Origin: Thermococcus profundus | Lineage (GTDB): Archaea; Methanobacteriota_B; Thermococci; Thermococcales; Thermococcaceae | NCBI RefSeq assembly: GCF_002214585.1 | Contig: NZ_CP014862.1 | Coordinates: 186,001 to 250,000 of the forward strand | DNA: 64,000 nucleotides | Reading direction: 5' to 3' | Position numbers and translations under genes: made by a program | Shown: piece after piece, positions 1-64,000 of the stretch | Position numbering within the stretch: position 1 is the first letter of the stretch | How the letters are laid out: every line of letters begins with the position of its first letter | Notes under the pieces: model-generated | Told to the model about the DNA's origin: nothing | Seen by the model: the letters and a program-made list of their open reading frames with translations, nothing else | Database searches by the model: none

Positions 1-2
1 AA

Positions 3-892
3 ATAGAGTTCCTGGCCGATATTCTGAACAGGCATCCAATTGAAAGCCTTCGGAGAATAGCCGAGATCGAGGGCATTGATTACTACCGCCTCAAGCGCAT
101 TTACGATAAGTACTATGGGAAGTACGTCACCGTTAATGCCATGTACAACATAAAGAGAATTGGGTTGAGAAGCTACATAGCTTTTCTCTCCGTTCCAAAA
201 GAACGGCTTAGGGAGACCGCCATCAAACTCCGGAAGAACCCTTTTTTCTCCATGTGGACGCTCTTTTTGGGTTCAAAAACGGCATCTCCGCGATACTTCA
301 CGTTCCCAAAGAGCAGGTTGGTCTTCTGGATCGGGTTATGGAGAAGTACTCCGACGACTACGAGTACTATGAGGTGAGGGGGTATCCTCCCTCCGGGGAC
401 GACAACTTCGGAGAGTGGGATCTCCCCTACTCCTACGCCCTCCTTATGGACATACTCAAGTGGGATGCCAGAACGCCTTTGGTGGAGATATCGAGGCGCC
501 TCGGAAAGAGCAGGCCTACGATAAGGTACATGATTGACAGGCTGATAAAGAGGGATATCCTTACCGGGTATGTAACCGCCATTGAATCTGAGGGATACGA
601 CAGGGGGGTCATTGGAATAACGGGCGAACTTAACGAGGAGGTTTTGACCAAGTTCAAGGAGTACGAGGTTAACGTGGGGGTGCTCGTTGGGGGTGGCTAT
701 CTAATAGAGTGGTACTTCTCATCTGAGGACGACCTCGCCGAGAAGCTCCTCGAGTTCAGCGACTATGTGGACCGGCTTGGGATAGAATATTTCGACGTCT
801 TGGCAGATCTGGATGAGATGTACCCGGGTCAGAGGTTCTCTAGAATGGTTAGGAAAGATGGAAAGGGCTATCACTCAATACTGGACTTCTGA
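3..892 (+). pseudogene. Lrp/AsnC-like two-HTH transcriptional regulator, 5'-truncated by the window and frameshifted
   Basis: The window opens inside this gene. Frame 3 reads an N-terminal helix-turn-helix segment (about residues 1-35 of the visible part) followed by a regulatory-type segment ending near KLRKNPFF. From about base 250 the homologous-looking continuation (HVDALFGFKNG, then HVPKEQVG) is in frame 2. That part runs to the stop at 890-892 and contains a second winged-HTH (LVEISRRLGKSRPTIRYMIDRL) and a RAM-like end. One extra base in the T6 run at 242-247 would join the two frames cleanly. The architecture resembles archaeal Lrp/AsnC-type regulators with tandem DNA-binding units; the ligand cannot be told. 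It converges on and overlaps the next gene by 22 bases. It could be a true pseudogene, a sequencing error in a homopolymer, or a translational frameshift. Confidence 0.6.
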
Positions 893-1857
893 GATTCGGA
901 TGAGAAGACCAGCGGGCAGTACTCGATTCCGTTAAGGTCTCCCGTCACTTGGTATTCGATAGCCCTGCAGTCGTGGCACAGGTAGCGGAACGGGCAGCTT
1001 GAACATCCTTCCACGCTGTCCTTCGTTAGGGTCCAGAACTTCCGGATTTTCCTGGTTTTGTTAACCGTCCACTTCAGCCCCTTATCCCTTACGTCCCCGG
1101 CGGCGAAGTTTCTGAGGAGCGGGCAGGGGGTAATGTAACCGTCCCCCGTGACGGCCACCGTACCAGCCAGACAGTCGTGGTACTTCACGCTCGTCGGGTT
1201 TTTGTTTCTCCTCAGCTCTATCAGGTTGAAACTGAGATCCCTGGCAGATCTGGGGTATAGGACGTCGAGGTATATCTCGAGTTCGCTGTCTCCCTTAACT
1301 TTCCTGATGAACATTTTGGCCTCTTCGAGCCTCTCGGGAGGTACCATGATAAGCAGTCCCTTGACCCACAGCTTCATTGAGGCTGTGATGATCTTCTCCT
1401 CGTCGTACTCCATCTCGGCTATGTAATTGATCCCGTCCAGGGGTTCTACTTCCTCCAGATCCTCAAAGAGAACGGTTGCGTTTACGTTTGGAATGCCAAA
1501 GCTGAGGGCGATCTGGGCGGCGTACTGAAGCTCTTCGATCCTGTCGTAGCTGTTTATCCAAACCTCTTTTCCCCCCATGACCTTGAACTCCCTCAGTACC
1601 GTCCTTATTTCATCGAAAGTCAGCTTCTCCCTCCTGAGGATGAACCTGTTGTTTCCGATGCAACCGATTGACCTGGGTATCCCGTGAACCTCGTCGAACC
1701 TGCCCTTTCCGGCTCCAAGCTGCAGGATAAGCCTCTCAATCTTTCCCGTGTGCTCAACTTCTGTCCAGGGAGGTTTTCCCACCGAGATGGTTTTATCCTC
1801 GGCGCGGAGCTTCGCAAGCTCGGCGCCCCTTACATCAACCCTGGTTACCTCGGCCAT
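871..1857 (-). CDS. SPASM-domain protein lacking the radical SAM CxxxCxxC cluster
   Basis: A 328-residue protein. The C-terminal third has a SPASM-like auxiliary iron-sulfur pattern: a Cys in HDCLAG, then TPCPLL, then EGCSSCPFRYLCHDC and finally EYCPLV. The N-terminal part looks like the beta/alpha barrel of radical SAM maturases (LTFDEIRTVLREFKVMGGKEVWI), but where CxxxCxxC should lie it reads RSIGCIGN, with one Cys only. It is therefore unlikely to cleave SAM by the usual chemistry. Start: ATG at 1857 has GGTGAG five bases upstream and a TATA box about 35 bases away; an upstream GTG-type start at 1887 has neither. It may be a scaffold or regulatory paralogue of a peptide- or cofactor-maturing radical SAM enzyme. 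The fold assignment is by pattern only. Confidence 0.65.
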   Translation of the reverse strand: MAEVTRVDVRGAELAKLRAEDKTISVGKPPWTEVEHTGKIERLILQLGAGKGRFDEVHGIPRSIGCIGNNRFILRREKLTFDEIRTVLREFKVMGGKEVWINSYDRIEELQYAAQIALSFGIPNVNATVLFEDLEEVEPLDGINYIAEMEYDEEKIITASMKLWVKGLLIMVPPERLEEAKMFIRKVKGDSELEIYLDVLYPRSARDLSFNLIELRRNKNPTSVKYHDCLAGTVAVTGDGYITPCPLLRNFAAGDVRDKGLKWTVNKTRKIRKFWTLTKDSVEGCSSCPFRYLCHDCRAIEYQVTGDLNGIEYCPLVFSSESQKSSIE

Positions 1858-1888
1858 TGAACTCACCAGAAATGAATCAACCCGCATT

Positions 1889-1898
1889 GTATATATAC
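1889..1898 (-). promoter_or_regulatory. TATA box of the SPASM-domain gene
   Basis: The minus strand reads GTATATATAC centred near 1893, about 36 bases upstream of the ATG at 1857. Archaeal transcription starts some 25 bases after the box, which leaves a short leader holding GGTGAG. This supports the downstream start. Confidence 0.6.
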
Positions 1899-1952
1899 TT
1901 TTTCTATGCGGATTTTAAGTACTACTAAAAATGGTTACAAAAACATGGAAAA

Positions 1953-2402
1953 CTATGTTCTGTGGTAACCCTCTGGGACCAGCCTGTCCCCCTCTATCCA
2001 GAATGCACCCTCATCTGTGACCTCCTTCTTCCACACGGGCACCCTGTGTTTGACCTCGTCAACGGCCCATCTGCACGCATCGAAGGCTTCTCCTCTGTGT
2101 TTTCCGCCGGCAATGACCAGTATGGTATCCTCCCCCACTTCAAGCTCTCCTACCCTGTGCCAGATTAAGATGTCCAGTATTGGGAACCTTTCAAGGGCCT
2201 CCTTCCGTATCCTCTCCATTTCCTCCTCCGCCATCTCCCTGTACGCTTCGTAGATTAGCTTCCTCACCTTTCTCCCCCTGTTTTCATTGCGGACTTTTCC
2301 TAGGAATACAACGTATCCCCCTGCCTCTGGAACTGATACGAGCTCCACGGCTTTTTCGATGTTAAAAGGTCCCTCGAGAACCATCACCTTCTTGAGCTCC
2401 AT
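1953..2402 (-). CDS. moaE: Molybdopterin synthase catalytic subunit MoaE
   Basis: 149 residues, the usual MoaE length. MoaE transfers sulfur from the thiocarboxylated MoaD C-terminus to precursor Z to make the dithiolene of molybdopterin, needed in Thermococcales chiefly for tungsten-pterin enzymes. Visible family features are GGYVVFLGKVRNENRGRKV near residue 28, LIYEAY, HRVGEL, AGGKHRGEAFDACRW and the C-terminal VPVWKKEV, which holds the conserved active-site lysines. GGTGGTGG lies just before the ATG. The gene stands alone; a MoaD-like partner lies about 34 kb away at 36430 and a MoeB-like activator at 3402, so the pathway is scattered through the window. Confidence 0.93.
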   Translation of the reverse strand: MELKKVMVLEGPFNIEKAVELVSVPEAGGYVVFLGKVRNENRGRKVRKLIYEAYREMAEEEMERIRKEALERFPILDILIWHRVGELEVGEDTILVIAGGKHRGEAFDACRWAVDEVKHRVPVWKKEVTDEGAFWIEGDRLVPEGYHRT

Positions 2403-2490
2403 GCCACCACCTTAACCCATTCTCCGGGTGACTTAATAGCTTTCCGGAAGGTTTTTGAAAACGATCGCCCCAAGTGGTAGAGGTGATCAC

Positions 2491-3405
2491 ATGCGCAGGG
2501 TAGCCCTTGCTCTGGTCTTCGTCATGCTCCTCGCTCTCTTTGCCTCCGGCTGTATCTCAGGGGGCCATGGAGAATCCGGGGGCAGTACGACCACAGCGTC
2601 TTCCCATTCCCCGAGTTCGTCCATCACTTCTCCAACCACCTCTTCGGTCACAACTCAAACCTCAACAACCCCTTGGACAACAACGCAGGAGGTCACTTCC
2701 ACCACTTCCACCTTCCGTCCCTCCCCGGCTGAAGACGTTATGGGGATTCTGGATTCGATTTCCAGTTACAGAGCTGAGATCCTGACCACGTTGAACTCAT
2801 CCGTCTCAGTTACTAGTGGTGGTTCCGTCAGGGTGGAGAACGTCTCCGTTTTTTCAAACACGTCCGCTTTCTTTGACCTCGATGATGGTGAGATGGACGT
2901 TAACATGAGCATCCTGACGTATCCAGCTGGAGGGAACACGACGGTCAGGATAGTGCTCATAGGGGACGATGCTTTTGTGAACTCCATGGGGACGTGGAGG
3001 CATTTGAAGAGGGGTTCAGACGGCTTTGATGCCGTTTTCAGTGTTTTCAAGTACAACCCTCTGTCGCTGGTGGGCAACGCCCTTAGTTCGGGGCTCTGCA
3101 ACGTCACAGGCTCGGAGGGGAGTTTTAAGGTTGAGTGCTCCGGTGTCGAGGAGGACTTTCTCAACCTGATAAAAACGACGGTTGGGGCCCCTCAAAACTC
3201 TAAGGTCTCGGTATCCTCTCCCAGAATCTCACTTGAGATATCCGGCGGGAGGATCATCTCCGGTGAGCTGGTCGTTGGCTTTGAGATCTCAAAGAACCCC
3301 GGGGAGGAATCGTGGTTCCTGAACCAGGTGGGAACGGTGAGGGAGGAGTTCAAGATACTGGGGATAAACGAAGACCTCGACCTCTCCCCCCCAGAGGGAG
3401 GTTAG
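2491..3405 (+). CDS. Secreted lipoprotein with Ser/Thr/Pro-rich linker, function unknown
   Basis: 304 residues from the ATG at 2491, chosen because GAGGTGATC sits just upstream; an in-frame start at 2455 would spoil the signal peptide. Residues 1-20 are a lipoprotein signal with lipobox FASGC (Cys21). They are followed by about 55 residues of Ser/Thr/Pro-rich linker typical of glycosylated archaeal surface proteins, then a soluble domain to the end. The domain has the look of lipoprotein carrier folds (a long run of beta strands with FVNSMGTWRHL), but this is weak. I do not recognise a named family. It converges with the MoeB-like gene, overlapping its stop by four bases. Confidence 0.7.
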   Translation: MRRVALALVFVMLLALFASGCISGGHGESGGSTTTASSHSPSSSITSPTTSSVTTQTSTTPWTTTQEVTSTTSTFRPSPAEDVMGILDSISSYRAEILTTLNSSVSVTSGGSVRVENVSVFSNTSAFFDLDDGEMDVNMSILTYPAGGNTTVRIVLIGDDAFVNSMGTWRHLKRGSDGFDAVFSVFKYNPLSLVGNALSSGLCNVTGSEGSFKVECSGVEEDFLNLIKTTVGAPQNSKVSVSSPRISLEISGGRIISGELVVGFEISKNPGEESWFLNQVGTVREEFKILGINEDLDLSPPEGG

Positions 3406-4100
3406 AGGTCTACGATCTCAAAGGTGTTGTATGCCAAATCCACTATCAGAAGTTTGTTGAACAGGGGCTCTCCAATGCCCGTGAGGAGCTTGAGAACTTC
3501 CATGACCTGAATTGAACCAACAACTCCTGCCGTTGCCCCAACTATGGGGAACTTTCCTTTTTTCTCCCCCGAAACGTTTGGGAATATCTCCCTCAACCGC
3601 TTTGTCTTTCCCGGAACTATCGTAGTGACCTGTCCGTAGGTCTTCTCAACCGCACCGTGTACAAGGGCCTTTCCAGTTTCGTGGACGAAGTCGTCCAGCA
3701 GGAATCTGGTCTTAAAGTTGTCCAGGCAGTCAACGATGACATCTGCGTCTCCGAGTACATCCTCCACGTTGTCATCTCCGAGCTTCCCAACGTACGGGAT
3801 TATCTCAACATCCGAGTTGAACTTCCTCAGCTTCCAGGCTGCGGAGAGCGGCTTTGGCATTCTGCCCACGTCTTCCTCCCAGTGGAGGATCTGCCTGTTG
3901 AGGTTGCTCATCTCCGGGGTTTCGGAATCTACGAGGATTATCCTCCCCACCCCTGCTGCCGTTAGGTAATATGCAACGGGAGATCCGAGTCCCCCCACTC
4001 CAACGACGGCCACTGTGGCCTTCTTTAGCTTTTCCTGTCCCTCCGTTCCCCACATCATAATCTGCCTATCGTACCTTTCCGTCTCCCATTTGCCCAGCAT
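3402..4100 (-). CDS. ThiF/MoeB/UbaA-family E1-like adenylyltransferase
   Basis: 232 residues. Such enzymes adenylate the C-terminal Gly-Gly of MoaD, ThiS or SAMP ubiquitin-like proteins. The nucleotide loop GVGGLG is at residues 34-39, preceded by the family opening [19 protein letters not shown] and DCLDNFKTR are the conserved ATP- and Mg-contacting motifs. The protein has a single cysteine, in DCLDNF, so the two zinc-binding CxxC pairs and a separate catalytic cysteine of classical MoeB are missing. Start at 4100 is chosen because GGGTGATGG precedes it; an upstream in-frame start at 4163 has no ribosome site. The likely substrate encoded in this window is the MoaD-like protein at 36430, by inference. 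Confidence 0.85.
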
Positions 4101-4198
4101 TCCATCACCCTTTGAGTGTAGCCTCCTCCTTTTATCACCTTTTTGGGGCACTAAAAAGCCCATTAAAGGATCGAGGGAATCATCAATGAAGCAAAATT

Positions 4199-4207
4199 GC
4201 TATATAC
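4199..4207 (+). promoter_or_regulatory. TATA box of the deoC-encapsulin operon
   Basis: GCTATATAC about 35 bases upstream of the deoC ATG. With the usual spacing of about 25 bases, transcription would start near 4230, close to the GGGGGTGA ribosome site. Confidence 0.5.
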
Positions 4208-4239
4208 CCCTAAATCCAAATCGAGAGGGGGTGAAGGGG

Positions 4240-4908
4240 ATGGACGTTGCCAAGTACATTGACCACACGAACCTTAAGCCCTACGCCACTAAAGAAGACA
4301 TAATAAAGCTCTGTGATGAGGCGATTCACTACGGATTCTACGCAGTCTGCGTTAATCCCTACCGCGTTAAGCTCGCCAAGGAATACCTAAATCAAAAGAA
4401 CGCCGACGTTAAGGTCGCGAGCGTCATCGGCTTCCCTCTCGGGGCAACCCCGACGGAAGTAAAGGTCTTCGAGGCGAAGAAAGCTCTAGAAGACGGTGCA
4501 GATGAGCTCGACATGGTAATCAACATAGGCGCCCTGAAGGATAAAGACTACGAGTACGTCAAGAACGACATAGCCGAGGTCGTAAGGGTTGCCCATGAGA
4601 AGGGAGCAAAGGTCAAGGTCATCATAGAGACCTGCTACCTGACGGAGGAGGAGAAGGTCAAGGCCTGCGAGCTTGCAAAGGAAGCCGGGGCTGATTTCGT
4701 GAAGACTTCAACCGGCTTCGGGACCGGTGGTGCAACGGTTGAGGACGTTAGGCTGATGAGGAAGGTCGTCGGCCCGGAGATGGGCGTCAAGGCTGCCGGG
4801 GGGATAAGAACCTACGAGCAGGCGCTGGCAATGATCGAGGCCGGCGCCACGAGGATCGGTACGTCGAGCGGGGTGAAGATAGTGGAGGGGGCTAAGGATG
4901 CCGAGTGA
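4240..4908 (+). CDS. deoC: Deoxyribose-phosphate aldolase DeoC
   Basis: 222 residues, about the usual archaeal length. It catalyses reversible cleavage of 2-deoxyribose 5-phosphate to acetaldehyde and glyceraldehyde 3-phosphate. The TIM barrel begins [20 protein letters not shown] (near residue 90) and KVIIET are conserved strands. The Schiff-base lysine is K155 in [15 protein letters not shown], and AAGGIRT forms the phosphate site. Start: ATG at 4240 follows GGGGGTGAAGGGG; GTG at 4231 is a weaker option. The stop overlaps the next gene by 11 bases, so the two are co-transcribed and probably translationally coupled. See the next entry for why the partner matters. Confidence 0.95.
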
Positions 4909-5185
4909 GGAGGAGATCCTGGAGATCATTGAACGGGCGTCTCAGGAGCTTAAAGATGAAGGCCTCTCCCCGGACATACTCCTTGCAGGGCCGGGCTTTG
5001 TGGAGCATGCGGGTCATCTCGTTGATGTCCTTGGACTCTCCGTTTACGTGGTGAAGGAGCTGGAGTTCGACGCGGTCATAGCCGACTCCAGGTACCTCGG
5101 GCAGATGAGGAAGGCTTCAAAGAGGCTCTCCATAGAACCCCTGCTGGTTGAGGAAAAGGTTTGGGAAGAGATCGAAAAGCTCTGA
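4898..5185 (+). CDS. Putative Family 4 (A-domain) encapsulin-like protein, DUF1884-like
   Basis: A 95-residue protein translated from within the deoC 3' end. From memory of the Pyrococcus furiosus protein PF0899 (DUF1884, a truncated HK97 A-domain), the same order of elements is visible: an N-terminal amphipathic helix ([17 protein letters not shown]), then [11 protein letters not shown], a helix, a beta strand ([16 protein letters not shown]), then RYLG and a basic AAKR-like end, here KASKRLSI. Family 4 encapsulins are described from hyperthermophiles next to metabolic enzymes including DeoC, which matches this gene pair exactly. Protein length and charge fit. The residues after LSIEPL form an extra C-terminal helix. 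Self-assembly and cargo binding are inference; it could instead be a non-assembling accessory subunit. Confidence 0.7.
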
Positions 5186-5791
5186 TCACGCCCTTCTCTC
5201 TATTGGACTCGGCCATTTTTCCATTTTCCTGGCACCCACAACCAGGGCTGTCGCCAGGAGGACGCCGGTTGTGACTGAGGCCACTAGGGGTGCCAGTGTC
5301 TCAGCGACTCCATCAACCGTTAGTCCCTTGAGGAAATGGTAGTAGGCCCACTCCCCGCTCACGAGGGCTGTTCCCCCGATTATGGAGCCCAGAAGCAGCA
5401 TCGAGAATTCATCCCGCTTCCGTCCCACCCACCCGGTTAGGATTCCGGAAAGCGTGGAGAGGAGCAGCAGGAGGAGCACTCCCTCAGGATTGGGGTTCAT
5501 TACGTACTCTCCCATTGCGAGCCCCATGGCAGCTGCGACTCCGGCCAGCTCCCCGAAGGAGAGGGAAAAGAAGAACAGGCCAGTGTAACCCAGCGTTAGG
5601 AATGACCCGTTCTGGATGTTCTTTCTCGCCTCAACGTAGAGAACCATCGTTATGATCGCGGACGTGACGATTATCGGGATTATATGATCCATTTTGAGGT
5701 TGAACTTCTTCCTGTTTTTGAAAACGAAGACTGTGTAGGCTGTGAGCATCAGCAGTGAAACTGCCTTCAGGGCTTCGGCTTCTATTCCCAT
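5186..5791 (-). CDS. Polytopic membrane protein of unknown function
   Basis: 201 residues with about six hydrophobic segments: near residues 8-25, 37-53, 65-85 (glycine/alanine-rich), 100-118, 128-148 and 165-188. Short charged loops (FKNRKKFNLKMD, GRKRDE) separate them. No catalytic motif is evident. The overall look is of a small integral protein such as a substrate-binding component or an uncharacterised Thermococcales family, but I cannot assign it. Its stop abuts the stop of the encapsulin-like gene, so the two operons converge with no spacer. Confidence 0.6.
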   Translation of the reverse strand: MGIEAEALKAVSLLMLTAYTVFVFKNRKKFNLKMDHIIPIIVTSAIITMVLYVEARKNIQNGSFLTLGYTGLFFFSLSFGELAGVAAAMGLAMGEYVMNPNPEGVLLLLLLSTLSGILTGWVGRKRDEFSMLLLGSIIGGTALVSGEWAYYHFLKGLTVDGVAETLAPLVASVTTGVLLATALVVGARKMEKWPSPIERRA

Positions 5792-5863
5792 TCCGATCCC
5801 AAAAAAGTATCTTCCCTCGCTTTAAATTTTTTCTGTTTTTCTGAAAAAAGAAGGAGAAAGACA

Positions 5864-7201
5864 TCACTGAAGGGCGGCCTTGAGGGCCTCCTCGAATATC
5901 TCCATGGCAACGTCGATCTCTTCCTTGGTGACGATGAGCGGCGGGATGAAGCGTATGCTGTTGTCGCCGCAGCCGAGGAGGACGAGACCGCGCTTTGCAG
6001 CCTCTCCGACGATCCTGTCCCTCAGCTCGGGGTACTTCTCCTTGCCCTCCTTCGTCTTGACGATCTCGACTGCTTGAGCCAGTCCAAGACCCCTGGCGTC
6101 GCCGATGACTTCATAGCGCTCCTTGAACTCCTCAAGGTACTTGTGGAGGTAGTCTCCAACCTCCTGAACGTGCGGGAGGAGCTCCTTGACGATCTCGACG
6201 ACCTCTATTCCTGCCGCTATCGCGACCGGGTTTCCTCCGAAGGTGGTGGCGTGTCTTCCGGGCTTGTCAAAGCTTATCTCCTTCCTGTGGACAACACCGG
6301 CCAGCGGAAGGCCGCCGCCTATGGCCTTTCCGAACTGGATGAGGTCCGGTGCAACGTCGAAGTGCTCGATGGCCCAGAACCTTCCAGTCCTTCCTATGCC
6401 CATCTGGACCTCATCGTCGGCCAGGAGGATTCCGTACTCGTCGGCGAACTTCCTGAGGGCCTTGAAGAAGCCCTTCGGCGGGACGACGTAACCTCCTTCA
6501 CCCTGTATCGGCTCGAAGAATATCGCGCCAACCTCGTGGGGCGGAACGTGCTTGAAGACGTACTCCTCTATGAAGTCGAGAACCCTGTTGGTGAGCTCGT
6601 CAGGCTCCTCGTAGCCGTCTATTCCCCAGAGGTTCCTGTAGGGGTTCGGGTAGGGTATGTGGGTAACTCCAGGCATCGTCGGGAAGAATCCGTCCTGCTG
6701 GACCCACTTGCTCGCGGTGAGGCTGAGAACGGCCTGGGTCCTTCCGTGGAAGGCGTGGTAGAAGGCTAGGAACTGCTTTCTTCCGGTTCCGTACTTGACG
6801 AGCTTCATTGCTGCCTCGTTGGCCTCGGCTCCGCTGTTGCCGTAGACGACCTTCTTCTCGAAGTCTCCGGGGGCAAGCTCAATGAGCTTCTCAGCCAAAA
6901 CGACGGCGTTCTCGTAGAAGAAGTCGGTCAGCGAGTAGTGGGTGAACTTCTCGGCCTGCTTCTTTATCGCCTCAACAACGCGCGGGTGAGAGTGGCCCAC
7001 GTTTATGACGCCGACACCGCTTGCGAAGTCGTAGAAGACGTTTCCATCGACGTCGTAGACCCTTATGCCCTCGCCGTGGTCGATGACTATCGGGAGGTTC
7101 TCCGGATCCTGGGTTGTCGTCGCGAGGTACTTGAAGTTCCTCTCGATAACCTCCTTGGCCTTCTTTCCCGGGAGTTCTTTAACACTCGGTCTAACCACCA
7201 T
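5864..7201 (-). CDS. Class III PLP-dependent aminotransferase (ornithine/GABA aminotransferase or amino-acid racemase clade)
   Basis: 445 residues from the ATG at 7201, which follows GGTGATGCGC. Fold-type I features in order: [18 protein letters not shown] (near 60-75), [57 protein letters not shown] and the PLP lysine in [13 protein letters not shown], with TTFGGNPVA after it. Thermococcales have several close paralogues, including ornithine omega-aminotransferase and broad-specificity racemases of class III fold, and sequence reading alone does not separate them. The enzyme is cytosolic. No obvious operon partner; the thioredoxin reductase lies upstream in the same orientation after a gap of about 140 bases. 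Confidence 0.88.
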
Positions 7202-7343
7202 GCGCATCACCGGGGGAATCTCACCCTTCACCTATATAAGTCTGTGTTCATCGATGAACATTTTTGACCGAAGATTTTTCGAGAAACATCCATGGCCGAG
7301 CGAACCAAGCGGTTGTAAAGGTGTGGGAAAAGAAAGGACGGAG

Positions 7344-8336
7344 TTACTCCCCGTTCTTCTCCTTCCACTCGTCGAGTAGCTCCTTAGCTGAGTTGGCGGC
7401 TATCGCTCCCTGACCGACTGCCACCGCTATCTGCTTGAAGACGTTGGTTATGTCCCCAGCGGCGAAGATGCCTGGGACCTTGGTGCGCATGTACATGTCA
7501 ACTGGTATGTAGCCGTACTCGTCGGTTATGCCGAGGTGCTTGACGAAGTCCGTCTTTGGCTCGTAGCCGATGAAAATGAAGACTCCATCGACCTTCATCT
7601 CTGTCTCTTCGCCGGTCTTGACGTTCTTCAGCTTAACACCCTCGACCTTGTCCTTTCCGATTATCTCGGTGACGACCGTGTCGAGTATCGCGGGAATGCC
7701 GCTCTCCTTAAAGCGGTCCTGGAGTATCTTGTCGGCCCTGAACTCCTGCCTCCTGTGGACGAGGGTAACGTCAACGCCTATGCTCTTGAGGTAGAGGGCC
7801 TCCTGAAGGGCGGTGTTTCCTCCACCTACAACTATGACCTTCTTGCCCTTGAAGAGCGGGCCGTCGCAGGTGGCGCAGTAGGAAACGCCCTTTCCTGTGA
7901 GCTCCTCCTCGCCTGGAACCTTGAGCTTCCTCGGTGCGGCGCCTACGGCTATGATTATCGCCCTTCCCTTGTATTCCTTTCCGTTTGCCGTTTTCACGGT
8001 GAACTTGCACGGCCCCTCGTAGTATGCGCACTCTGCTGGCTCAATCCTCTCAACCTCGTCGAAGACGACCTCAACGCCGAGCTTCTTGACCTGCTCGTGC
8101 ATCCTGTTGGTGAGGTCGGATCCGCTTATCCCCTCCGGGAATCCCGGGTAGTTCTCAATGAGGTCGGTCAGTGCCATGTTTCCTCCCAGATCCTTGCTTA
8201 TGATCAATGTTTCAAGGCCGTAGCGGGCCGCATATATGGCCGCTGTGAAGCCCGCTGGGCCGGCTCCGATGATGAGCACATCCCAGGTCTTCTTCTCGTA
8301 CTCTCCCCCGCGTGAGAATCCCCCAAGGCTGAACAT
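7344..8336 (-). CDS. trxB: Thioredoxin reductase (thioredoxin-disulfide reductase)
   Basis: 330 residues. It is a flavoprotein that passes NAD(P)H electrons to thioredoxin or to the protein disulfide oxidoreductase of Thermococcales. Residues 24-29 GAGPAG form the FAD site; YCATCDGPLF near residue 150 holds the redox CxxC pair. VVGGGNTALQEAL is the NAD(P)-binding loop and GIFAAGDITN the second FAD site. The start at 8336 has a full GGAGGTGAG nine bases upstream; the longer reading from 8369 does not. It stands alone, with about 85 bases between it and the next gene upstream. Confidence 0.95.
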   Translation of the reverse strand: MFSLGGFSRGGEYEKKTWDVLIIGAGPAGFTAAIYAARYGLETLIISKDLGGNMALTDLIENYPGFPEGISGSDLTNRMHEQVKKLGVEVVFDEVERIEPAECAYYEGPCKFTVKTANGKEYKGRAIIIAVGAAPRKLKVPGEEELTGKGVSYCATCDGPLFKGKKVIVVGGGNTALQEALYLKSIGVDVTLVHRRQEFRADKILQDRFKESGIPAILDTVVTEIIGKDKVEGVKLKNVKTGEETEMKVDGVFIFIGYEPKTDFVKHLGITDEYGYIPVDMYMRTKVPGIFAAGDITNVFKQIAVAVGQGAIAANSAKELLDEWKEKNGE

Positions 8337-8422
8337 TTTCTCACCTCCAGTTACGAAGTCCGTGGACACTTAAAAAACATTGCGGGTCATCCGTGTGTAA
8401 TCAGGGTTAAAAAAATGGGGAA

Positions 8423-8956
8423 TCAGATGAGCTTTACACTCCCGTCCAGTATCAGGTGGAGAGTGTAGCCGCTGAACGCGGAGAACCCGAGGAACAGGCC
8501 TTCCCCCGTGCTTATGTGGAGGCCGTATGGACCCAGGAGGAAGGCCAGAAAGCCGTATATCGTTGCGAATAGGAGGGAGTGAACAACCCCCCTGTGGCGC
8601 GGCATCACTGCTGTAAACCCATACCAGCCCACAACGGCCCCTACTGCTCCAACTCCCCAAGCGGCGGTTTGGCTCATCCAGGGCTGGCTTAGGTGGATTC
8701 TCTCCGCGGCCCACATGTAGACTGCACTTCCCAGGAGCACTGCCACTATCGGCTTGGTTCCGCGGTGAATGAGAGCATTCGGGTGATCCATGTCTGGCAG
8801 ATCCGCCCCTAGGACGTAGAGGGCGTAGCCCAGTACCATTGCCATCGAGGTTAGCTTGAACGGTATCCCCGCGTAGTCAGCGAGGATCCCAGCGAGGGCC
8901 ACCGCCAGGGGATAAGTGATTATCCCGGAGAGGACGTGGGCATCGTAGTTCGGCAA
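8423..8956 (-). CDS. YdjM/DUF457-type integral membrane metal-dependent hydrolase family protein
   Basis: 177 residues with a TTG start at 8956, three bases past the stop of the AAA+ gene and preceded by GAGTGAGG, so the two form an operon. Family hallmarks are an early His (DAHVLSG), LGADLPDMDHPN near residue 50, HRGVVHSLL near residue 120 and a final YTLHLILD. About five hydrophobic helices hold these His/Asp residues at the membrane face. E. coli YdjM is a LexA-regulated inner-membrane member of unknown substrate; no better function is known to me. Pairing with an AAA+ ATPase may be functional or incidental. Confidence 0.8.
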   Translation of the reverse strand: MPNYDAHVLSGIITYPLAVALAGILADYAGIPFKLTSMAMVLGYALYVLGADLPDMDHPNALIHRGTKPIVAVLLGSAVYMWAAERIHLSQPWMSQTAAWGVGAVGAVVGWYGFTAVMPRHRGVVHSLLFATIYGFLAFLLGPYGLHISTGEGLFLGFSAFSGYTLHLILDGSVKLI

Positions 8957-8959
8957 GCC

Positions 8960-10156
8960 TCACTCCTCCCCGCCTTTCTCCTCCAGGAACTTCCTGACGT
9001 AGTGAGGTACCTTGTAGTTCCCTCCTGGGTCTCCCACGAGGAATCCTATAGTTACCAGCCTGTTCAGGGCCTCGTAAACCTGATTGGCCGGCTTCTTCAG
9101 CTCCTTTGCAACGCTTATGTAGCTGACCGGTCCGCCGTTGAATTTCTCAACGATGACCTCTATGAGGTCGCGGTAGTCCTTCGGAACCCTCCTTATGTAC
9201 TCCTCGAGGCTCTTGGGCTCTTCGAGTATTGTCGTTACCACGAGCTCATCTATCGGGTCGAAGGCTCTCTTCGCTGCCTCACTGAGGACGTAGTGGAGAA
9301 GCCTCAAAATCTGTCTCGGGTTGCCCTTCGCTAGGTCGTGAATAAGTCTTATCGCCTCGTCTGTGAACGGGTAGATCGGGTCGTCGGTGTCCTTCACCCT
9401 GACGCGGTTGAGCCTCTTCTTCACGAGCTCGAAGGTCTCCTCCACGCTCATCGGCCTCAGCTTGAACTCGTAGTGGAGCCTCATGAAGAAGGCCGGAAAT
9501 ATCTCCGTGTACTCCTTGTAAGCTTCCGGAATGCAGGCGAAGGCCACCACACAGCCGGGCGGCATCGTGCTTATCACGTGCCTCAGCATCTCGAAGAACT
9601 GTATCTTCTCCCTCTCACCGGCCCCCTGCATGTTCTCAAGCTCATCGAGGAGGAGCGCGGAGTACGGATGCTTCTTGAACTGCTCCACGAGGAGTTCGGC
9701 TATGTCCCTGCTCTTGTACTCGTTAGTATCGCTCAGCATCTTCTCAAGCCTGTCGATGAAGCCGAGCTTCCTGCTCAGATTTTCCAGGAAGATGTTCGTT
9801 CTGCTCCTCGGAGGCTTTAGGGCGTAGAAGATGTCCCTCGTCAGCTTGAGGATGTCGTTGGTGTCGACCTTTATGTATATCGCCTTCCCGCCTTCCCGCT
9901 CTATCGCCTTCGCAATGCTCTTCAGCCTCTGGGTCTTTCCCATTCCGAGGGGTCCGACGATGCTCATCGCTATCGAGCTCTTGTTTCCTATGACCTCGGA
10001 GAGTATCATTGAGAGCTTCATGTCGACCTCTTGGTAAACGTGGATGGCCTCGACGTCTTCTATTCCCTCGCTCGCGAGCTGTTCGAAGGGGTTCCTTGAT
10101 AGGCCGTAGATATCGTACGTTTGAACGGGATAAACTTTAAGTTCCTCGTTCTCCAT
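8960..10156 (-). CDS. AAA+ ATPase with C-terminal winged helix, Orc1/Cdc6-like architecture
   Basis: 398 residues. Walker A GPLGMGKT is at 68-75, Walker B LLLDE at 168-172, a sensor region FACIPEAY follows, and GNPRQILRLLHYVL resembles the sensor-2 helix region of the Orc1/Cdc6 and STAND-like ATPase superfamily. The last 90 residues look like a winged helix (VSYISVAKELKKPANQVYEALNRLVTIGFL). It is not the replication Orc1/Cdc6 itself: the sequence match to that family is weak and no origin repeats lie next to it. Likely a DNA-binding ATPase of unknown role. The start codon abuts a perfect inverted repeat (next entry). It is co-transcribed with the YdjM-type gene and divergent from the THUMP gene. 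Confidence 0.8.
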   Translation of the reverse strand: MENEELKVYPVQTYDIYGLSRNPFEQLASEGIEDVEAIHVYQEVDMKLSMILSEVIGNKSSIAMSIVGPLGMGKTQRLKSIAKAIEREGGKAIYIKVDTNDILKLTRDIFYALKPPRSRTNIFLENLSRKLGFIDRLEKMLSDTNEYKSRDIAELLVEQFKKHPYSALLLDELENMQGAGEREKIQFFEMLRHVISTMPPGCVVAFACIPEAYKEYTEIFPAFFMRLHYEFKLRPMSVEETFELVKKRLNRVRVKDTDDPIYPFTDEAIRLIHDLAKGNPRQILRLLHYVLSEAAKRAFDPIDELVVTTILEEPKSLEEYIRRVPKDYRDLIEVIVEKFNGGPVSYISVAKELKKPANQVYEALNRLVTIGFLVGDPGGNYKVPHYVRKFLEEKGGEE

Positions 10157-10174
10157 TTAACCCACCCGGGTTAA
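10157..10174. promoter_or_regulatory. Inverted repeat TTAACCC-N4-GGGTTAA abutting the AAA+ start codon
   Basis: A perfect 7-base dyad with a 4-base centre (ACCC) directly 5' of the AAA+ ATG and downstream of the shared TATA box. Its position, across the leader and ribosome site, suits a repressor operator; autoregulation by the encoded winged-helix protein is possible but unproven. Confidence 0.45.
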
Positions 10175-10184
10175 TTTGTCGGTT

Positions 10185-10196
10185 GGAATATAAAAG
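10185..10196. promoter_or_regulatory. Shared TATA element between AAA+ and THUMP genes
   Basis: GGAATATAAAAG reads as a TATA box on the plus strand 25-30 bases before the THUMP ATG at 10218, and as TTTATATT on the minus strand about 35 bases before the AAA+ ATG at 10156. It is the only A/T-rich box in this divergent spacer. Confidence 0.45.
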
Positions 10197-10217
10197 TTTG
10201 TCCACTGGTGAGCCGAG

Positions 10218-10703
10218 ATGGTGGTTTTGGTGATTACTTGTCCACCCGGAAGGGAGGGGGACGCGATACTGGAACTGGAGTGGGCCCTTAAAAGGGTTCG
10301 CGTTCGAGGGACGGACTGGAGGGGGGTTTTAACCGCTGAGACCCCCATGTCAAAGGAAGACGCCATCAAAAACCTCCTCTCCTTTGAGACCCAGGCACTC
10401 CAGAGGGTCGTCCCGCTGGATACGATCGTTTCCGCGGACTACGATGCCATCAGGGAGGAGGTACTCAAGCTGATGAAAGGAAAAGAGGGCGCCTTTGCTG
10501 TCAGAGCCAGGGTGAGGGGCAACAAGAGGCTGAGCGCGAGGGAGCTTGAGATAAAGCTTGGCTCAGAGATAGTGGAGGCGTTTGGCCTTCCCGTGAACCT
10601 GAGCGATCCCGATTGGACCGTGGTGGTAGAGGTCTTCGGGAAGAAGGCCTACGTTGGCGCCCTTGGAAGGAGAGAGATGATGAAGTTTGAGGTGAAGGAG
10701 TGA
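10218..10703 (+). CDS. THUMP domain protein, Tan1-like
   Basis: 161 residues with a THUMP RNA-binding domain filling the second half (FAVRARVRGNKRLSARELEIKL, then VNLSDPDWTVVVEVF and KKAYVGAL) and a ferredoxin-like N-terminal part. There is no methyltransferase or other catalytic domain. Standalone THUMP proteins of this size match yeast Tan1 and human THUMPD1, adaptors that guide tRNA acetylation to N4-acetylcytidine; Thermococcus RNA is rich in that modification. The role as acetyltransferase partner is inference. GGTGAGCCGAG precedes the ATG. It is convergent with the antitoxin gene downstream. Confidence 0.8.
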   Translation: MVVLVITCPPGREGDAILELEWALKRVRVRGTDWRGVLTAETPMSKEDAIKNLLSFETQALQRVVPLDTIVSADYDAIREEVLKLMKGKEGAFAVRARVRGNKRLSARELEIKLGSEIVEAFGLPVNLSDPDWTVVVEVFGKKAYVGALGRREMMKFEVKE

Positions 10704-10729
10704 GTTGTCATAGCGGCGCTTGGGGGTCT

Positions 10730-10957
10730 CTAAGTTTTCCCCCACGACATCTCATTGAGCTCGTTTACACGCTTTTTAGCCTCTTTATACTCCCCCTCGC
10801 TCAGGATTCCAGCTATGTGTCTTAATGCATCGGTGTTTTCCTTTCTCTCATTTAACAGCTCCCTGAAGAGATCGTCAAATGAGTTATTGCCTTTGATGCG
10901 GAGAAGCTCGCTGTAGACATCATCGGGAGCTGTAATAGTTTTTACCACCGATACCAC
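10730..10957 (-). CDS. Orphan VapB-family (DUF217) antitoxin
   Basis: 75 residues: VVKTITAPDDVYSELLRIKG is the typical N-terminal DNA-binding strand and helix of archaeal VapB/DUF217 antitoxins, followed by SFDDLFRELLNERKENTDAL and a toxin-binding tail. A VapC PIN-domain toxin normally follows immediately, but downstream on this strand there are only about 26 bases before the convergent THUMP gene. The toxin is therefore missing. The start is uncertain: GTG at 10957 or GTG at 10948, neither with a good ribosome site. It may act in trans on another VapC or be decaying. Confidence 0.7.
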   Translation of the reverse strand: MVSVVKTITAPDDVYSELLRIKGNNSFDDLFRELLNERKENTDALRHIAGILSEGEYKEAKKRVNELNEMSWGKT

Positions 10958-11041
10958 TCATGCATTGAATTCGTGTATCATATTTAGGCACTGCTCTCTC
11001 CAAAAGCTTCTTTAAATAAAATTTTGAGCACATACTTCCTG

Positions 11042-11227
11042 ATGAGTATGATGGAGCTAATTGAAATTGATCCCAGGAAGATGGAAGGAAAACCGGTCAT
11101 TAAGGGTACGCGAATCCCGGTTTACTTTATACTCTAACTCCTAGCAAACGGATGGAGCTTTGATGACATCCTAAAGAACTACCCTCAGCTGACTAAAGAA
11201 GATATACTAGCTGCGAAGACACAATAA
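11042..11227 (+). pseudogene. DUF433 antitoxin relic with internal TAA
   Basis: From the ATG at 11042 the reading frame gives MELIEIDPRKMEGKPVIKG, then TRIPVYFIL, a TAA stop at 11135-11137, and then LLANGWSFDDILKNYPQLTKEDI, ending at a second TAA at 11225-11227. This is an otherwise clean DUF433 protein, an antitoxin family usually paired with a PIN-like DUF5615 toxin. The stop lies where families read IL(E)LLANG, so a GAA to TAA change is enough. The C-terminus is shorter than usual and no toxin follows before the convergent carboxypeptidase. A TTTAAATAAA box about 30 bases upstream shows the promoter remains. Confidence 0.75.
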
Positions 11228-11246
11228 GAATAGGAAAGACGTGAAA

Positions 11247-12746
11247 TCAGAGATACCTCTCCTTCACCCAGCGGACGAAATATTCTGGGTTCAGCTCCTC
11301 GCCGATGGCCTTCTTTAGGAGCTCCTTCGGCGGGTAGATGCTTCCCCAGCGGTGTATCTTCTCCCTCAGCCAGGCCTTTATCGGTTCGAACTCAGCTTTG
11401 GCTATCTTCTCCTCGAAGTCCGGGATGTCGCGCTTGATGTGGTAGTAGTACTGGGCCGCCAGGAGGGTTCCCATGCTGTAGGTCGGGAAGTAGCCGATGG
11501 TCCCGTGAGCCCAGTGGATGTCCTGAAGGATTCCCTCGGCGTAGGTCTTCGGCCTTATTCCGAGGAGCCTCTCCATCTCCTCGTTCCAGAGCTCTGGGAG
11601 ATCCTTCGCCTTGACGCCCTCGTTGAGCATCATCCTCTCGAGCTTGAAGCGCAGGAGAATGTGGAAGTTGTAGGTCACAACGTCCGCCTCGGTCCTTATG
11701 AAGTCCGGGCGAACCATGTTGAAGTAGAGGTACACATCCTCGGGGGTGTAGTTTGCCATGAACGGGAGGTTCTCCTTGAGAACCGGATAAATAAGCCCGG
11801 CGAACTCCCTTGAGCGGCCGATTATGTTCTCCCAGAAGCGGCTCTGGCTCTCGTGGATTCCTAGGGAGACGCCGCCGGCTATCGGGCTGAACATGAACCT
11901 CTCATCCTGCTGGAGCTCGTAGAGCGCATGCCCGAACTCGTGGACGGTGCTCAGTATCGTCCTCCTGAAGTCGTAGCCCTCGTATCTGGTGGTTATCCTG
12001 ACGTCCCTTATTCCGAACTCGGTCGTGAACGGGTGGGCTGAGACGTCAAGCCTTGAGCGGATCCCGAGCGGGAAGCCGAACTTTTCGAGGATCCAGAGGT
12101 TAACGCGCTCCATCCGCTCCTTTTCGTACTTCTCCTTTTCGAGCGGGTGCTCCCTGGGGACTTTGCCCTCTTCCATGATCCTCTCCACGAGAGGCTTAAG
12201 CTCCCTCTCGAGCTTGTCGAACATCCGCTCGACTTCTTTGGTGGTGGTACCTTCCTCGAACATGTCGAGGAGGGCATCGTAGGGTTCATTCTCATAGCCG
12301 AGGTAGTCTGCGGCCCTCTTTGCCAGATCAATGATCTTGTCAAGCCACGGCTCGAACTTGGAGAAGTCATCACTCCTCTTGGCTTCTTCCCAGGCCTTGG
12401 TGGCCTGACTGGTTACCTCGCTCATCTCGCGCAGGAACTCGGGAGGGAACGAGCGGCTTATCCTTATCGAGCGGTCGAGAACGCGAACAACCCCGCGCTC
12501 GTATTCGTTGAGGTCCTCGATTCCTTTGGCCTTCTCAACGAGCTCCACAAACTCCGGCTTGAGCAGGAACTCCTGGGAAAGGACGGAAAGCTCTCCCTGG
12601 GCCACTGAACGCTCAAGAACTCCTTCCCTCGGCATGTTGACCTCCATGTCCCAGCCGAGGACGCTCTGGGCGTGGTTTATTGCCCATATTCTCCTGTATT
12701 TTTCGAGGATAGCCTTTATGGTTTCGTTCTGAAAAACGCTCTCCAT
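11247..12746 (-). CDS. M32-family metallocarboxypeptidase (carboxypeptidase Taq type)
   Basis: 499 residues, the normal M32 length. It removes C-terminal residues from peptides in the cytosol. The zinc site HEFGH is at residues 269-273 (TVHEFGHALYEL), followed about 25 residues on by GIHESQSRFWEN, whose Glu is the third ligand. DVSAHPFTTEFG, DVRITTRY and NYTPEDVYLYFN are further family blocks. All-helical prediction fits. ATG at 12746 has GGGGTGATC upstream, so the GTG at 12755 is not used. It stands alone, convergent with the DUF433 relic. Confidence 0.95.
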   Translation of the reverse strand: MESVFQNETIKAILEKYRRIWAINHAQSVLGWDMEVNMPREGVLERSVAQGELSVLSQEFLLKPEFVELVEKAKGIEDLNEYERGVVRVLDRSIRISRSFPPEFLREMSEVTSQATKAWEEAKRSDDFSKFEPWLDKIIDLAKRAADYLGYENEPYDALLDMFEEGTTTKEVERMFDKLERELKPLVERIMEEGKVPREHPLEKEKYEKERMERVNLWILEKFGFPLGIRSRLDVSAHPFTTEFGIRDVRITTRYEGYDFRRTILSTVHEFGHALYELQQDERFMFSPIAGGVSLGIHESQSRFWENIIGRSREFAGLIYPVLKENLPFMANYTPEDVYLYFNMVRPDFIRTEADVVTYNFHILLRFKLERMMLNEGVKAKDLPELWNEEMERLLGIRPKTYAEGILQDIHWAHGTIGYFPTYSMGTLLAAQYYYHIKRDIPDFEEKIAKAEFEPIKAWLREKIHRWGSIYPPKELLKKAIGEELNPEYFVRWVKERYL

Positions 12747-12894
12747 TTTGATCACCCCGTATCTTCTGAAAATTTTTCGGAGTCGGGGCTTTTAACCTTT
12801 TCGACGGTCATCTAAACGTGAGGGTAAAAACTGATTACTCGACCGGAAACGGCTTAAATGGGTACTCTCAAGGTTCCGCTGGTGGGTGAGGATC

Positions 12895-13728
12895 ATGGAG
12901 TTCGATCTCGTTGTGCTGGGCCACGTCTCTATCGATCACATTAGATTTCCCGGCAGGGATGAGATAGTCCTTCCTGGAGGTGCCGCGGCGGCGGTGGCTA
13001 CTTCTGCAGCCCTAGCCGGTGCCAGGGTTGGGCTAGTGACCAAGGTCGGCGAGGACTTCCCTGAGGAGTGGCTTGGGAAGCTCTCTTCAGTGCTGGACGT
13101 TAGGGGAGTTCAAATCCTTCCGGGAAAGACGATCCACATCCACATGATCTACCACGAGGACGGGAGCGTGGATGCGCCGGTTGACATGGGCGTCGCTAGG
13201 AGGATGGGCGAAACCCCTATCCCTGAGGAGTACCTCAACGCCAGAATTTTTCACATAGCCCCGATTCCACCGGAGGAGCAGTTGAAGGCCTTGAAAAGGC
13301 TCGAAGGGAAGAGGATAAGCCTCGACTTCAATCCAACCTACATGGAGGACTACAGGAAAAGAACAAGTCTCATGAGGGAGGTGGTCTCGAGGGCTGAGAT
13401 CATCTTCCCCAACGAGAGGGAGGCGCTCACGATAACGGAGGCAAAGACTGTTGAGGAGGCCGCGGAGAGGCTGTACGAATGGGGAGCGGAGATGGTCGTG
13501 ATAACGCGCGGTGAGAGAGGTGTTCTGATCTACGATGGCTCTTTTCAGGAGTTTCCTGCCCTTCAGATAAGCCCCGAAGAAATCGTCGACCCCACCGGAG
13601 CTGGGGATGCGTTCGCGGGCGGCTTTCTCGCTGGCTATTCAAAGGGGATGAAGGTGGAAGAAAGCGTCAGGCTCGGCCTTGAGAGGGCGAGGGAAGTCCT
13701 GAAGAAATGGGGGAGCTGGAGCCTCTAA
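12895..13728 (+). CDS. PfkB/ribokinase-family carbohydrate or nucleoside kinase
   Basis: 277 residues. The N-terminal substrate lid region starts FDLVVLGHVSIDHI and includes LPGGAAAAVATSAALAG. The C-terminal PfkB signature DPTGAGDAFAGGFLAGY (near residues 230-246) holds the catalytic Asp and anion hole. The protein is somewhat short for ribokinases (about 300), as in archaeal small PfkB kinases. Substrate is not readable; sugars, nucleosides and ribose-1-phosphate are all possible in this family. Start at ATG 12895 because GGTGGGTGAGG is just upstream. The stop codon overlaps by three bases the stop of the convergent membrane gene. Confidence 0.88.
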   Translation: MEFDLVVLGHVSIDHIRFPGRDEIVLPGGAAAAVATSAALAGARVGLVTKVGEDFPEEWLGKLSSVLDVRGVQILPGKTIHIHMIYHEDGSVDAPVDMGVARRMGETPIPEEYLNARIFHIAPIPPEEQLKALKRLEGKRISLDFNPTYMEDYRKRTSLMREVVSRAEIIFPNEREALTITEAKTVEEAAERLYEWGAEMVVITRGERGVLIYDGSFQEFPALQISPEEIVDPTGAGDAFAGGFLAGYSKGMKVEESVRLGLERAREVLKKWGSWSL

Positions 13729-14153
13729 CTTTCTCCCGCGAGCTTTGTGAAAGCGTAGAGCGCTAGTATTATCCCGACGGCAACGGCGGTTATTTCAAAC
13801 CTGGGGAGAAATGGGGAGATTCCCACCATGAGAAGGTAAGTGGGTATGCTCAGGGACGCCGCGAGGGTGAGCACCGCGTAGTGCTCAAGGGGGGCTCTCT
13901 CCCTGTCCATCTGCCCGGTCTCAACCGCGAGGAGGGCTAGGATCATTACCCCCAGCCCGTAAAGGCCCCCGACCTCCTTGTAGACCAGGAGTGCTCCGAC
14001 CCCTATCATGTACAGCATCCCTATGAAGTGCCAGTGGATCCCCATCAAACCAAGGGGCAGGAGAAGGAGGCTCCAGTTGCTCACTGTGTAGAGCATGTAC
14101 GTGACTGGGACGAGGGGGATGAGGGAATAAAAGCGCCTCTTCGGCATTTTCAT
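13725..14153 (-). CDS. Small membrane protein ending the MoxR-DUF58 operon
   Basis: 142 residues, nearly all hydrophobic: about five transmembrane segments (near 10-25, 28-45, 46-58, 60-78, 95-135). The first residues MKMPKRRF give a positive inside. Its ATG overlaps the DUF58 stop as ATGA, so it is translationally coupled as the last gene of a six-gene cluster reaching back to 17634. I do not recognise a family. By context it belongs to a MoxR-type membrane complex assembly set. Confidence 0.65.
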   Translation of the reverse strand: MKMPKRRFYSLIPLVPVTYMLYTVSNWSLLLLPLGLMGIHWHFIGMLYMIGVGALLVYKEVGGLYGLGVMILALLAVETGQMDRERAPLEHYAVLTLAASLSIPTYLLMVGISPFLPRFEITAVAVGIILALYAFTKLAGES

Positions 14154-15403
14154 ATCTTCACCACCTCTGCTATCGCCGCCTTGAGGGGCTTTTTAACGTC
14201 CCAGTCGATTATAAGGCCATAGCCCGCCATCTTTTTCAGCAGTGCCTTTCTCTTCAGCTCCAGAAACTTCCTGGCCAGCTCCTCCTCCCTCGTTTTTGGC
14301 TCGAAGAGGCTGTACGGGTTGGGGGTAACCACTACAACGCGGTAGCCGTAGGCCGCCATGGTCTTCAGTGCTTCTCTGCTCTCCTCTGTGAGAAGGGTGG
14401 AGAAGTAGATGATCTGGGCCCTGGGAGGGAAGCGGGAGTGTATGAGGTGCTCAACCTGGTATGCTATCATGTTGTTCTTGTCGGGCTTCGCGGTGCTGAG
14501 GAAGTCTATGCACTTGAAGAAGTGCCTCTTTCCGTAATCCACCCTGACCCACAGGGGAACGGACTCCGCTAGAAGCAGTCCAAAGCTCGTGCCGTTGTTG
14601 AGGGCGTTGAGCATCAGTGAGGCCGCCGATCTGACCAGGTAGTCGAAGACGTCCTCCCCCTTGTAGGATGCGTCGACGACGAATATGACGTCCACCTTCC
14701 TTTCGCTCTCGTACTCGTTGGCCATGATCTTGCCTGTTCTCGCGGTGGCCTTCCAGTTGATTATCTTAAGCGGATCCCCTGGCTGGTACTCCCTTATCGC
14801 GTGGAACTCAACGCCCTCACCCACCCTCGGGGATGGGAGGGGCCCGGCGGTTATCTTGGTTCCCCTCGTGGAGTACGGGGTTGGAACGTCCTCGATAATG
14901 GGCATGCCTATAAGCTCCGTGTAGTGCTCGATGAAGCGGTCGAGCTTGAAGAACCCGAAGGGATCGCGGTAGCTCACCCAGACCCCGTTGAACTCGTGTA
15001 TTCCTCGCTTCACGATCACCTTGTACTTTATCTCCCTTTCTTCGCCTCCCGCTAGTGAAAGGACGTGTTCTTTGCTCCCCTCCACTATCTCAAGATCCTC
15101 TGGAAGGTCTTCGACGACCTTGAGGCTGGGTATCCTGATGTTCGACTTTATCCTCAGGACTATCTCCGCGGTTTCACCCTCCAGCATCCTTTCGTGGGGT
15201 ATCCTCCGGGACACTTCGATCCTTATCTCCGGCCTGAAGAAGAAGATGGAAACGAAGAAGACCCAGATGAACGGGAGTACTAAATAGGCCAGCTCCCAGC
15301 GCAGGAGGGCGAACGCTGTAACCAGGATTATCCACATTGCCAGGAGGGTCTCCGCGGCCCTTTCTGTGAGTTCTGGCCTCATCTCAACCTTTCCCGAGCT
15401 CAC
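14150..15403 (-). CDS. DUF58 protein, membrane-anchored, vWA-like
   Basis: 417 residues. Two hydrophobic segments near residues 15-55 anchor it. A beta-sandwich stretch follows, and then the DUF58 signature (REYQPGDPL, then INWKATARTGKIMANEY) and a von Willebrand A-like end starting VDVIFVVDASYKGED, whose DxS resembles a MIDAS start. DUF58 proteins accompany MoxR AAA+ ATPases and are thought to help assemble or activate metalloprotein or surface complexes. GTG start at 15403 with GAGGGG upstream, nine bases after the MoxR stop. Confidence 0.88.
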   Translation of the reverse strand: MSSGKVEMRPELTERAAETLLAMWIILVTAFALLRWELAYLVLPFIWVFFVSIFFFRPEIRIEVSRRIPHERMLEGETAEIVLRIKSNIRIPSLKVVEDLPEDLEIVEGSKEHVLSLAGGEEREIKYKVIVKRGIHEFNGVWVSYRDPFGFFKLDRFIEHYTELIGMPIIEDVPTPYSTRGTKITAGPLPSPRVGEGVEFHAIREYQPGDPLKIINWKATARTGKIMANEYESERKVDVIFVVDASYKGEDVFDYLVRSAASLMLNALNNGTSFGLLLAESVPLWVRVDYGKRHFFKCIDFLSTAKPDKNNMIAYQVEHLIHSRFPPRAQIIYFSTLLTEESREALKTMAAYGYRVVVVTPNPYSLFEPKTREEELARKFLELKRKALLKKMAGYGLIIDWDVKKPLKAAIAEVVKI

Positions 15404-15412
15404 GCTTTCCCC

Positions 15413-16366
15413 TCACTCAAATTTTGGCACGGGAACCCTTTCGAGGAGCTTCTTCATTATGGCCTCCTGGGAGACCCTTGTGTACCAGAGCTCGCGCTTG
15501 AGTATGAGCCTGTGGCTCAGCGCTGGAATAGCAACCGCTTTTACGTCGTCCGGGATAACGTAGTCCCTGCCGTCTAGGGCGGCGTAGGCTCTGGAGAGCT
15601 TGAGAAGGGCGAGGGAACCCCTCGGCGACGCGCCGACTTCGATGTCCTTCTTGTCCTCCCTCGTGGCCGTCACGATGTCCGTTATGTACTCCAGGATGGC
15701 GTCGCTGACGTAAACGTCCTCAATCGCCCTCTGCATCTCCACGACTTCCTCGGGGGTCGTTACTGGTGTTATGTCAACTTCTTCCTTTTTCCTCTCCATC
15801 CTTCTTCTGAGGATCTCGATCTCCTCATCTTTGCTTGGATATCCGACGCGGAGCCTCACAAGGAACCTGTCGAGCTGGGCCTCTGGGAGCGGGTAGGTTC
15901 CCTCCTGTTCTATCGGGTTCTGGGTGGCTATGACGACGAAGGGTTTGGGAAGCCCGTAGGTTCTTCCTTCGATTGTGACCTGCCTCTCCTGCATCGCCTC
16001 AAGCAGTGCCGATTGGGTCTTCGGGGGGGCGCGGTTCACCTCGTCCGCGAGGAGAACGTTGGTGAAAACTGGTCCCTTCCTGAACTCGAACTCCAACGTT
16101 TTCTGGTTGAAGATCGAAACGCCGAGTATGTCGCTGGGGAGCAGGTCTGGGGTGAACTGAACGCGCGTGAACTGAACCCCAAGCGCCTTCGCGAAGCTCT
16201 TTGCCATGAGGGTCTTGGCGAGTCCCGGGAGATCCTCCAGGAGGACGTGTCCGTTGGCCATGATCGTCGTCAGTATAAGCTTGAGAACCTCCTCCTTTCC
16301 GACTATTGCCTTCTTAACTTCGTTTAGCACCTCGTTACCCTTAAGGCTGACTTCCTCCACCTTCAT
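15413..16366 (-). CDS. MoxR-family AAA+ ATPase
   Basis: 317 residues. Walker A variant DLPGLAKT near residue 45, Walker [19 protein letters not shown], sensor-1 [22 protein letters not shown] and an arginine-finger helix follow in order; the C-terminal lid is [13 protein letters not shown]-like ([20 protein letters not shown]). MoxR ATPases act as chaperones in maturation of complexes built with DUF58 and vWA partners. GGAGGAGG precedes the ATG, which overlaps the upstream gene by 26 bases. Operon order in transcription: DUF4129 protein, small membrane protein, MoxR, DUF58, membrane protein. Confidence 0.95.
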
Positions 16367-16787
16367 TTATATCCTCCTCCACTATTTCTAGGGCCCTTTC
16401 AAGGTTGTCTAGGAAGTCCCCACCCTTCCTCAGTTCCAGGAGGGCCCTGTTGGGCTCTCTATGGAGCCTCTGGTAGACCTCCGCCGGGTTCTCGGAGAGG
16501 GTCATGTAGATCTCTATTATGCCGTCCTCGATGAGGGATCTTGAGACGGCACCTTTGCGGGCTTTCCTTATCATGTTCAACGATCTCTCAAACTCGCTCT
16601 TCCTTTGGATTCTCTCCTCTCTCTGGGGGAGTGTGTAACTGATCCTGAGCTCCTGTCCGAAGAGGTAGAAGATAGTCACCACCGAGAGGAAGACCACGGA
16701 AATCCAGCGAAGGACGTAGGCTCCAAAGAATATCCCCGCCAGCGCTGGGATTGAGGCCAGGGCCAGAAACGTCTTACTGACCTTCAT
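16341..16787 (-). CDS. Membrane-anchored MoxR-operon protein of unknown function
   Basis: 148 residues. Two hydrophobic segments (about 8-24 and 25-45) are followed by a charged, helical cytosolic part ([43 protein letters not shown]) in which [19 protein letters not shown] is notable. Overlaps its neighbours by 14 and 26 bases. ATG at 16787 follows GGGGTGGC. No family is recognised; it sits where DUF4350-like or other accessory proteins occur in MoxR clusters. Confidence 0.65.
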
Positions 16788-17634
16788 TGAAGCCACCCCT
16801 CAGCTCTTTGTATGCACTTAGGGCCCTCTCCGCGTCCTCCCACGTGACCTTTTCGGGTGCGTACTTGGCCTTCTCGAAAAGCTTGGTCAGTGTCACGAAG
16901 GCCTCCCTTTTGTACCTCACGTGCTCTGCGTGCTCCCAGTGCGTCCAGCTTTCTTTGTACGGAAGACCGAGGTATTCAAGCCAGAGGACGGCGTTTTTGT
17001 ATATGCCAACGACGGCCTCCTTTGGATTCGAGAACATCTCCAGGCCGGTTTCGTTGAGCTTCGTGTCGAACGCTTCCGCCCTCTTCCTTATCGCCTCCCT
17101 CTTCCTCCTCTTCACTGCATCGCGGTAGTACCTCACCGTCATCAATGCCACTCCTGCGACGAAGGCCAGGCCGGCGGCGTACCCTATCCAGACTAGGTTT
17201 CCCCCGCCGGCCCCTCCGGTTATGTTGTGGGTGGGGGAGAGGTTGGCGGACTGGGGTATCCCTATCTGCCCGGTGCCGTTGGTGGTGTTGTTCGTTAGGT
17301 TCGGGATAAACGGCCCGCTGGAGGGCCGGCTTTTTTCTATGAAGTAGATAGATACTACCGCGAGAAGCGCGAAAGCCACCCCGCGTGCTATGTGGGAGGC
17401 AAGGCTCTCTTTGTAGAGGTCCTTTCTCCTCAGCTTAATGTCCCTCCAGCTCAGGAAGAGAACGATGAAGAAGAGGATCGAGATTATTACCGCTAGGGAT
17501 ATGATTGTGCCCCATACGGAGGGGCTTGATCCCCCGTGTTTACCCTCGCTTGACCTTACAGTGTAGTTCAGGGACAGGGTCATTAGGGTTAAGAGTATCA
17601 GCATGATTGTAAGCGTCTTTGCTCTAATGGACAT
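16774..17634 (-). CDS. DUF4129-domain membrane protein
   Basis: 286 residues, first gene of the MoxR operon. A signal-like segment near residues 8-24, transmembrane segments near 45-62, 85-100 and 148-165, and a low-complexity Asn/Gly/Thr-rich outer loop between (NLTNNTTNGTGQIG). The C-terminal 100 residues match the DUF4129 pattern: IYKNAVLWLEYLGLPYKESWTHWEHAEHV, LTKLFEKAKYAPEKVTWEDAERAL. DUF4129 is often fused to transglutaminase-like proteins or near MoxR/DUF58; here it is separate and no transglutaminase is in the operon. A transglutaminase-like gene sits alone at 48833. Confidence 0.8.
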   Translation of the reverse strand: MSIRAKTLTIMLILLTLMTLSLNYTVRSSEGKHGGSSPSVWGTIISLAVIISILFFIVLFLSWRDIKLRRKDLYKESLASHIARGVAFALLAVVSIYFIEKSRPSSGPFIPNLTNNTTNGTGQIGIPQSANLSPTHNITGGAGGGNLVWIGYAAGLAFVAGVALMTVRYYRDAVKRRKREAIRKRAEAFDTKLNETGLEMFSNPKEAVVGIYKNAVLWLEYLGLPYKESWTHWEHAEHVRYKREAFVTLTKLFEKAKYAPEKVTWEDAERALSAYKELRGGFNEGQ

Positions 17635-17743
17635 CTCTATCGATCTCTAGTTGGTTCGGGTCTTAAAAAATTTTACCATGAAGTAAATGAACTATGCCCG
17701 AAAGGTTAAAACCCCGGTGGAGCATCTGGGAGGGGTGATGGTC

Positions 17744-18235
17744 ATGGAGAGAATGCCGAGGCTCTACGTTGAGGTTCCCCGCGAGGAGTGTATCAGAGAG
17801 GGAAAAGCAGTTGAGGACTGTGTGGTCATCTATGGGAACACTGAAATCTGGCTGGCTAGGGGGGAGGCCATCCCGGATTTTGTGGGGGAGGATGCCGAGT
17901 TCCTGAAGAAAGAAGTCTACGACCGCTTCTACCTCTACGTCGACAGGCTTGAGGGAAAGGTGCTCGCCGACGCGATCCTCGTTCTCCCCGATGGAAGGAC
18001 AAGGATATACCTGAAGAAAGGCGACGAACTTCTTCTCCTGCCGGTGGAGGGCTTCACCAAGACGTTGATAGCGAACGTGGGGAACAGGGTCAGAACCGGT
18101 GATGCCTTCGCCGCCGTGACGACCAGGAAGGGGGAGGTTCACTACCTCAAACCGCCCAGAACTGGTACGGTGGTCTTCATCGACGAGATAACCAACAGGC
18201 CGCACTACGTTTACTACCTCCTTCCTGAGGAGTGA
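17744..18235 (+). CDS. DUF2118 family protein with lipoyl/biotinyl-like fold
   Basis: 163 residues. It opens MPRLYVEVPREECIREGKAVEDC and ends with a barrel-sandwich hybrid-like segment (RVRTGDAFAAVTTRKGEVHYLKPPRTGTVVFI) as in biotinyl/lipoyl domains, but the modifiable lysine motif is absent. It matches the archaeal DUF2118 family, whose function is not known to me. ATG at 17744 follows GAGGGGTGATGGTC, so the earlier in-frame starts back to 17687 are not needed. Divergent from the MoxR operon; followed by FKBP in the same direction after about 100 bases. Confidence 0.75.
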   Translation: MERMPRLYVEVPREECIREGKAVEDCVVIYGNTEIWLARGEAIPDFVGEDAEFLKKEVYDRFYLYVDRLEGKVLADAILVLPDGRTRIYLKKGDELLLLPVEGFTKTLIANVGNRVRTGDAFAAVTTRKGEVHYLKPPRTGTVVFIDEITNRPHYVYYLLPEE

Positions 18236-18285
18236 TTCACTCTCCTCTTCTTTTCTTGACGTTTGAGAATTCGGTACCAAAAGCG

Positions 18286-18292
18286 TTATAAG
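18286..18292 (+). promoter_or_regulatory. TATA box of the FKBP gene
   Basis: TTATAAG centred near 18289 predicts a start of transcription near 18315, which lies after the in-frame ATG at 18311 and before the ATG at 18338. This decides for the shorter FKBP reading. Confidence 0.5.
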
Positions 18293-18337
18293 GGGCCGCA
18301 TGTAGGGGGCATGAAAGCAATTTTGGAGTTGAAGGAA

Positions 18338-18811
18338 ATGAAAGTTGAGGTTGGAGATTTTGTTATGTTCAACTACACCGGCAGATACGAGAACGGTGAA
18401 GTCTTTGACACGTCCTACGAGGACGTCGCCAGGGAGAACGACATCTTTGTTGAAGAGAGGGAGTACGGGCCGATAGGTGTTACCATCGGAGAGGGAGAGA
18501 TAATCCCCGGTATAGAAGAGGCCCTCCTGGGTATGGAGGTAGGTGAGAAGAAAACCGTTACGGTTCCCCCAGAGAAGGGCTATGGAATGCCCAGGGATGA
18601 GCTTGTGGTTCCGATTCCAATTGATCAGTTCACGTCCGCCGGTTTAGAACCCATTGAGGGAATGTACGTCATGACCGACTCAGGGATAGCGAAGATAAAG
18701 GCCGTCGAGGGGGACGTTGTCACCCTTGACTTTAACCATCCGCTTGCCGGAAAAACGGCGGTTTTTGAGATAGAGGTTGTGGAGATTAAAAAGAAGGCCG
18801 AGGAGGCCTGA
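18338..18811 (+). CDS. FKBP-type peptidyl-prolyl cis-trans isomerase (short archaeal type)
   Basis: 157 residues, as in the 18-kDa Thermococcus FKBP. The FKBP core (VGDFVMFNYTGRYENGEVFDTSYED, then GEIIPGIEEALLGM, VGEKKTVTVPPEKGYG) is interrupted by the archaeal insert-in-flap domain (PIPIDQFTSAGLEPIEGMYV) and closes with FNHPLAGKTAVFEIEVV. It catalyses proline isomerisation and has chaperone activity in this family; cytosolic. ATG at 18338 matches the usual family start MKVE; the upstream ATG at 18311 would add nine residues and lies before the predicted transcription start. Confidence 0.93.
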   Translation: MKVEVGDFVMFNYTGRYENGEVFDTSYEDVARENDIFVEEREYGPIGVTIGEGEIIPGIEEALLGMEVGEKKTVTVPPEKGYGMPRDELVVPIPIDQFTSAGLEPIEGMYVMTDSGIAKIKAVEGDVVTLDFNHPLAGKTAVFEIEVVEIKKKAEEA

Positions 18812-18825
18812 TTTCTTTTCTTCCT

Positions 18826-19743
18826 TTAGAAGCCGATGCTCATTAGCTTCGTTCCCTGGAAGACCGCTGCCGCCATCACCACGAGCAGTACCGCGTACTT
18901 TGCCCCCGCTGAAAACTTGCCCTCCCTGATAACCCCAATTCCGAGGCCGGAAACTATGGCCTGTATTATGACAAAGCCGAAGAGTATGTTGATGACCGTT
19001 GGTATATCCGCCGCCGCTGGGCCCTGGATCATCTGATACATTATCTTTCCGACGATTCCCACGATGGCCGGCCCCACGAAGCCGCTGGTGATTATGAAGA
19101 ACATCATCTGCATTCCAGTTGAAGCTTTCCTCTCCTTCCTTATCCTGAGTATCTCCCTTACATCGTTGGCAACGTAGACCAGAACGTCGCTCATTGGTGC
19201 TCCCCTTTCCAGGGCCTCGATTATTATCATGAGGGAGCGGTAGATGACCGGCGACTTCCTGTTCCTCACCGCCATTGCCTTCAGGGCCTCGACCGTGGAG
19301 CGGCCCCTCCGTATCTCGTTTACAACTCTCTTGAACTCGTCCGTCAGCGCCCCAAACTTCGCCGTCGTCAGGTCTTCGAGGGCCTCTGAGAATGATATTC
19401 CCGCCCTTAGGGAGCTTGCCAGGTAAAAGAACGCATCGGGGAGGTTCGTCTCCATCTCTTCGGTTTTCTTTGAGATCCTCCAGTAGGGATAGGCGAAGGC
19501 CATTCCTAGAAAAACAGTGAGCAGAGTCGCCAGCCCGTACTTGAGGGGGGCCACTATCATAACCGCGGCTCCGAGGATCACCGCCATCAGTATCGACACG
19601 AGGAGGTACTCTATGGCGAGGAACTCTATTCCGGCCGAGTAAATGAATATCTCGTACCTCTTCACCCATTTCTCCGGGAGTATTCTCTCCAACAGCTTGG
19701 TAAGCAGGAGGCCTACCCTCTGAGATCTTTGCTTTTTCTCCAT
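18826..19743 (-). CDS. TadC/ArlJ-like platform membrane protein 2 of secretion operon
   Basis: 305 residues, the T2SSF/TadC fold: N-terminal helices (FIYSAGIEFLAIEYLLVSILMAVILG and a second segment near 65-85), a cytosolic loop with the hallmark FFYLASSLRAGISFSEALEDL, then two C-terminal transmembrane segments near residues 210-235 and 280-300. Such proteins form the inner-membrane platform on which the KlbA ATPase works in archaeal type IV pilus-like and archaellum systems. ATG at 19743 with GGGGGGAG upstream, 13 bases after the previous stop; last gene in the operon. The signal matches platform protein TadC, here paired with a second one. Confidence 0.88.
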   Translation of the reverse strand: MEKKQRSQRVGLLLTKLLERILPEKWVKRYEIFIYSAGIEFLAIEYLLVSILMAVILGAAVMIVAPLKYGLATLLTVFLGMAFAYPYWRISKKTEEMETNLPDAFFYLASSLRAGISFSEALEDLTTAKFGALTDEFKRVVNEIRRGRSTVEALKAMAVRNRKSPVIYRSLMIIIEALERGAPMSDVLVYVANDVREILRIRKERKASTGMQMMFFIITSGFVGPAIVGIVGKIMYQMIQGPAAADIPTVINILFGFVIIQAIVSGLGIGVIREGKFSAGAKYAVLLVVMAAAVFQGTKLMSIGF

Positions 19744-19756
19744 TACAACTCCCCCC

Positions 19757-20833
19757 TCACTTGGGCTCACTGCGCTTGATCATCACGACTATTATCACGG
19801 ACAGCATTGGAAACGCAAACAGGAGTATGGTTGCCAGTGCACTGGGGGACATGGCAAGTCCGCCGCCTCCCCCCGCGGCGCTGAAGGAAGATCCTGCTAG
19901 GATGGCAACGATGAACATCGTAGGCATGACTATGCTCATGAACATGTAGATGAAGGCTATACCGTTGACCTTCTGAACGTATTCGACAAGCTTCATCCTG
20001 TACTCGAATGCGAAATCCTCCGCCATCTTGTAGAGTATCTCCGCCAGGTTGCCACCGAACTTGATGGCCCTTAGTATCTGCTTGACCACTCTGCTGACGC
20101 TCTCCGAGGCCATTCTCTCCTCGAACTTCTCCAGTGCCTCTTCAAAGGAGGAGCCGGTCCTCATGTCCCTTACTATGAGCTCAAACTCCTCTGAGGCGAC
20201 GCCGTAGTCTGCCTTAGAGACCGACACCAGGGCCTCGGCTATACCAACTCCCGCGCTCAGGAGGGAAGCGATGTGACGCAGCACGTAGGGAAGGGCCTTC
20301 TCTACTTCAGTCACTCTCCGCCTCCAGACTATCTTTGGGTAGTTCCTCATGTAGAGGAACCCGCCTATGAACCCCAGGAAGCCCACCATCGTGCTGGTTA
20401 ACATGTCCATCTCCATTAGAATCGCTATTAGGAAGCTGAACACGGCCACGAAGATGGCGGTTACCACCATCAGCGCCACGTACTTTTCTTTGGACATTCT
20501 CATGTTGGCCCTGTAGAGGTCGTAGTCGAGGCCTTTTATTAAATGGGTCAGCGATTGGATCGGCCCCTTGAACCTTGATAGGAACGCCTCCGCCAGCCTA
20601 TCCCCGAACGAAGATTGGATCTCCTTTCTCCTCCACTCCACGATCTCGTCGAGCTCTCTTTCCTTTTCAGTTTGCTGGGTTTCTTCGATCTCCTTCTGGA
20701 GTTCTTTCAGTGATTTGAGCCTCTCCTGGATGCTCTTGCCTTGGGGGATCCTCCGTACAGGGCGCTCGGTCACCTCTATTGTTGTGCCGCCGAGCCTTTC
20801 AAGGAAATTGAGGAAAGATTCCATGAGACCCAT
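19757..20833 (-). CDS. TadB/TadC-like platform membrane protein 1 of secretion operon
   Basis: 358 residues. A long charged, helical N-terminal part (residues 1-115) precedes transmembrane segments near 125-145 and 148-168, the conserved LPYVLRHIASLLSAGVGIAEAL loop, SFEEALEKFEERM, and two C-terminal membrane segments near 290-312 and 330-350 separated by a Ser/Ala/Gly stretch. Shares its fold with the next gene; the two may form the heterodimeric platform as TadB and TadC do in bacteria. A start at 20824 is nearly as good as 20833 by ribosome site. Confidence 0.88.
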   Translation of the reverse strand: MGLMESFLNFLERLGGTTIEVTERPVRRIPQGKSIQERLKSLKELQKEIEETQQTEKERELDEIVEWRRKEIQSSFGDRLAEAFLSRFKGPIQSLTHLIKGLDYDLYRANMRMSKEKYVALMVVTAIFVAVFSFLIAILMEMDMLTSTMVGFLGFIGGFLYMRNYPKIVWRRRVTEVEKALPYVLRHIASLLSAGVGIAEALVSVSKADYGVASEEFELIVRDMRTGSSFEEALEKFEERMASESVSRVVKQILRAIKFGGNLAEILYKMAEDFAFEYRMKLVEYVQKVNGIAFIYMFMSIVMPTMFIVAILAGSSFSAAGGGGGLAMSPSALATILLFAFPMLSVIIVVMIKRSEPK

Positions 20834-20845
20834 CCTTTGACCCCC

Positions 20846-23800
20846 TCACGTTATATTCCTGATCTGCTCCTGAACCTGCGGGGAGCTCTCCCTCTCTATC
20901 TTCTCCAGCAGACCGTCCTCATCGATGTAGAACATCTTTATGTAGTGCCCCACGTCGTCTATGCTCCTTATGCCCTTCTCTATCATCCACTCCAGCACTA
21001 TCTTTCTCTTCTCCCTCTCTATCTCCAGCTCGCTCACGCTCATTCCCGTGTGTCTTGAGAGTTCGTTGAGAACCCTGCTGGGTACCTCCGTCGGCAGGAG
21101 TTCGTCTTTGGCAGGATCGTATTTGTAGAGCTTGTTGAGCTGTATGTTCTCACCCTCGACACCGGAGATCTCCGCTATCTCCGTGACCCTTCTGACGGTT
21201 CCCTTTTTCCTGCTGTGGAAGCGAACCTGCATCAGGATTATGTCAAGGGCGGGGATCATTATCCTGGGGACGTTCATCGGCGGACTTTCAAGCCTGACTA
21301 TGGTCTCACGGGCGCTGTTGGAGTGGATCGTGCCCATACAGTTTGAGAGGAGTATACCGTTGGCAACGTAGTTGTGATCCTCGTCGACGGTTAGGTCGTA
21401 CAGATACTCTATCCCCGCTTCCTCCGGTGCAATCTCCTCAACCTCAACGACCCTGTCCCAGTAAACGTCCCCCTCAGCTATCAGCTCAAGTCTCTTTGCC
21501 TTCACCCAGGCATCCTCGTCCCCCACGTCCTCCGCTACCTTTTGGAGGGCGAGGGCTATCCCTCTGAGTGCCGAGCGCCTTATCTCGGAGGTTCTGCCTT
21601 TCTCGACGTGCCTTATCAGGCTCTCCGTGACTTTTTCTCCAGCATAGTTCGAGGCCAGTTTTGAAAGCTCAGCAACCGTCAGGTTCAATCTGACACGCAA
21701 TGGCTTTATCATCTCGGGGGATATCGGAACCCTGTAGGTGTGCCTTCCACGGTACGGCCGCTTCTCCCGGAGGATTCTCCTCAGCTTCTCCCTCTTCCGT
21801 GAATGGGAAAGCGGTATTAGTGACTCGAACTTTCTCAGATCTTCAACACCTCTGACGATTACCCTGAATATGGTGCCCTCTTTGAAGCCCCTGTTCTTCA
21901 CCCGGGAAACTGTGCTTATTATCCCGAGCCTCTGGAAGGCGTACCAGATTTTTCTGGCGGCGCTTTCGCTCTTCGTGGTAATGATCACCGCCGGCCCGTT
22001 CTCGTCAACTGAGCCATCGGCATCGAAGAGGCCGGCTATAAAGTACCTCATCAGGTCGTCGTTGGTGAGAACGATGTCCGGTACATCCCACACCGCTGAT
22101 TTCTTGCCCTTGGGGATTCCAAATATCCTAGACAGCACCTCGCTGAATATCCTGGAGCCGTAGGTTACCACCTTGCTCGTTCCGTGGTCTCTTATCCGAG
22201 GTTCTGACTCCGGCAGGAACTTCGAGATCGCGGATGTGAACGCGTTCATATAGCTGGGATCATCAAAGGTGACGGAGAGGTAGTAGCCGTTCGAAGAGAG
22301 GTAGCCATCTCCGAGTATCACCCCGGCTGTGTAGGCGAGGCTGTTTCCAACCTCCCGGACGAGTTTTACCGGCTTTGAGTTCTTGGAGAGGAGGTATTCA
22401 GCGTTCTTTGGAGGCATGCCTCTGTTTGGGACTTTCTTCATCCCGTTCCCGTTTGGGACAAGGTAGTAATCGCTTATTCCAGCGTAGACTTCGTCGGGAA
22501 TTATGGCCCGACCCTGGGGAGCCTTCGGGGGCCTCATCATCACCGCGACCCTATCACCGGGCCTGACCTTCTCCGCCTCTTTCCTCACTACATCACCGTC
22601 GCTGAAGACGAAGAAGGGGTGGGTTTTCGTCAGGATGACCTCGTTGCCAGTTCTTGTTCTTATCCGCATCAGCTTTTCGCCCTTTCTTACCTTCCTGCGC
22701 CACACCGCTGTGACCGTGTGTTTCCCGGCCTTCAAGTCCGGCCCAACGCTAACCACCTCAAAGCGGTCTTCTGGCTCGAGCTCTATATACTCCAGGTCCT
22801 TGTAGGTCTTTATTCTGTCCGAGTACTTGCTGAATAGTTCTTCAACGACGTCGCCTATCAGGACGAACTTTCCATCGGAGAGCTGTATTACCGAGAAGTC
22901 GTAGAGGGCGCCATTATGCCCCGTGTTCATTGCCGTGAACATCGTCCTTGCCTCTGGACCACGGACCTCACCGACTATGATCCTGTCCGGACGCATACGG
23001 AGGGTGTTCTTGACGAGATCGTCCATCGTGACCTCTCCCTTCCCCTCAAGGTTGGGGGGTCTTGTCTCGAGCCTTACCCAGTGCTCCACCGGGAGCTGGA
23101 GCTCGGCCGTGTCCTCAATTGAGATGACGCGCTCGCTTGGGGGAATGAACATTGCGAGGGAGTTCAGAGTTGTGGTCTTACCGGAACCGGTACCTCCCGC
23201 GACGAGTATGTTGGCGGGCTTTACTCCGAGGCCGTCCACGAGGATCCAGAGGAAGGCAGCTACGTCCGTGTTCATGGTGCCGTATTTTATGAGGTCTATT
23301 ATCGTGAGCGGATCTCGCTTGAACTTACGGATGGTTATCGTCGGTCCGTCAAGGCTTATCGGCGGGATTGTGGCGTTTACACGGCTTCCATCTGGGAGAC
23401 GGGCATCCAAGAGGGGGCTCTGCTGATCGATCCTCCTGCCGACCTCCCTCGCTATCCTCTCGATGATGTTGAGTACCTCCCTCTCCTCCTTGAACACGAT
23501 GTTGGTCTTGCACATGTAGAACCTTCTGTGCCAGACGTAGACTGGCTTCCCGGTACCTATCACCATGATCTCCTCTAGGTTGTCGTCGCGGACGAGGGGG
23601 TCAAGGAGGCCGTAACCGAGCATGTTTTGGACTATAAGGTTTGCGAGGAGCTCCAGCCTGCCTTCAGAGAAGTTCGGGGCGGCCTCTTTAAGCATCCTCT
23701 TGACTTCCCTTAGGAATATCTTTCTCCGCTCCTCGTAGTTGGGGATGAGCGTTGGATCTATCTGGATTTCCGTTATGGCCCTCTCCCTCACCTGCCTCAC

Positions 23801-24466
23801 GAGGGTTTCCTCTTCCTTGGAGAGCTTCGGAAGTCTGAGCTCGTATATCGGAACGGGTTCGCCCTTTACCTTGAGTATCCTTACGTTTCCATAGGCGTCG
23901 AGAACCTTTGCCCTTCCGCCGTAGGACATCTCCTCGGGTTTCGTCTCGCCAATGATGCTCTGGAGGCCCAGTGAAGACCTGGGCTTTGGGAGGGGAAGCG
24001 GTGCCTTTGCCGGGGGTTTGGGGGCCGCGGTTGGGGCCGCTGGAGCTGCGGCTTTTGCTCCCCCACCGAGTATCTGGCCGAGAAGATCGACCCCCGTGGA
24101 TCTGAGAGGTTGCTTCTCCTCGGGCTTGGTAGTTGCTTTCTTCTTGGGTATTGCTCCTTTAAGGGGCCCGGATTTCTTTGGCTGGACTGCTTCGGGGCCC
24201 TTTTTCTCCTCCTGTGCCGCCAGGATTTCCTCCAGCGGGTTTGAGGGTTTCTTCGGTAGGGGCGCTTTAGGGGTCTCGGGTTCCTCCTCTTTTCCAAGTA
24301 TCTCGTCCAGGGGAGATTTTCCTCCACTCACAAACGGAAGGGGGGTTTCCTCCTTCTTCTCCTCCCTTTCCCTTCCGAAAACACTCGCTAGAGGATCGCT
24401 CTTTCCACCCAATATCTCATCTATCCAGGATCCGGAGAGGTTTTTTTTCTTCTTCTCCTCCGCCAC
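20846..24466 (-). CDS. klbA: KlbA-type (TadA/GspE-like) secretion ATPase with class 2 intein and disordered repetitive N-terminus
   Basis: 1206 residues as translated, 683 after intein removal. Residues 1-180 are low complexity, rich in Pro, Lys, Glu and Ala, with short repeats of the type IDEILGG, LDEILG, LEEILA, LLGQILGG and LQSIIG. The ATPase core follows: Walker A GGTGSGKT at 424-431, VISIEDTAELQLP (Asp box), DRIIVGEVRGPEA (Walker B) and the His box TGHNG, split by the intein, then GTIHSNSA. It drives assembly or export through the two TadC-like proteins downstream. GTG at 24466 is preferred over GTG at 24475 because GGGTGA is at the right distance. It overlaps or abuts the stop of the secreted-protein gene. 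Confidence 0.9.
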   Translation of the reverse strand: MAEEKKKKNLSGSWIDEILGGKSDPLASVFGREREEKKEETPLPFVSGGKSPLDEILGKEEEPETPKAPLPKKPSNPLEEILAAQEEKKGPEAVQPKKSGPLKGAIPKKKATTKPEEKQPLRSTGVDLLGQILGGGAKAAAPAAPTAAPKPPAKAPLPLPKPRSSLGLQSIIGETKPEEMSYGGRAKVLDAYGNVRILKVKGEPVPIYELRLPKLSKEEETLVRQVRERAITEIQIDPTLIPNYEERRKIFLREVKRMLKEAAPNFSEGRLELLANLIVQNMLGYGLLDPLVRDDNLEEIMVIGTGKPVYVWHRRFYMCKTNIVFKEEREVLNIIERIAREVGRRIDQQSPLLDARLPDGSRVNATIPPISLDGPTITIRKFKRDPLTIIDLIKYGTMNTDVAAFLWILVDGLGVKPANILVAGGTGSGKTTTLNSLAMFIPPSERVISIEDTAELQLPVEHWVRLETRPPNLEGKGEVTMDDLVKNTLRMRPDRIIVGEVRGPEARTMFTAMNTGHNGALYDFSVIQLSDGKFVLIGDVVEELFSKYSDRIKTYKDLEYIELEPEDRFEVVSVGPDLKAGKHTVTAVWRRKVRKGEKLMRIRTRTGNEVILTKTHPFFVFSDGDVVRKEAEKVRPGDRVAVMMRPPKAPQGRAIIPDEVYAGISDYYLVPNGNGMKKVPNRGMPPKNAEYLLSKNSKPVKLVREVGNSLAYTAGVILGDGYLSSNGYYLSVTFDDPSYMNAFTSAISKFLPESEPRIRDHGTSKVVTYGSRIFSEVLSRIFGIPKGKKSAVWDVPDIVLTNDDLMRYFIAGLFDADGSVDENGPAVIITTKSESAARKIWYAFQRLGIISTVSRVKNRGFKEGTIFRVIVRGVEDLRKFESLIPLSHSRKREKLRRILREKRPYRGRHTYRVPISPEMIKPLRVRLNLTVAELSKLASNYAGEKVTESLIRHVEKGRTSEIRRSALRGIALALQKVAEDVGDEDAWVKAKRLELIAEGDVYWDRVVEVEEIAPEEAGIEYLYDLTVDEDHNYVANGILLSNCMGTIHSNSARETIVRLESPPMNVPRIMIPALDIILMQVRFHSRKKGTVRRVTEIAEISGVEGENIQLNKLYKYDPAKDELLPTEVPSRVLNELSRHTGMSVSELEIEREKRKIVLEWMIEKGIRSIDDVGHYIKMFYIDEDGLLEKIERESSPQVQEQIRNIT
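21341..22909 (-). mobile_element. KlbA intein (class 2, Ala1) with LAGLIDADG homing endonuclease
   Basis: 523 codons in frame inside the ATPase gene, inserted exactly in the conserved His box between TGHNG and CMGTIHSNS. It begins ALYDFSVIQLSDGKFVL, so the first residue is Ala, not Cys or Ser; this is the class 2 hallmark of KlbA inteins, where the downstream Cys attacks the N-terminal bond directly. Block B is TKTHPFF. The two dodecapeptides are TAGVILGDGYLS and FIAGLFDADGSVD, both with an acidic residue, so the homing endonuclease looks intact. It ends YVANGILLSN before Cys; the penultimate residue is Ser rather than the usual His. Confidence 0.95.
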
Positions 24467-24471
24467 AAATC

Positions 24472-25506
24472 TCACCCGGCGTAATTATCCCATCTCACGC
24501 TGTATTTTATCTCGAAGCTGTTTACTCCCTCCCCCATGTAGACGACCCAGATGCGGAAATCCAGCGGGTATTTCTTTATCGTAGGAGTTTCTGGAAGTTC
24601 GGGCATCGTGGGTCCGGATATTAGCCTGTTGGTGAGCTTAAACAGGCCGCTGTCTTTTCTCTGGGGGATGTCGGCACCGCTGGGAGCTGGGTTCTCAAGG
24701 CCGCGGTATCCCAGGATGAAGTTCATATACTCGCTGAAGTTCATGGAGTATGTGGGCTCGTATCCGTAGCTCGTTGCGTTGTAGAATATCACCGGCTCCG
24801 ACACGGCGAAGAATAGTGGGAATTCCCTGTTGAGCGTGCTGTTGTCGTCCTGGGTGTCGGGGACGTCCGTGAGCTCCATCTTGATAGTTCCTTCATATTT
24901 GAGCATCTTTACGTAGCCGTCCATTGAGGGCATTATCTCGTTGAAGCGAACCACGAGGGGGTAGTTGAGGAGCTGCGGATAGACTACCCCGCAGATCGGC
25001 TGGCTGAGATCCTCGACGACGTTTATCCTCCCGCCTGTTAGGGTTCCGTTTTCGTAGTTCTGAGACTCAATACCTGCGTCTCCACTGCAGGAGTCCCGGT
25101 AGTCTTTCAGTGAGAGGGTGTAGTGGTGTTCCTGAGTTATTCTAAAGGCCACCTTAACGGTCTCGTAGGGGTACACCCAGAAGCCGACACGGTAGTTGAG
25201 GGTGTTCTTGGAGAGATCCTGGGGGAGAACGTGAACTATCTCGCCGCTTGTCTCGTTCCTGAACCCGACCATCGCCTCGTCGTTGTTCATGCGGTAGACC
25301 TGAAAGTCATAGAATGGGTTGACCACGACGAATTTGGGATATGGGGCGAGGTTGATGAGGGTGACGTTGACGTCAAGAATCAGCTCCCCCCTCACCCCTA
25401 TGTTATTGTAGTCCTGGCCGGGCAGGGGGTAGTTCTCGGCCAGAGCCGGGAGGGATAAGAACAACAATGAAATCATGAGGAAAGGAAAGAAGCGAGCTGA
25501 AGCCAT
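24472..25506 (-). CDS. Secreted protein of the KlbA operon, unknown function
   Basis: 344 residues. A clear signal peptide (residues 4-22, cut likely after PALA) leads to an all-beta-looking extracellular domain with several N-glycosylation sequons (NVT, NET, NGT, NST, NAT, NFS) and no C-terminal membrane anchor. It ends close to EIKYSVRWDNYAG. It lies between the DUF515 gene and the ATPase, with only 11 bases separating it from DUF515, so it is likely a pilus-like or envelope component that works with the secretion system. ATG at 25506 is preferred over GTG at 25515 because GGGGTGAGAACA precedes it. No known family is recognised. Confidence 0.7.
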   Translation of the reverse strand: MASARFFPFLMISLLFLSLPALAENYPLPGQDYNNIGVRGELILDVNVTLINLAPYPKFVVVNPFYDFQVYRMNNDEAMVGFRNETSGEIVHVLPQDLSKNTLNYRVGFWVYPYETVKVAFRITQEHHYTLSLKDYRDSCSGDAGIESQNYENGTLTGGRINVVEDLSQPICGVVYPQLLNYPLVVRFNEIMPSMDGYVKMLKYEGTIKMELTDVPDTQDDNSTLNREFPLFFAVSEPVIFYNATSYGYEPTYSMNFSEYMNFILGYRGLENPAPSGADIPQRKDSGLFKLTNRLISGPTMPELPETPTIKKYPLDFRIWVVYMGEGVNSFEIKYSVRWDNYAG

Positions 25507-25517
25507 TGTTCTCACCC

Positions 25518-26969
25518 CTAGGTCTTTTCCTCAACTATCTCCCCTATGTAGACCGTGTTCAGGTGCGTGAGGACGTCTGGGACGTAAACGGATGGTACCT
25601 CCACAATAACGAGGAAAGGAACTCCGTTCGGAACGTTCTGAAGCTGGAGGGTTTTTTCCAGGGCCAGAAGGTTGTCGCCGTAGTTTTTAAGCTGCTTCAG
25701 GGCCTCTTCCGATCCCTGTATCTTGCCCGAGGATATTGCCTTCATGATCTCGCCGAGGTCGACGGAGTAATAGTACGATGCTGATGATGAGTCTGTGTAG
25801 CTCTGGCTCGAGCTTGATGAGCTGCTCGAACTTCCTCCGGTTGAGACGGTGGTATCGCCGGCGTTGGCCGAGTTCTGGGAGCTTGAGCTGGATGAGCTGC
25901 TCGAACTTGAGCTGCTGGAGCTGCTGCTGCCCTGCTGTTCGTTCAGGTTTATTATCCCGGCGTCGGCAGGCAACAGAACAGTATCAACGTACCCGAAGTC
26001 GGCTATTTGGAGGTACCGCTTTCCTGTGAGGTTCTGAGCGAATATCATAACTTTAGCCCCTGGCTCGAGGAACCCTCCGACCACCCTGTCCCTGGTGAGG
26101 AGGAGCGCCATCTTGACGAACTTAACCTCATCGACGCGGTATCCCATCAGCTTGGTGTAGTTCATGATGCTTCCTATAACGGCCTTCGCCTGCTCCTTGG
26201 TGTAGATCCTCTTTGCTCTATTGAACTCGAGAACAACGTAGTCACCGCTTATTGAGTCGACTTTGTAGTCGTAGTATTCTCTCCAGAGCTGGAGGAGGTA
26301 CGGGGTCGGGTCGGTACCGTTCACATCGGCGACGGAGTTCGCGCTCTCGACCTGGTCTATGAGGGATTCCTTCACCTGGAGGGCGTGGCTCCTTACTTCG
26401 TCAGGCAGGGGCTGGGAGAGGAGGGGCTGGAATGCCAGCTCTATCTCTTCCTTCTTCTTTTCTTTTGCCTGGTTAAGAATTCTAAGCTCCTCCTGCTTTC
26501 TCTTCTCCTCGAGCTCCTGCTGGTACTTCTGGTAAACCTGCTGATACGCGGACTTAATATCTATCGCCCTCACCTGATCCACCGATGATGCCGTCACTAT
26601 CTCCCTCTTGAGTTCGTTGTACTTCGCGGCTCCATAGCTGGTGTTCATAATAGGGCCCTTAAAATACGCGTTGAGCTCGTTGAGCTTGCTCTGCTTGGCT
26701 TTTGTGAGCTCATCAGCCTTTTTATTTGAGTACCAGGAGTATGCGGCAAAAGAGGCTATTAGAATGATGATAACGAGAATCGAGGCGCCTATGATGATCC
26801 TCTTTCTCCTCTCACGCTCCCTAATATTGCTGAGACGTCTTACGCGGCGTGGGGGTCTTGCCTTGGGTGAAGGTCCAGGGGTAGGAGTCGGGGGAGCCTC
26901 GGGCTCGGCACTCGTTGCCTTACCCAGCTCTCTCAATCTTCGAATTTTGGCTTCTATATCCTCAGCCAC
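25518..26969 (-). CDS. DUF515-like membrane protein with poly-Ser tracts, first gene of the KlbA operon
   Basis: 483 residues. Order: a cytosolic N-terminus with a Pro-rich basic stretch (PTPTPGPSPKARPPRR), one transmembrane helix near residues 60-80 (IIIGASILVIIILIASFAAY), a long charged coiled coil (to about 190), a domain resembling DUF515 of archaeal surface systems, two serine runs interrupted by QNSANAGDTTVSTGG, then a C-terminal domain with VPFLVIVEVPSVYVPDVL. The start is uncertain: GTG at 26969, with GGTGGTG six bases before, or GTG at 26981. Probable surface-facing anchor of the secretion complex. The poly-Ser part is described as a separate repeat. Confidence 0.7.
   Translation of the reverse strand: MAEDIEAKIRRLRELGKATSAEPEAPPTPTPGPSPKARPPRRVRRLSNIRERERRKRIIIGASILVIIILIASFAAYSWYSNKKADELTKAKQSKLNELNAYFKGPIMNTSYGAAKYNELKREIVTASSVDQVRAIDIKSAYQQVYQKYQQELEEKRKQEELRILNQAKEKKKEEIELAFQPLLSQPLPDEVRSHALQVKESLIDQVESANSVADVNGTDPTPYLLQLWREYYDYKVDSISGDYVVLEFNRAKRIYTKEQAKAVIGSIMNYTKLMGYRVDEVKFVKMALLLTRDRVVGGFLEPGAKVMIFAQNLTGKRYLQIADFGYVDTVLLPADAGIINLNEQQGSSSSSSSSSSSSSSSSSQNSANAGDTTVSTGGSSSSSSSSSQSYTDSSSASYYYSVDLGEIMKAISSGKIQGSEEALKQLKNYGDNLLALEKTLQLQNVPNGVPFLVIVEVPSVYVPDVLTHLNTVYIGEIVEEKT
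25775..25935 (-). repeat. Poly-serine coding tract in the DUF515-like gene
   Basis: Two nearly uninterrupted Ser runs (about 17 and about 9 residues) lie in one stretch, encoded by mixed AGC, TCG, TCA, TCC and AGT codons. The DNA shows an imperfect five- to six-base repeat of AGCTC/GAGCT. A flexible, probably glycosylated linker is the natural reading, and slippage can change its length. Confidence 0.75.
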
Positions 26970-27351
26970 CGTTAACACCACCGTAGGGGTTATCGTAATA
27001 CCCTTTCTTTAAGTCAATTAGCTTTTTGAACTTCAATCTTTATTTAGATTTCGGTGAGAGAAATGGAAAAACTAGAGATTCGCGTTGTGGAAATCCGGGG
27101 AAAATGTCCTGTCTTTCGGGTGGGGGACAGGATAGTGATCGAAGGACCGGCGATAAACCTCAAAGAGACCGATGCCGTGTGCACCCACGCCTTTGCTTCC
27201 TTCCTCCCCTACATAGTTGCCCTCCGAAAGGGTATTAAGCCGAGTGAGTTAGGCCTCGGTGGGCGGGATAAGGCCTACGTTCAGTGCCTCGATCCCGGGC
27301 CGCCCTACACGGACGGCGGGACTGTGATCTTTGAGATAACGGTGGTGCGAG

Positions 27352-29522
<2,171 letters not shown>

Positions 29523-29564
29523 TTCCTTTGCGAACTTGTAGGAAATCGTAATTCCTGGAGTGAC

Positions 29565-30242
29565 TCAGCACAGTATAGATCCCTCGCTTAAAACGTCGAA
29601 CTCCACCTTTCCTATCCCCTCTATCCACGCCTCCACGTGGTCTCCGTGCCTGAGCGGGCCGACGCCGGCCGGCGTTCCTGTGGCTATTATATCCCCCGGT
29701 TCCAGCGTCATCACCGAGCTTATGTACTCTATCAGCTCCGGGACTTTAAATACCATCTCGCTCGTCCTTCCAAGCTGTCTCAGCTCTCCATTAACCTTGA
29801 GGCCGATTTCAAGGTCATCTATCTTTAACTCGCGCTTATCAACGACCCTAGGCCCGACGGGGGCGAAGGTATCGAAGCCCTTCGCTATCGTCCAGGGAAG
29901 GCCCTTTTTCCTTGCCTCTGCCTGGAGATCGCGAGCGGTAATGTCGAGCATTATGGTGTAGCCTATGACGTAGTCCATCGCCTTCTCAGCAGGAACGCGC
30001 TTTGTCCTCTTTCCTATGATGACAGCCAGTTCGACCTCGTGGTCAACGCGCTTGCTCATCCTGGGAAGGATTATCGGGTCTCCAGGGCCTATTAGGGCGC
30101 TCGGCGGCTTGAGGAAGAAGACCGGCTTCTCTGGAACGTCGCTTTTCATTTCCTTTGCGTGCTCCTCGTAGTTTTTGGCCAGCGCTACTATCTTGCTCGG
30201 CCTGAGTTCGTAAAAGCCGTCGCGGAAGGGGAGGCGGAGCAT
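29565..30242 (-). CDS. Fumarylacetoacetate hydrolase (FAH)-family protein
   Basis: 225 residues, the size of minimal FAH-domain hydrolases. GPGDPIILPRMSKRVDHEVELAVIIGK holds the metal-binding acidic residues (DHEVEL); GYTIMLDITARDLQAEARKKG, KGFDTFAPVGP and MTLEPGDIIATGTPAGVGPL complete the fold. Members act as oxaloacetate decarboxylase, acylpyruvate hydrolase or 2-hydroxyhepta-2,4-diene-1,7-dioate isomerase; the substrate cannot be read. Convergent with the methyltransferase. It stands alone, with a weak ribosome site (GGTG about ten bases before ATG). Confidence 0.88.
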   Translation of the reverse strand: MLRLPFRDGFYELRPSKIVALAKNYEEHAKEMKSDVPEKPVFFLKPPSALIGPGDPIILPRMSKRVDHEVELAVIIGKRTKRVPAEKAMDYVIGYTIMLDITARDLQAEARKKGLPWTIAKGFDTFAPVGPRVVDKRELKIDDLEIGLKVNGELRQLGRTSEMVFKVPELIEYISSVMTLEPGDIIATGTPAGVGPLRHGDHVEAWIEGIGKVEFDVLSEGSILC

Positions 30243-30323
30243 TTCTGCAGCACCGTCAGTCCTTGGCCTTCGAGGTATAAAACTTTAGTTGCGTCAAGCT
30301 GAAATAGAGAAAAAGGGAGTAAA

Positions 30324-32102
30324 TCAGTCTACCTTCACTGCCACGTCGTTTACTCTTGATTCCCTGTTCACGTTTGCCATAACTTCCTCGGGGTCAATGA
30401 CGATCTTAACCGGTTTGCCCGGCAGTTCAAGGCTTACTGTGGCAGTACCGTTCACCCAGATTCTCTCGTCCAAATATTCACCGTTTTCCAGGTAGATTCT
30501 GATCGGAACTGGCATCGTGAAGTTGTTGGCGTCGGTTATGGTGAAAGTTAGGTTATATCCGCCTCCGTTCTCCGAGATTTTCAGCTGGGTAACTTTGTAA
30601 TCGGGCAGTGCAATACTGTTGATCCACTCATCAAAGAACCAGTCGAGGTCCTTGCCACTCGCTTTTTCGAAACTCTTTTGAATATCTGTGAGGGTGTACT
30701 CCTTTCCATGACACCGTTCGAGGAGGGTATGGATTCCTTTTGAAAACGTCTCATCGCCGAGGAGGTACTGAAGGGAGCGCAGGAAGAAGTTGACTTTCTG
30801 GTAAATAACCACGCTAACACTCATGTTGAGAGCATGTTGTCCTGTTTCCGTCAGCTTATAAGCCTCGTTGATACTAATCGTTCCGTATTTTTCGATGTTA
30901 TCCTCTTGTCTTTTGAGATAAAGCTTCCCCCAGGGGGTAAACCTCTGAATGGCCAAGGTTTCAAAGTACGTGGCAAAGCCCTCGTTAAATGGGCTCTCCC
31001 CAACATAACCTGCAAACCAGAGGTGGGCAAGCTCATGGGGTAAGCTATTCGGTTTTCTTTCATATAGAATTCTGATATTGCTCCTTCCACCGATGATAAT
31101 AATGCCCATTTCTGGTTCTGGTGCAAAGGAACGACTAAAGTCCGGGTTGAACACTATATAAGTGCTGTTAACGGGCCTAACCCCCGTAATGTTGTAGTAT
31201 AAGCCTATCGCTTGTTTTATGAGGGCTATTGTCTTGTTCCACCCCTCCGGTACGTACTGACTGGAGGCCAGGTAAACGGTGACGTTGATGCCACTAACGC
31301 TGAACTTTTCCGAGACTATCTCACCCCTCCGGATGAACGAGCAGTGGAGGGAATCCATCAACCTATCGCCGGATATTCTTCCGGAGCCTGTAAGGACGCC
31401 GTAACCTGGGATCACTAAACTGTACCCTTCGGGCAGTGAATACGTGAGGTTTAACCCAAAGGACTTGGAGTTGGTGATGGAGAACCCCATAATTGGAGAG
31501 CCTGCATACTGCCAGAAATCGTCAAGGAACAGGGGATACTTTAGCGAATACGTGATTGTCCCTTTTATTGAACTCTTGGAAGAATCCACGGGGATCTCGT
31601 ATACGATAAGGTAACTCGGCTTTATTCTGGTGCCGTAGACCTCTTCACTCCCGGCTCTGTACCCTTTTAGGCGTGATAGGTTCAGGGGAGTGCCTTCGAT
31701 GCTCACGTTCAGGATTAAAGCCGTTGGGTCATCTGGGAGTCCCATTGCACCAAGGTAGAAGACGCTCTCGGACAGATTGCTGATGACGAAGTCATAACGA
31801 CCGTGTATCCTCTTCCCGTCGTATTCTATCGTAAGATTGCCTTTCTCAATGACCGTTGGATTTAATGAAAGTTGAATTACCTTTGAAAATAATTCTGAGA
31901 AATTTACTGTCTTCAGGTTTGTTTGGTCTTGTGCTTCCCTTTGGGTATTCGTCGGAGCTGATGAGGTTGTTTGGGTTTCAGATTGCTCGTGAGGTTGCGA
32001 CGTAGCTGAGGGTGTGCTCTTCTCCTGTGTTCCTCCGCCTATACACCCGCTGACGACAACAAGAAGGGCAACCAGAAGAGCAACTACTGCTTTTGTTTTC
32101 AA
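30324..32102 (-). CDS. Surface lipoprotein M1-like zinc metallopeptidase
   Basis: 592 residues with a TTG start at 32102 (GGAGGG seven bases before). Lipoprotein signal with lipobox VVSGC near residue 20, a Ser/Thr/Gln-rich linker to about residue 60, a beta-rich N-terminal region with glycosylation sequons, then the gluzincin site HELAHLWFAGYVGESPFNEGFATYFE: HExxH followed by the Glu ligand, as in M1/M61-type aminopeptidase folds. A helical region and a final beta domain follow. It likely degrades peptides outside the cell. The aminopeptidase GAMEN substrate motif is not obvious, so endopeptidase or binding roles remain possible. Confidence 0.82.
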   Translation of the reverse strand: MKTKAVVALLVALLVVVSGCIGGGTQEKSTPSATSQPHEQSETQTTSSAPTNTQREAQDQTNLKTVNFSELFSKVIQLSLNPTVIEKGNLTIEYDGKRIHGRYDFVISNLSESVFYLGAMGLPDDPTALILNVSIEGTPLNLSRLKGYRAGSEEVYGTRIKPSYLIVYEIPVDSSKSSIKGTITYSLKYPLFLDDFWQYAGSPIMGFSITNSKSFGLNLTYSLPEGYSLVIPGYGVLTGSGRISGDRLMDSLHCSFIRRGEIVSEKFSVSGINVTVYLASSQYVPEGWNKTIALIKQAIGLYYNITGVRPVNSTYIVFNPDFSRSFAPEPEMGIIIIGGRSNIRILYERKPNSLPHELAHLWFAGYVGESPFNEGFATYFETLAIQRFTPWGKLYLKRQEDNIEKYGTISINEAYKLTETGQHALNMSVSVVIYQKVNFFLRSLQYLLGDETFSKGIHTLLERCHGKEYTLTDIQKSFEKASGKDLDWFFDEWINSIALPDYKVTQLKISENGGGYNLTFTITDANNFTMPVPIRIYLENGEYLDERIWVNGTATVSLELPGKPVKIVIDPEEVMANVNRESRVNDVAVKVD

Positions 32103-32209
32103 CTTCGATCCCTCCGAGGGGTCTCTGTTCTAACTTTTACAAGTCAGAAAATAAAAATGTTTCGGGAATATGAAAACGTTTGAAGGAGGATACAGGGTAA
32201 CTTTAATTT

Positions 32210-33364
32210 TTAAGTTTTCAGCGGTTCAGGAATCGCCTTGTCCCACTGCTCCTGAGCGAGCTCACCCGTGTACTTGAACTTCTCGACCTTCTTTTCCGCC
32301 TCTTTCCTCTTCTTCTGGTGCTCCTTGAGGAACTTCTGGACGCGCTCGATCAGCTCGCGCTTGCACTGGCCGCAGAGAAGCTCGCCGGATTTACAGGCTC
32401 TATAGCGCTCCATGAGCTTCTCGTCGTCCGGTTCGAAGAATATCTCGAACCACTTGAAGACGACGCACTTCTCAGGCTGACCTCCCTTCTCGCGCTGCTC
32501 CTTGGCGGTGGCCCTCCCTCCAGTGAGGGCGAACTTCCATATCTTTTTGCCAGCCTCCTCAGGATCGTCGGTGAGGTAAACGGCCGTCTCGGGCTTGCTC
32601 GCGCTCATCTTGCCGCCCATGCTCGTCAAACCGGGCACGAACTTGGAGTGTATTGCCGCGGTCTTGTAGTAGCCAAGACTCTCAGCGAAGTCCCTCTGGA
32701 GCCTCCAGTAGGGGTCCTGGTCAATAGCGGCAGGAATCAGACAGCGCTTCTTCTCGAAGAACGTTGGAGCCGCTTGTATGGCAGGGTAGAAAATCATTCC
32801 GATCTTGCTCTGGTCTGTGAAGCCGAACACCGCGCGGGCCATCGAGAAGTTTATCTTCTTAGCTATTGGAATGGCCATCTCGTATATCTTGGTAAATTCG
32901 CTGTTCTGGAAGATGAAGGTCTTGTCCGGGTCGAAGCCGACCGCTATGATGTCGAGGATGTTTTCATAGGCCCACCTCTTGGTGTCTTCAAAGCTCAGCT
33001 TCTCCTTGAATAGGAACTTCTCGTCGTCGGTTATCTGGATGTAGAGATTGACGCCGAACTTCTCCTGGAGCCACTTGGTCGCGAAGAACGGGATTATGTG
33101 GCCGATGTGCATCGGACCGCTCGGACCCCTCCCCGTGTAGAGGAAGAAGCCCTTCCCGTTTTCATAATCGGCCAGAACCTTGTCGTAGTCTCTGTGGGAG
33201 AAGAAAAACCTTCTCCTGAAGAATATAGGCAGCTCGCTCTTCGTGAGCTCTGCGGTCTTCTCTATAAGCTCGTCCGTCAGCGGGCTCGTCCCGAACTGTT
33301 CTATCAGCTTGTTGTAGTCCACGACACCCTCAACGTCCCATGGGGTAACCTTAAAGTCGTCCAT
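32210..33364 (-). CDS. trpS: Tryptophanyl-tRNA synthetase
   Basis: 384 residues, class I aminoacyl-tRNA synthetase. HIGH is present as GPMHIGHIIPF near residue 88 and KMSKS as GKMSASKPE near residue 255. YIQITDDEKF, DPYWRLQRDF and the TrpRS C-terminal anticodon region with CGQCKRELIERVQ are recognisable. Archaeal length (around 380) fits. GGAGGTG is placed well before the ATG at 33364. Single-gene unit; the following intergenic stretch of about 175 bases upstream holds no gene. Confidence 0.97.
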   Translation of the reverse strand: MDDFKVTPWDVEGVVDYNKLIEQFGTSPLTDELIEKTAELTKSELPIFFRRRFFFSHRDYDKVLADYENGKGFFLYTGRGPSGPMHIGHIIPFFATKWLQEKFGVNLYIQITDDEKFLFKEKLSFEDTKRWAYENILDIIAVGFDPDKTFIFQNSEFTKIYEMAIPIAKKINFSMARAVFGFTDQSKIGMIFYPAIQAAPTFFEKKRCLIPAAIDQDPYWRLQRDFAESLGYYKTAAIHSKFVPGLTSMGGKMSASKPETAVYLTDDPEEAGKKIWKFALTGGRATAKEQREKGGQPEKCVVFKWFEIFFEPDDEKLMERYRACKSGELLCGQCKRELIERVQKFLKEHQKKRKEAEKKVEKFKYTGELAQEQWDKAIPEPLKT

Positions 33365-33539
33365 TCAAACACCTCCGTTTCCAGTGGAAAGGAAACTCCA
33401 GACTAAGGCGGTGCAGAAGAGATGGACTTCACCAAGGCCAAAAACGACCACCGAGCATGAAGAAAGAAAGGGTGGGGAGATTTTAAAGTTTTTTGGTATG
33501 GCCTAAACTTTTTATCTGCAGTTTTCTCTAATCTTCTCC

Positions 33540-34382
33540 ATGAATCCTGAAACAGAAGGCACTCTCCTCGCTTTCCTCGTTCTCCTTGCTCTAGGCCTTG
33601 AGTCGGCCGTTATAAAGGCCAATCCCTCCAATCCAATCGGGTTCATAACTTTGTCCATCTTCTTCGCGGCCCTTATCCTGTGGGTGGTTCTTTTAGCGAC
33701 TGGAAAGTTCAGAGAAATTAGAAAAAAGCCCGGCGAGCTTAAGAAGGCCTTCCTCACTGGTCTCTTCGCCACCACCATTGCCTACTCCCTCTACTCGCTC
33801 GGAACCAGCATGAGCACGGCCACAAATTCGGCTATAATAACACGCCTTGAGGTGTTTTACTCCCTCGCCATCGGCTGGCTCTTCTTAAGGGAGAGGGTGA
33901 GTGGAAAAGCCTTAACCTCTTCTCTCCTGCTCTTCGGCGGGGTCTTCCTAGTACTCACGCAGGGAAAGTGGATAACGCCAAGGAAAGGTGACTTCCTGCT
34001 CCTCCTTACGCCCCTCTTCTGGCAACTGGGACATACTGTTGCAAAGTTCACCGACTACTCGCCGCTGACGATAGCTACACTCAGGAACACCTTTGGCTTT
34101 CTCCTCCTGCTCCCACTCGCGTTCCTGAGCGGAATTCGGCTAACCAAGCTCGCCGTTGCAGAAGGGGTCATAATAGCAACGACTCAAACCCTATGGTACG
34201 CCTCAATCTCAAGGATAAACCTCTCAAAGGCCACCGTGATACTCACCCCAGCTCCGGCCGTCACGATAGCGGTAGCTATAGCCTTCCTCGGGGAGAGTGT
34301 TGGGGTTTATCATTTACTCGGCTTCCTCCTTGTGGTCATCGGAACGCTTATGATAGCCTTTGAGGAAAGCGGAAAGAGGTGA
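33540..34382 (+). CDS. EamA/DMT-family membrane transporter
   Basis: 280 residues in two EamA repeats of five transmembrane helices. Repeat 1 ends near residue 140 with KGKWITPRKG and repeat 2 begins LLLTPLFWQLGHTVAKF. RLEVFYSLAIGWLFLRERVSGK and ITLTPAPAVTIAVAIAFLGESVGVYHLLG are the conserved GWLFLRE/GE helix ends of each repeat. Drug, metabolite or amino-acid export is likely; the substrate is unknown. TATA-like CTTTTTATC lies about 30 bases upstream, so the mRNA is probably almost leaderless. It overlaps the next gene's upstream region, with ATG of that gene five bases beyond this stop. Confidence 0.9.
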   Translation: MNPETEGTLLAFLVLLALGLESAVIKANPSNPIGFITLSIFFAALILWVVLLATGKFREIRKKPGELKKAFLTGLFATTIAYSLYSLGTSMSTATNSAIITRLEVFYSLAIGWLFLRERVSGKALTSSLLLFGGVFLVLTQGKWITPRKGDFLLLLTPLFWQLGHTVAKFTDYSPLTIATLRNTFGFLLLLPLAFLSGIRLTKLAVAEGVIIATTQTLWYASISRINLSKATVILTPAPAVTIAVAIAFLGESVGVYHLLGFLLVVIGTLMIAFEESGKR

Positions 34383-34386
34383 TACT

Positions 34387-35163
34387 ATGAAGGTCGTCGT
34401 CCTCGGCTCAGGTTCCTACAGCGGGACTCCAAAGCCCCTCTGCACCTGCGAGAACTGCTCGAGGGCGAGGATAAACCCAGCGTTGAGGAGGACGCGCTTC
34501 TCTCTCTACATCGAGGGCGGAATCCTCGTTGATCCGAGTCCGGATTTACACTACCACCTTGAACGGCTGAACAAGAGGATTGAGAAAGTATTCATAACCC
34601 ACGCCCACTTCGACCACATAGCAGGCTTTCCGGAGCTTCAGGTTTTCAGGGAAGTGGACGTCTACTCCCACAGACAGGCGGTCGAGATGGCGAGGCACCT
34701 CTCAGCGATTTTCCTCGGCGGAGCGTCTCCAGAAAACAGGGACTGGCGCTACCACGAGCTTGAATTTGGGAGGTGGTACGAGATTGAAGGGATGAGAGTC
34801 TATCACTTCAGAACTGTACACAAGTCAATCGAGAACTCCGGCGGCTTCGTCTTCGAGATCAGAGGAAAGAGAATAGCCGTAACCGGCGACACCGGGCCGG
34901 AGATACTGGAGGATAAGGATACCCTTAAGCTCATCGAGGGTGCTGACCTCCTCATAGCGGAAATGACCCACAGGGAGTCAATTCCCGGAACGCACCTCGG
35001 CGTGGAAGACGCCATTAAGCTGGCCGAACTTACGGACGCTTCCTACACTCTCTTCGCCCACATAAGCCACAGCAACTACACGCACGAGGTTCTTGAGAAA
35101 AGAGTAAGGGAGAGCGGAATAAGGGGGAAGGTGGCGAGGGACTTCACCTGGATTGAGGTTTAA
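34387..35163 (+). CDS. MBL-fold hydrolase, PhnP-like
   Basis: 258 residues. The N-terminal [10 protein letters not shown] provides a zinc knuckle-like Cys set, as in PhnP phosphodiesterases. The metallo-beta-lactamase site is [12 protein letters not shown] (near residue 78), with later [15 protein letters not shown] and HISHSNY. It fits cyclic phosphate phosphodiesterases such as PhnP or archaeal lipoyl/octanoyl-type neighbours, but the substrate is uncertain. ATG at 34387 has GAGGTGATACT just before it. The EamA gene upstream probably shares its transcript. Confidence 0.85.
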
Positions 35164-35221
35164 TTCTGGAACAACCAAAAACGGCTTAAGAGGAGCCATT
35201 CAAAAGGCACCGGTGGTGGGG

Positions 35222-35989
35222 ATGAGGAAACTGGACTATGAAAAGGTCATCGAGATTCTGACGGGCTTCATCTCGGAGAAGGTTAATGAGGCAGGGGCAG
35301 ATGGAGTCGTTTTGGGAATCAGCGGCGGGGTGGACAGCGCCACCGTTGCCTACCTCGCGGCAAAGGCCCTTGGGAAGGAGAAGGTTTTGGGATTGATAAT
35401 GCCCTATTATGAAAACCGCGACGTTGATGATGCCAGGCTCGTCTGCGAGAGCCTTGGAATCGAGTACAAAATCATAAACATCCAACCCATAGTCGATGCC
35501 TTTGCCTCCCAGCTCGGCTTTCAACCGGACAGCCGCTCCCTCGGCAACATAATGGCAAGGACGAGGATGATACTCCTCTACGCCCACGCCAATCAGCTCA
35601 ACTGCTTGGTCTTAGGAACGAGTAACAGGAGTGAATTTTTAGTCGGCTACTTTACAAAATGGGGTGATGGGGCGAGCGACTACGCACCGCTCATAAACCT
35701 CTACAAGACTGAGGTCTGGGAGATAGCGAAGCTCCTTGGCGTTCCGGAGAGGATAATTCAGAAGAAGCCCACAGCGGGCCTCTGGGAGGGGCAGACGGAT
35801 GAAGACGAGCTCGGGATAAGCTACCGCCTGCTGGACGAGATACTCTGGCGGCTCGTTGACCTGGAGATGCCGAAGGACAGAATCGCGGGGGAGCTTGGGG
35901 TGGGCGTTGAGAAGGTCGAGCACGTCGAAAGGCTTGTGAGGGGAAGCGAGCACAAGAGAAGGCTTCCTTTGGGCCCTGAAGTCCTCTGA
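35222..35989 (+). CDS. nadE: NH3-dependent NAD+ synthetase
   Basis: 255 residues. The ATP pyrophosphatase loop is [19 protein letters not shown] near residue 33; [13 protein letters not shown] and [20 protein letters not shown] bind deamido-NAD and [21 protein letters not shown] is the C-terminal signature. No glutaminase domain is fused, so ammonia is the nitrogen source. The last step of NAD biosynthesis. ATG at 35222 follows GGTGGGG; the reading from 35153 is not needed. It ends before a promoter for the TRAM gene. Confidence 0.96.
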
Positions 35990-36030
35990 ATTCTTCACCC
36001 GATCCTCTTTTCCAGATTTTGGACCCAAAG

Positions 36031-36040
36031 CTTTATATAC
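36031..36040 (+). promoter_or_regulatory. TATA box of the TRAM-protein gene
   Basis: CTTTATATAC about 80 bases upstream of the TRAM ATG at 36119. A start of transcription near 36062 would leave a 55-base leader, long for Thermococcales, and it would begin with the stem-loop listed next. Confidence 0.5.
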
Positions 36041-36061
36041 TCTCCCGAGAACCGGTTTTGG

Positions 36062-36076
36062 GACTCTTCTGGAGTC
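36062..36076 (+). promoter_or_regulatory. Leader stem-loop GACTC-N5-GAGTC before the TRAM gene
   Basis: GACTC TTCTG GAGTC forms a perfect 5-base stem right at the predicted 5' end of the TRAM mRNA. It could be a 5' stabilising element or an RNA-binding autoregulation site, as the encoded protein binds RNA; both ideas are inference. Confidence 0.35.
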
Positions 36077-36118
36077 TTTCCCGGAGAGCCCTGAAAGTTG
36101 AAAGAGTTGGTGTTGGAT

Positions 36119-36334
36119 ATGTATGGAGACAGATTTGGTGGATATGGACAGGAAGCCCCGGTTAAGGTTGGGGAGAGATACAGGGTTAGGATCGAGAGCC
36201 TTGGTAAGGGCGGTGACGGCATCGCCAAGATAAAGGGGTTCGTTATCTTCGTCCCGAACACCCAGGTCGGGGACGAGGTTGAGATAGTTATCAACTCCGT
36301 TAAGAGGAAGTTCGCCTTCGGCGAGGTCATCTGA
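36119..36334 (+). CDS. Small TRAM-domain RNA-binding protein
   Basis: 71 residues from the ATG at 36119. The body is a single TRAM domain: [45 protein letters not shown]-terminal residues [13 protein letters not shown] form a Gly/Tyr-rich tail. Archaeal single-TRAM proteins act as cold-shock-type RNA chaperones. In-frame TTG at 36098 is an alternative start, but MYGD fits this family and GGTGTTGG precedes it. The tail is probably flexible. Confidence 0.85.
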
Positions 36335-36429
36335 CGGTTTAATCTCACGACTCACGCCCTCTTGGGCTTTTAACATCTTTTTTGGAAACTTTTTTTAGGT
36401 CCTTTCTGAACTCTCTTCGGTGAAGGAGG

Positions 36430-36696
36430 ATGAGAGTTACTGTAAGGTACTTCGCACGCTACCGGTCTCTTGTCGGGAAGGGCGAGGAAGAGGTAGAACT
36501 CCCCGATGGGGCAACTGTCATGGATCTGATAGAGCTCTTAAAGGAGAGGCACCCTGTTCTGAAGAACGAGGTCTTCGCCGAGGATGATGATTTAGCCGAC
36601 GTCAACGTTTCAAGAAACGGCCGCTACGTCAGGTTCGATGAAATATTAAAAGACGGAGACATCGTTGCCCTGTTCCCGCCCGTTAGCGGGGGGTAA
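36430..36696 (+). CDS. MoaD/ThiS-family ubiquitin-like sulfur carrier (SAMP-like)
   Basis: 88 residues ending VSGG: the Gly-Gly terminus is the site of adenylation and thiocarboxylation, or of conjugation in SAMPs. The beta-grasp fold is seen in VRYFARYRSLVGKGEEEVEL, then DGATVMDLIELLKERHP and LKDGDIVALFPPVSGG. GGTGAAGGAGG precedes the ATG. Expected partners in this window are MoaE at 1953 and the E1-like enzyme at 3402. It can serve molybdopterin synthesis, tRNA thiolation or protein modification; sequence alone does not decide. Confidence 0.88.
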   Translation: MRVTVRYFARYRSLVGKGEEEVELPDGATVMDLIELLKERHPVLKNEVFAEDDDLADVNVSRNGRYVRFDEILKDGDIVALFPPVSGG

Positions 36697-36707
36697 AAAA
36701 TAAAGGG

Positions 36708-38384
36708 TCATTTTTTCTTCTTTTTCAATAGGAGCGGCAGGGCGGTTAGGGCGAGCAGCGATGCGGGGCCGCATATCCCTCCGGTGGAGGCATCGTCTTT
36801 TTTCTGCGGCGGGTCTGTTCTCTTATTGAGTGTTTTTGTCCCTGGGGAGGTTTTGTTTCCGGGGGATGATGACGTTGTCGTTAGGTTATCCTGGAGGGCA
36901 CTCAGATTAACGCCCCCACACATCTCGGCTCCATTCTTGACGATTTGGTAAATCTCGTCCAGCTTCTCTGGTTTTATCTTGTTGTTAACTGCAAAGCTGA
37001 ATATCATATTGGTCAGATTGTTCTGAACCTCGTTTTCTATGTAATCAACGCAGGAGTACGTTTTGTTCCACTCCTTCAGCTGGAGATCCTCCGGGGAGAA
37101 GAACGTGGGGTCGTAGCGCACGTGGAAGTATCCCTTTGCAAAATCAAACGCCGAGATTACCAGATAGCTCGCGTTCAGCATCCTCCGGTATTCCCCCGGA
37201 AGCGGAACAGTGAGCAGTTCTGAATCGTTCTGGTATTGGAAGGGCGGAAAGAGCACATCCGCGAGGGCATACATATCACCCACACCGTACTCCATTGGGG
37301 TGGGGGTGTAAATGACGAGAGCCTCTTTTATAGCTGGCTTTAGGGCGTTCCCGTCCCCAGTGGAGAGGTACCTCTTGAGCGAGTCGGTTGTGATGTTCTT
37401 CGGTATCCGGTCGAACCATTCTATGTGAACGGTGGTGGCTTTGAGGGGATCTAGGGGCCTTGATAGGCCTCCGTACTCGAGGGGATGGCCGTACCTCATG
37501 CTGAAATACAGGGGGGCCCCGAGATAGGCAGACTTGTCCTGGAACATCTGGGGGGTTACGTTTAACACGAAGTTCCAAACGAGCGTTGAGGCCGCCTCGG
37601 TGTCGTTTGAGAGCCGGACTTTCTGGACGAGATTCTCAATTATCCAGGGGTTCTTCTTCAGGGAGTCTATCGTTGACCTGGTTGAATCCAGGATCCTCCT
37701 CCAGAAATCTTGGGGGCTCTTTGCAAAGGGGACGAGAGGAAGGAAGCCCACGGGGGTCTTCTTGTCCCCGTCTATAAGGTAAGCTTCGCCGCTTTTCTTG
37801 TTCGCGAGGAACTTAACGACTATCCTGCTGGGGAGTGGGTAAGAGGCTCCGGTATCGTTCAAGATATCTCCAAAATCGAGTCCGAGGGTGGTGTTTGAAA
37901 TCGAGACCTCGACTAACTCGTGAGTGGAGTTGTAGGAAGAATATGAGATAGTGATGTTCTCAGAACGTAGTTCTACTGGGATGGTGTATGGGGTATCAGT
38001 GTACACCTTCACGTGGATTGCCTTCACTGGAGAATTGTTCCCGAGATGGAAGTAATCCCTGAGGAACGAGGCAAGTTTTTCGTCGCTTTCGTTTTCTATC
38101 CCAGCGACTCTGACTTCGATTCCCGAGACGTTCCTGCACCCGGTGTAAAGGGGCCCCTTGAGCTCCCATAAAGTTCCGTTGATCACCGCGTACTCGACGA
38201 GATACCTATTGGGATACTGGAAGCAAGGTGGGGTAACGTACATCGAATATGTGAAGTTGCTCGTCAGCAGGTAGAGTGGCACCGGAGCGGTTATTTTCTC
38301 TCCGGCACTAACTTGTGGAACTACCATTCCAGAAATGAGGAAAAGGAACAGGAGGGACAAAGATGTCAGGGACTTGGGCTTCAC
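36708..38384 (-). CDS. CGP-CTERM-anchored surface protein 1
   Basis: 558 residues from GTG at 38384, with GGAGGTGGT just upstream. A signal peptide covers residues 1-27 (LFLFLISGMVVPQVSA). The large outer domain has many N-glycosylation sequons, a C-terminal Ser/Thr/Pro-rich stalk (NKTSPGTKTLNKRTDPP), then the CGP-CTERM tail: GGICGPASLLALTALPLLL followed by five lysines. CGP-CTERM is a Thermococcales sorting signal whose Cys is thought to be the attachment site. The function is unknown. Coding of the lysine tail overlaps the T-rich run that would end the MoaD transcript. Confidence 0.85.
   Translation of the reverse strand: MKPKSLTSLSLLFLFLISGMVVPQVSAGEKITAPVPLYLLTSNFTYSMYVTPPCFQYPNRYLVEYAVINGTLWELKGPLYTGCRNVSGIEVRVAGIENESDEKLASFLRDYFHLGNNSPVKAIHVKVYTDTPYTIPVELRSENITISYSSYNSTHELVEVSISNTTLGLDFGDILNDTGASYPLPSRIVVKFLANKKSGEAYLIDGDKKTPVGFLPLVPFAKSPQDFWRRILDSTRSTIDSLKKNPWIIENLVQKVRLSNDTEAASTLVWNFVLNVTPQMFQDKSAYLGAPLYFSMRYGHPLEYGGLSRPLDPLKATTVHIEWFDRIPKNITTDSLKRYLSTGDGNALKPAIKEALVIYTPTPMEYGVGDMYALADVLFPPFQYQNDSELLTVPLPGEYRRMLNASYLVISAFDFAKGYFHVRYDPTFFSPEDLQLKEWNKTYSCVDYIENEVQNNLTNMIFSFAVNNKIKPEKLDEIYQIVKNGAEMCGGVNLSALQDNLTTTSSSPGNKTSPGTKTLNKRTDPPQKKDDASTGGICGPASLLALTALPLLLKKKKK
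36711..36725 (+). terminator. T-rich run after the MoaD gene
   Basis: T6 C T T C T5 follows the MoaD stop by 15 bases, matching archaeal oligo-T termination. The same bases encode the Lys tail of the convergent surface protein on the other strand, so they serve two purposes. Confidence 0.4.
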
Positions 38385-38612
38385 GAGACCACCTCCAGGA
38401 TTGATACTCACGAGGATAACAATCAATCTGCATTATTCTAGCATTAAGATTGTTTATATATTTTTCCATACTTTAAATAGTACATGATCTTAATCAACTC
38501 AGTGAAAATGTACGTTGGATTGCATTATCCGCCTAGTTTGGGTATAAATTTTTGATGAGAATGGAATTAACCCATCAAAACACGAATTGAAAATTATGAA
38601 AAACAAAATAAC

Positions 38613-39875
38613 TTACTTTCTCTTCCTTATCAGCCTCACTAGGACAGCGAGTCCAATGATGGAAGACGGCCCGCAGATGGCGGAACCAGTCTCCGTCTTT
38701 GTGGTGGAGGTCATCTCGTTCTGAGGGGCATTAACGGCGGGGTTTGGTGCGGTATGGTTTCCGAAACCCCCCGTAACGTTCGGACCGCTTCCGGGGTTGA
38801 GGTGGCCCGTTCCAGGGGTGCCGTTCCCCTCTGTGGATGAGGCGTTGCCGTAAACCGGCGGACCCACCCAGCCGCACCTCACGAGGGTTGGGTTCTTGCT
38901 CTCGTCGTAGGGAATCCAGGCGTAAGTGCCGTTCTTGGTCTCATACCAGCCGATCTTTCCGTTGTAGCCGGCTTCTCCCCACTTGGCAATTCTGGTTATC
39001 TGGGCAACGTCCTCCTCAGTGAGACCGGTAATTATCCCCTTCTCAGTGAGGTACTCAAGGGCTTTCTCCAGGACTCTTTCAGCGTCGACTTTGCTAGGAT
39101 CGTAGGCAGGCTTCTCCTCGGAGCCCGAGATTAAGTTGAACTTCGTGCAGTTTGCTCCAGTGGCTTTGAAGAACTCCTTCAGGGCATCGGAGAGCTCCTC
39201 TGGGTTTGGACCCGTTGCGGTGACCTCAGAAACGCCTGCCCTTATAACCTTTGATGGATCGACTCCATGCTCCCTCAGGCACTTTTTAAAGGCCTCGTTG
39301 GGCTTCCATGAGCAGGCCCCGTTCACGCATCCACAGCTCGTAAGCTTGAGGCAGTCGTACCACCTGGCGTAGAGGCAGGGACTCACTATTTTTCCTGCCT
39401 CATCCCTTGGAGCGCATATTTCCCCCGAACAGCCGCCCGTGGCGCAGTCGGAGTCGGAGGTGCACTCGCTTTTTGGGGTCTTTATCTTTACCGTAACGTT
39501 GCCCTTTTGAAGAACGTCGATACTCGACCCGTTTCGGATTATGGAGGTGGCGATCCACCCACGGCTGATGAGCTTCTGAATTGTCCCGTTTGTTATCACA
39601 ACCGGGCCGGTGTAGCTCCAGTAGGCACCCATACGATGGATCAGCGGGATCTCAACCCTTACATGCGGGCCATCTTCACCGTTCCAAACCCTCACAACAA
39701 AAGTCTCGTTCTCTACTACCACGGTGGAAGGTACGCCGGCTGAGGGGTTGTACTCAACTCCCGGCTTGTTCATTACGATCTCAACTGCGTACTGGTCGTA
39801 CGGGCTCATGCAGGCCTGAACTATGGGGAGGGCGAGCATGAGTATCACGATTGGAATGGTTAGATATGCCCTCAT
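38613..39875 (-). CDS. CGP-CTERM-anchored Cys-rich surface protein 2
   Basis: 420 residues from the ATG at 39875, preceded by GGTGAGGAGG. Signal peptide in residues 1-20 (IPIVILMLALPIVQA). An outer domain is followed by a ten-cysteine cluster near residues 140-205 (spaced CTSDSDCATGGCSGEIC, then SPC, YDC, TSCGC, GAC, KKC). Then there is a charged helical part, an Asn/Pro/Gly/Thr stalk, and the tail SAICGPSSIIGLAVLVRL with a final RKRK. It resembles an eight-cysteine-cluster CGP-CTERM family. The role is unknown; disulfide-rich, outside the cell. It is a neighbour of CGP-CTERM protein 1 on the same strand, with about 230 bases between them. Confidence 0.85.
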   Translation of the reverse strand: MRAYLTIPIVILMLALPIVQACMSPYDQYAVEIVMNKPGVEYNPSAGVPSTVVVENETFVVRVWNGEDGPHVRVEIPLIHRMGAYWSYTGPVVITNGTIQKLISRGWIATSIIRNGSSIDVLQKGNVTVKIKTPKSECTSDSDCATGGCSGEICAPRDEAGKIVSPCLYARWYDCLKLTSCGCVNGACSWKPNEAFKKCLREHGVDPSKVIRAGVSEVTATGPNPEELSDALKEFFKATGANCTKFNLISGSEEKPAYDPSKVDAERVLEKALEYLTEKGIITGLTEEDVAQITRIAKWGEAGYNGKIGWYETKNGTYAWIPYDESKNPTLVRCGWVGPPVYGNASSTEGNGTPGTGHLNPGSGPNVTGGFGNHTAPNPAVNAPQNEMTSTTKTETGSAICGPSSIIGLAVLVRLIRKRK

Positions 39876-39928
39876 CCTCCTCACCATCCAAAAGTACGCG
39901 CTCGAAGTATATAACCCGTTCCACAGCT

Positions 39929-40255
39929 TCAAATGGAATTGAAGCGATCGCTCTCAAGGACTTTGATCGCTTTCTTGAACGCCATCTCAACTTCGGGATC
40001 GTCGAATCTGGGCTCTTCATCTCCGGCCACAATCTTCTCAAGAACCGCGATGGCATTGTCCCAGTTTTCCTCCAGGGTGCTTCCCCTGGGAATTGGGTTC
40101 CTGAGGACGTGCCAGTGATCGTCGCCTTCCCAGAAAACGGCTATCCTGGGTATGTAGTCGAGATCCATAAACGTGTTGTCGAGGGTGAGCTCTATTCTAA
40201 ATCCTGGAATTTCTAGGTAGCCCTCTTCGCGGAGTTGCCTCTTCCAGTCCATCAT
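39929..40255 (-). CDS. Hypothetical 108-residue protein, acidic and Trp-rich
   Basis: Contains IAVFWEGDDHWHVLRNPIPRG and FDDPEVEMAFKKAIKVLESD; the length and codon use are those of neighbours. I do not recognise a family. No signal peptide, membrane span or catalytic motif. It starts at ATG 40255 (or 40252), with no ribosome site, so leaderless translation is likely. The end lies about 50 bases upstream of the CGP-CTERM protein 2 start. Confidence 0.55.
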   Translation of the reverse strand: MMDWKRQLREEGYLEIPGFRIELTLDNTFMDLDYIPRIAVFWEGDDHWHVLRNPIPRGSTLEENWDNAIAVLEKIVAGDEEPRFDDPEVEMAFKKAIKVLESDRFNSI

Positions 40256-40320
40256 TTTTATCCCATGGAAAGTTTGAACGGAGGTTTAAAAGTTAGCCCT
40301 TTTAGCTTTCGACCATTAGG

Positions 40321-40328
40321 ATTATAAG
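40321..40328 (+). promoter_or_regulatory. TATA box of the enolase gene
   Basis: ATTATAAG about 37 bases before the enolase ATG at 40362, at the expected distance for a short leader carrying GAGGTGATT. Confidence 0.5.
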
Positions 40329-40361
40329 AGGGAGCCGGAAATATCACCCGAGGTGATTGCT

Positions 40362-41654
40362 ATGGAGAACCCGTTTGAGATAACTGGAGTGTACGCGAGA
40401 GAAATCCTCGACAGCAGGGGAAACCCAACGGTTGAGGTCGAGGTCTATACGCCGGTGAGCATGGGAAGGGCGGCAGTTCCGAGTGGAGCTTCCACCGGAA
40501 CCCACGAGGCACTCGAACTCCGCGACGGCGGAAAGCGCTACCACGGAAAGGGCGTTAGAAGGGCTGTCGAGAACGTGAACAAGATAATAGCCCCCGAGAT
40601 CATCGGAATGGACGTCACCTGGCAGAGGGACATTGATATGCTGATGCTCGAGCTAGACGGCACCGAGAACAAGAGCAACCTCGGGGCGAACGCCATCCTC
40701 GGCGTTTCTCTGGCAGTTGCCAAAGCCGCTGCCAACGCCCTCGGAATGCCGCTCTACCAGTACATAGGAGGAACCAACGCCTACGTCATGCCCGTCCCGA
40801 TGAGCAACGTCATCAACGGCGGTGTTCACGCGGGCAACGAGCTCGACTTCCAGGAGTTCATGATAATGCCCGTTGGAGCTGACTCCTTCAGGGAAGGAAT
40901 AAGGTGGGTTTCTGAAACTTATCACGTCCTCAAGGGCGTCATTGCCGAGAAGTACGGTAAGGATGCGGTCAACGTCGGTGACGAGGGCGGATTCGCTCCC
41001 CCGCTGAAGGAGCCGCACGAACCTCTCGAGCTCCTCATAAAGGCCATTGAAGAAGCCGGCTACAAGCCGGGCGACGAGATAGCCTTCGCGATGGACCCGG
41101 CCTCAAGCGAGTTCTTCCACCCGGACATAGGCAAGTACGTCGTCAACGGCAAGGAATACACCAGCGGCGAGCTCCTCGAGCTCTACAAGGAGCTCGTTAG
41201 CAGCTATCCGGTTGTCTCCATCGAGGATCCGTTCCACGAGGAGGACTGGGAAGGCTTCGTAATGATAACGAAGGAGCTCGGGAACAAGATACAGATCGTT
41301 GGAGACGATCTCTTCGTCACCAACCCGAAGAGGATAAGGAAGGGCATCGAGATGGGTGCCGCCAACGCTCTCCTCCTCAAGGTCAACCAGATAGGAACTC
41401 TGAGCGAGGCCATAGACGCAGCATACACCGCCTTCCGCGCTGGCTACGGCGTCGTCGTCTCCCACAGGAGCGGAGAGACGGAGGATGCAACCATTGCCGA
41501 CCTCGCCGTTGCCCTCAATGCGGGCCAGATAAAGACCGGCGCCCCAGCCAGAAGCGACAGGAACGCCAAGTACAACCAGCTCATAAGGATAGAGGAGGAA
41601 CTCGAGGGAATAGCCGTCTATCCTGGCAGGAAGTTCAGGAACCCGTTCCTTTGA
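40362..41654 (+). CDS. eno: Enolase (phosphopyruvate hydratase)
   Basis: 430 residues. Converts 2-phosphoglycerate to phosphoenolpyruvate. Conserved blocks in order: [72 protein letters not shown] (metal site), [25 protein letters not shown] (catalytic Lys) and [17 protein letters not shown]. The ATG at 40362 follows GAGGTGATTGCT. Its stop overlaps the end of the convergent PadR gene by 20 bases. Highly expressed glycolytic gene, consistent with the clean promoter. Confidence 0.98.
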
Positions 41655-42153
41655 CGGGCTTTTTCCCTTCCTCCCCTTTTCTGGCTTTCTCCTTCAGCTC
41701 CAGCAGGCTCCTCTTCTTTTCCTCCAGTATCGAGATAATCCTGTCGAGGAGTTCGACGTAGCCGTCTATTGCTTCGACCGCTATCTCCTTTCTGTAGCCC
41801 ATCTGCCTGAGCTTTTCCCTCAGCATCTCGTGGTACTGGACGGCCATATAGAGCGACTGAAGCGCGAGCTCGTTCGCTTCCCTCATGTAGTTCCAGCCCT
41901 TCTCCGTTAGGGAGTACTTCACGAGCTTTCTCCTGCCGTGGTACTCTTCCCTGGGCTCTATCAGCCCTTCCTCGACCATCTTGTTGAGCATCGTGTAGAG
42001 GTTGCCGTGGCTTGGCTTCCACATGCCCCTGCTGATCTTCTCTATCTCCTTCAGGATCTCGTAGCCGTGGGTCTCGCCTTTGAGGCCGATTATGAGGAGT
42101 ATGAGGTTTCTCATGGGGACGGTGAACATAGTCCTCACGAGCGATTCCGACAT
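41635..42153 (-). CDS. PadR-family transcriptional regulator
   Basis: 172 residues. The winged helix ([25 protein letters not shown], then [18 protein letters not shown] and [17 protein letters not shown]) is the PadR signature, followed by an alpha-helical dimerisation region and a lysine-rich tail. Divergent from the RND exporter with 112 bases between start codons, so it is probably a local repressor of that exporter, released by its substrate. The start at 42153 has GGGGTGATACT. Half-sites in the spacer are listed separately. Confidence 0.9.
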
Positions 42154-42178
42154 AGTATCACCCCGAAAGGTTTATAAG

Positions 42179-42214
42179 ATATGTCTGAACTAAACATATT
42201 TGATACACACATGT
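42179..42214. promoter_or_regulatory. Candidate PadR operator: ATATGT, ACATAT and ACATGT half-sites
   Basis: Within the PadR-exporter spacer ATATGT (42179-42184) and ACATAT (42194-42199) form an inverted pair, and ACATGT (42209-42214) is itself a palindrome. Spacings between half-sites are 9 bases each. They overlap the A/T-rich core promoter region of both genes, as expected for a repressor. Confidence 0.5.
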
Positions 42215-42265
42215 TTCATTTGGAGGTATTACGCTGACGTCTTTAAAAGGTTTGAGGTGGTCTAA

Positions 42266-45200
42266 ATGGCCTGGAACGACTGGATAGCAAGGCACCCAAA
42301 GGTGGTGCTGGGGGTCTGGATGATTCTCATAGTCATCATGGCTCCCCTCGCCGGAAAGCTGAGCGAAGTTACCAACTACAGCGAGGAGCAGATGATCTCT
42401 CACAAAATAGAGTCCATCAGAGTGCAGGACATAATGACCGAGGAGTTTGCAGAGGCCCAGAACGAGAACATGACCTACCTTCTCCTCACCAACGTAAGTG
42501 TGAACGACGAGAACGCAAGGAAAGCTTATCTTGAGTTTAAAAAGCGCGTTGAGGGAAGGTACGCCGACAACGTCAGTTCTTATTATGACGCCATAGATCA
42601 GCTCTGGGACATGGACTACAACCTCACGCTGAACATAACCATAATGGCCGCCAACATAACCAGGATCCTCTATTCCACTGCAGTCCAGACGGAGGAGGGC
42701 TTCGGGCAGGTTCTTAATCTGACCTACTACCTGGCTAACACGACCGAGATGATCAAGAAGGGCCTCATCGGCGCTGCCCAGGGTTACCTCGCACTGGAGG
42801 ATAACCTGACTTTTCTCTGGAACCAAACAGTTCTTCTCAGGGATGCCCTGAACCAGACGGATCGGGCCTACGTTGCCCTCCACAGGAACCTGAGCTCGAC
42901 AAGCGAGACCCTTAAGGCCCTCAACTCAACGCTGGCTGAGATGAACGCTGGGCTATACGCCCTCAACTCAAGCTATGGGATGACCTACGTGGGGGTTATA
43001 GGTGTTCACAGGGCCCTCACCGCAATGGGGACGTACGATAGGGGCAATCTAACTCCGGCTGAAGCCCAGCTCATTGCCAACCAGACCAGGACGAGGCCTG
43101 AGTTCGTCTACGCGGTGTTTAACTCTCTCTACCCCGTATACGCGCAGGCCGGAAGTGCCGCAATAACCGACGCCCTCCTCGCCAACATCACGAAGGGGAT
43201 AGTCCTCGCCGGAACCGCAGATGAGAGCCAGAAGCCCCTCATAGAAGCGTATGGGACGGCGTTCTACGCCGGAGTCGAGGCCTTCGACGCCAACGCTGGA
43301 AGCCCCTACGCCCTTCAGAGCATGAACACTGCTCAGCTCACTGGGACTGTTTCGAAGATAGCTTCCCAGGCCCTTCATGGCCTCCCCCAGGTCATAGCAC
43401 AGGGCAACCAGGCGATAGAGGTTCCAGGACTCGGTGCTCTTGATTCAAATACCTTCTCCTCGATAGTTGAAGCGGCTGTTTCCCTCGGCCCGAACCCGGA
43501 TCCTATGGCTGTTGAAAACGCCACCGTCCAGATCGGGCTTCAGCTAATGGCGAGCGTGCCCAACAATCCGCTGGCTGGTGTGCAGAACCCGGAGGATGTC
43601 CTTAGGCTCCTCCTCATAGCCGGCCCAACCAAGGAACTCGAAAAGAACCTCCTGCTTGCTGGGATGAGCGGGATGGCCAGCGGAACAGCGAGCCAGTTCG
43701 CCCCGGTTATCGCTGATGCGGTTCTCACCTACGACCCGAACGCGGAGGGGGTTCTCTCCACCAACGGGGCACTCCTCAAAAACGCCACGCTGTCCATCAT
43801 CAAGGCCATGGCAGGTCAAATGGGCCCCCAGATGGATGAGAGTGTTTTTAGGGCGATCTACGAGAGCAACGGGGACGAGAGGGTTATCCAGGGGCTGGCA
43901 AAAGAGCTTCTGAAGGAAGGAATGATAGAGCAGCTCTCCTCCGGGGGTGTACCCAACACTGAGAAAACAGCGGAGGTAATCGTTGAGACGGTCTCAAAGG
44001 ATCCGAGGGGTATAGTAAGCGGCGAGAGGCTTGAAGAGGCAACCGTTGAGGTAATGGCCGCGATTAGCGAGGGACAGGCGCAGGGGGGTGCGAACTTCAA
44101 CGTCTCGGAAGTTGTGAAGGCCCTCTACGAGGGCGCCGACCCGAGGAATCTGGCTGAGAAACTCTTCCTCCAGGGCGCCAAAGAAAAGATGGGCCAGATG
44201 AACGACACGGCCGTTCCTGAGGAGTTCGAAGGCGTCTTCATGAACCTCACTGAGGTGATAGTAAGGAACTACCCGATGGGCGAGACGGAGCTTGAGGAGC
44301 TGGTGAAAGGCACCGTTCGCTCCATGATATCCAGCTACGCTAAGAGTAACCCCTACGGTATAGAGATAACCTTCAATGAATCGAAGCTCGTGGAGATAGC
44401 CTTCCGGTTCAAAGGGGATCCCGGTGCGATGACCAGGGATGACATCAAGCCCCTTGCCGAGGAGCTCTGGCCGGTTATCGAGGAGAAGGCTGGTACCTAT
44501 CTGAGCATGCTCAAGAGCGAAGACAACACCACGATGCTGATAACCTTCGTTCCCTACGGAAGGCCCGGACCGAGCGACGATCTCTACAAGTACAGGGCGG
44601 AGAACGCCAGTAGGGTCAAGGAGGTAGCCCTGGAGGAGTTTGGTAAGTACTTCCCCAACGTTGTGGGCGCCCTCGGTGGAACCCCTGTCCAGATGCACGA
44701 GATGACAAAATATGGCCAGAGGGACAACCAGAATACAACGCGCGCGAGTGTGGTGATAGCGCTGATTGTGCTCTTCCTGCTCATGGGTATGGCGGTTCTG
44801 GCAACGTTCCTGCCGTTCACGGGCGTTGCAACCTCCGCCCTCACCGCGCTTGGAATAGCTTATCTCCTTGCCAAGGGTGGGATCATCGACGTGGGAAGCT
44901 GGGCTCAGATGCTGACGATAACCACCGCCCTCGGTCTCGGTATAGACTACTCGACCTACTACGTCCACCGCTTCAAGGAGTACCTGGCTGAAGGCTACGA
45001 GCATGAGAAGGCAGTTGCAGAAGCCCTCAAGAGGGCTAAGGACGCAGTCCTGGCGAGTGCCTTCACCGACATCATAGCCTTCGCCTCCTTCGTCCTCGCC
45101 TGGGAGTTCCCGATATTCCAGCAGATGGGCATAATAGCGCCGCTGGCAGTCATCTCGGTTCTGCTAGCAAGCCTTACCTTCATCCCAGCAATAACTGCCC

Positions 45201-46390
45201 TCATCGGCGACAAGAGCTGGTTCTGGTGGCCGAGACACCTAAAGCACATCAGAACAATGGACGTCCACGAGAGGAGCAGGATAGCCGAGTGGGTGATAAA
45301 GCACTCAAAGGTTGTTCTTCTGATAGCCCTCCTCGTAGCCGCACCGGCCACTTACACGTTCCTGACCTTCAAAGGAACTCACGACATGAGCCTCTTCCTC
45401 CCTGAGGGCAGCGACACCCTCACCTTTATGCAGCTGAGCGAAGAAAAGCTCGGGGCTTCCGTTATGTCCCCGAACTACATAATCCTCGAGTTCAACGGCA
45501 ACGTTACTGGTGATGACCTTAAGCTGGTGGACGAGATAACGGCACACATCGCTTCAATGGATGGGGTAAAGGCTGTCTATTCACCCACGAGGCCCTACGG
45601 GGAACCGGTTAGCAACCTGACGCTTTCGGCGGTTAAAGCGCTCGGAGGGGGCAGGTTCATCTCAAGCAAGGGCGATAAGGTCATGATCCAGGTCGAGACG
45701 AAGTACAAGCCCACTGAGGAAGGAGCCAAAGAGCTCGTGAAGGAGTTCAGGGCCTACGTTAGGAAAGTTGCAAAGGAGAACCCAGAGGTTAAGGAAGGTC
45801 TCGTCGGAGGAGGAGCGGCGCTCTCGATGGATCTAGCGGACAGGATCAACGACATCTTCTGGCACAGGATAATCCCAGTGGCGTTGATCCTGATGTTCCT
45901 CTCGCTCATCCCCACACTCAAGGGTCTGCCTGCCGTAACGTCCACTATGATTACAATCTTTCTCGGCGTCATGACGAGCATCTGGGTCTCGACGTGGCTC
46001 TTCGGCAGGATATTCAACCAGGAGATCATGTGGTTCCTTCCGCTGATGGTCTTCGTCGTGCTGATGGGTGTCGGCATCGACTACAACAGCTTCTACCTCG
46101 TGAAGGCGAGGGACGAGTTCGAGCGCAGAAAGCCCGAGGAGGCTTTGATAGTCGCGGCCGGAACAATGGATACGCTAGTCATAGGACTGGCGCTTGTCCT
46201 TGCCAGCACCTACGGGGCGCTGATGCTCAGCTCAACTTGGGGAACGAGGGAAATAGGCTTTGCACTCTCCGCAGGAATCCTCCTGACGGCGACGATGGCG
46301 GTGTACTTCATAGGGCCGGCATTTATGAGCCTCTTCGGGGAGAAGGCCTGGTGGCCGCTGTTCAAGAACCAGAAGGAAGCCGAGAAGTGA
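42266..46390 (+). CDS. RND/MMPL-superfamily exporter (HAE3-like), 1374 residues
   Basis: One N-terminal transmembrane helix (residues 12-30) leads to a very large extracellular region (to about 830) full of glycosylation sequons and helical repeats, followed by the first membrane block of five helices: VVIALIVLFLLMGMAVLATF, then GLGIDYSTYYVHRFKEYL and PAITALIGDKSWFWW. A second outer domain follows (about 1060-1190), then a second block with GVGIDYNSFYLVKARDEF. The D-Y-x-x-Y motifs in both blocks are the sterol-sensing-domain-type proton relay. The outer domain is far longer than usual for HAE3. Likely pumps hydrophobic or toxic compounds, under PadR control. Confidence 0.88.
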   Translation: MAWNDWIARHPKVVLGVWMILIVIMAPLAGKLSEVTNYSEEQMISHKIESIRVQDIMTEEFAEAQNENMTYLLLTNVSVNDENARKAYLEFKKRVEGRYADNVSSYYDAIDQLWDMDYNLTLNITIMAANITRILYSTAVQTEEGFGQVLNLTYYLANTTEMIKKGLIGAAQGYLALEDNLTFLWNQTVLLRDALNQTDRAYVALHRNLSSTSETLKALNSTLAEMNAGLYALNSSYGMTYVGVIGVHRALTAMGTYDRGNLTPAEAQLIANQTRTRPEFVYAVFNSLYPVYAQAGSAAITDALLANITKGIVLAGTADESQKPLIEAYGTAFYAGVEAFDANAGSPYALQSMNTAQLTGTVSKIASQALHGLPQVIAQGNQAIEVPGLGALDSNTFSSIVEAAVSLGPNPDPMAVENATVQIGLQLMASVPNNPLAGVQNPEDVLRLLLIAGPTKELEKNLLLAGMSGMASGTASQFAPVIADAVLTYDPNAEGVLSTNGALLKNATLSIIKAMAGQMGPQMDESVFRAIYESNGDERVIQGLAKELLKEGMIEQLSSGGVPNTEKTAEVIVETVSKDPRGIVSGERLEEATVEVMAAISEGQAQGGANFNVSEVVKALYEGADPRNLAEKLFLQGAKEKMGQMNDTAVPEEFEGVFMNLTEVIVRNYPMGETELEELVKGTVRSMISSYAKSNPYGIEITFNESKLVEIAFRFKGDPGAMTRDDIKPLAEELWPVIEEKAGTYLSMLKSEDNTTMLITFVPYGRPGPSDDLYKYRAENASRVKEVALEEFGKYFPNVVGALGGTPVQMHEMTKYGQRDNQNTTRASVVIALIVLFLLMGMAVLATFLPFTGVATSALTALGIAYLLAKGGIIDVGSWAQMLTITTALGLGIDYSTYYVHRFKEYLAEGYEHEKAVAEALKRAKDAVLASAFTDIIAFASFVLAWEFPIFQQMGIIAPLAVISVLLASLTFIPAITALIGDKSWFWWPRHLKHIRTMDVHERSRIAEWVIKHSKVVLLIALLVAAPATYTFLTFKGTHDMSLFLPEGSDTLTFMQLSEEKLGASVMSPNYIILEFNGNVTGDDLKLVDEITAHIASMDGVKAVYSPTRPYGEPVSNLTLSAVKALGGGRFISSKGDKVMIQVETKYKPTEEGAKELVKEFRAYVRKVAKENPEVKEGLVGGGAALSMDLADRINDIFWHRIIPVALILMFLSLIPTLKGLPAVTSTMITIFLGVMTSIWVSTWLFGRIFNQEIMWFLPLMVFVVLMGVGIDYNSFYLVKARDEFERRKPEEALIVAAGTMDTLVIGLALVLASTYGALMLSSTWGTREIGFALSAGILLTATMAVYFIGPAFMSLFGEKAWWPLFKNQKEAEK

Positions 46391-46423
46391 TCTCCTTCTT
46401 TTCCACATTTTTATCCCAAAAGG

Positions 46424-46431
46424 GTTATATT
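46424..46431 (+). promoter_or_regulatory. TATA box of the radical SAM relic-plus-gene unit
   Basis: GTTATATT about 38 bases before the relic ATG at 46464. Transcription from here would give the functional radical SAM gene at 46679 an unusually long leader of about 220 bases. Confidence 0.4.
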
Positions 46432-46463
46432 CCTGTGGTGCTGCTCTTCTCTAGAGGGTGAGA

Positions 46464-46673
46464 ATGGAAAGGAAAAAGCTCAAGATTTACGTCCCCGGAA
46501 TCAAATTCTCCTCGCAGGACCGGGGGGTTTCACCCCCCACGTCCTTGCCAACCCCCTCCCCCCGAACGTGGGGCTTTGCCCCACATAAACCGGGGAACTG
46601 CGTTTTCCAAGCCCTTCCTTCTCTTTTAAACACTGGAGGGGGCTACACCCCATACAACCCCCTTCTGAGGTGA
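46464..46673 (+). pseudogene. Relic 5' copy of the radical SAM gene, degenerate beyond 17 codons
   Basis: ATG at 46464 has its own GGGTGAGA. The first 17 codons read MERKKLKIYVPGIKFSS, a diverged copy of MVNEKKKLKVYVPGIKFPS in the real gene downstream. The alignable bases differ mostly at silent sites. The frame then continues through the hairpin repeats as a meaningless Pro/Gly-rich string to TGA at 46673. It looks like the remains of an upstream paralogue rather than a recent duplication. Confidence 0.7.
46517..46651 (+). repeat. Three GC-rich hairpins between the relic and the radical SAM gene
   Basis: Hairpin 1 is GGGGGG-TTTCA-CCCCCC within a GGAC/GTCC outer stem (46517-46544). Hairpin 2 is GTGGGGC-TTT-GCCCCAC (46568-46584). 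Hairpin 3 is GGGG-CTACA-CCCC (46639-46651). All share G-run, short pyrimidine-rich loop, C-run. They are not followed by a clear oligo-T run, so terminators are not the obvious reading. Confidence 0.6.
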
Positions 46674-46678
46674 GCTAA

Positions 46679-47518
46679 ATGGTAAACGAAAAGAAGAAAC
46701 TCAAAGTTTACGTCCCAGGAATCAAATTCCCCTCAATCTCGGTCACGGGGAACGCCTGTGCCCTGAACTGCGCCCATTGCGGGAGGCACTACCTAGAGGG
46801 AATGAGGAAGCCCGAGCGCGGGGAGATCTTGAACTACTGCCTTAAGCTCGCTGAGGAAGGCTACAACGGGTGTCTCCTGAGCGGCGGTATGGACGGACGG
46901 CTCAAAGTCCCCCTCGACTTCTACGCCGACGAGATAAGGGAAATTAAGAGGAGGACTAACCTCAAGCTCAACGCCCACGTGGGCTTCATCGACGAGAGCG
47001 ACCTGGAGTGGGTTAAGTACGTCGATGCAGTTTCCCTCGACTTCGTGGGCGATGACGACGTGATAAAGCGCGTTTACAAGATAGACAAGACCGTCGATGA
47101 TTATCTCAGGATTCTCGACCTTCTAACTGAGGCTGGCGTGAGAATTGCGCCCCACATAACCATCGGCCTCGATTTTGGAAAGATATGGTGGGAGTACCGG
47201 GCTATAGACCTCCTGGTTCAGTACCCGATAGACGTTCTCGTCCTCGATGTACTCATCCCAACGAAGGGAACTGAGATGGAGAACGTTCCAAAGCCGAGCG
47301 TTGAGGAAAGTCTCAAAGTCGTTAAGTACGCCCGTGAGGAGTTCGATGGTGAGCTGAGCATAGGTTGCATGCGGCCGCTCGGCAGGTGGAGGCTTGAGTT
47401 CGACAAGGGTGCGGTTGTGGCGGGGGTGGACAGGCTCACCAATCCTCCTAGGAAAGTAATCGAATGGGCAAAAACGGTGAGGGACGTGGAGATAATCTAT
47501 GAGTGCTGCGTTATGTGA
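46679..47518 (+). CDS. COG1856-like radical SAM protein, candidate lipoyl synthase subunit LipS1
   Basis: 279 residues. The radical SAM cluster is NACALNCAHCGRHYLEGM near residue 27 (CxxxCxxC). LNAHVGFIDESDLEWV, DAVSLDFVGDDDVIKRVY and HITIGLDFGKI are barrel strands; the protein ends with YECCVM, a Cys pair. Opening VYVPGIKFPSISVTG is the family start (biotin-synthase homologues, COG1856). In Thermococcus a split lipoyl synthase (LipS1 plus LipS2) is known, and COG1856 members are the likely LipS1. That link is recalled, not checked. GAGGTGAGCTAA precedes the ATG. Upstream lies a relic of its own 5' end and hairpins. Confidence 0.75.
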   Translation: MVNEKKKLKVYVPGIKFPSISVTGNACALNCAHCGRHYLEGMRKPERGEILNYCLKLAEEGYNGCLLSGGMDGRLKVPLDFYADEIREIKRRTNLKLNAHVGFIDESDLEWVKYVDAVSLDFVGDDDVIKRVYKIDKTVDDYLRILDLLTEAGVRIAPHITIGLDFGKIWWEYRAIDLLVQYPIDVLVLDVLIPTKGTEMENVPKPSVEESLKVVKYAREEFDGELSIGCMRPLGRWRLEFDKGAVVAGVDRLTNPPRKVIEWAKTVRDVEIIYECCVM

Positions 47519-48638
47519 TGGGTCTCCCCGAGTTCCCGAGGGCTTTGATGAACTCCACGTACGTCTGCTTTACCCTCCTGACCGATGAAACGCTCACCCA
47601 CTCGTCGGCGGAGTGCCAGTTTGAGCCCTTCGGTCCAAAAACTATCGTGGGTGCCCCGAGGTATGTGCCGAAGTAGTTGAAGTCGCCCACGCTCCTTCCG
47701 TAGGTTTTTTCCGGGATTTCGCCCCACAGGGAGGAATAAACCTTCTCAAGAATAGAGACGAATCGATTGTTCTCTCTAACGGTGTAAGGGAGCATTTCGG
47801 GCGTTGGTCTTGGGAACCTCTCTATCTCTAGCTCCCCGCTTACCCCGACCCTTGTCGCGGCCTTTCTCAGCTCCCTGGTTACCCGCTCCCAGTCTTCCCC
47901 AACGACCACATGCCTGTCCACTATTGCTTCGGCCGATTCCGGGACGCTCAGGCCGTCCGCTTCCCCGTGGGCGTAGAGGGTGCAGTACGAGCCCGAACCC
48001 AGTCGTCTGTGTTTTTTAGTCTTTATCTTTGGAAGAAACGCCAGGAGCTTTGAGAGCTCTTCTATGGCGTTTATCCCGTTTTCGGGTCTTGCCGCGTGAG
48101 CTTTCTTCCCCCGGAGCTTCAGTTTTATCACGAACCTTCCCCTTGCCCCGAGCATCAGGCTCTCGTTCGTGGGTTCACCCACGAGGACTAAATCAGCGTC
48201 CCTGAGTTCTCCACTTTCTATGAGCCTCCAGGCTCCCCGGGAATATCCTTCCTCATCAACGACCGCCGTGAAGATTACTGTTGGCCGCTTCTTCTTTGGG
48301 ATGTTTAGGATCTCCACAAAGGCCGTCATCATCGCGGCGAGGCCCCCTTTCATATCCGCACTCCCGAGACCGTAGAACTTATCCCCTTCCAGCTCGCCCC
48401 AGGGGTTCTTCCTCCATCCTCCCCCCAATCCAACGGTGTCCATGTGGCCGTTGAGGACGAGGGTTAGTTTCTTTCCTTTAACCTTGGAGATCACGTTGCT
48501 ACCAAAACCCTCTATCTCCTGGTACTTTACGGGGAGTCCGTGTTCTTCGAGAAACGAGCCGATGAATTTTGAGATTTCCCCTTCACTACCAAAATGTGAT
48601 GGAATTGAGACAAGTTTCTTCAATAACTCTATCTCCAT
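47511..48638 (-). CDS. M20-family metallopeptidase/deacylase (ArgE/DapE-like)
   Basis: 375 residues. LNGHMDTV and GLGSADMKGGLAAMM hold the metal-binding His and Asp residues; DEEGYSRGAW is the Glu-Glu catalytic pair, and VGEPTNESLMLGARGR belongs to the family. A lid domain of about 100 residues (WRLI to SVPESAE region) is present, as in ArgE/DapE. Substrate: acyl amino acid or peptide, unresolved. ATG at 48638 follows GGTGGGTGTC. Convergent overlap of 8 bases with the radical SAM gene. Uses the strong promoter region GAAAAGTATTTAAA upstream. Confidence 0.85.
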   Translation of the reverse strand: MEIELLKKLVSIPSHFGSEGEISKFIGSFLEEHGLPVKYQEIEGFGSNVISKVKGKKLTLVLNGHMDTVGLGGGWRKNPWGELEGDKFYGLGSADMKGGLAAMMTAFVEILNIPKKKRPTVIFTAVVDEEGYSRGAWRLIESGELRDADLVLVGEPTNESLMLGARGRFVIKLKLRGKKAHAARPENGINAIEELSKLLAFLPKIKTKKHRRLGSGSYCTLYAHGEADGLSVPESAEAIVDRHVVVGEDWERVTRELRKAATRVGVSGELEIERFPRPTPEMLPYTVRENNRFVSILEKVYSSLWGEIPEKTYGRSVGDFNYFGTYLGAPTIVFGPKGSNWHSADEWVSVSSVRRVKQTYVEFIKALGNSGRPIT

Positions 48639-48832
48639 GACACCCACCAATTGGAATTTTAGAACTTAAAGTTTAAATACTTTTCTAGACTTCTAAATGG
48701 TTTTTTTAAATAATTCTCAGTTAGTATCACTTAATCCCGGAAAATAGCCAATAGCAAAATGCACAGTTTGTAGTATTCCCAATGAACGATTGATATCTTT
48801 GGGTTAAACCCCGAAAATTGGAACCATCCTAA

Positions 48833-49906
48833 TCAGGACCCTCTTCGTCCGGTGTAGACCGTTATTGAGAGGGATGGCTTTCTCAGGGTTCCGTTTACCC
48901 AGAACGAGTCTGAGGTTTCGAGGGCCCTTCCTAGCTCCTCGTTTTCTAGAAGCGTGTCAAGAATCAGCGACACGAACCCTTTGTGGGCTTCCGGTATGTA
49001 ATAGTCCGCGTAAGCGGGAAATGTGGCCTGGAATATCGAAACAGAGCGATAACCCTCCGGTGGTGAATCCCTTTTCTCCGATCCCAGGAGTAGTGGATCC
49101 TGCTTTAGATTGGGGAATCTCCGCTGGATTTCGGAGGTTAAGTCCCCGACAAGCTTTCTTGCGTCGCCCTCCGTCATGTTGTAGTCTTCCCTCATGAACT
49201 CGCTTCTCCCCATGCTTCCTTCGCGTCTGACGTTTACCCTCCCATCCTTCCAGTAAACCGCATACACCTCAATTCGATCTATGTGAAGGGGTTTTGCCGA
49301 TGAGTTCGCGGTGTAGACCGCCCAGTGGCGGTAGTAGGTTCCCAGATCCATCAGAGGAGGGTGCTGGTCTGCCACAAGGTACTTGCCCCCCACCCGTATC
49401 GCCGCCGTCAGGTGCCCGGTTTCGGAATCGTTGAAGCTTATCGCCAGGACGTAAACGGGGGAGTAGTTCATAGCTATGAGAAGGCCTGCTGTGAGAAGCG
49501 AGTAGTCGCCACATATGCCCTTTCCCTTGGACAGGAACTCTGAGGGAGGGATGAACTGGGGCTCGGCTCTTCCGTAGTCGTATGTTAGTCTTTTGTCCTC
49601 CCACTCAAGAATTTTCCATGCGGATTCGATCTGGTTTTTTCCTTTTAGGCTCCGGGATAGGTTCAGCAAAATTCCGCGCTCTTCTGGGTCGTTCAGGTAC
49701 CTCTCAAAGTTCTTGGTCACTGGGTCGTTTATGCCGGTAAGAAACCGCGTCTCTTCTCTGAACTCGTAGAGCTTTTCAACAAACTCACCGGGGAGATACC
49801 TCCGCGAGAGCGCGCCGTCGTTGAAGGAAACGTCAAAAGTAACCCCGACGAGCAGCAGGATGATGATCCAAGTGAGAACTTCGAAGATCTTGAGGGCGCG
49901 CTTCAT
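48833..49906 (-). CDS. Membrane-anchored transglutaminase-like protein
   Basis: 357 residues. A N-terminal membrane helix (TWIIILLLVGVTFDVSF) is followed by the transglutaminase-like catalytic core with Cys in KGICGDYSLLTAGL (near residue 130), His in GHLTAAIRVGG and Asp in VADQHPPLMDLG, spaced as the Cys-His-Asp triad. A C-terminal domain with coiled-coil-like helices follows. It probably acts outside the cell on peptides or surface proteins. It is near no MoxR gene, though DUF4129 of the MoxR operon (17634) is a classic partner elsewhere. Confidence 0.85.
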   Translation of the reverse strand: MKRALKIFEVLTWIIILLLVGVTFDVSFNDGALSRRYLPGEFVEKLYEFREETRFLTGINDPVTKNFERYLNDPEERGILLNLSRSLKGKNQIESAWKILEWEDKRLTYDYGRAEPQFIPPSEFLSKGKGICGDYSLLTAGLLIAMNYSPVYVLAISFNDSETGHLTAAIRVGGKYLVADQHPPLMDLGTYYRHWAVYTANSSAKPLHIDRIEVYAVYWKDGRVNVRREGSMGRSEFMREDYNMTEGDARKLVGDLTSEIQRRFPNLKQDPLLLGSEKRDSPPEGYRSVSIFQATFPAYADYYIPEAHKGFVSLILDTLLENEELGRALETSDSFWVNGTLRKPSLSITVYTGRRGS

Positions 49907-49930
49907 TTAAAAGCCTCAGAATTATTTTGG

Positions 49931-50008
49931 TGGTCCCGCGGCCCGGATTTGAACCGGGGACCTGCGGATCTACAGTCCGCCGCCACTCCCAGGCTAGGCT
50001 ACCGCGGG
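49931..50008 (-). tRNA. tRNA-Tyr (anticodon GUA), CCA encoded
   Basis: Minus strand. Acceptor CCCGCGG (5') pairs with CCGCGGG (3') before discriminator A and an encoded CCA. The C1-G72 pair is the archaeal tRNA-Tyr identity. The anticodon stem GCGGA/TCCGC frames loop CTGTAGA, giving anticodon GTA at 49971-49973. The T arm is CCCGG-TTCAAAT-CCGGG. No intron. Length 78 with CCA. Confidence 0.97.
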
Positions 50009-50046
50009 ACCCTACAGGCAACCCGTTCCATAGTCGCGAGGGCAGG

Positions 50047-50055
50047 TTTATAAAT
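50047..50055 (+). promoter_or_regulatory. TATA box of the zinc-ribbon/aldolase operon
   Basis: TTTATAAAT 30 bases before the ATG at 50085, at the right distance for a short leader holding TAGGGGG. Confidence 0.5.
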
Positions 50056-50084
50056 TTTTCCCCCAACGGGGTAGGGGGATGGGA

Positions 50085-50672
50085 ATGGAGATAGTCATAC
50101 ACGAGCCCGTGAACCTGGCGATGCCCCTGGCGAAGGTGCTTGGTGAGACTATACGCAGAAACCGCCGCCTTCCCGACGGAAACGACCTCAGAGAGGTCTT
50201 AAAGGGGTTCGGCCTTGAAGAGATCTGCCTGGACCGCGGAATTGCAGTTTTTAGGGGCAGGACTGTGGTAGCTATGGCCTTCCCCCGGGATGAGCCCCTT
50301 GTTGTTGACGTTATCTCCTCCAGCGGTGAGCTGAGCGATGCCCTCGAGGTCGTGGCGTACCTCGACAGGAAGCTCAACGCCTTCATCGTCGAGATAGTTC
50401 CGGCGAACGACATCGAATACGAGGGCAACATAGGGTTGGAGCCCGTGATAATAGACGCCGAGAGCTTTGAGCTGAAGAGCAGTCCCGTTCTCGGGCACTT
50501 CGAGGAAGAAGAGGGCAGTCCTTTCCTCGTCATTGACCGTGAGACCTACGAGCACTGGAAGGAGAACGGAAACACCGATATCTGTCCGATCTGCGGCGGT
50601 GAGCTTGCTTGGAAGGGGGAGAGAGCTTACTGCCTGGATTGTGGGTACGGTGTCAAGGTGGTGAAAAAATGA
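50085..50672 (+). CDS. Conserved protein with C-terminal zinc ribbon, unknown function
   Basis: 195 residues from ATG 50085 (ATG 50079 also possible). A mixed alpha/beta body (residues 1-155) ends in a zinc ribbon: CPICGGELAWKGERAYCLDCGYG, two CxxC pairs. IVIHEPVNLAMPLAKVLGETIRR is a distinctive start. Such a ribbon suggests protein or nucleic-acid contact. Its stop overlaps the aldolase start as ATGA, so the two proteins are made together. No function is assigned. Confidence 0.65.
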   Translation: MEIVIHEPVNLAMPLAKVLGETIRRNRRLPDGNDLREVLKGFGLEEICLDRGIAVFRGRTVVAMAFPRDEPLVVDVISSSGELSDALEVVAYLDRKLNAFIVEIVPANDIEYEGNIGLEPVIIDAESFELKSSPVLGHFEEEEGSPFLVIDRETYEHWKENGNTDICPICGGELAWKGERAYCLDCGYGVKVVKK

Positions 50673-51232
50673 GCTGCGTTATCAAATCCCAGCTTGTTAA
50701 GTACTCCAGAAAGGCCCACGAACGCGGGTTGACGGCCGCGTTTGGCGGAAACCTGAGCATCAGGAGGGGCAATCTGGTCTTCATAAAGGCCACCGGAGCG
50801 GTCATGGACGACATGGGCACAGGTCAGGTGGCGATCATCGATATGAATGGGAACCAGATCTCTGGGGTGAGGGCATCGAGCGAGTACAGGCTTCATCTCG
50901 CGGTCTACAGAAAGAGGCCTGATGTGAGGGCCATAGCCCATCTTCACCCGCCCTATTCGATAGTCGCTGCAACCGTCCTTCGGAGGGGAGATCTGCCGAT
51001 AATAACCCCCGAGGCTGAGCTTTATTTGGGCAGGATTCCAGTAACGCCTTTCAGGCCAGCTGGGACCAGTGATCTTGCCGAAGTCGTTGCTGAAGCACTC
51101 AAGGACTCAGACGCGGTACTGATGGAAAAGCACGGCATAGTCACGGTGGGAAGAACCCTCAGGGAAGCGTTCTACAAGGCGGAGCTCGTTGAGGAGAGTG
51201 CAAAACTGTGGTATATGGAGCAGAAATGCTGA
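50669..51232 (+). CDS. Class II aldolase/adducin-family protein (fuculose-phosphate aldolase-like)
   Basis: 187 residues. The zinc site is HLHPPYSIVA (the HxH pair near residue 90) with a third His later in EKHGIVTVG. NLSIRRGNLVFIKATGAVMDD and SSEYRLHLAVYRKRPDV contain the catalytic Glu. Archaeal members act on fuculose phosphate, methylthioribulose phosphate or related compounds. Together with DeoC it gives the window two aldolases. Coupled by ATGA to the zinc-ribbon gene. Convergent with UPF0147. Confidence 0.85.
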   Translation: MSCVIKSQLVKYSRKAHERGLTAAFGGNLSIRRGNLVFIKATGAVMDDMGTGQVAIIDMNGNQISGVRASSEYRLHLAVYRKRPDVRAIAHLHPPYSIVAATVLRRGDLPIITPEAELYLGRIPVTPFRPAGTSDLAEVVAEALKDSDAVLMEKHGIVTVGRTLREAFYKAELVEESAKLWYMEQKC

Positions 51233-51267
51233 GACGAACGCAGGAAATGAGCGGGAAAAGAAAACGC

Positions 51268-51519
51268 TCACTTGACCTGCTCGAGGGCGCCGAGAACCTC
51301 CCAAATTATGGTTCTCGTGTGCATGGGCATGTTCGGATCCTCGCTTATCTCCTCAAGGATGGCTATGGCGTCGGCGGCCCTAACGGCCGGCTCCTTGCTC
51401 TCGTCGAGGAGGGTCTCGATGGCCTGTTCAGCGGCGCGCCTGATGTTCCTCGGAACAACGGTGTCCTGAACGACCTGCTCCTTGAGAACCTGCACAATTT
51501 GCTGGATTAGCTCGCTCAT
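51268..51519 (-). CDS. UPF0147 family protein
   Basis: 83 residues, matches the small all-helical archaeal UPF0147 family: [50 protein letters not shown]. Function unknown. A GGGGTGAGAAC site lies upstream. T-rich sequence precedes the promoter. Stands alone between the aldolase and the cobalamin gene. Confidence 0.9.
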
Positions 51520-51630
51520 GTTCTCACCCCCTTTTCTTAAGAATCGTTACTAAAATCTCCCCGTGTATTTTAAACTTCCTTTCACTAAATAAGCTTTTCG
51601 GTCAATGTCGAAAAATGTCGGTTGGGACGG

Positions 51631-52158
51631 TCAGTACTCAACACCCCTCCTCGCGAGGATGCCCCTCTGGTAGGGGTGCTTCACCTCCCTCATCTCGGTC
51701 ACGTAGTCGGCCAGCTCGAAGAGCTCCTCCGGGCAGTACCTTCCTGTCAGAACGAGCTCGGTGTTGGGGGCCTTGCTTTTGATGAGCTCTTTGACTTCAT
51801 CAACCTCAAGCATCTTAAAGCCCAGGGCGACGCATACCTCGTCTAGTATTATGAGATCCCACTTTCCGCTCGAAGCCTCTTCCCTGGCCCTCTGCAGGGC
51901 CCTCTTTGCAGCCTCGATGTCATCTGGCTCCGGCTTTCCGTGGACAAACTTTGGGAGCCCTAGAGACTCTATCTCTGCTCCGCACTCTTCGATCTTTATC
52001 TGCTCTCCATAGACTTTTGGAGCCTTCATAAACTGTATTATCTTCACCGTTCCCCCAGATCCGAGCATTCTAACGGCTAGACCAAGTGCCGCGGTGGTCT
52101 TTCCCTTTCCGTCCCCGGTGTATATGTGGACCATGCCGAGCTTTTCTTTCCAGGACAT
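51631..52158 (-). CDS. cobO: Cob(I)alamin adenosyltransferase, CobA/CobO type
   Basis: 175 residues. The P-loop is YTGDGKGKTTAALGLAVR at residues 13-30; IIQFMKAPK, KWDLIILDEVCVALGF and LVLTGRYCPEELFELADYVTEM are family blocks. It transfers adenosyl from ATP to Co(I) corrinoids for coenzyme B12. Vitamin scavenging or synthesis is implied, though no other cobalamin genes lie in the window. GAGGTGAAATGA precedes the ATG. Confidence 0.93.
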   Translation of the reverse strand: MSWKEKLGMVHIYTGDGKGKTTAALGLAVRMLGSGGTVKIIQFMKAPKVYGEQIKIEECGAEIESLGLPKFVHGKPEPDDIEAAKRALQRAREEASSGKWDLIILDEVCVALGFKMLEVDEVKELIKSKAPNTELVLTGRYCPEELFELADYVTEMREVKHPYQRGILARRGVEY

Positions 52159-52245
52159 TCATTTCACCTCTGGATAATGAATCCAGTGGCTTAAAAATCC
52201 TTCCTGCCGAATAGCTTAAATATCCAGAGGATCATACGTAATACC

Positions 52246-53076
52246 ATGGTCGCGGTTATCTCGTGGGGTTACTTCATCAGAGATCTTATAGTGCTCCTCC
52301 TCTCCCTTGCGATAATAGTCGTTATGGCCTTAATAGGAAGAAATGCCAAGAATAACATGGGCTTCAAGTACTTCTCCAGGGTTTTTGATATGGTTATCCT
52401 AACTTTTGTTCTCGTTGCAATCGCCCAGACAATTGGGGTACTCCTCAGGACGACGATCCTTGGTTCGAATCAGACTTTCTATACAATCCGGTCGGTACTC
52501 CTTGTTATTGCTGCAATTTTCATTTTTCTCTCCTCCTTCCTGATTTATCTTCCCTTCGGCAGGGGCAGATACATGGTGGTCCCGCTCGCCACGGAGCCTG
52601 CTGAGAATCTGAAATACGGCGGCTACTGGGGCAGCCTGGACGAGGTCTACAAGGCTTTTGTCCTTCTCTCCAAGAGATACCGCCTCCCGGCCATGGCCGT
52701 CAGCCGCGAGCCCCCCGAAGTCTTTCGCGGAAAGCTCGGCCTCAAGCTGGTTCCTGTTCTCTGGATCTCAAAGGTGAATAAGGAAGGCTCCGTGAACCCC
52801 ACTAGACTCCCATATCTCCTCAATTACCTCGAAGGCTTTCTTGAGGCGACCAACATGGACAAGGTCATCCTTATAGACTGCATCGAGTACCTGATACTTG
52901 AGAACGGCGAAGAGGCAATTCTGAAGTTCATAACATCCCTTAAGGATTTGACCTCAATCAACAGGGGAATCCTGCTGGTTGCCATTGACAAAAACGCCGT
53001 CGATAAGAGGGTGTTCAATTTCATAAAGTCGGAGTTCTCTGAAGTATCAGAGCTTATGAAGACACTGGCATCGTAG
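52246..53076 (+). CDS. DUF835-domain membrane protein A
   Basis: 276 residues. Three transmembrane segments (near 5-28, 42-66, 83-104) are followed by a soluble DUF835-like domain: LVPVLWISKVNKEGSVNPTRL, ILIDCIEYLILENGEEAILKFIT, then a C-terminal FIKSEFSEVSELM. The core strand VILIDCIEYL recalls a RecA-like Walker B strand with the P-loop missing. A paralogue sits at 56269. The role is unknown; signalling at the membrane is my guess. TTAAATATCC 24 bases before the ATG implies leaderless transcription. Confidence 0.75.
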   Translation: MVAVISWGYFIRDLIVLLLSLAIIVVMALIGRNAKNNMGFKYFSRVFDMVILTFVLVAIAQTIGVLLRTTILGSNQTFYTIRSVLLVIAAIFIFLSSFLIYLPFGRGRYMVVPLATEPAENLKYGGYWGSLDEVYKAFVLLSKRYRLPAMAVSREPPEVFRGKLGLKLVPVLWISKVNKEGSVNPTRLPYLLNYLEGFLEATNMDKVILIDCIEYLILENGEEAILKFITSLKDLTSINRGILLVAIDKNAVDKRVFNFIKSEFSEVSELMKTLAS

Positions 53077-53116
53077 ATGACGTTAAACGGGAAAATGGCA
53101 GAGCAAAGATGGGTGA

Positions 53117-54904
53117 TCAAGTGTTCAAGTGTGCATCAAACTCCCTGCTCCCTCCGTAGTCGGCGTAGCTTCTATCGAGCCTCTTCGCCACGTAGGGCCC
53201 GTTCCTCCTGTAGCCGAACTTCCGGTAGTAGTTCCTAACCCCAACGCCGCTGATGACCAGCATCTTCTTGACGTCGAACTCCTCGCGAGCTATCCTCTCA
53301 GCTTCGGCCAGAAGCTCCCTCCCATATCCGCGGTGCTGCCACTCGTACTTCGGCTTTCCGCCTATCGGCACGAGTGGGCCGTAGACGTGAAGCTCCCGCA
53401 CTATGGCAGAAGGACAGCAGTTTATCTCTCTCCGATGGGCCTTTTCGCTTGGAATCCTGAGACGGATGAAGCCAATCAGGATGTCGTTTTTAACGTCCTC
53501 AAAGCTGAGGAATATCTCCTTTCCTCCGGCTGCGTCGTAGTCCTCGCGGAGGAGCTTTATGTGATCCACTTCCGGCTGAATTCCAAACTTCTCCATCATG
53601 TGACCAACTTCCCTAAACCTAATCTCCCTCGGCCTTATCCCGCGCTTTATCAGTTCGTTGAAGACGAGCTGGCCGAGGTTTGAGTGCTTCACTCCGGCGA
53701 CGATGAGCTTCGCAGGGATGTCGCGCTGTATCCTCATGACGCGGACCCACTTGGGGAAGAGCTTGTACGCCTCAACCAAAAGCTCAAGGGCCTCCTCCGT
53801 CGTGTAGGGCCGGTATTTGCCGGCCTTGTACCAGGCGTAGAGCGGGGCATCCGCCGTAACGAGGGTTGGGTAAATCTTCAGCATGTCCGGGCGGAAGCGG
53901 GAATCCTCGAAGATGGCCCTGAACGTGTAGAGGTCGCGCTCAAAGTTGCTTCCCGGCAGACCCGGCATTATGTGGTAGTTGATTTTCAAACCGGCGTCGC
54001 GCAGGAGCTGCGTTGTCTTGATTATCTCCTCGACGCCGTGACCCCTCTTCGTCCTCTCGTGGATGAAGTTAAATACAGTCTGAACGCCGAGCTCGACCCT
54101 CGTCGTCCCCAGTTTGAGCATCCTGTCTATCTGCCTCTCGAAGGCCCAGTCGGGTCTCGTCTCTATCGTGAGGCCGACCATCCTGACCTTCGCCCGTTCG
54201 TTCTTCCTCTGCTCATCTTCGAGGTAGTAGTACGGCTTCCTATGGGTCTTCTCCCACGCTTCCTTGAATGCCGGGTCTTCGTCGAAAACCGACTTATCTC
54301 CTTTCACTATGAGCCTCACGAGCTTGTCTTCGAGGTTTTCGATGTCTCTAAAGTGGGGAAAGTCGTTCATCGCCTTGAAGGCGCACTTAATATACCACTC
54401 CTGGTAATCGAGGTCAACGGCTGGAAAAGTTCCGCCCTGGATTATGACCTCGACCTTGTCTACATCGTGGCCGATATCGGTGAGCTGCTTTAGGCGACGC
54501 ATCATGATTATATATGGATGGTAAGCGCTCTGCACTGCCCTCAGAGCGGAGGGCTCCTTTCCGGTGTAGCTCTGGGGAGAGCCGACGGAGGGACCACCGG
54601 GGCAGTAGATACATCTGCCGTGCGGACAGGGAAAGGGCTTCGTCATCATGGCAACAACTGCCACTCCGCTGATGGTTCGGGTTGGCTTCTTCTTAAGGAG
54701 CTCCCTGAAGCGATCGCGCTCTTCCTCAGGAATGGCCTTCAGGATGTCGGAATTGCCAGGAATCTTTGAAAGGTGATACTTGCGTGAGACGATGATTTTG
54801 TAACGGTTGAGCTCCTCCCTCTCCTTAATCTCGCCTGAGAGGACTGCTCCCGCTATCTCCTCGACGGCTTTCCTGAAGTTCTCACCGTTTTTCGTCTCGC
54901 CCAT
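53117..54904 (-). CDS. elp3: Elp3-family tRNA U34 modification enzyme (radical SAM plus GNAT)
   Basis: 595 residues from ATG 54904, which follows GAGGTGTTGTT. The radical SAM cluster is CPHGRCIYCPGGPSVG near residue 90; VEVIIQGGTFPAVDLDYQ, LTIETRPDWAF and VELGVQTVFNFIHE are typical Elp3 blocks. A C-terminal GNAT domain (near 480-590) has HRGYGRELLAEAERIA for acetyl-CoA binding. It makes cm5U-type wobble uridine in archaeal tRNA as a standalone enzyme. Divergent from the Nif3-like gene. Confidence 0.95.
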   Translation of the reverse strand: MGETKNGENFRKAVEEIAGAVLSGEIKEREELNRYKIIVSRKYHLSKIPGNSDILKAIPEEERDRFRELLKKKPTRTISGVAVVAMMTKPFPCPHGRCIYCPGGPSVGSPQSYTGKEPSALRAVQSAYHPYIIMMRRLKQLTDIGHDVDKVEVIIQGGTFPAVDLDYQEWYIKCAFKAMNDFPHFRDIENLEDKLVRLIVKGDKSVFDEDPAFKEAWEKTHRKPYYYLEDEQRKNERAKVRMVGLTIETRPDWAFERQIDRMLKLGTTRVELGVQTVFNFIHERTKRGHGVEEIIKTTQLLRDAGLKINYHIMPGLPGSNFERDLYTFRAIFEDSRFRPDMLKIYPTLVTADAPLYAWYKAGKYRPYTTEEALELLVEAYKLFPKWVRVMRIQRDIPAKLIVAGVKHSNLGQLVFNELIKRGIRPREIRFREVGHMMEKFGIQPEVDHIKLLREDYDAAGGKEIFLSFEDVKNDILIGFIRLRIPSEKAHRREINCCPSAIVRELHVYGPLVPIGGKPKYEWQHRGYGRELLAEAERIAREEFDVKKMLVISGVGVRNYYRKFGYRRNGPYVAKRLDRSYADYGGSREFDAHLNT

Positions 54905-55005
54905 AACAACACCTCTTGAGCCTTGGTTATGGTGCGGTTTTAAAAGGGTTTGCTGGGCATATTCAGTTAGTGAATAATTCACCCAGTGAATAGGGCGGTG
55001 AAAAA

Positions 55006-55761
55006 ATGGTCAGTCGTGACGAACTCGTATCATTCCTGGATGAATACCTCAACATCTCAGCCTATCCAGACAAGTCGAGCAACGGCCTCCAGGTGGAGGG
55101 GAAGGAAGAAGTTGAACGCGTCGCCTTCACGGTGGATACAACACTCAAAACAATAGAACGCGCAGCAAAGGCCAAAGCCGACATGATGATAGTCCACCAC
55201 GGTATGATATGGGGCGGGATAAGCTACGTAACTGGGATACACTACAAGCGCCTGAAAGCGCTTCTCTCATCGGGCATTAACCTCTACGCGGCCCATCTTC
55301 CGCTCGATGCCCATCCTGAGGTGGGGAACAACGTAGAACTTCTGAGATTACTTGATCTCGAACCTAAGGGGCCTTTCGGCGAGTACCGGGGGCTTTCCAT
55401 TGGCTTCTGGGGAGAGTTTGAAGAGCCGCAGCCGATAGAGAAAATTGCACAGATAATCGCGGAAAAGCTCGACACAACGGTTAAAACCTACGAGTTCGGG
55501 AAGCGCGAGATTAGAACCGTTGGAGCCATCAGCGGGGCAGGTGCCTTCGCCCTGGAGGAAGCTTGGAAGAAGGGGATCGACCTTCTCATAACCGGCGAGT
55601 TTGGCCATGCCGATTATTTAACCGCCCTTGACCTTCCGCAGAGCGTCCTCGTGGCTGGCCACTACAAGACGGAGACGCTCGGAGTTAAAGCACTGATGCC
55701 TCTCCTGGGAGAAAAGTTCGATCTGGAAGTGTTCTTCATCGACGAGCCGACTGGGCTATAA
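55006..55761 (+). CDS. Nif3-like dinuclear metal center protein
   Basis: 251 residues, the size of the single-domain Nif3 family. Metal ligands are visible in MMIVHHGMIWGG (His pair), HLPLDAHPEVGNNVELLRLL and, near the end, VLVAGHYKTETLGVKALM with FFIDEPTG. YPDKSSNGLQVEG at the N-terminus is also typical. Function is unsettled; E. coli YbgI and yeast Nif3 are the reference names. It ends six bases into the convergent CoaD gene. Confidence 0.9.
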   Translation: MVSRDELVSFLDEYLNISAYPDKSSNGLQVEGKEEVERVAFTVDTTLKTIERAAKAKADMMIVHHGMIWGGISYVTGIHYKRLKALLSSGINLYAAHLPLDAHPEVGNNVELLRLLDLEPKGPFGEYRGLSIGFWGEFEEPQPIEKIAQIIAEKLDTTVKTYEFGKREIRTVGAISGAGAFALEEAWKKGIDLLITGEFGHADYLTALDLPQSVLVAGHYKTETLGVKALMPLLGEKFDLEVFFIDEPTGL

Positions 55762-56259
55762 CCTCTTTCCAGTTTCGTTTTTCTTGCGGGTTAGGGGATT
55801 CCCGAAGGGGTCTATGAGGCCGGCCCGGATGAGGGATGAGCTGATCTTCGGGCCCACCTTGCTTTTTATCACCTTTATCGTAACCACCTTGAGGGGGGGC
55901 AGTCCCTTCTCCTCCCTTGCCCTGTTGACGAGGACGGCGCCTTTATACGTTTCCTCACTGACGACGATGGCTTCAAGATCCTTCATGCTGTCTGCGAAGC
56001 CTATCGCGGTGTTTATCTTGATGACGCGGTAGTTTGAGTAGCCGTTGATCTCGATGAACTTTAGGAGGCACTCCAGCCGCCTCCAGTAGGGGAGGATCTT
56101 CTCGGCGTAGGGTTTGTCCTTTATCATCTCATCCGAGGTCAGGCCGATATACACGTACCTTCCAACATCAAAGGCTTTTCTGAGGAGGGCTTTGTGGCCG
56201 AGGTGGAGCCTGTCGAATGTACCTCCAACGACAACCTTTCTATACGGTTTTCTCCCCAT
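55756..56259 (-). CDS. coaD: Archaeal phosphopantetheine adenylyltransferase
   Basis: 167 residues, nucleotidyltransferase fold: VVVGGTFDRLHLGHKALL is the T/HxGH motif near residue 10, and ISSSLIRAGLI is the C-terminal ISxSxI-type motif. Archaeal PPAT makes dephospho-CoA from phosphopantetheine and ATP. It is downstream of Kae1 and the second DUF835 gene in one operon (gap of 9 bases). Confidence 0.93.
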   Translation of the reverse strand: MGRKPYRKVVVGGTFDRLHLGHKALLRKAFDVGRYVYIGLTSDEMIKDKPYAEKILPYWRRLECLLKFIEINGYSNYRVIKINTAIGFADSMKDLEAIVVSEETYKGAVLVNRAREEKGLPPLKVVTIKVIKSKVGPKISSSLIRAGLIDPFGNPLTRKKNETGKRL

Positions 56260-56268
56260 ATACAGCCC

Positions 56269-58028
<1,760 letters not shown>

Positions 58029-58048
58029 CTAAAAAGGTGTTAAAAAAG

Positions 58049-58996
58049 TTACTGGATGGAAACGTTGAAAGTGTAGTCAATCACCCAGCTGAGATAGATG
58101 TAGCCATCGTCCCCAACTTCCTGCCTATTATCACCGAGGACAAAAGAAAGCACTCTACCAACCTTTGTTTTCACAGCATCCGGATAGGGAAGGCCGTGCC
58201 AGCTCTTCCACTGGAACTTTTTCCCCTCGTAGTTGAAGACAACCACCGGCACAATTAAAACGCCTCCATTGCGCTCCTCCAGCCCTTCAGCGAGGGTTCC
58301 GTTGGAGGATAGGAGCACGAAGAGAGTCTGAGGAATCACATGATTCACGCTCTCAACGGTCACCGAGCCCATGTAGCGGAAGCTACCGGTTAAATTGTCG
58401 GGGAGATAATCGACGCTTCCATCACCATTTCCTTCAATTAATCTTCTTTGGAAGGAGTTTATGTCTGCAACACTCCAAAGGGAGCCGGAACCGTTCGTGG
58501 AAACTTCAATCATCCCCCCAGAAGGCTCTAGCACGTACTTAGCCCAACTCCCCCAGTTGTGTTCATCGGAATAGTTGTAGAAGATGGTAAACGTCCTGTT
58601 GTTTCCAAGGGCTCCATAAGGTACGGTGCCATTGAGTGAAAGAAGCCCCCTTGGAGGGGTCTGGTTGGAGACGTTGAAGAGGGAGTACCAGAGGTAAATC
58701 GTGATGTTCTTCAGGGCGAGGGACTCCTCATTAATAACGAACTCGAAATGGAGCAGATTTGGAACTCTTTTTCCAGGCTGATAGAAGATGCCGGGGAGAT
58801 ACTTCACATCCACGGAATCGCCGTTGGACTTTTTGTACTCCATTCCCATCGAAGACGCTTCAAGGAAGACATGAACTTCGTCAATAGAGGCAACAGTCGG
58901 CTGAACTAATTCTGCCCTTTTGTAAACGATGTACGAGTATCCCGCAAACCCGAGTACGATACCCACGACGATGACGAGGGCCAGCACCTTTTTCAC
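58049..58996 (-). CDS. Anchored surface protein of unknown function
   Basis: 315 residues from GTG 58996, chosen because GGTGAG lies five bases upstream; GTG 59005 is the alternative. One N-terminal transmembrane anchor (KKVLALVIVVGIVLGFAGYS) and a beta-rich outer domain with several glycosylation sequons (NVS, NQT, NRT, NYS, NGS, NGT). No family is recognised. It is divergent from HflX across about 116 bases. Confidence 0.6.
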   Translation of the reverse strand: MKKVLALVIVVGIVLGFAGYSYIVYKRAELVQPTVASIDEVHVFLEASSMGMEYKKSNGDSVDVKYLPGIFYQPGKRVPNLLHFEFVINEESLALKNITIYLWYSLFNVSNQTPPRGLLSLNGTVPYGALGNNRTFTIFYNYSDEHNWGSWAKYVLEPSGGMIEVSTNGSGSLWSVADINSFQRRLIEGNGDGSVDYLPDNLTGSFRYMGSVTVESVNHVIPQTLFVLLSSNGTLAEGLEERNGGVLIVPVVVFNYEGKKFQWKSWHGLPYPDAVKTKVGRVLSFVLGDNRQEVGDDGYIYLSWVIDYTFNVSIQ

Positions 58997-59112
58997 AGTT
59001 CTCACCGCATACTTTTCGTTCTTGCATGACTTATAAACTTTCTGTAGTATTTATCACCTTCACTTTCAGAGAACTGCAGGTTTTTAAATCCTCTTTCCCA
59101 GGGGTTGAAGGT

Positions 59113-60426
59113 ATGAAGGCCATCGGAGTTATCAGGACTTCAAGGCGAGAACGCCTCAGTAGAGATGAATTCGAGGAGCTCCTAAGGAGTGCGGGTTACG
59201 ACGTTATTGAGATAGTTGAGCAGAACCGCGAGGAGCATCCGCGCTACAACATCGGGCCGGGAAAGCTGAAGGAGCTCAAGGCTCTAGTGGAGGAGCTGAA
59301 GCCTGATAAGGTTATCTTCGCAAACAGGCTGACCCCCAGCCAGGCCTACAACCTCTGGAAGGAGCTGAAGGTTGAGGTGATGGACCGCTGGCAGCTCGTT
59401 CTTGAGATATTCGAGAAGAGGGCCCACTCCAAGGAGGCCAAACTCCAGGTCGAGCTCGCCTCACTCCAGTACGAGGTTCCGCTCGTTAAGGAGGCGATAA
59501 GGAGAATAAAGCTCGGCGACAGGGCCGGTTTCAAGGGCATGGGCGAGTACCAGACCAGGCAGTACCTTAAGCACATTCGGTACAGGATGGGAAAGATAAG
59601 GAAGGAGCTGGAGAGGGTCAGGGCGGATCGAGAGGTTAAGAGGAAGCGCAGGGAGGAGCTGGGGTTCATTCTAATAGCCCTAGCCGGCTACACCAACGCT
59701 GGAAAGAGCACTCTTCTCAACGCCCTGGCGAGAGAGAACGTGGAGGCCAGGAATCAGATGTTCACAACCCTCGACACCACCACGAGGAGGTTTAAACTCG
59801 GGAGGAAAAGGGTCCTCGTCACAGATACCGTCGGCTTCATCGACAACCTTCCACCGTTCATTGTCGAGGCCTTCCACTCGACCCTTGAGGAGATAGTGAA
59901 GGCCGACGTCCTCCTTCTGGTTCTTGATTCAAGCGAACCCTGGGGGGAGATCAGGAGGAAGTTTCTGGCATCGCTGAGGGTTCTTAGGGAGCTCAAATCT
60001 CTGGATAAACCAATGGTGGTGGTTCTCAACAAGATTGACCTAACCAGTGAGGAGGACGTAAACGACAAAGCTGAGAGGATCCTTGAACTCTCGCGTGAGA
60101 TGGCCCCCAACGTGAGGGCCGTTGTGAAGACCTCAGCTAAAATGGGCCTTCTGGACGACCTCTACTGTGCTCTGGAGGGGATAATCCCAGGCCTGCCTAA
60201 GTACCGGAGGTTCAGAATAACCATCCCGCCCGGCTCCGACGCTGGGAAGGTGCTCGGCCTGCTTGAGTCAATAGGTGAGGTTCTCAACGTTTCCTACGGG
60301 GAGGAAACGGTGGTCGATGCCCTCGTTCAGGTGGGAATGATAAAGGAGCTGACGAAGCTCGGCGTGGTGATAGAGCACCCCTTAGACGAGGCCGGCGAGG
60401 CTGAAGAGCCTGAAAACGATGAGTGA
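59113..60426 (+). CDS. hflX: HflX-family GTPase
   Basis: 437 residues. The HflX N-domain includes NIGPGKLKELKALVEEL and VMDRWQLVLEIFEKRAHSKEA, then a coiled coil (KIRKELERVRADREVKRKRRE), the P-loop GYTNAGKSTLLN near residue 200, G2, DTVGFIDNLPP (G3) and NKIDL (G4). A ribosome-splitting or binding GTPase. ATG at 59113 follows GAAGGT; the reading from 59026 is not supported. It ends with an acidic tail overlapping the PiT gene by 45 bases. Confidence 0.93.
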   Translation: MKAIGVIRTSRRERLSRDEFEELLRSAGYDVIEIVEQNREEHPRYNIGPGKLKELKALVEELKPDKVIFANRLTPSQAYNLWKELKVEVMDRWQLVLEIFEKRAHSKEAKLQVELASLQYEVPLVKEAIRRIKLGDRAGFKGMGEYQTRQYLKHIRYRMGKIRKELERVRADREVKRKRREELGFILIALAGYTNAGKSTLLNALARENVEARNQMFTTLDTTTRRFKLGRKRVLVTDTVGFIDNLPPFIVEAFHSTLEEIVKADVLLLVLDSSEPWGEIRRKFLASLRVLRELKSLDKPMVVVLNKIDLTSEEDVNDKAERILELSREMAPNVRAVVKTSAKMGLLDDLYCALEGIIPGLPKYRRFRITIPPGSDAGKVLGLLESIGEVLNVSYGEETVVDALVQVGMIKELTKLGVVIEHPLDEAGEAEEPENDE

Positions 60427-61344
60427 GATTATGACCGCCACAGTTGGAGTGGCCACCCAGCCGAAGAGTATGTCCTTTACGACGCTCCTATCCACGCCCT
60501 CTCCCGTTATGATGCCGACGCCGACGACTCCGCCGACTATGGCCTGGCTTGAGCTCACGGGGAGGCCCAAAACGTTGGCCAGACTCACGGAGATGGCGGA
60601 GCCGAACTGAGCTGAGAAAGCCGAAACCGGACCGAGGGATGTTATCTTCTTTCCGACGGTGTGCATAACTGCGTAGCTGAAGGTGAGAGCCCCCATGGCC
60701 AGGCTCAACGCCACGAGGATTCCAGCCGTTCTCGGCTCCAGGAAGCCCGCCCCGACTATTGGGCCTGAGGCGTTCGCTACCTCGTTGGTCCCGAAGTTGA
60801 AGGCCATGTAAGAGCCCCCCAGGATTGCGAGGGCCTTGTACAGCTTTTCGATCGTGGCTATGGTTTTGATCCTGGATATTACCCATCCGTAGAACTTGTA
60901 TAGGATTATCGCAAAGATACCGGATAATACTGGGGAGAAGACCCACGCACCGGCTATCTTCGCCATCGTTTCCCAGTTCACCGGCGCGCCTATGCTGAGG
61001 CCCACTCCCAGAACGCCCCCTACTATGGCCTGGGTGGTGGAAACGGGGAGGCCTTTGACCGTGGCTATGGTGACCCACACGCCGGCGGAGAGGAGGGCTA
61101 TAACGGCTAACTCAACCGTCAGGTATCCGGGGGGGACTATTCCCTTTCCCACGGTCTTCATGACCTTGTACCCCTTTAAATACGCCCCGAGGAGGGTGAA
61201 TATTGCTATTGTGAGGGTTGCCTGGCGGAAGCTCAGTATCCCCGCTCCCACGGCAGTACCCATTGCATTTGCCGAGTCGTTGGAGCCTATGTTCCATGCG
61301 ATATAGAATGCCACCGCAATCATTGCCAGTCCCAGCGCTTCCAT
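60382..61344 (-). CDS. PiT-family inorganic phosphate transporter
   Basis: 320 residues, about ten transmembrane helices. The duplicated PiT signature is GSNDSANAMGTAVGAGIL near residue 22 and FGTNEVANASGPIVGAGFL near residue 190, plus two GLPVS(T/S)(T/S)QAIVGGV repeats. Imports phosphate with sodium or protons. GGAGGGAGGGG before the ATG. A candidate operator palindrome sits at its presumed transcription start, so phosphate-dependent repression is plausible. Confidence 0.95.
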   Translation of the reverse strand: MEALGLAMIAVAFYIAWNIGSNDSANAMGTAVGAGILSFRQATLTIAIFTLLGAYLKGYKVMKTVGKGIVPPGYLTVELAVIALLSAGVWVTIATVKGLPVSTTQAIVGGVLGVGLSIGAPVNWETMAKIAGAWVFSPVLSGIFAIILYKFYGWVISRIKTIATIEKLYKALAILGGSYMAFNFGTNEVANASGPIVGAGFLEPRTAGILVALSLAMGALTFSYAVMHTVGKKITSLGPVSAFSAQFGSAISVSLANVLGLPVSSSQAIVGGVVGVGIITGEGVDRSVVKDILFGWVATPTVAVIISLIVFRLFSLAGLV

Positions 61345-61360
61345 TCCCCTCCCTCCGGCT

Positions 61361-61373
61361 ATATAGTCTATAT
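61361..61373. promoter_or_regulatory. Palindrome ATATAG-T-CTATAT upstream of the PiT gene
   Basis: Perfect 6-base dyad with one-base centre, 17-29 bases before the PiT ATG. A better TATA element (TTTAAATAG) lies at about 61388-61396 on the minus strand, which puts the transcription start at the palindrome. Overlap with the start is where a repressor would act. TAGTCTAT is also found a second time nearby. Confidence 0.45.
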
Positions 61374-61563
61374 GGAGGTGGGTAGTCTATTTAAATTTTT
61401 TCGAAACTTCTTCGGGAAATCTTGATTTTGATTAACCATTGGCGCCCTCTTATGTTCACGATTACCCAAAGACACTTGCCGAGGGAAGCTTAAGCCAATA
61501 CCGAAAGGCAAATAAATGTAACGGTTGAAGCAACATTGAAAAAACCTCAAGGAGGCAGGAAGT

Positions 61564-62121
61564 ATGATCGAGATACGTTTTCACGGTAGAGGTGGACAGG
61601 GTGCTGTTACCGCTGCAAACATTCTAGCTTCAGCAGCCTTCAAGGAGGGCAAATACGTCCAGGCGTTCCCGTTCTTCGGTGTTGAGAGGCGTGGAGCGCC
61701 GGTTACTGCCTTCACCAGGATAGATGAGAAGCCCATCAGGATAAAGACCCAGATCTACGAGCCGGACGTTGTCGTCGTCCTCGACCCGAGCCTTCTCGAC
61801 ACCGTTGATGTCACGGCCGGTCTCAAGGACGGAGGAATCGTCATAATCAACACCGAGAAGAGCAAGGAAGAGGTACTTGAGAAGCTCAAGAAGAAGCCGG
61901 GCAAGCTGGCTATCGTTGACGCTACCGGCATAGCCCTCGACGTTCTTGGACTCCCGATCACCAACACGGCCATCCTCGGTGCGGTTGCAAAGGCCACCGG
62001 ACTAGTCAAGCTTGAGAAAGTCCAGGAAGCCATTAAGGAGACCTTCTCGGGAGCCCTCGGGGAGAAGAACGCCAAGGCCGCCGAGGAGTCCTTCAACAAG
62101 ACCGTTGTCTACGAGCTCTGA
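61564..62121 (+). CDS. porG: 2-oxoacid:ferredoxin oxidoreductase gamma subunit (shared PorG/VorG)
   Basis: 185 residues. [22 protein letters not shown] and [16 protein letters not shown] are the gamma-subunit hallmarks. In Thermococcales one gamma subunit serves both the pyruvate and the 2-ketoisovalerate enzymes, and porG is directly followed by vorDAB. The arrangement here is the same. AAGGAGGCAGGAAGT precedes the ATG. First gene of the operon. Confidence 0.95.
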
Positions 62122-62168
62122 TTTTGCTCTGATTCCTTGTTTCATCTTACCTTAAGGAGGGGAGGAGA

Positions 62169-62486
62169 TTGAACACGCTGTTTGGTGAAAAGAAGGAAGG
62201 GGCCACCAAAATCGTCTTCACCAAGGTGGACGAGTACCCGGAGGCCCCAATAAGTCTGGGGACGACCCTCAGCAACTTCACCGGCGACTGGAGGACTTTC
62301 ATTCCGATCATAAACGAGGACAAGTGCGTCAAGTGCTATATCTGCTGGAAGTTCTGCCCTGAGCCGGCCATCTACATCAAGGACGACGGCTACGTCGCGG
62401 TTGACTACGACTACTGTAAGGGTTGCGGTATCTGCGCCAACGAGTGCCCGACCAACGCCATAACGATGGAGAAGGAGGAGAAGTGA
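62169..62486 (+). CDS. vorD: 2-ketoisovalerate:ferredoxin oxidoreductase delta subunit
   Basis: 105 residues, TTG start (TTG AAC ACG) after GGGGAGGAGA. Two [4Fe-4S] motifs, CVKCYICWKFCP and CKGCGICANECP, pass electrons to ferredoxin. The N-terminal 45 residues hold the VOR/POR delta extension. VOR identity is inferred from operon position after porG and from the alpha subunit that follows. Confidence 0.92.
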   Translation: MNTLFGEKKEGATKIVFTKVDEYPEAPISLGTTLSNFTGDWRTFIPIINEDKCVKCYICWKFCPEPAIYIKDDGYVAVDYDYCKGCGICANECPTNAITMEKEEK

Positions 62487-62496
62487 GGTGGTGAAG

Positions 62497-63684
62497 ATGG
62501 AGTACAAGCCGATCAGAAAGGTCGTGAGCGGAAACTATGCGGCAGCCTACGCAGTGAAAGACGCCAGGGTTCAGGTGGTTGCCGCTTACCCGATCACCCC
62601 CCAGACCAGCATCATCGAAAAGATAGCCGAGTTCCTTGCCAACGGAGAGGTCGAGAACCTCCAGTACGTTCCGGTCGAGAGCGAGCACTCCGCAATGGCC
62701 GCCACCATCGGTGCATCTGCGACAGGCGCTAGGGCCTTCACGGCAACCTCTGCCCAGGGTCTAGCTTTGATGCACGAGATGCTCCACTGGGCGGCCGGTG
62801 CGAGGCTTCCCATAGTTATGGTCGACGTTAACAGGGCAATGGCTCCCCCGTGGAGCGTGTGGGACGATCAGACCGATTCACTCGCCCAGAGGGATACGGG
62901 CTGGATGCAGTTCTACGCCGAGAACAACCAGGAGGTTTACGACGGAGTTCTGATGGCATTCAAGATAGCGGAGACCGTCAACGTCCCGGCCATGGTCGTT
63001 GAGAGCGCCTTCATCCTGAGCCACACATACGACGTCGTCGAGATGATCCCGCAGGAGCTCGTCGACGAGTTCCTCCCGCCACGGAAGCCGCTCTACACCC
63101 TGACCAACTTCGACAACCCGATTTCGGTCGGCGCCCTCGCAACTCCCGCCGACTACTACGAGTTCCGCTACAAGCTCGCCAAGGCCCATGAGAAGGCCAA
63201 GAAGGTCATCAAGGAAGTCGGCAAAGAGTTTGGGGAGATGTTCGGAAGGGACTACAGCCAGATGATAGAGCTCTACAGAACCGACGATGCCGACTTCGTC
63301 TTCATGGGCATGGGTTCGCTCATGGGAACCGTCAAGCAGGCCGTTGACATTCTCAGGGAAGAGGGCTACAAGGTCGGAGCGGCGAAGGTCCGCTGGTTCA
63401 GGCCGTTCCCGAAGGAGGAGCTCTACGAGCTCGCCAAGAACGTCCAGGGCATAGCGGTCCTCGACAGGAACTTCTCCTTCGGCCAGGAGGGCATACTCTT
63501 CACAGAGGCCAAGGGGGCGCTCTACAACACCGGTGCCAAGCCGCTCATGAAGAACTACATAGTCGGACTCGGAGGCAGGGACTTCACGGTCAACGACGTC
63601 AGGAAGATCGCCGATAACATGAAGGCCGTTATCGAGAAGGGAGAGATCGATGTAGAGGTGGACTGGTACCACCTTAAGAGGTGA
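62497..63684 (+). CDS. vorA: 2-ketoisovalerate:ferredoxin oxidoreductase alpha subunit
   Basis: 395 residues, the same length as the characterised Pyrococcus enzyme. It starts MEYKPIRKVVSGNYAAAYA, unlike the POR alpha opening. AAYPITPQTSIIEKI, ESEHSAMAATIGASATGAR, TSAQGLALMHEMLHWA and PPWSVWDDQTDSLAQRDTG are the conserved alpha blocks; FSFGQEGILF occurs near the end. With beta it forms the TPP site for branched-chain 2-oxoacids. ATG at 62497 follows GAGGTGGTG; it is 11 bases after vorD. Confidence 0.95.
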   Translation: MEYKPIRKVVSGNYAAAYAVKDARVQVVAAYPITPQTSIIEKIAEFLANGEVENLQYVPVESEHSAMAATIGASATGARAFTATSAQGLALMHEMLHWAAGARLPIVMVDVNRAMAPPWSVWDDQTDSLAQRDTGWMQFYAENNQEVYDGVLMAFKIAETVNVPAMVVESAFILSHTYDVVEMIPQELVDEFLPPRKPLYTLTNFDNPISVGALATPADYYEFRYKLAKAHEKAKKVIKEVGKEFGEMFGRDYSQMIELYRTDDADFVFMGMGSLMGTVKQAVDILREEGYKVGAAKVRWFRPFPKEELYELAKNVQGIAVLDRNFSFGQEGILFTEAKGALYNTGAKPLMKNYIVGLGGRDFTVNDVRKIADNMKAVIEKGEIDVEVDWYHLKR

Positions 63685-63689
63685 GAAAG

Positions 63690-64000
63690 ATGGAGATTCC
63701 CGAGACCATTAAGAAGAAACTGACCCTTCCCGCGGACGAGCACTTTTACGCAGGACACACCGCTTGCCAAGGTTGCGGTGCTTCACTCGGACTCAGATAC
63801 GTCCTCAAGGCCTACGGCAGGAAAACGATAGTAACCATTCCTGCCTGCTGTTCGACCATCATAGCCGGTGCCTGGCCCTACTCAACCCTCGACGCCAACC
63901 TCTTCCACACGGCCTTTGAGACCACAGGTGCCGTCATGGGCGGCATTGAGGCGGCCTTAAAGGCCATGGGGTACAAGGTCAAGGGCGAAGACGGTATCAT
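63690..64000 (+). CDS. vorB: 2-ketoisovalerate:ferredoxin oxidoreductase beta subunit, truncated by the window end
   Basis: First 103 residues only. HTACQGCGASLGLRYVLKA has two of the Cys ligands of the beta-subunit [4Fe-4S] cluster, followed by VTIPACCSTIIAGAWPYST and FETTGAVMGGIEAALKAMG, the start of the TPP-binding region. ATG at 63690, with GTGAGAAAG overlapping the vorA stop region. Continues past base 64000. Confidence 0.93.
   Translation, partial: MEIPETIKKKLTLPADEHFYAGHTACQGCGASLGLRYVLKAYGRKTIVTIPACCSTIIAGAWPYSTLDANLFHTAFETTGAVMGGIEAALKAMGYKVKGEDGI

Follow-up and report, generated by a model that had tools for sequence, protein, structure and literature searches.

In Thermococcus profundus, as in about half of Thermococcus species, the start of lipS1 is duplicated: its first ~17 codons occur a second time upstream, and a G/C-rich hairpin cassette separates the two copies. 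The site is an old repeat locus prone to recombination and not the fresh relic of a lost gene. Because the arrangement is found genus-wide and has repeatedly been duplicated anew, lost and passed between species, it cannot be a private relic of T. profundus. The upstream copy of the start (copy 1) was most likely once the gene start and has since been displaced, with the 5′ end of lipS1 itself forming copy 2. Coordinates refer to the window, the whole stretch of 64,000 nucleotides of DNA that was analysed.

The gene at 46679 is lipS1, one half of a two-protein lipoyl synthase. Its product scores 347.8 bits with the LipS1 equivalog model NF053742 of NCBIfam (cutoff 230), identifying it as a LipS1 equivalog, and also matches Pfam PF04055. 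The T. kodakarensis orthologue is TK2109 (PMC9585515), and its cassette occupies about 1,893,512-1,893,662 of the KOD1 chromosome. The gene 5′ of the locus varies by clade and is an MMPL-type transporter in T. profundus; in other clades it was named by eye as enolase-like or toxin-antitoxin-like. At the other end, a convergent ORF of the M20 peptidase type (47511-48650, minus strand) shares 8 bases (47511-47518) with the 3′ end of lipS1. A circular C/D-box-like RNA of 61 nt has been assigned to TK2109 in T. kodakarensis (PMC9014305); in the genome taken as that species (G012) its coordinates, 1894519-1894579, correspond to the very 3′ end of lipS1, where the lipS1 match ends at 1,894,519. The features of the T. 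profundus locus are as follows.

46416-46431, plus strand: native lipS1 promoter, a purine-rich BRE-like stretch and TATA box TTATATT (sequence; comparison with locus L010)
46425-46431: TATA-like TTATATT, preceded by CCAAAAGGG (read from sequence)
46456-46461, plus strand: ribosome site of copy 1, GGGTGA (read from sequence)
46464-46514, plus strand: copy 1, 17 codons MERKKLKIYVPGIKFSS, duplicate of the lipS1 start (sequence, repeat search, shuffles)
46464-46673, plus strand: open frame of 69 codons that begins at copy 1, crosses the hairpins and stops inside the lipS1 ribosome site
46514-46563, plus strand: E1, cassette nucleotides 1 to ~50, containing hairpin 1 (low divergence; within the genus only at lipS1)
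46517-46544, plus strand: hairpin 1, GGACCGGGGGG-TTTCA-CCCCCCACGTCC (sequence)
46568-46584, plus strand: hairpin 2, GTGGGGC-TTT-GCCCCAC (compensatory U-A/C-G changes in the repeat family)
46592-46608, plus strand: hairpin 3, GGGGAAC-TGC-GTTTTCC, weak in T. profundus; GGGAAAC-TAC-GTTTCCC in most genomes
46638-46651, plus strand: hairpin 4, GGGGG-CTACA-CCCC, decayed in T. profundus (locus comparison)
46667-46673, plus strand: lipS1 ribosome site, GAGGTGA (read from sequence)
46679-47518, plus strand: lipS1, LipS1-type lipoyl synthase, radical SAM; its own 5′ end is copy 2 (NF053742, PF04055)

A repeat search of the window sequence recovers the duplication as a direct repeat of 47 nt at 85% identity (46467-46513 and 46688-46734), with the ATG of copy 1 at 46464, 215 nt 5′ of the lipS1 ATG at 46679. 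Copy 1 and the lipS1 start are identical at 40 of 47 positions, compared with at most 26 of 47 for the best 47-mer in the shuffled leader, and they differ by five silent changes and three replacements (R/K, I/V, S/P). An earlier note on this DNA had described a duplicated 17-codon start, equipped with a TATA box and ribosome site of its own, that differs from the gene mostly at silent positions, and this description stands, both sites being plain in the sequence. In a sample of the T. profundus genome comprising 20 stretches and 464 kb (about a quarter of the genome, with 865 ORFs of at least 100 aa), lipS1 alone has its start partly copied at short range; the remaining matches are about 600-735 nt distant, and several fall within runs of tandem ORFs. 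Elsewhere in the genome, three ORFs in tandem, each about 216-240 aa long and similar at their starts (L248:3376-5414, minus strand), apparently form a cluster of paralogues.

The three hairpins reported previously, with loops TTTCA, TTT and CTACA, are all present between the two starts, and a fourth, weaker one at 46592-46608 had been overlooked. Among the remnants in other genomes, the right flank of hairpin 4, TACAACCCCC, is the most frequent. The leader region folds more stably than its shuffles (z -3.35), and across lipS1 cassettes the hairpins are present in all copies, with a fold z of -9.3 relative to column shuffles. The stems vary too little for covariation to be detected within the lipS1 cassettes alone. 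The best Rfam match of the cassette reaches 18.3 bits against a gathering score of 56, and no known RNA family or riboswitch was identified.

A DNA search places the insert in 34 of 61 Thermococcus genomes, essentially only at lipS1. Among the 58 lipS1 loci placed on a tree (a quick single-gene lipS1 tree, with several genomes being drafts), 26 hold the whole cassette, 9 a partial one and 23 none; several cassette-less loci (L028, L072, L075, L083 and L087) retain a hairpin-4 remnant just 5′ of lipS1. Cassette loss is common, and the cassette is dispensable in many species. In all carriers the junction falls at the same codon of copy 1, after AAATTC(C/T)CCTC. The other genera of the family have no cassette and no start copy, bar a possible hairpin-4 remnant in L165 and, away from lipS1, a complete cassette resembling that of lipS1 (cassette E) in G062, a genome of another genus. 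That cassette (L158:552-680) contains no lipS1 sequence and lies between genes named by eye from their translations as ribosomal protein eS6 and FBPase-like.

These comparisons bear on one of the two origins that the earlier note had offered, a full upstream lipS1 paralogue deleted almost completely and replaced by repeats. Copy 1 does look like a gene start with its own promoter, as such a relic should. Against this, no genome has a full gene upstream, a second lipS1 stands beside the first in none of 94 genomes of the family, and the copy always stops at the same codon. In practice each genome has one lipS1, surplus matches coming from split contigs or from distant radical SAM proteins; a deleted paralogue was rejected as extremely improbable.

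The other proposed origin, a small hairpin element that moved in, is largely supported, the 3′ part of the insert being a member of a dispersed repeat family. Positions 48-151 of the cassette (hairpins 2 to 4, the 3′ two thirds) resemble other sites in many genomes (blastn, about 70-92% over parts). A covariance model of these three hairpins, R1, has matches in 54 of 61 genomes, with at most 12 in each and 4-5 in T. profundus. The T. profundus cassette E scores 92.5 bits with R1 and is homologous to the family in sequence and structure; the 14 training rows of the model include lipS1 cassette E sequences, whereas the blastn similarity is independent of it. Stem 2 of the family carries compensatory U-A/C-G changes, and 99% of its cells are paired compared with 40-65% when the pairing is slid. 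The hairpins thus do occur elsewhere, and orthologues share the leader and the start copy together, which is contrary to the case that the earlier note had named as refuting it, with hairpins confined to this site and a shared leader that lacks the copy. Within Thermococcus, E1 was found at lipS1 only; its sole copy found outside lipS1 is that of L158:552-680, in which hairpin 1 shows compensatory changes (GGGGGAC-TTC-GTCCCCC).

Six of ten other family copies examined are near tRNAs, several of them following a same-strand tRNA gene, a position that cassette E lacks, sitting as it does at lipS1. One copy comes after C/D box sRNA-like sequence, and in seven species a series of copies separates hsp20 from the AAA-type gene downstream of it (named VAT by eye). 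Modular G/C-rich hairpin cassettes, very similar across species, were observed genus-wide (L145-L164 and L225-L234; e.g. L151:535-660, minus strand), often directly or about 330 nt downstream of same-strand tRNA genes. A second element, AT-rich and non-coding with a central G/C hairpin, lies between hairpins 1 and 2 at some lipS1 loci (L007, L014, L015 and L081), where about 80 to 270 nt of it are kept; similar AT-rich stretches flank tRNA-linked cassettes (L146-L148, L152 and L160). The literature searched contains no description of the hairpin-repeat family, which is apparently undescribed so far.

The 3′ ends of tRNA genes are classic integration sites. The nearby placement of related cassettes, together with direct repeats of ~47 nt that bracket the insert always at the same codon, would suit the scar of a site-specific integrative element, in which the lipS1 5′ end served as attachment site, the start copies as att-like direct repeats and the cassette as the leftover. 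Such a scar is nevertheless quite improbable: the start copies differ at 35% of third positions, no locus read holds an integrase or a longer element at lipS1, and the cassette has no match in viral contigs, phages or plasmids. A virus, plasmid or phage origin of the cassette was set aside on the same search.

The history of the locus is recorded in its variants. The element-free relative L010 has its promoter and 5′ leader directly before a single start, and these match copy 1 of its clade. Copy 1 would therefore be the native start, to which the cassette and copy 2 were added; or else L010 lost the cassette by recombination between the copies. A third, older upstream piece (a start or cassette remnant) followed by a hairpin-4 remnant is present in L022, L023, L026, L068, L079 and L084; the third copies are decayed, with only hairpin-4 remnants, in all of these except L022, which has a hairpin-4 remnant before copy 1. 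Deletions between like hairpin motifs are seen in L070, L077 and L093, and one assembly contains two cassette forms (L019 and L094). Over the leader and codons 1-30, L023 agrees with L034 at 0.89-0.93 and afterwards at 0.76; compared with its near relative L025, it agrees at 0.40 in the leader and at 0.9-1.0 over most of the gene. L029, whose draft assembly may be chimeric, is likewise mosaic with L067/L070. In both L023 and L029, the sequence as far as about codon 30 matches a distant clade, and what follows matches the clade to which each belongs. As read from these alignments, the nested re-duplications, inter-hairpin deletions and mosaic start modules probably indicate recombination.

The best explanation would begin early in the genus, when a G/C-rich multi-hairpin cassette, kin to the dispersed family, may have lodged at the 5′ end of lipS1 and become joined to a tandem copy of the first ~17 codons. 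Homologous recombination within the duplicated start, with a sister chromosome or other Thermococcus DNA as partner, would then add a new cassette and gene start downstream and strand the recipient's old start upstream as copy 1, or alternatively would remove the cassette again. Since recombination leaves the old start stranded, copy 1 would be a displaced former start and not the remnant of a second gene, and its protein-like, lightly damaged state would be explained without translation. We infer, within this explanation, the order of events, the youth of the displaced starts and the transcription of the leader. A recombination-prone locus with the cassette as passenger is the reading favoured here, with moderate confidence.

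The substitution pattern of copy 1 bears on this reading in both directions. Between genomes, copy 1 differs by 3.4% at codon positions 1 and 2 and by 36% at position 3; non-conservative replacements number 7 of 288, compared with 0 of 288 in lipS1. Copies 1 and 2 of one genome are somewhat more alike than permuted pairs (p=0.002). Orthologous copy 1s in the T. profundus clade have a dN of ~0.06 and a dS of ~1.3, which requires either selection or several independent recent displacements, and the protein-like constraint also fits selection on copy 1. A further point against the recombination reading is that intermediates were not observed directly among the genomes, L029 being a possibly chimeric draft.

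Selection would be expected if the leader regulates lipS1. With the old promoter now before copy 1, lipS1 is expected to have a structured leader of ~220-250 nt and a 69-codon upstream frame; the long structured leader claimed in the earlier note is accordingly supported by the promoter position. A candidate internal promoter just before 46679, the T-rich CTTTTAAACACC, was judged weak by eye because no purine-rich BRE-like bases precede it. The main text of PMC4247193 does not give the TK2109 transcription start. The leader could couple or dampen lipS1 translation, and such regulation is a plausible hypothesis. In a selected cis-regulatory leader, ribosomes translating the upstream frame, with its LipS1 N-terminal residues, would meet hairpin 1 and end at the lipS1 ribosome site, so that lipS1 output would depend on coupling or attenuation.

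Several observations accord with such a leader, including the native promoter 5′ of copy 1, the protein-like evolution of copy 1, the hairpins in all cassette copies and an upstream frame whose stop is no more than ~15 nt from the lipS1 ATG in the genomes read, with one exception. E1 is also nearly invariant: its mean pairwise divergence between genomes is 3.8%, independent of phylogenetic distance, compared with 12.9% in the rest of the cassette, where it grows with distance (Mantel rho 0.40, p 0.001). Between the same species, lipS1 third codon positions, which are near saturation, differ by ~41% and the cassette by 4-13%. On the other side, 23 of 58 loci lack the cassette or keep only a remnant and 9 are truncated, the relation of the upstream frame to the lipS1 frame is not conserved (about half are in frame), and a search for a hairpin with a T-run terminator found none. 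In E1 it is the third codon positions that are best conserved, so this part of the frame is not under protein constraint, and such constraint through the hairpin part was rejected.

The sister cassette between hsp20 and VAT serves as the decisive control. Its divergence is 6.9%, compared with 6.8% for cassette E in the same five genomes, and the spacer beside it diverges by ~20% (seven-genome mean) while the cassette there diverges by ~8% (L150, L154-L157, L161 and L162). Slow evolution is therefore a property of such cassettes and not specific to lipS1, which weakens lipS1-specific purifying selection as the cause of cassette conservation. Whether it arises by constraint or by homogenisation, it is not in itself evidence of a role at lipS1. 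A recent genus-wide sweep of one cassette is in turn weakened by the phylogenetic signal of the cassette, which is significant yet incomplete (140 versus 164 steps). On this balance a selected regulatory leader is possible but doubtful. The narrower proposal, in which the upstream frame serves as a true leader gene that joins the LipS1 N-terminus to a conserved hairpin-coded tail and regulates lipS1 by translational coupling, is unlikely; if true, translation of a duplicate of a gene's own start would control that gene.

Under the favoured recombination reading, the locus is a natural example of how, around a hairpin repeat, the start of a metabolic gene has been copied, displaced and traded between archaeal species again and again. 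It also points to a slowly evolving, genus-wide family of Thermococcus hairpin repeats with neither an Rfam match nor a description found. Three known systems invite comparison. Long leaders have been reported in T. kodakarensis, where 245 mRNAs have leaders of 50-300 nt and the reported mean GC content of leaders is 48% (PMC4247193). The expected lipS1 leader is like those described there in having its promoter far upstream and a structured leader, and differs in holding its own start copy, in being patchy among species and in being G/C-rich. Dispersed prokaryotic palindromic repeats of the REP/BIME and MITE-like kinds share with the Thermococcus repeat short non-coding intergenic hairpins, several per genome, with compensatory stem changes. 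Unlike them, it has no visible terminal inverted repeats or target duplication, the inverted repeats being internal hairpins or weak chance pairs and the flanking direct repeats being the 47-nt start copies; no parent transposase was identified, and at lipS1 the repeat is fixed at one codon together with the start copy. Tandem duplications of gene 5′ ends with unequal crossing-over show the same direct orientation, re-duplication and loss, whereas at lipS1 each unit contains a repeat cassette and the start modules cross species borders.
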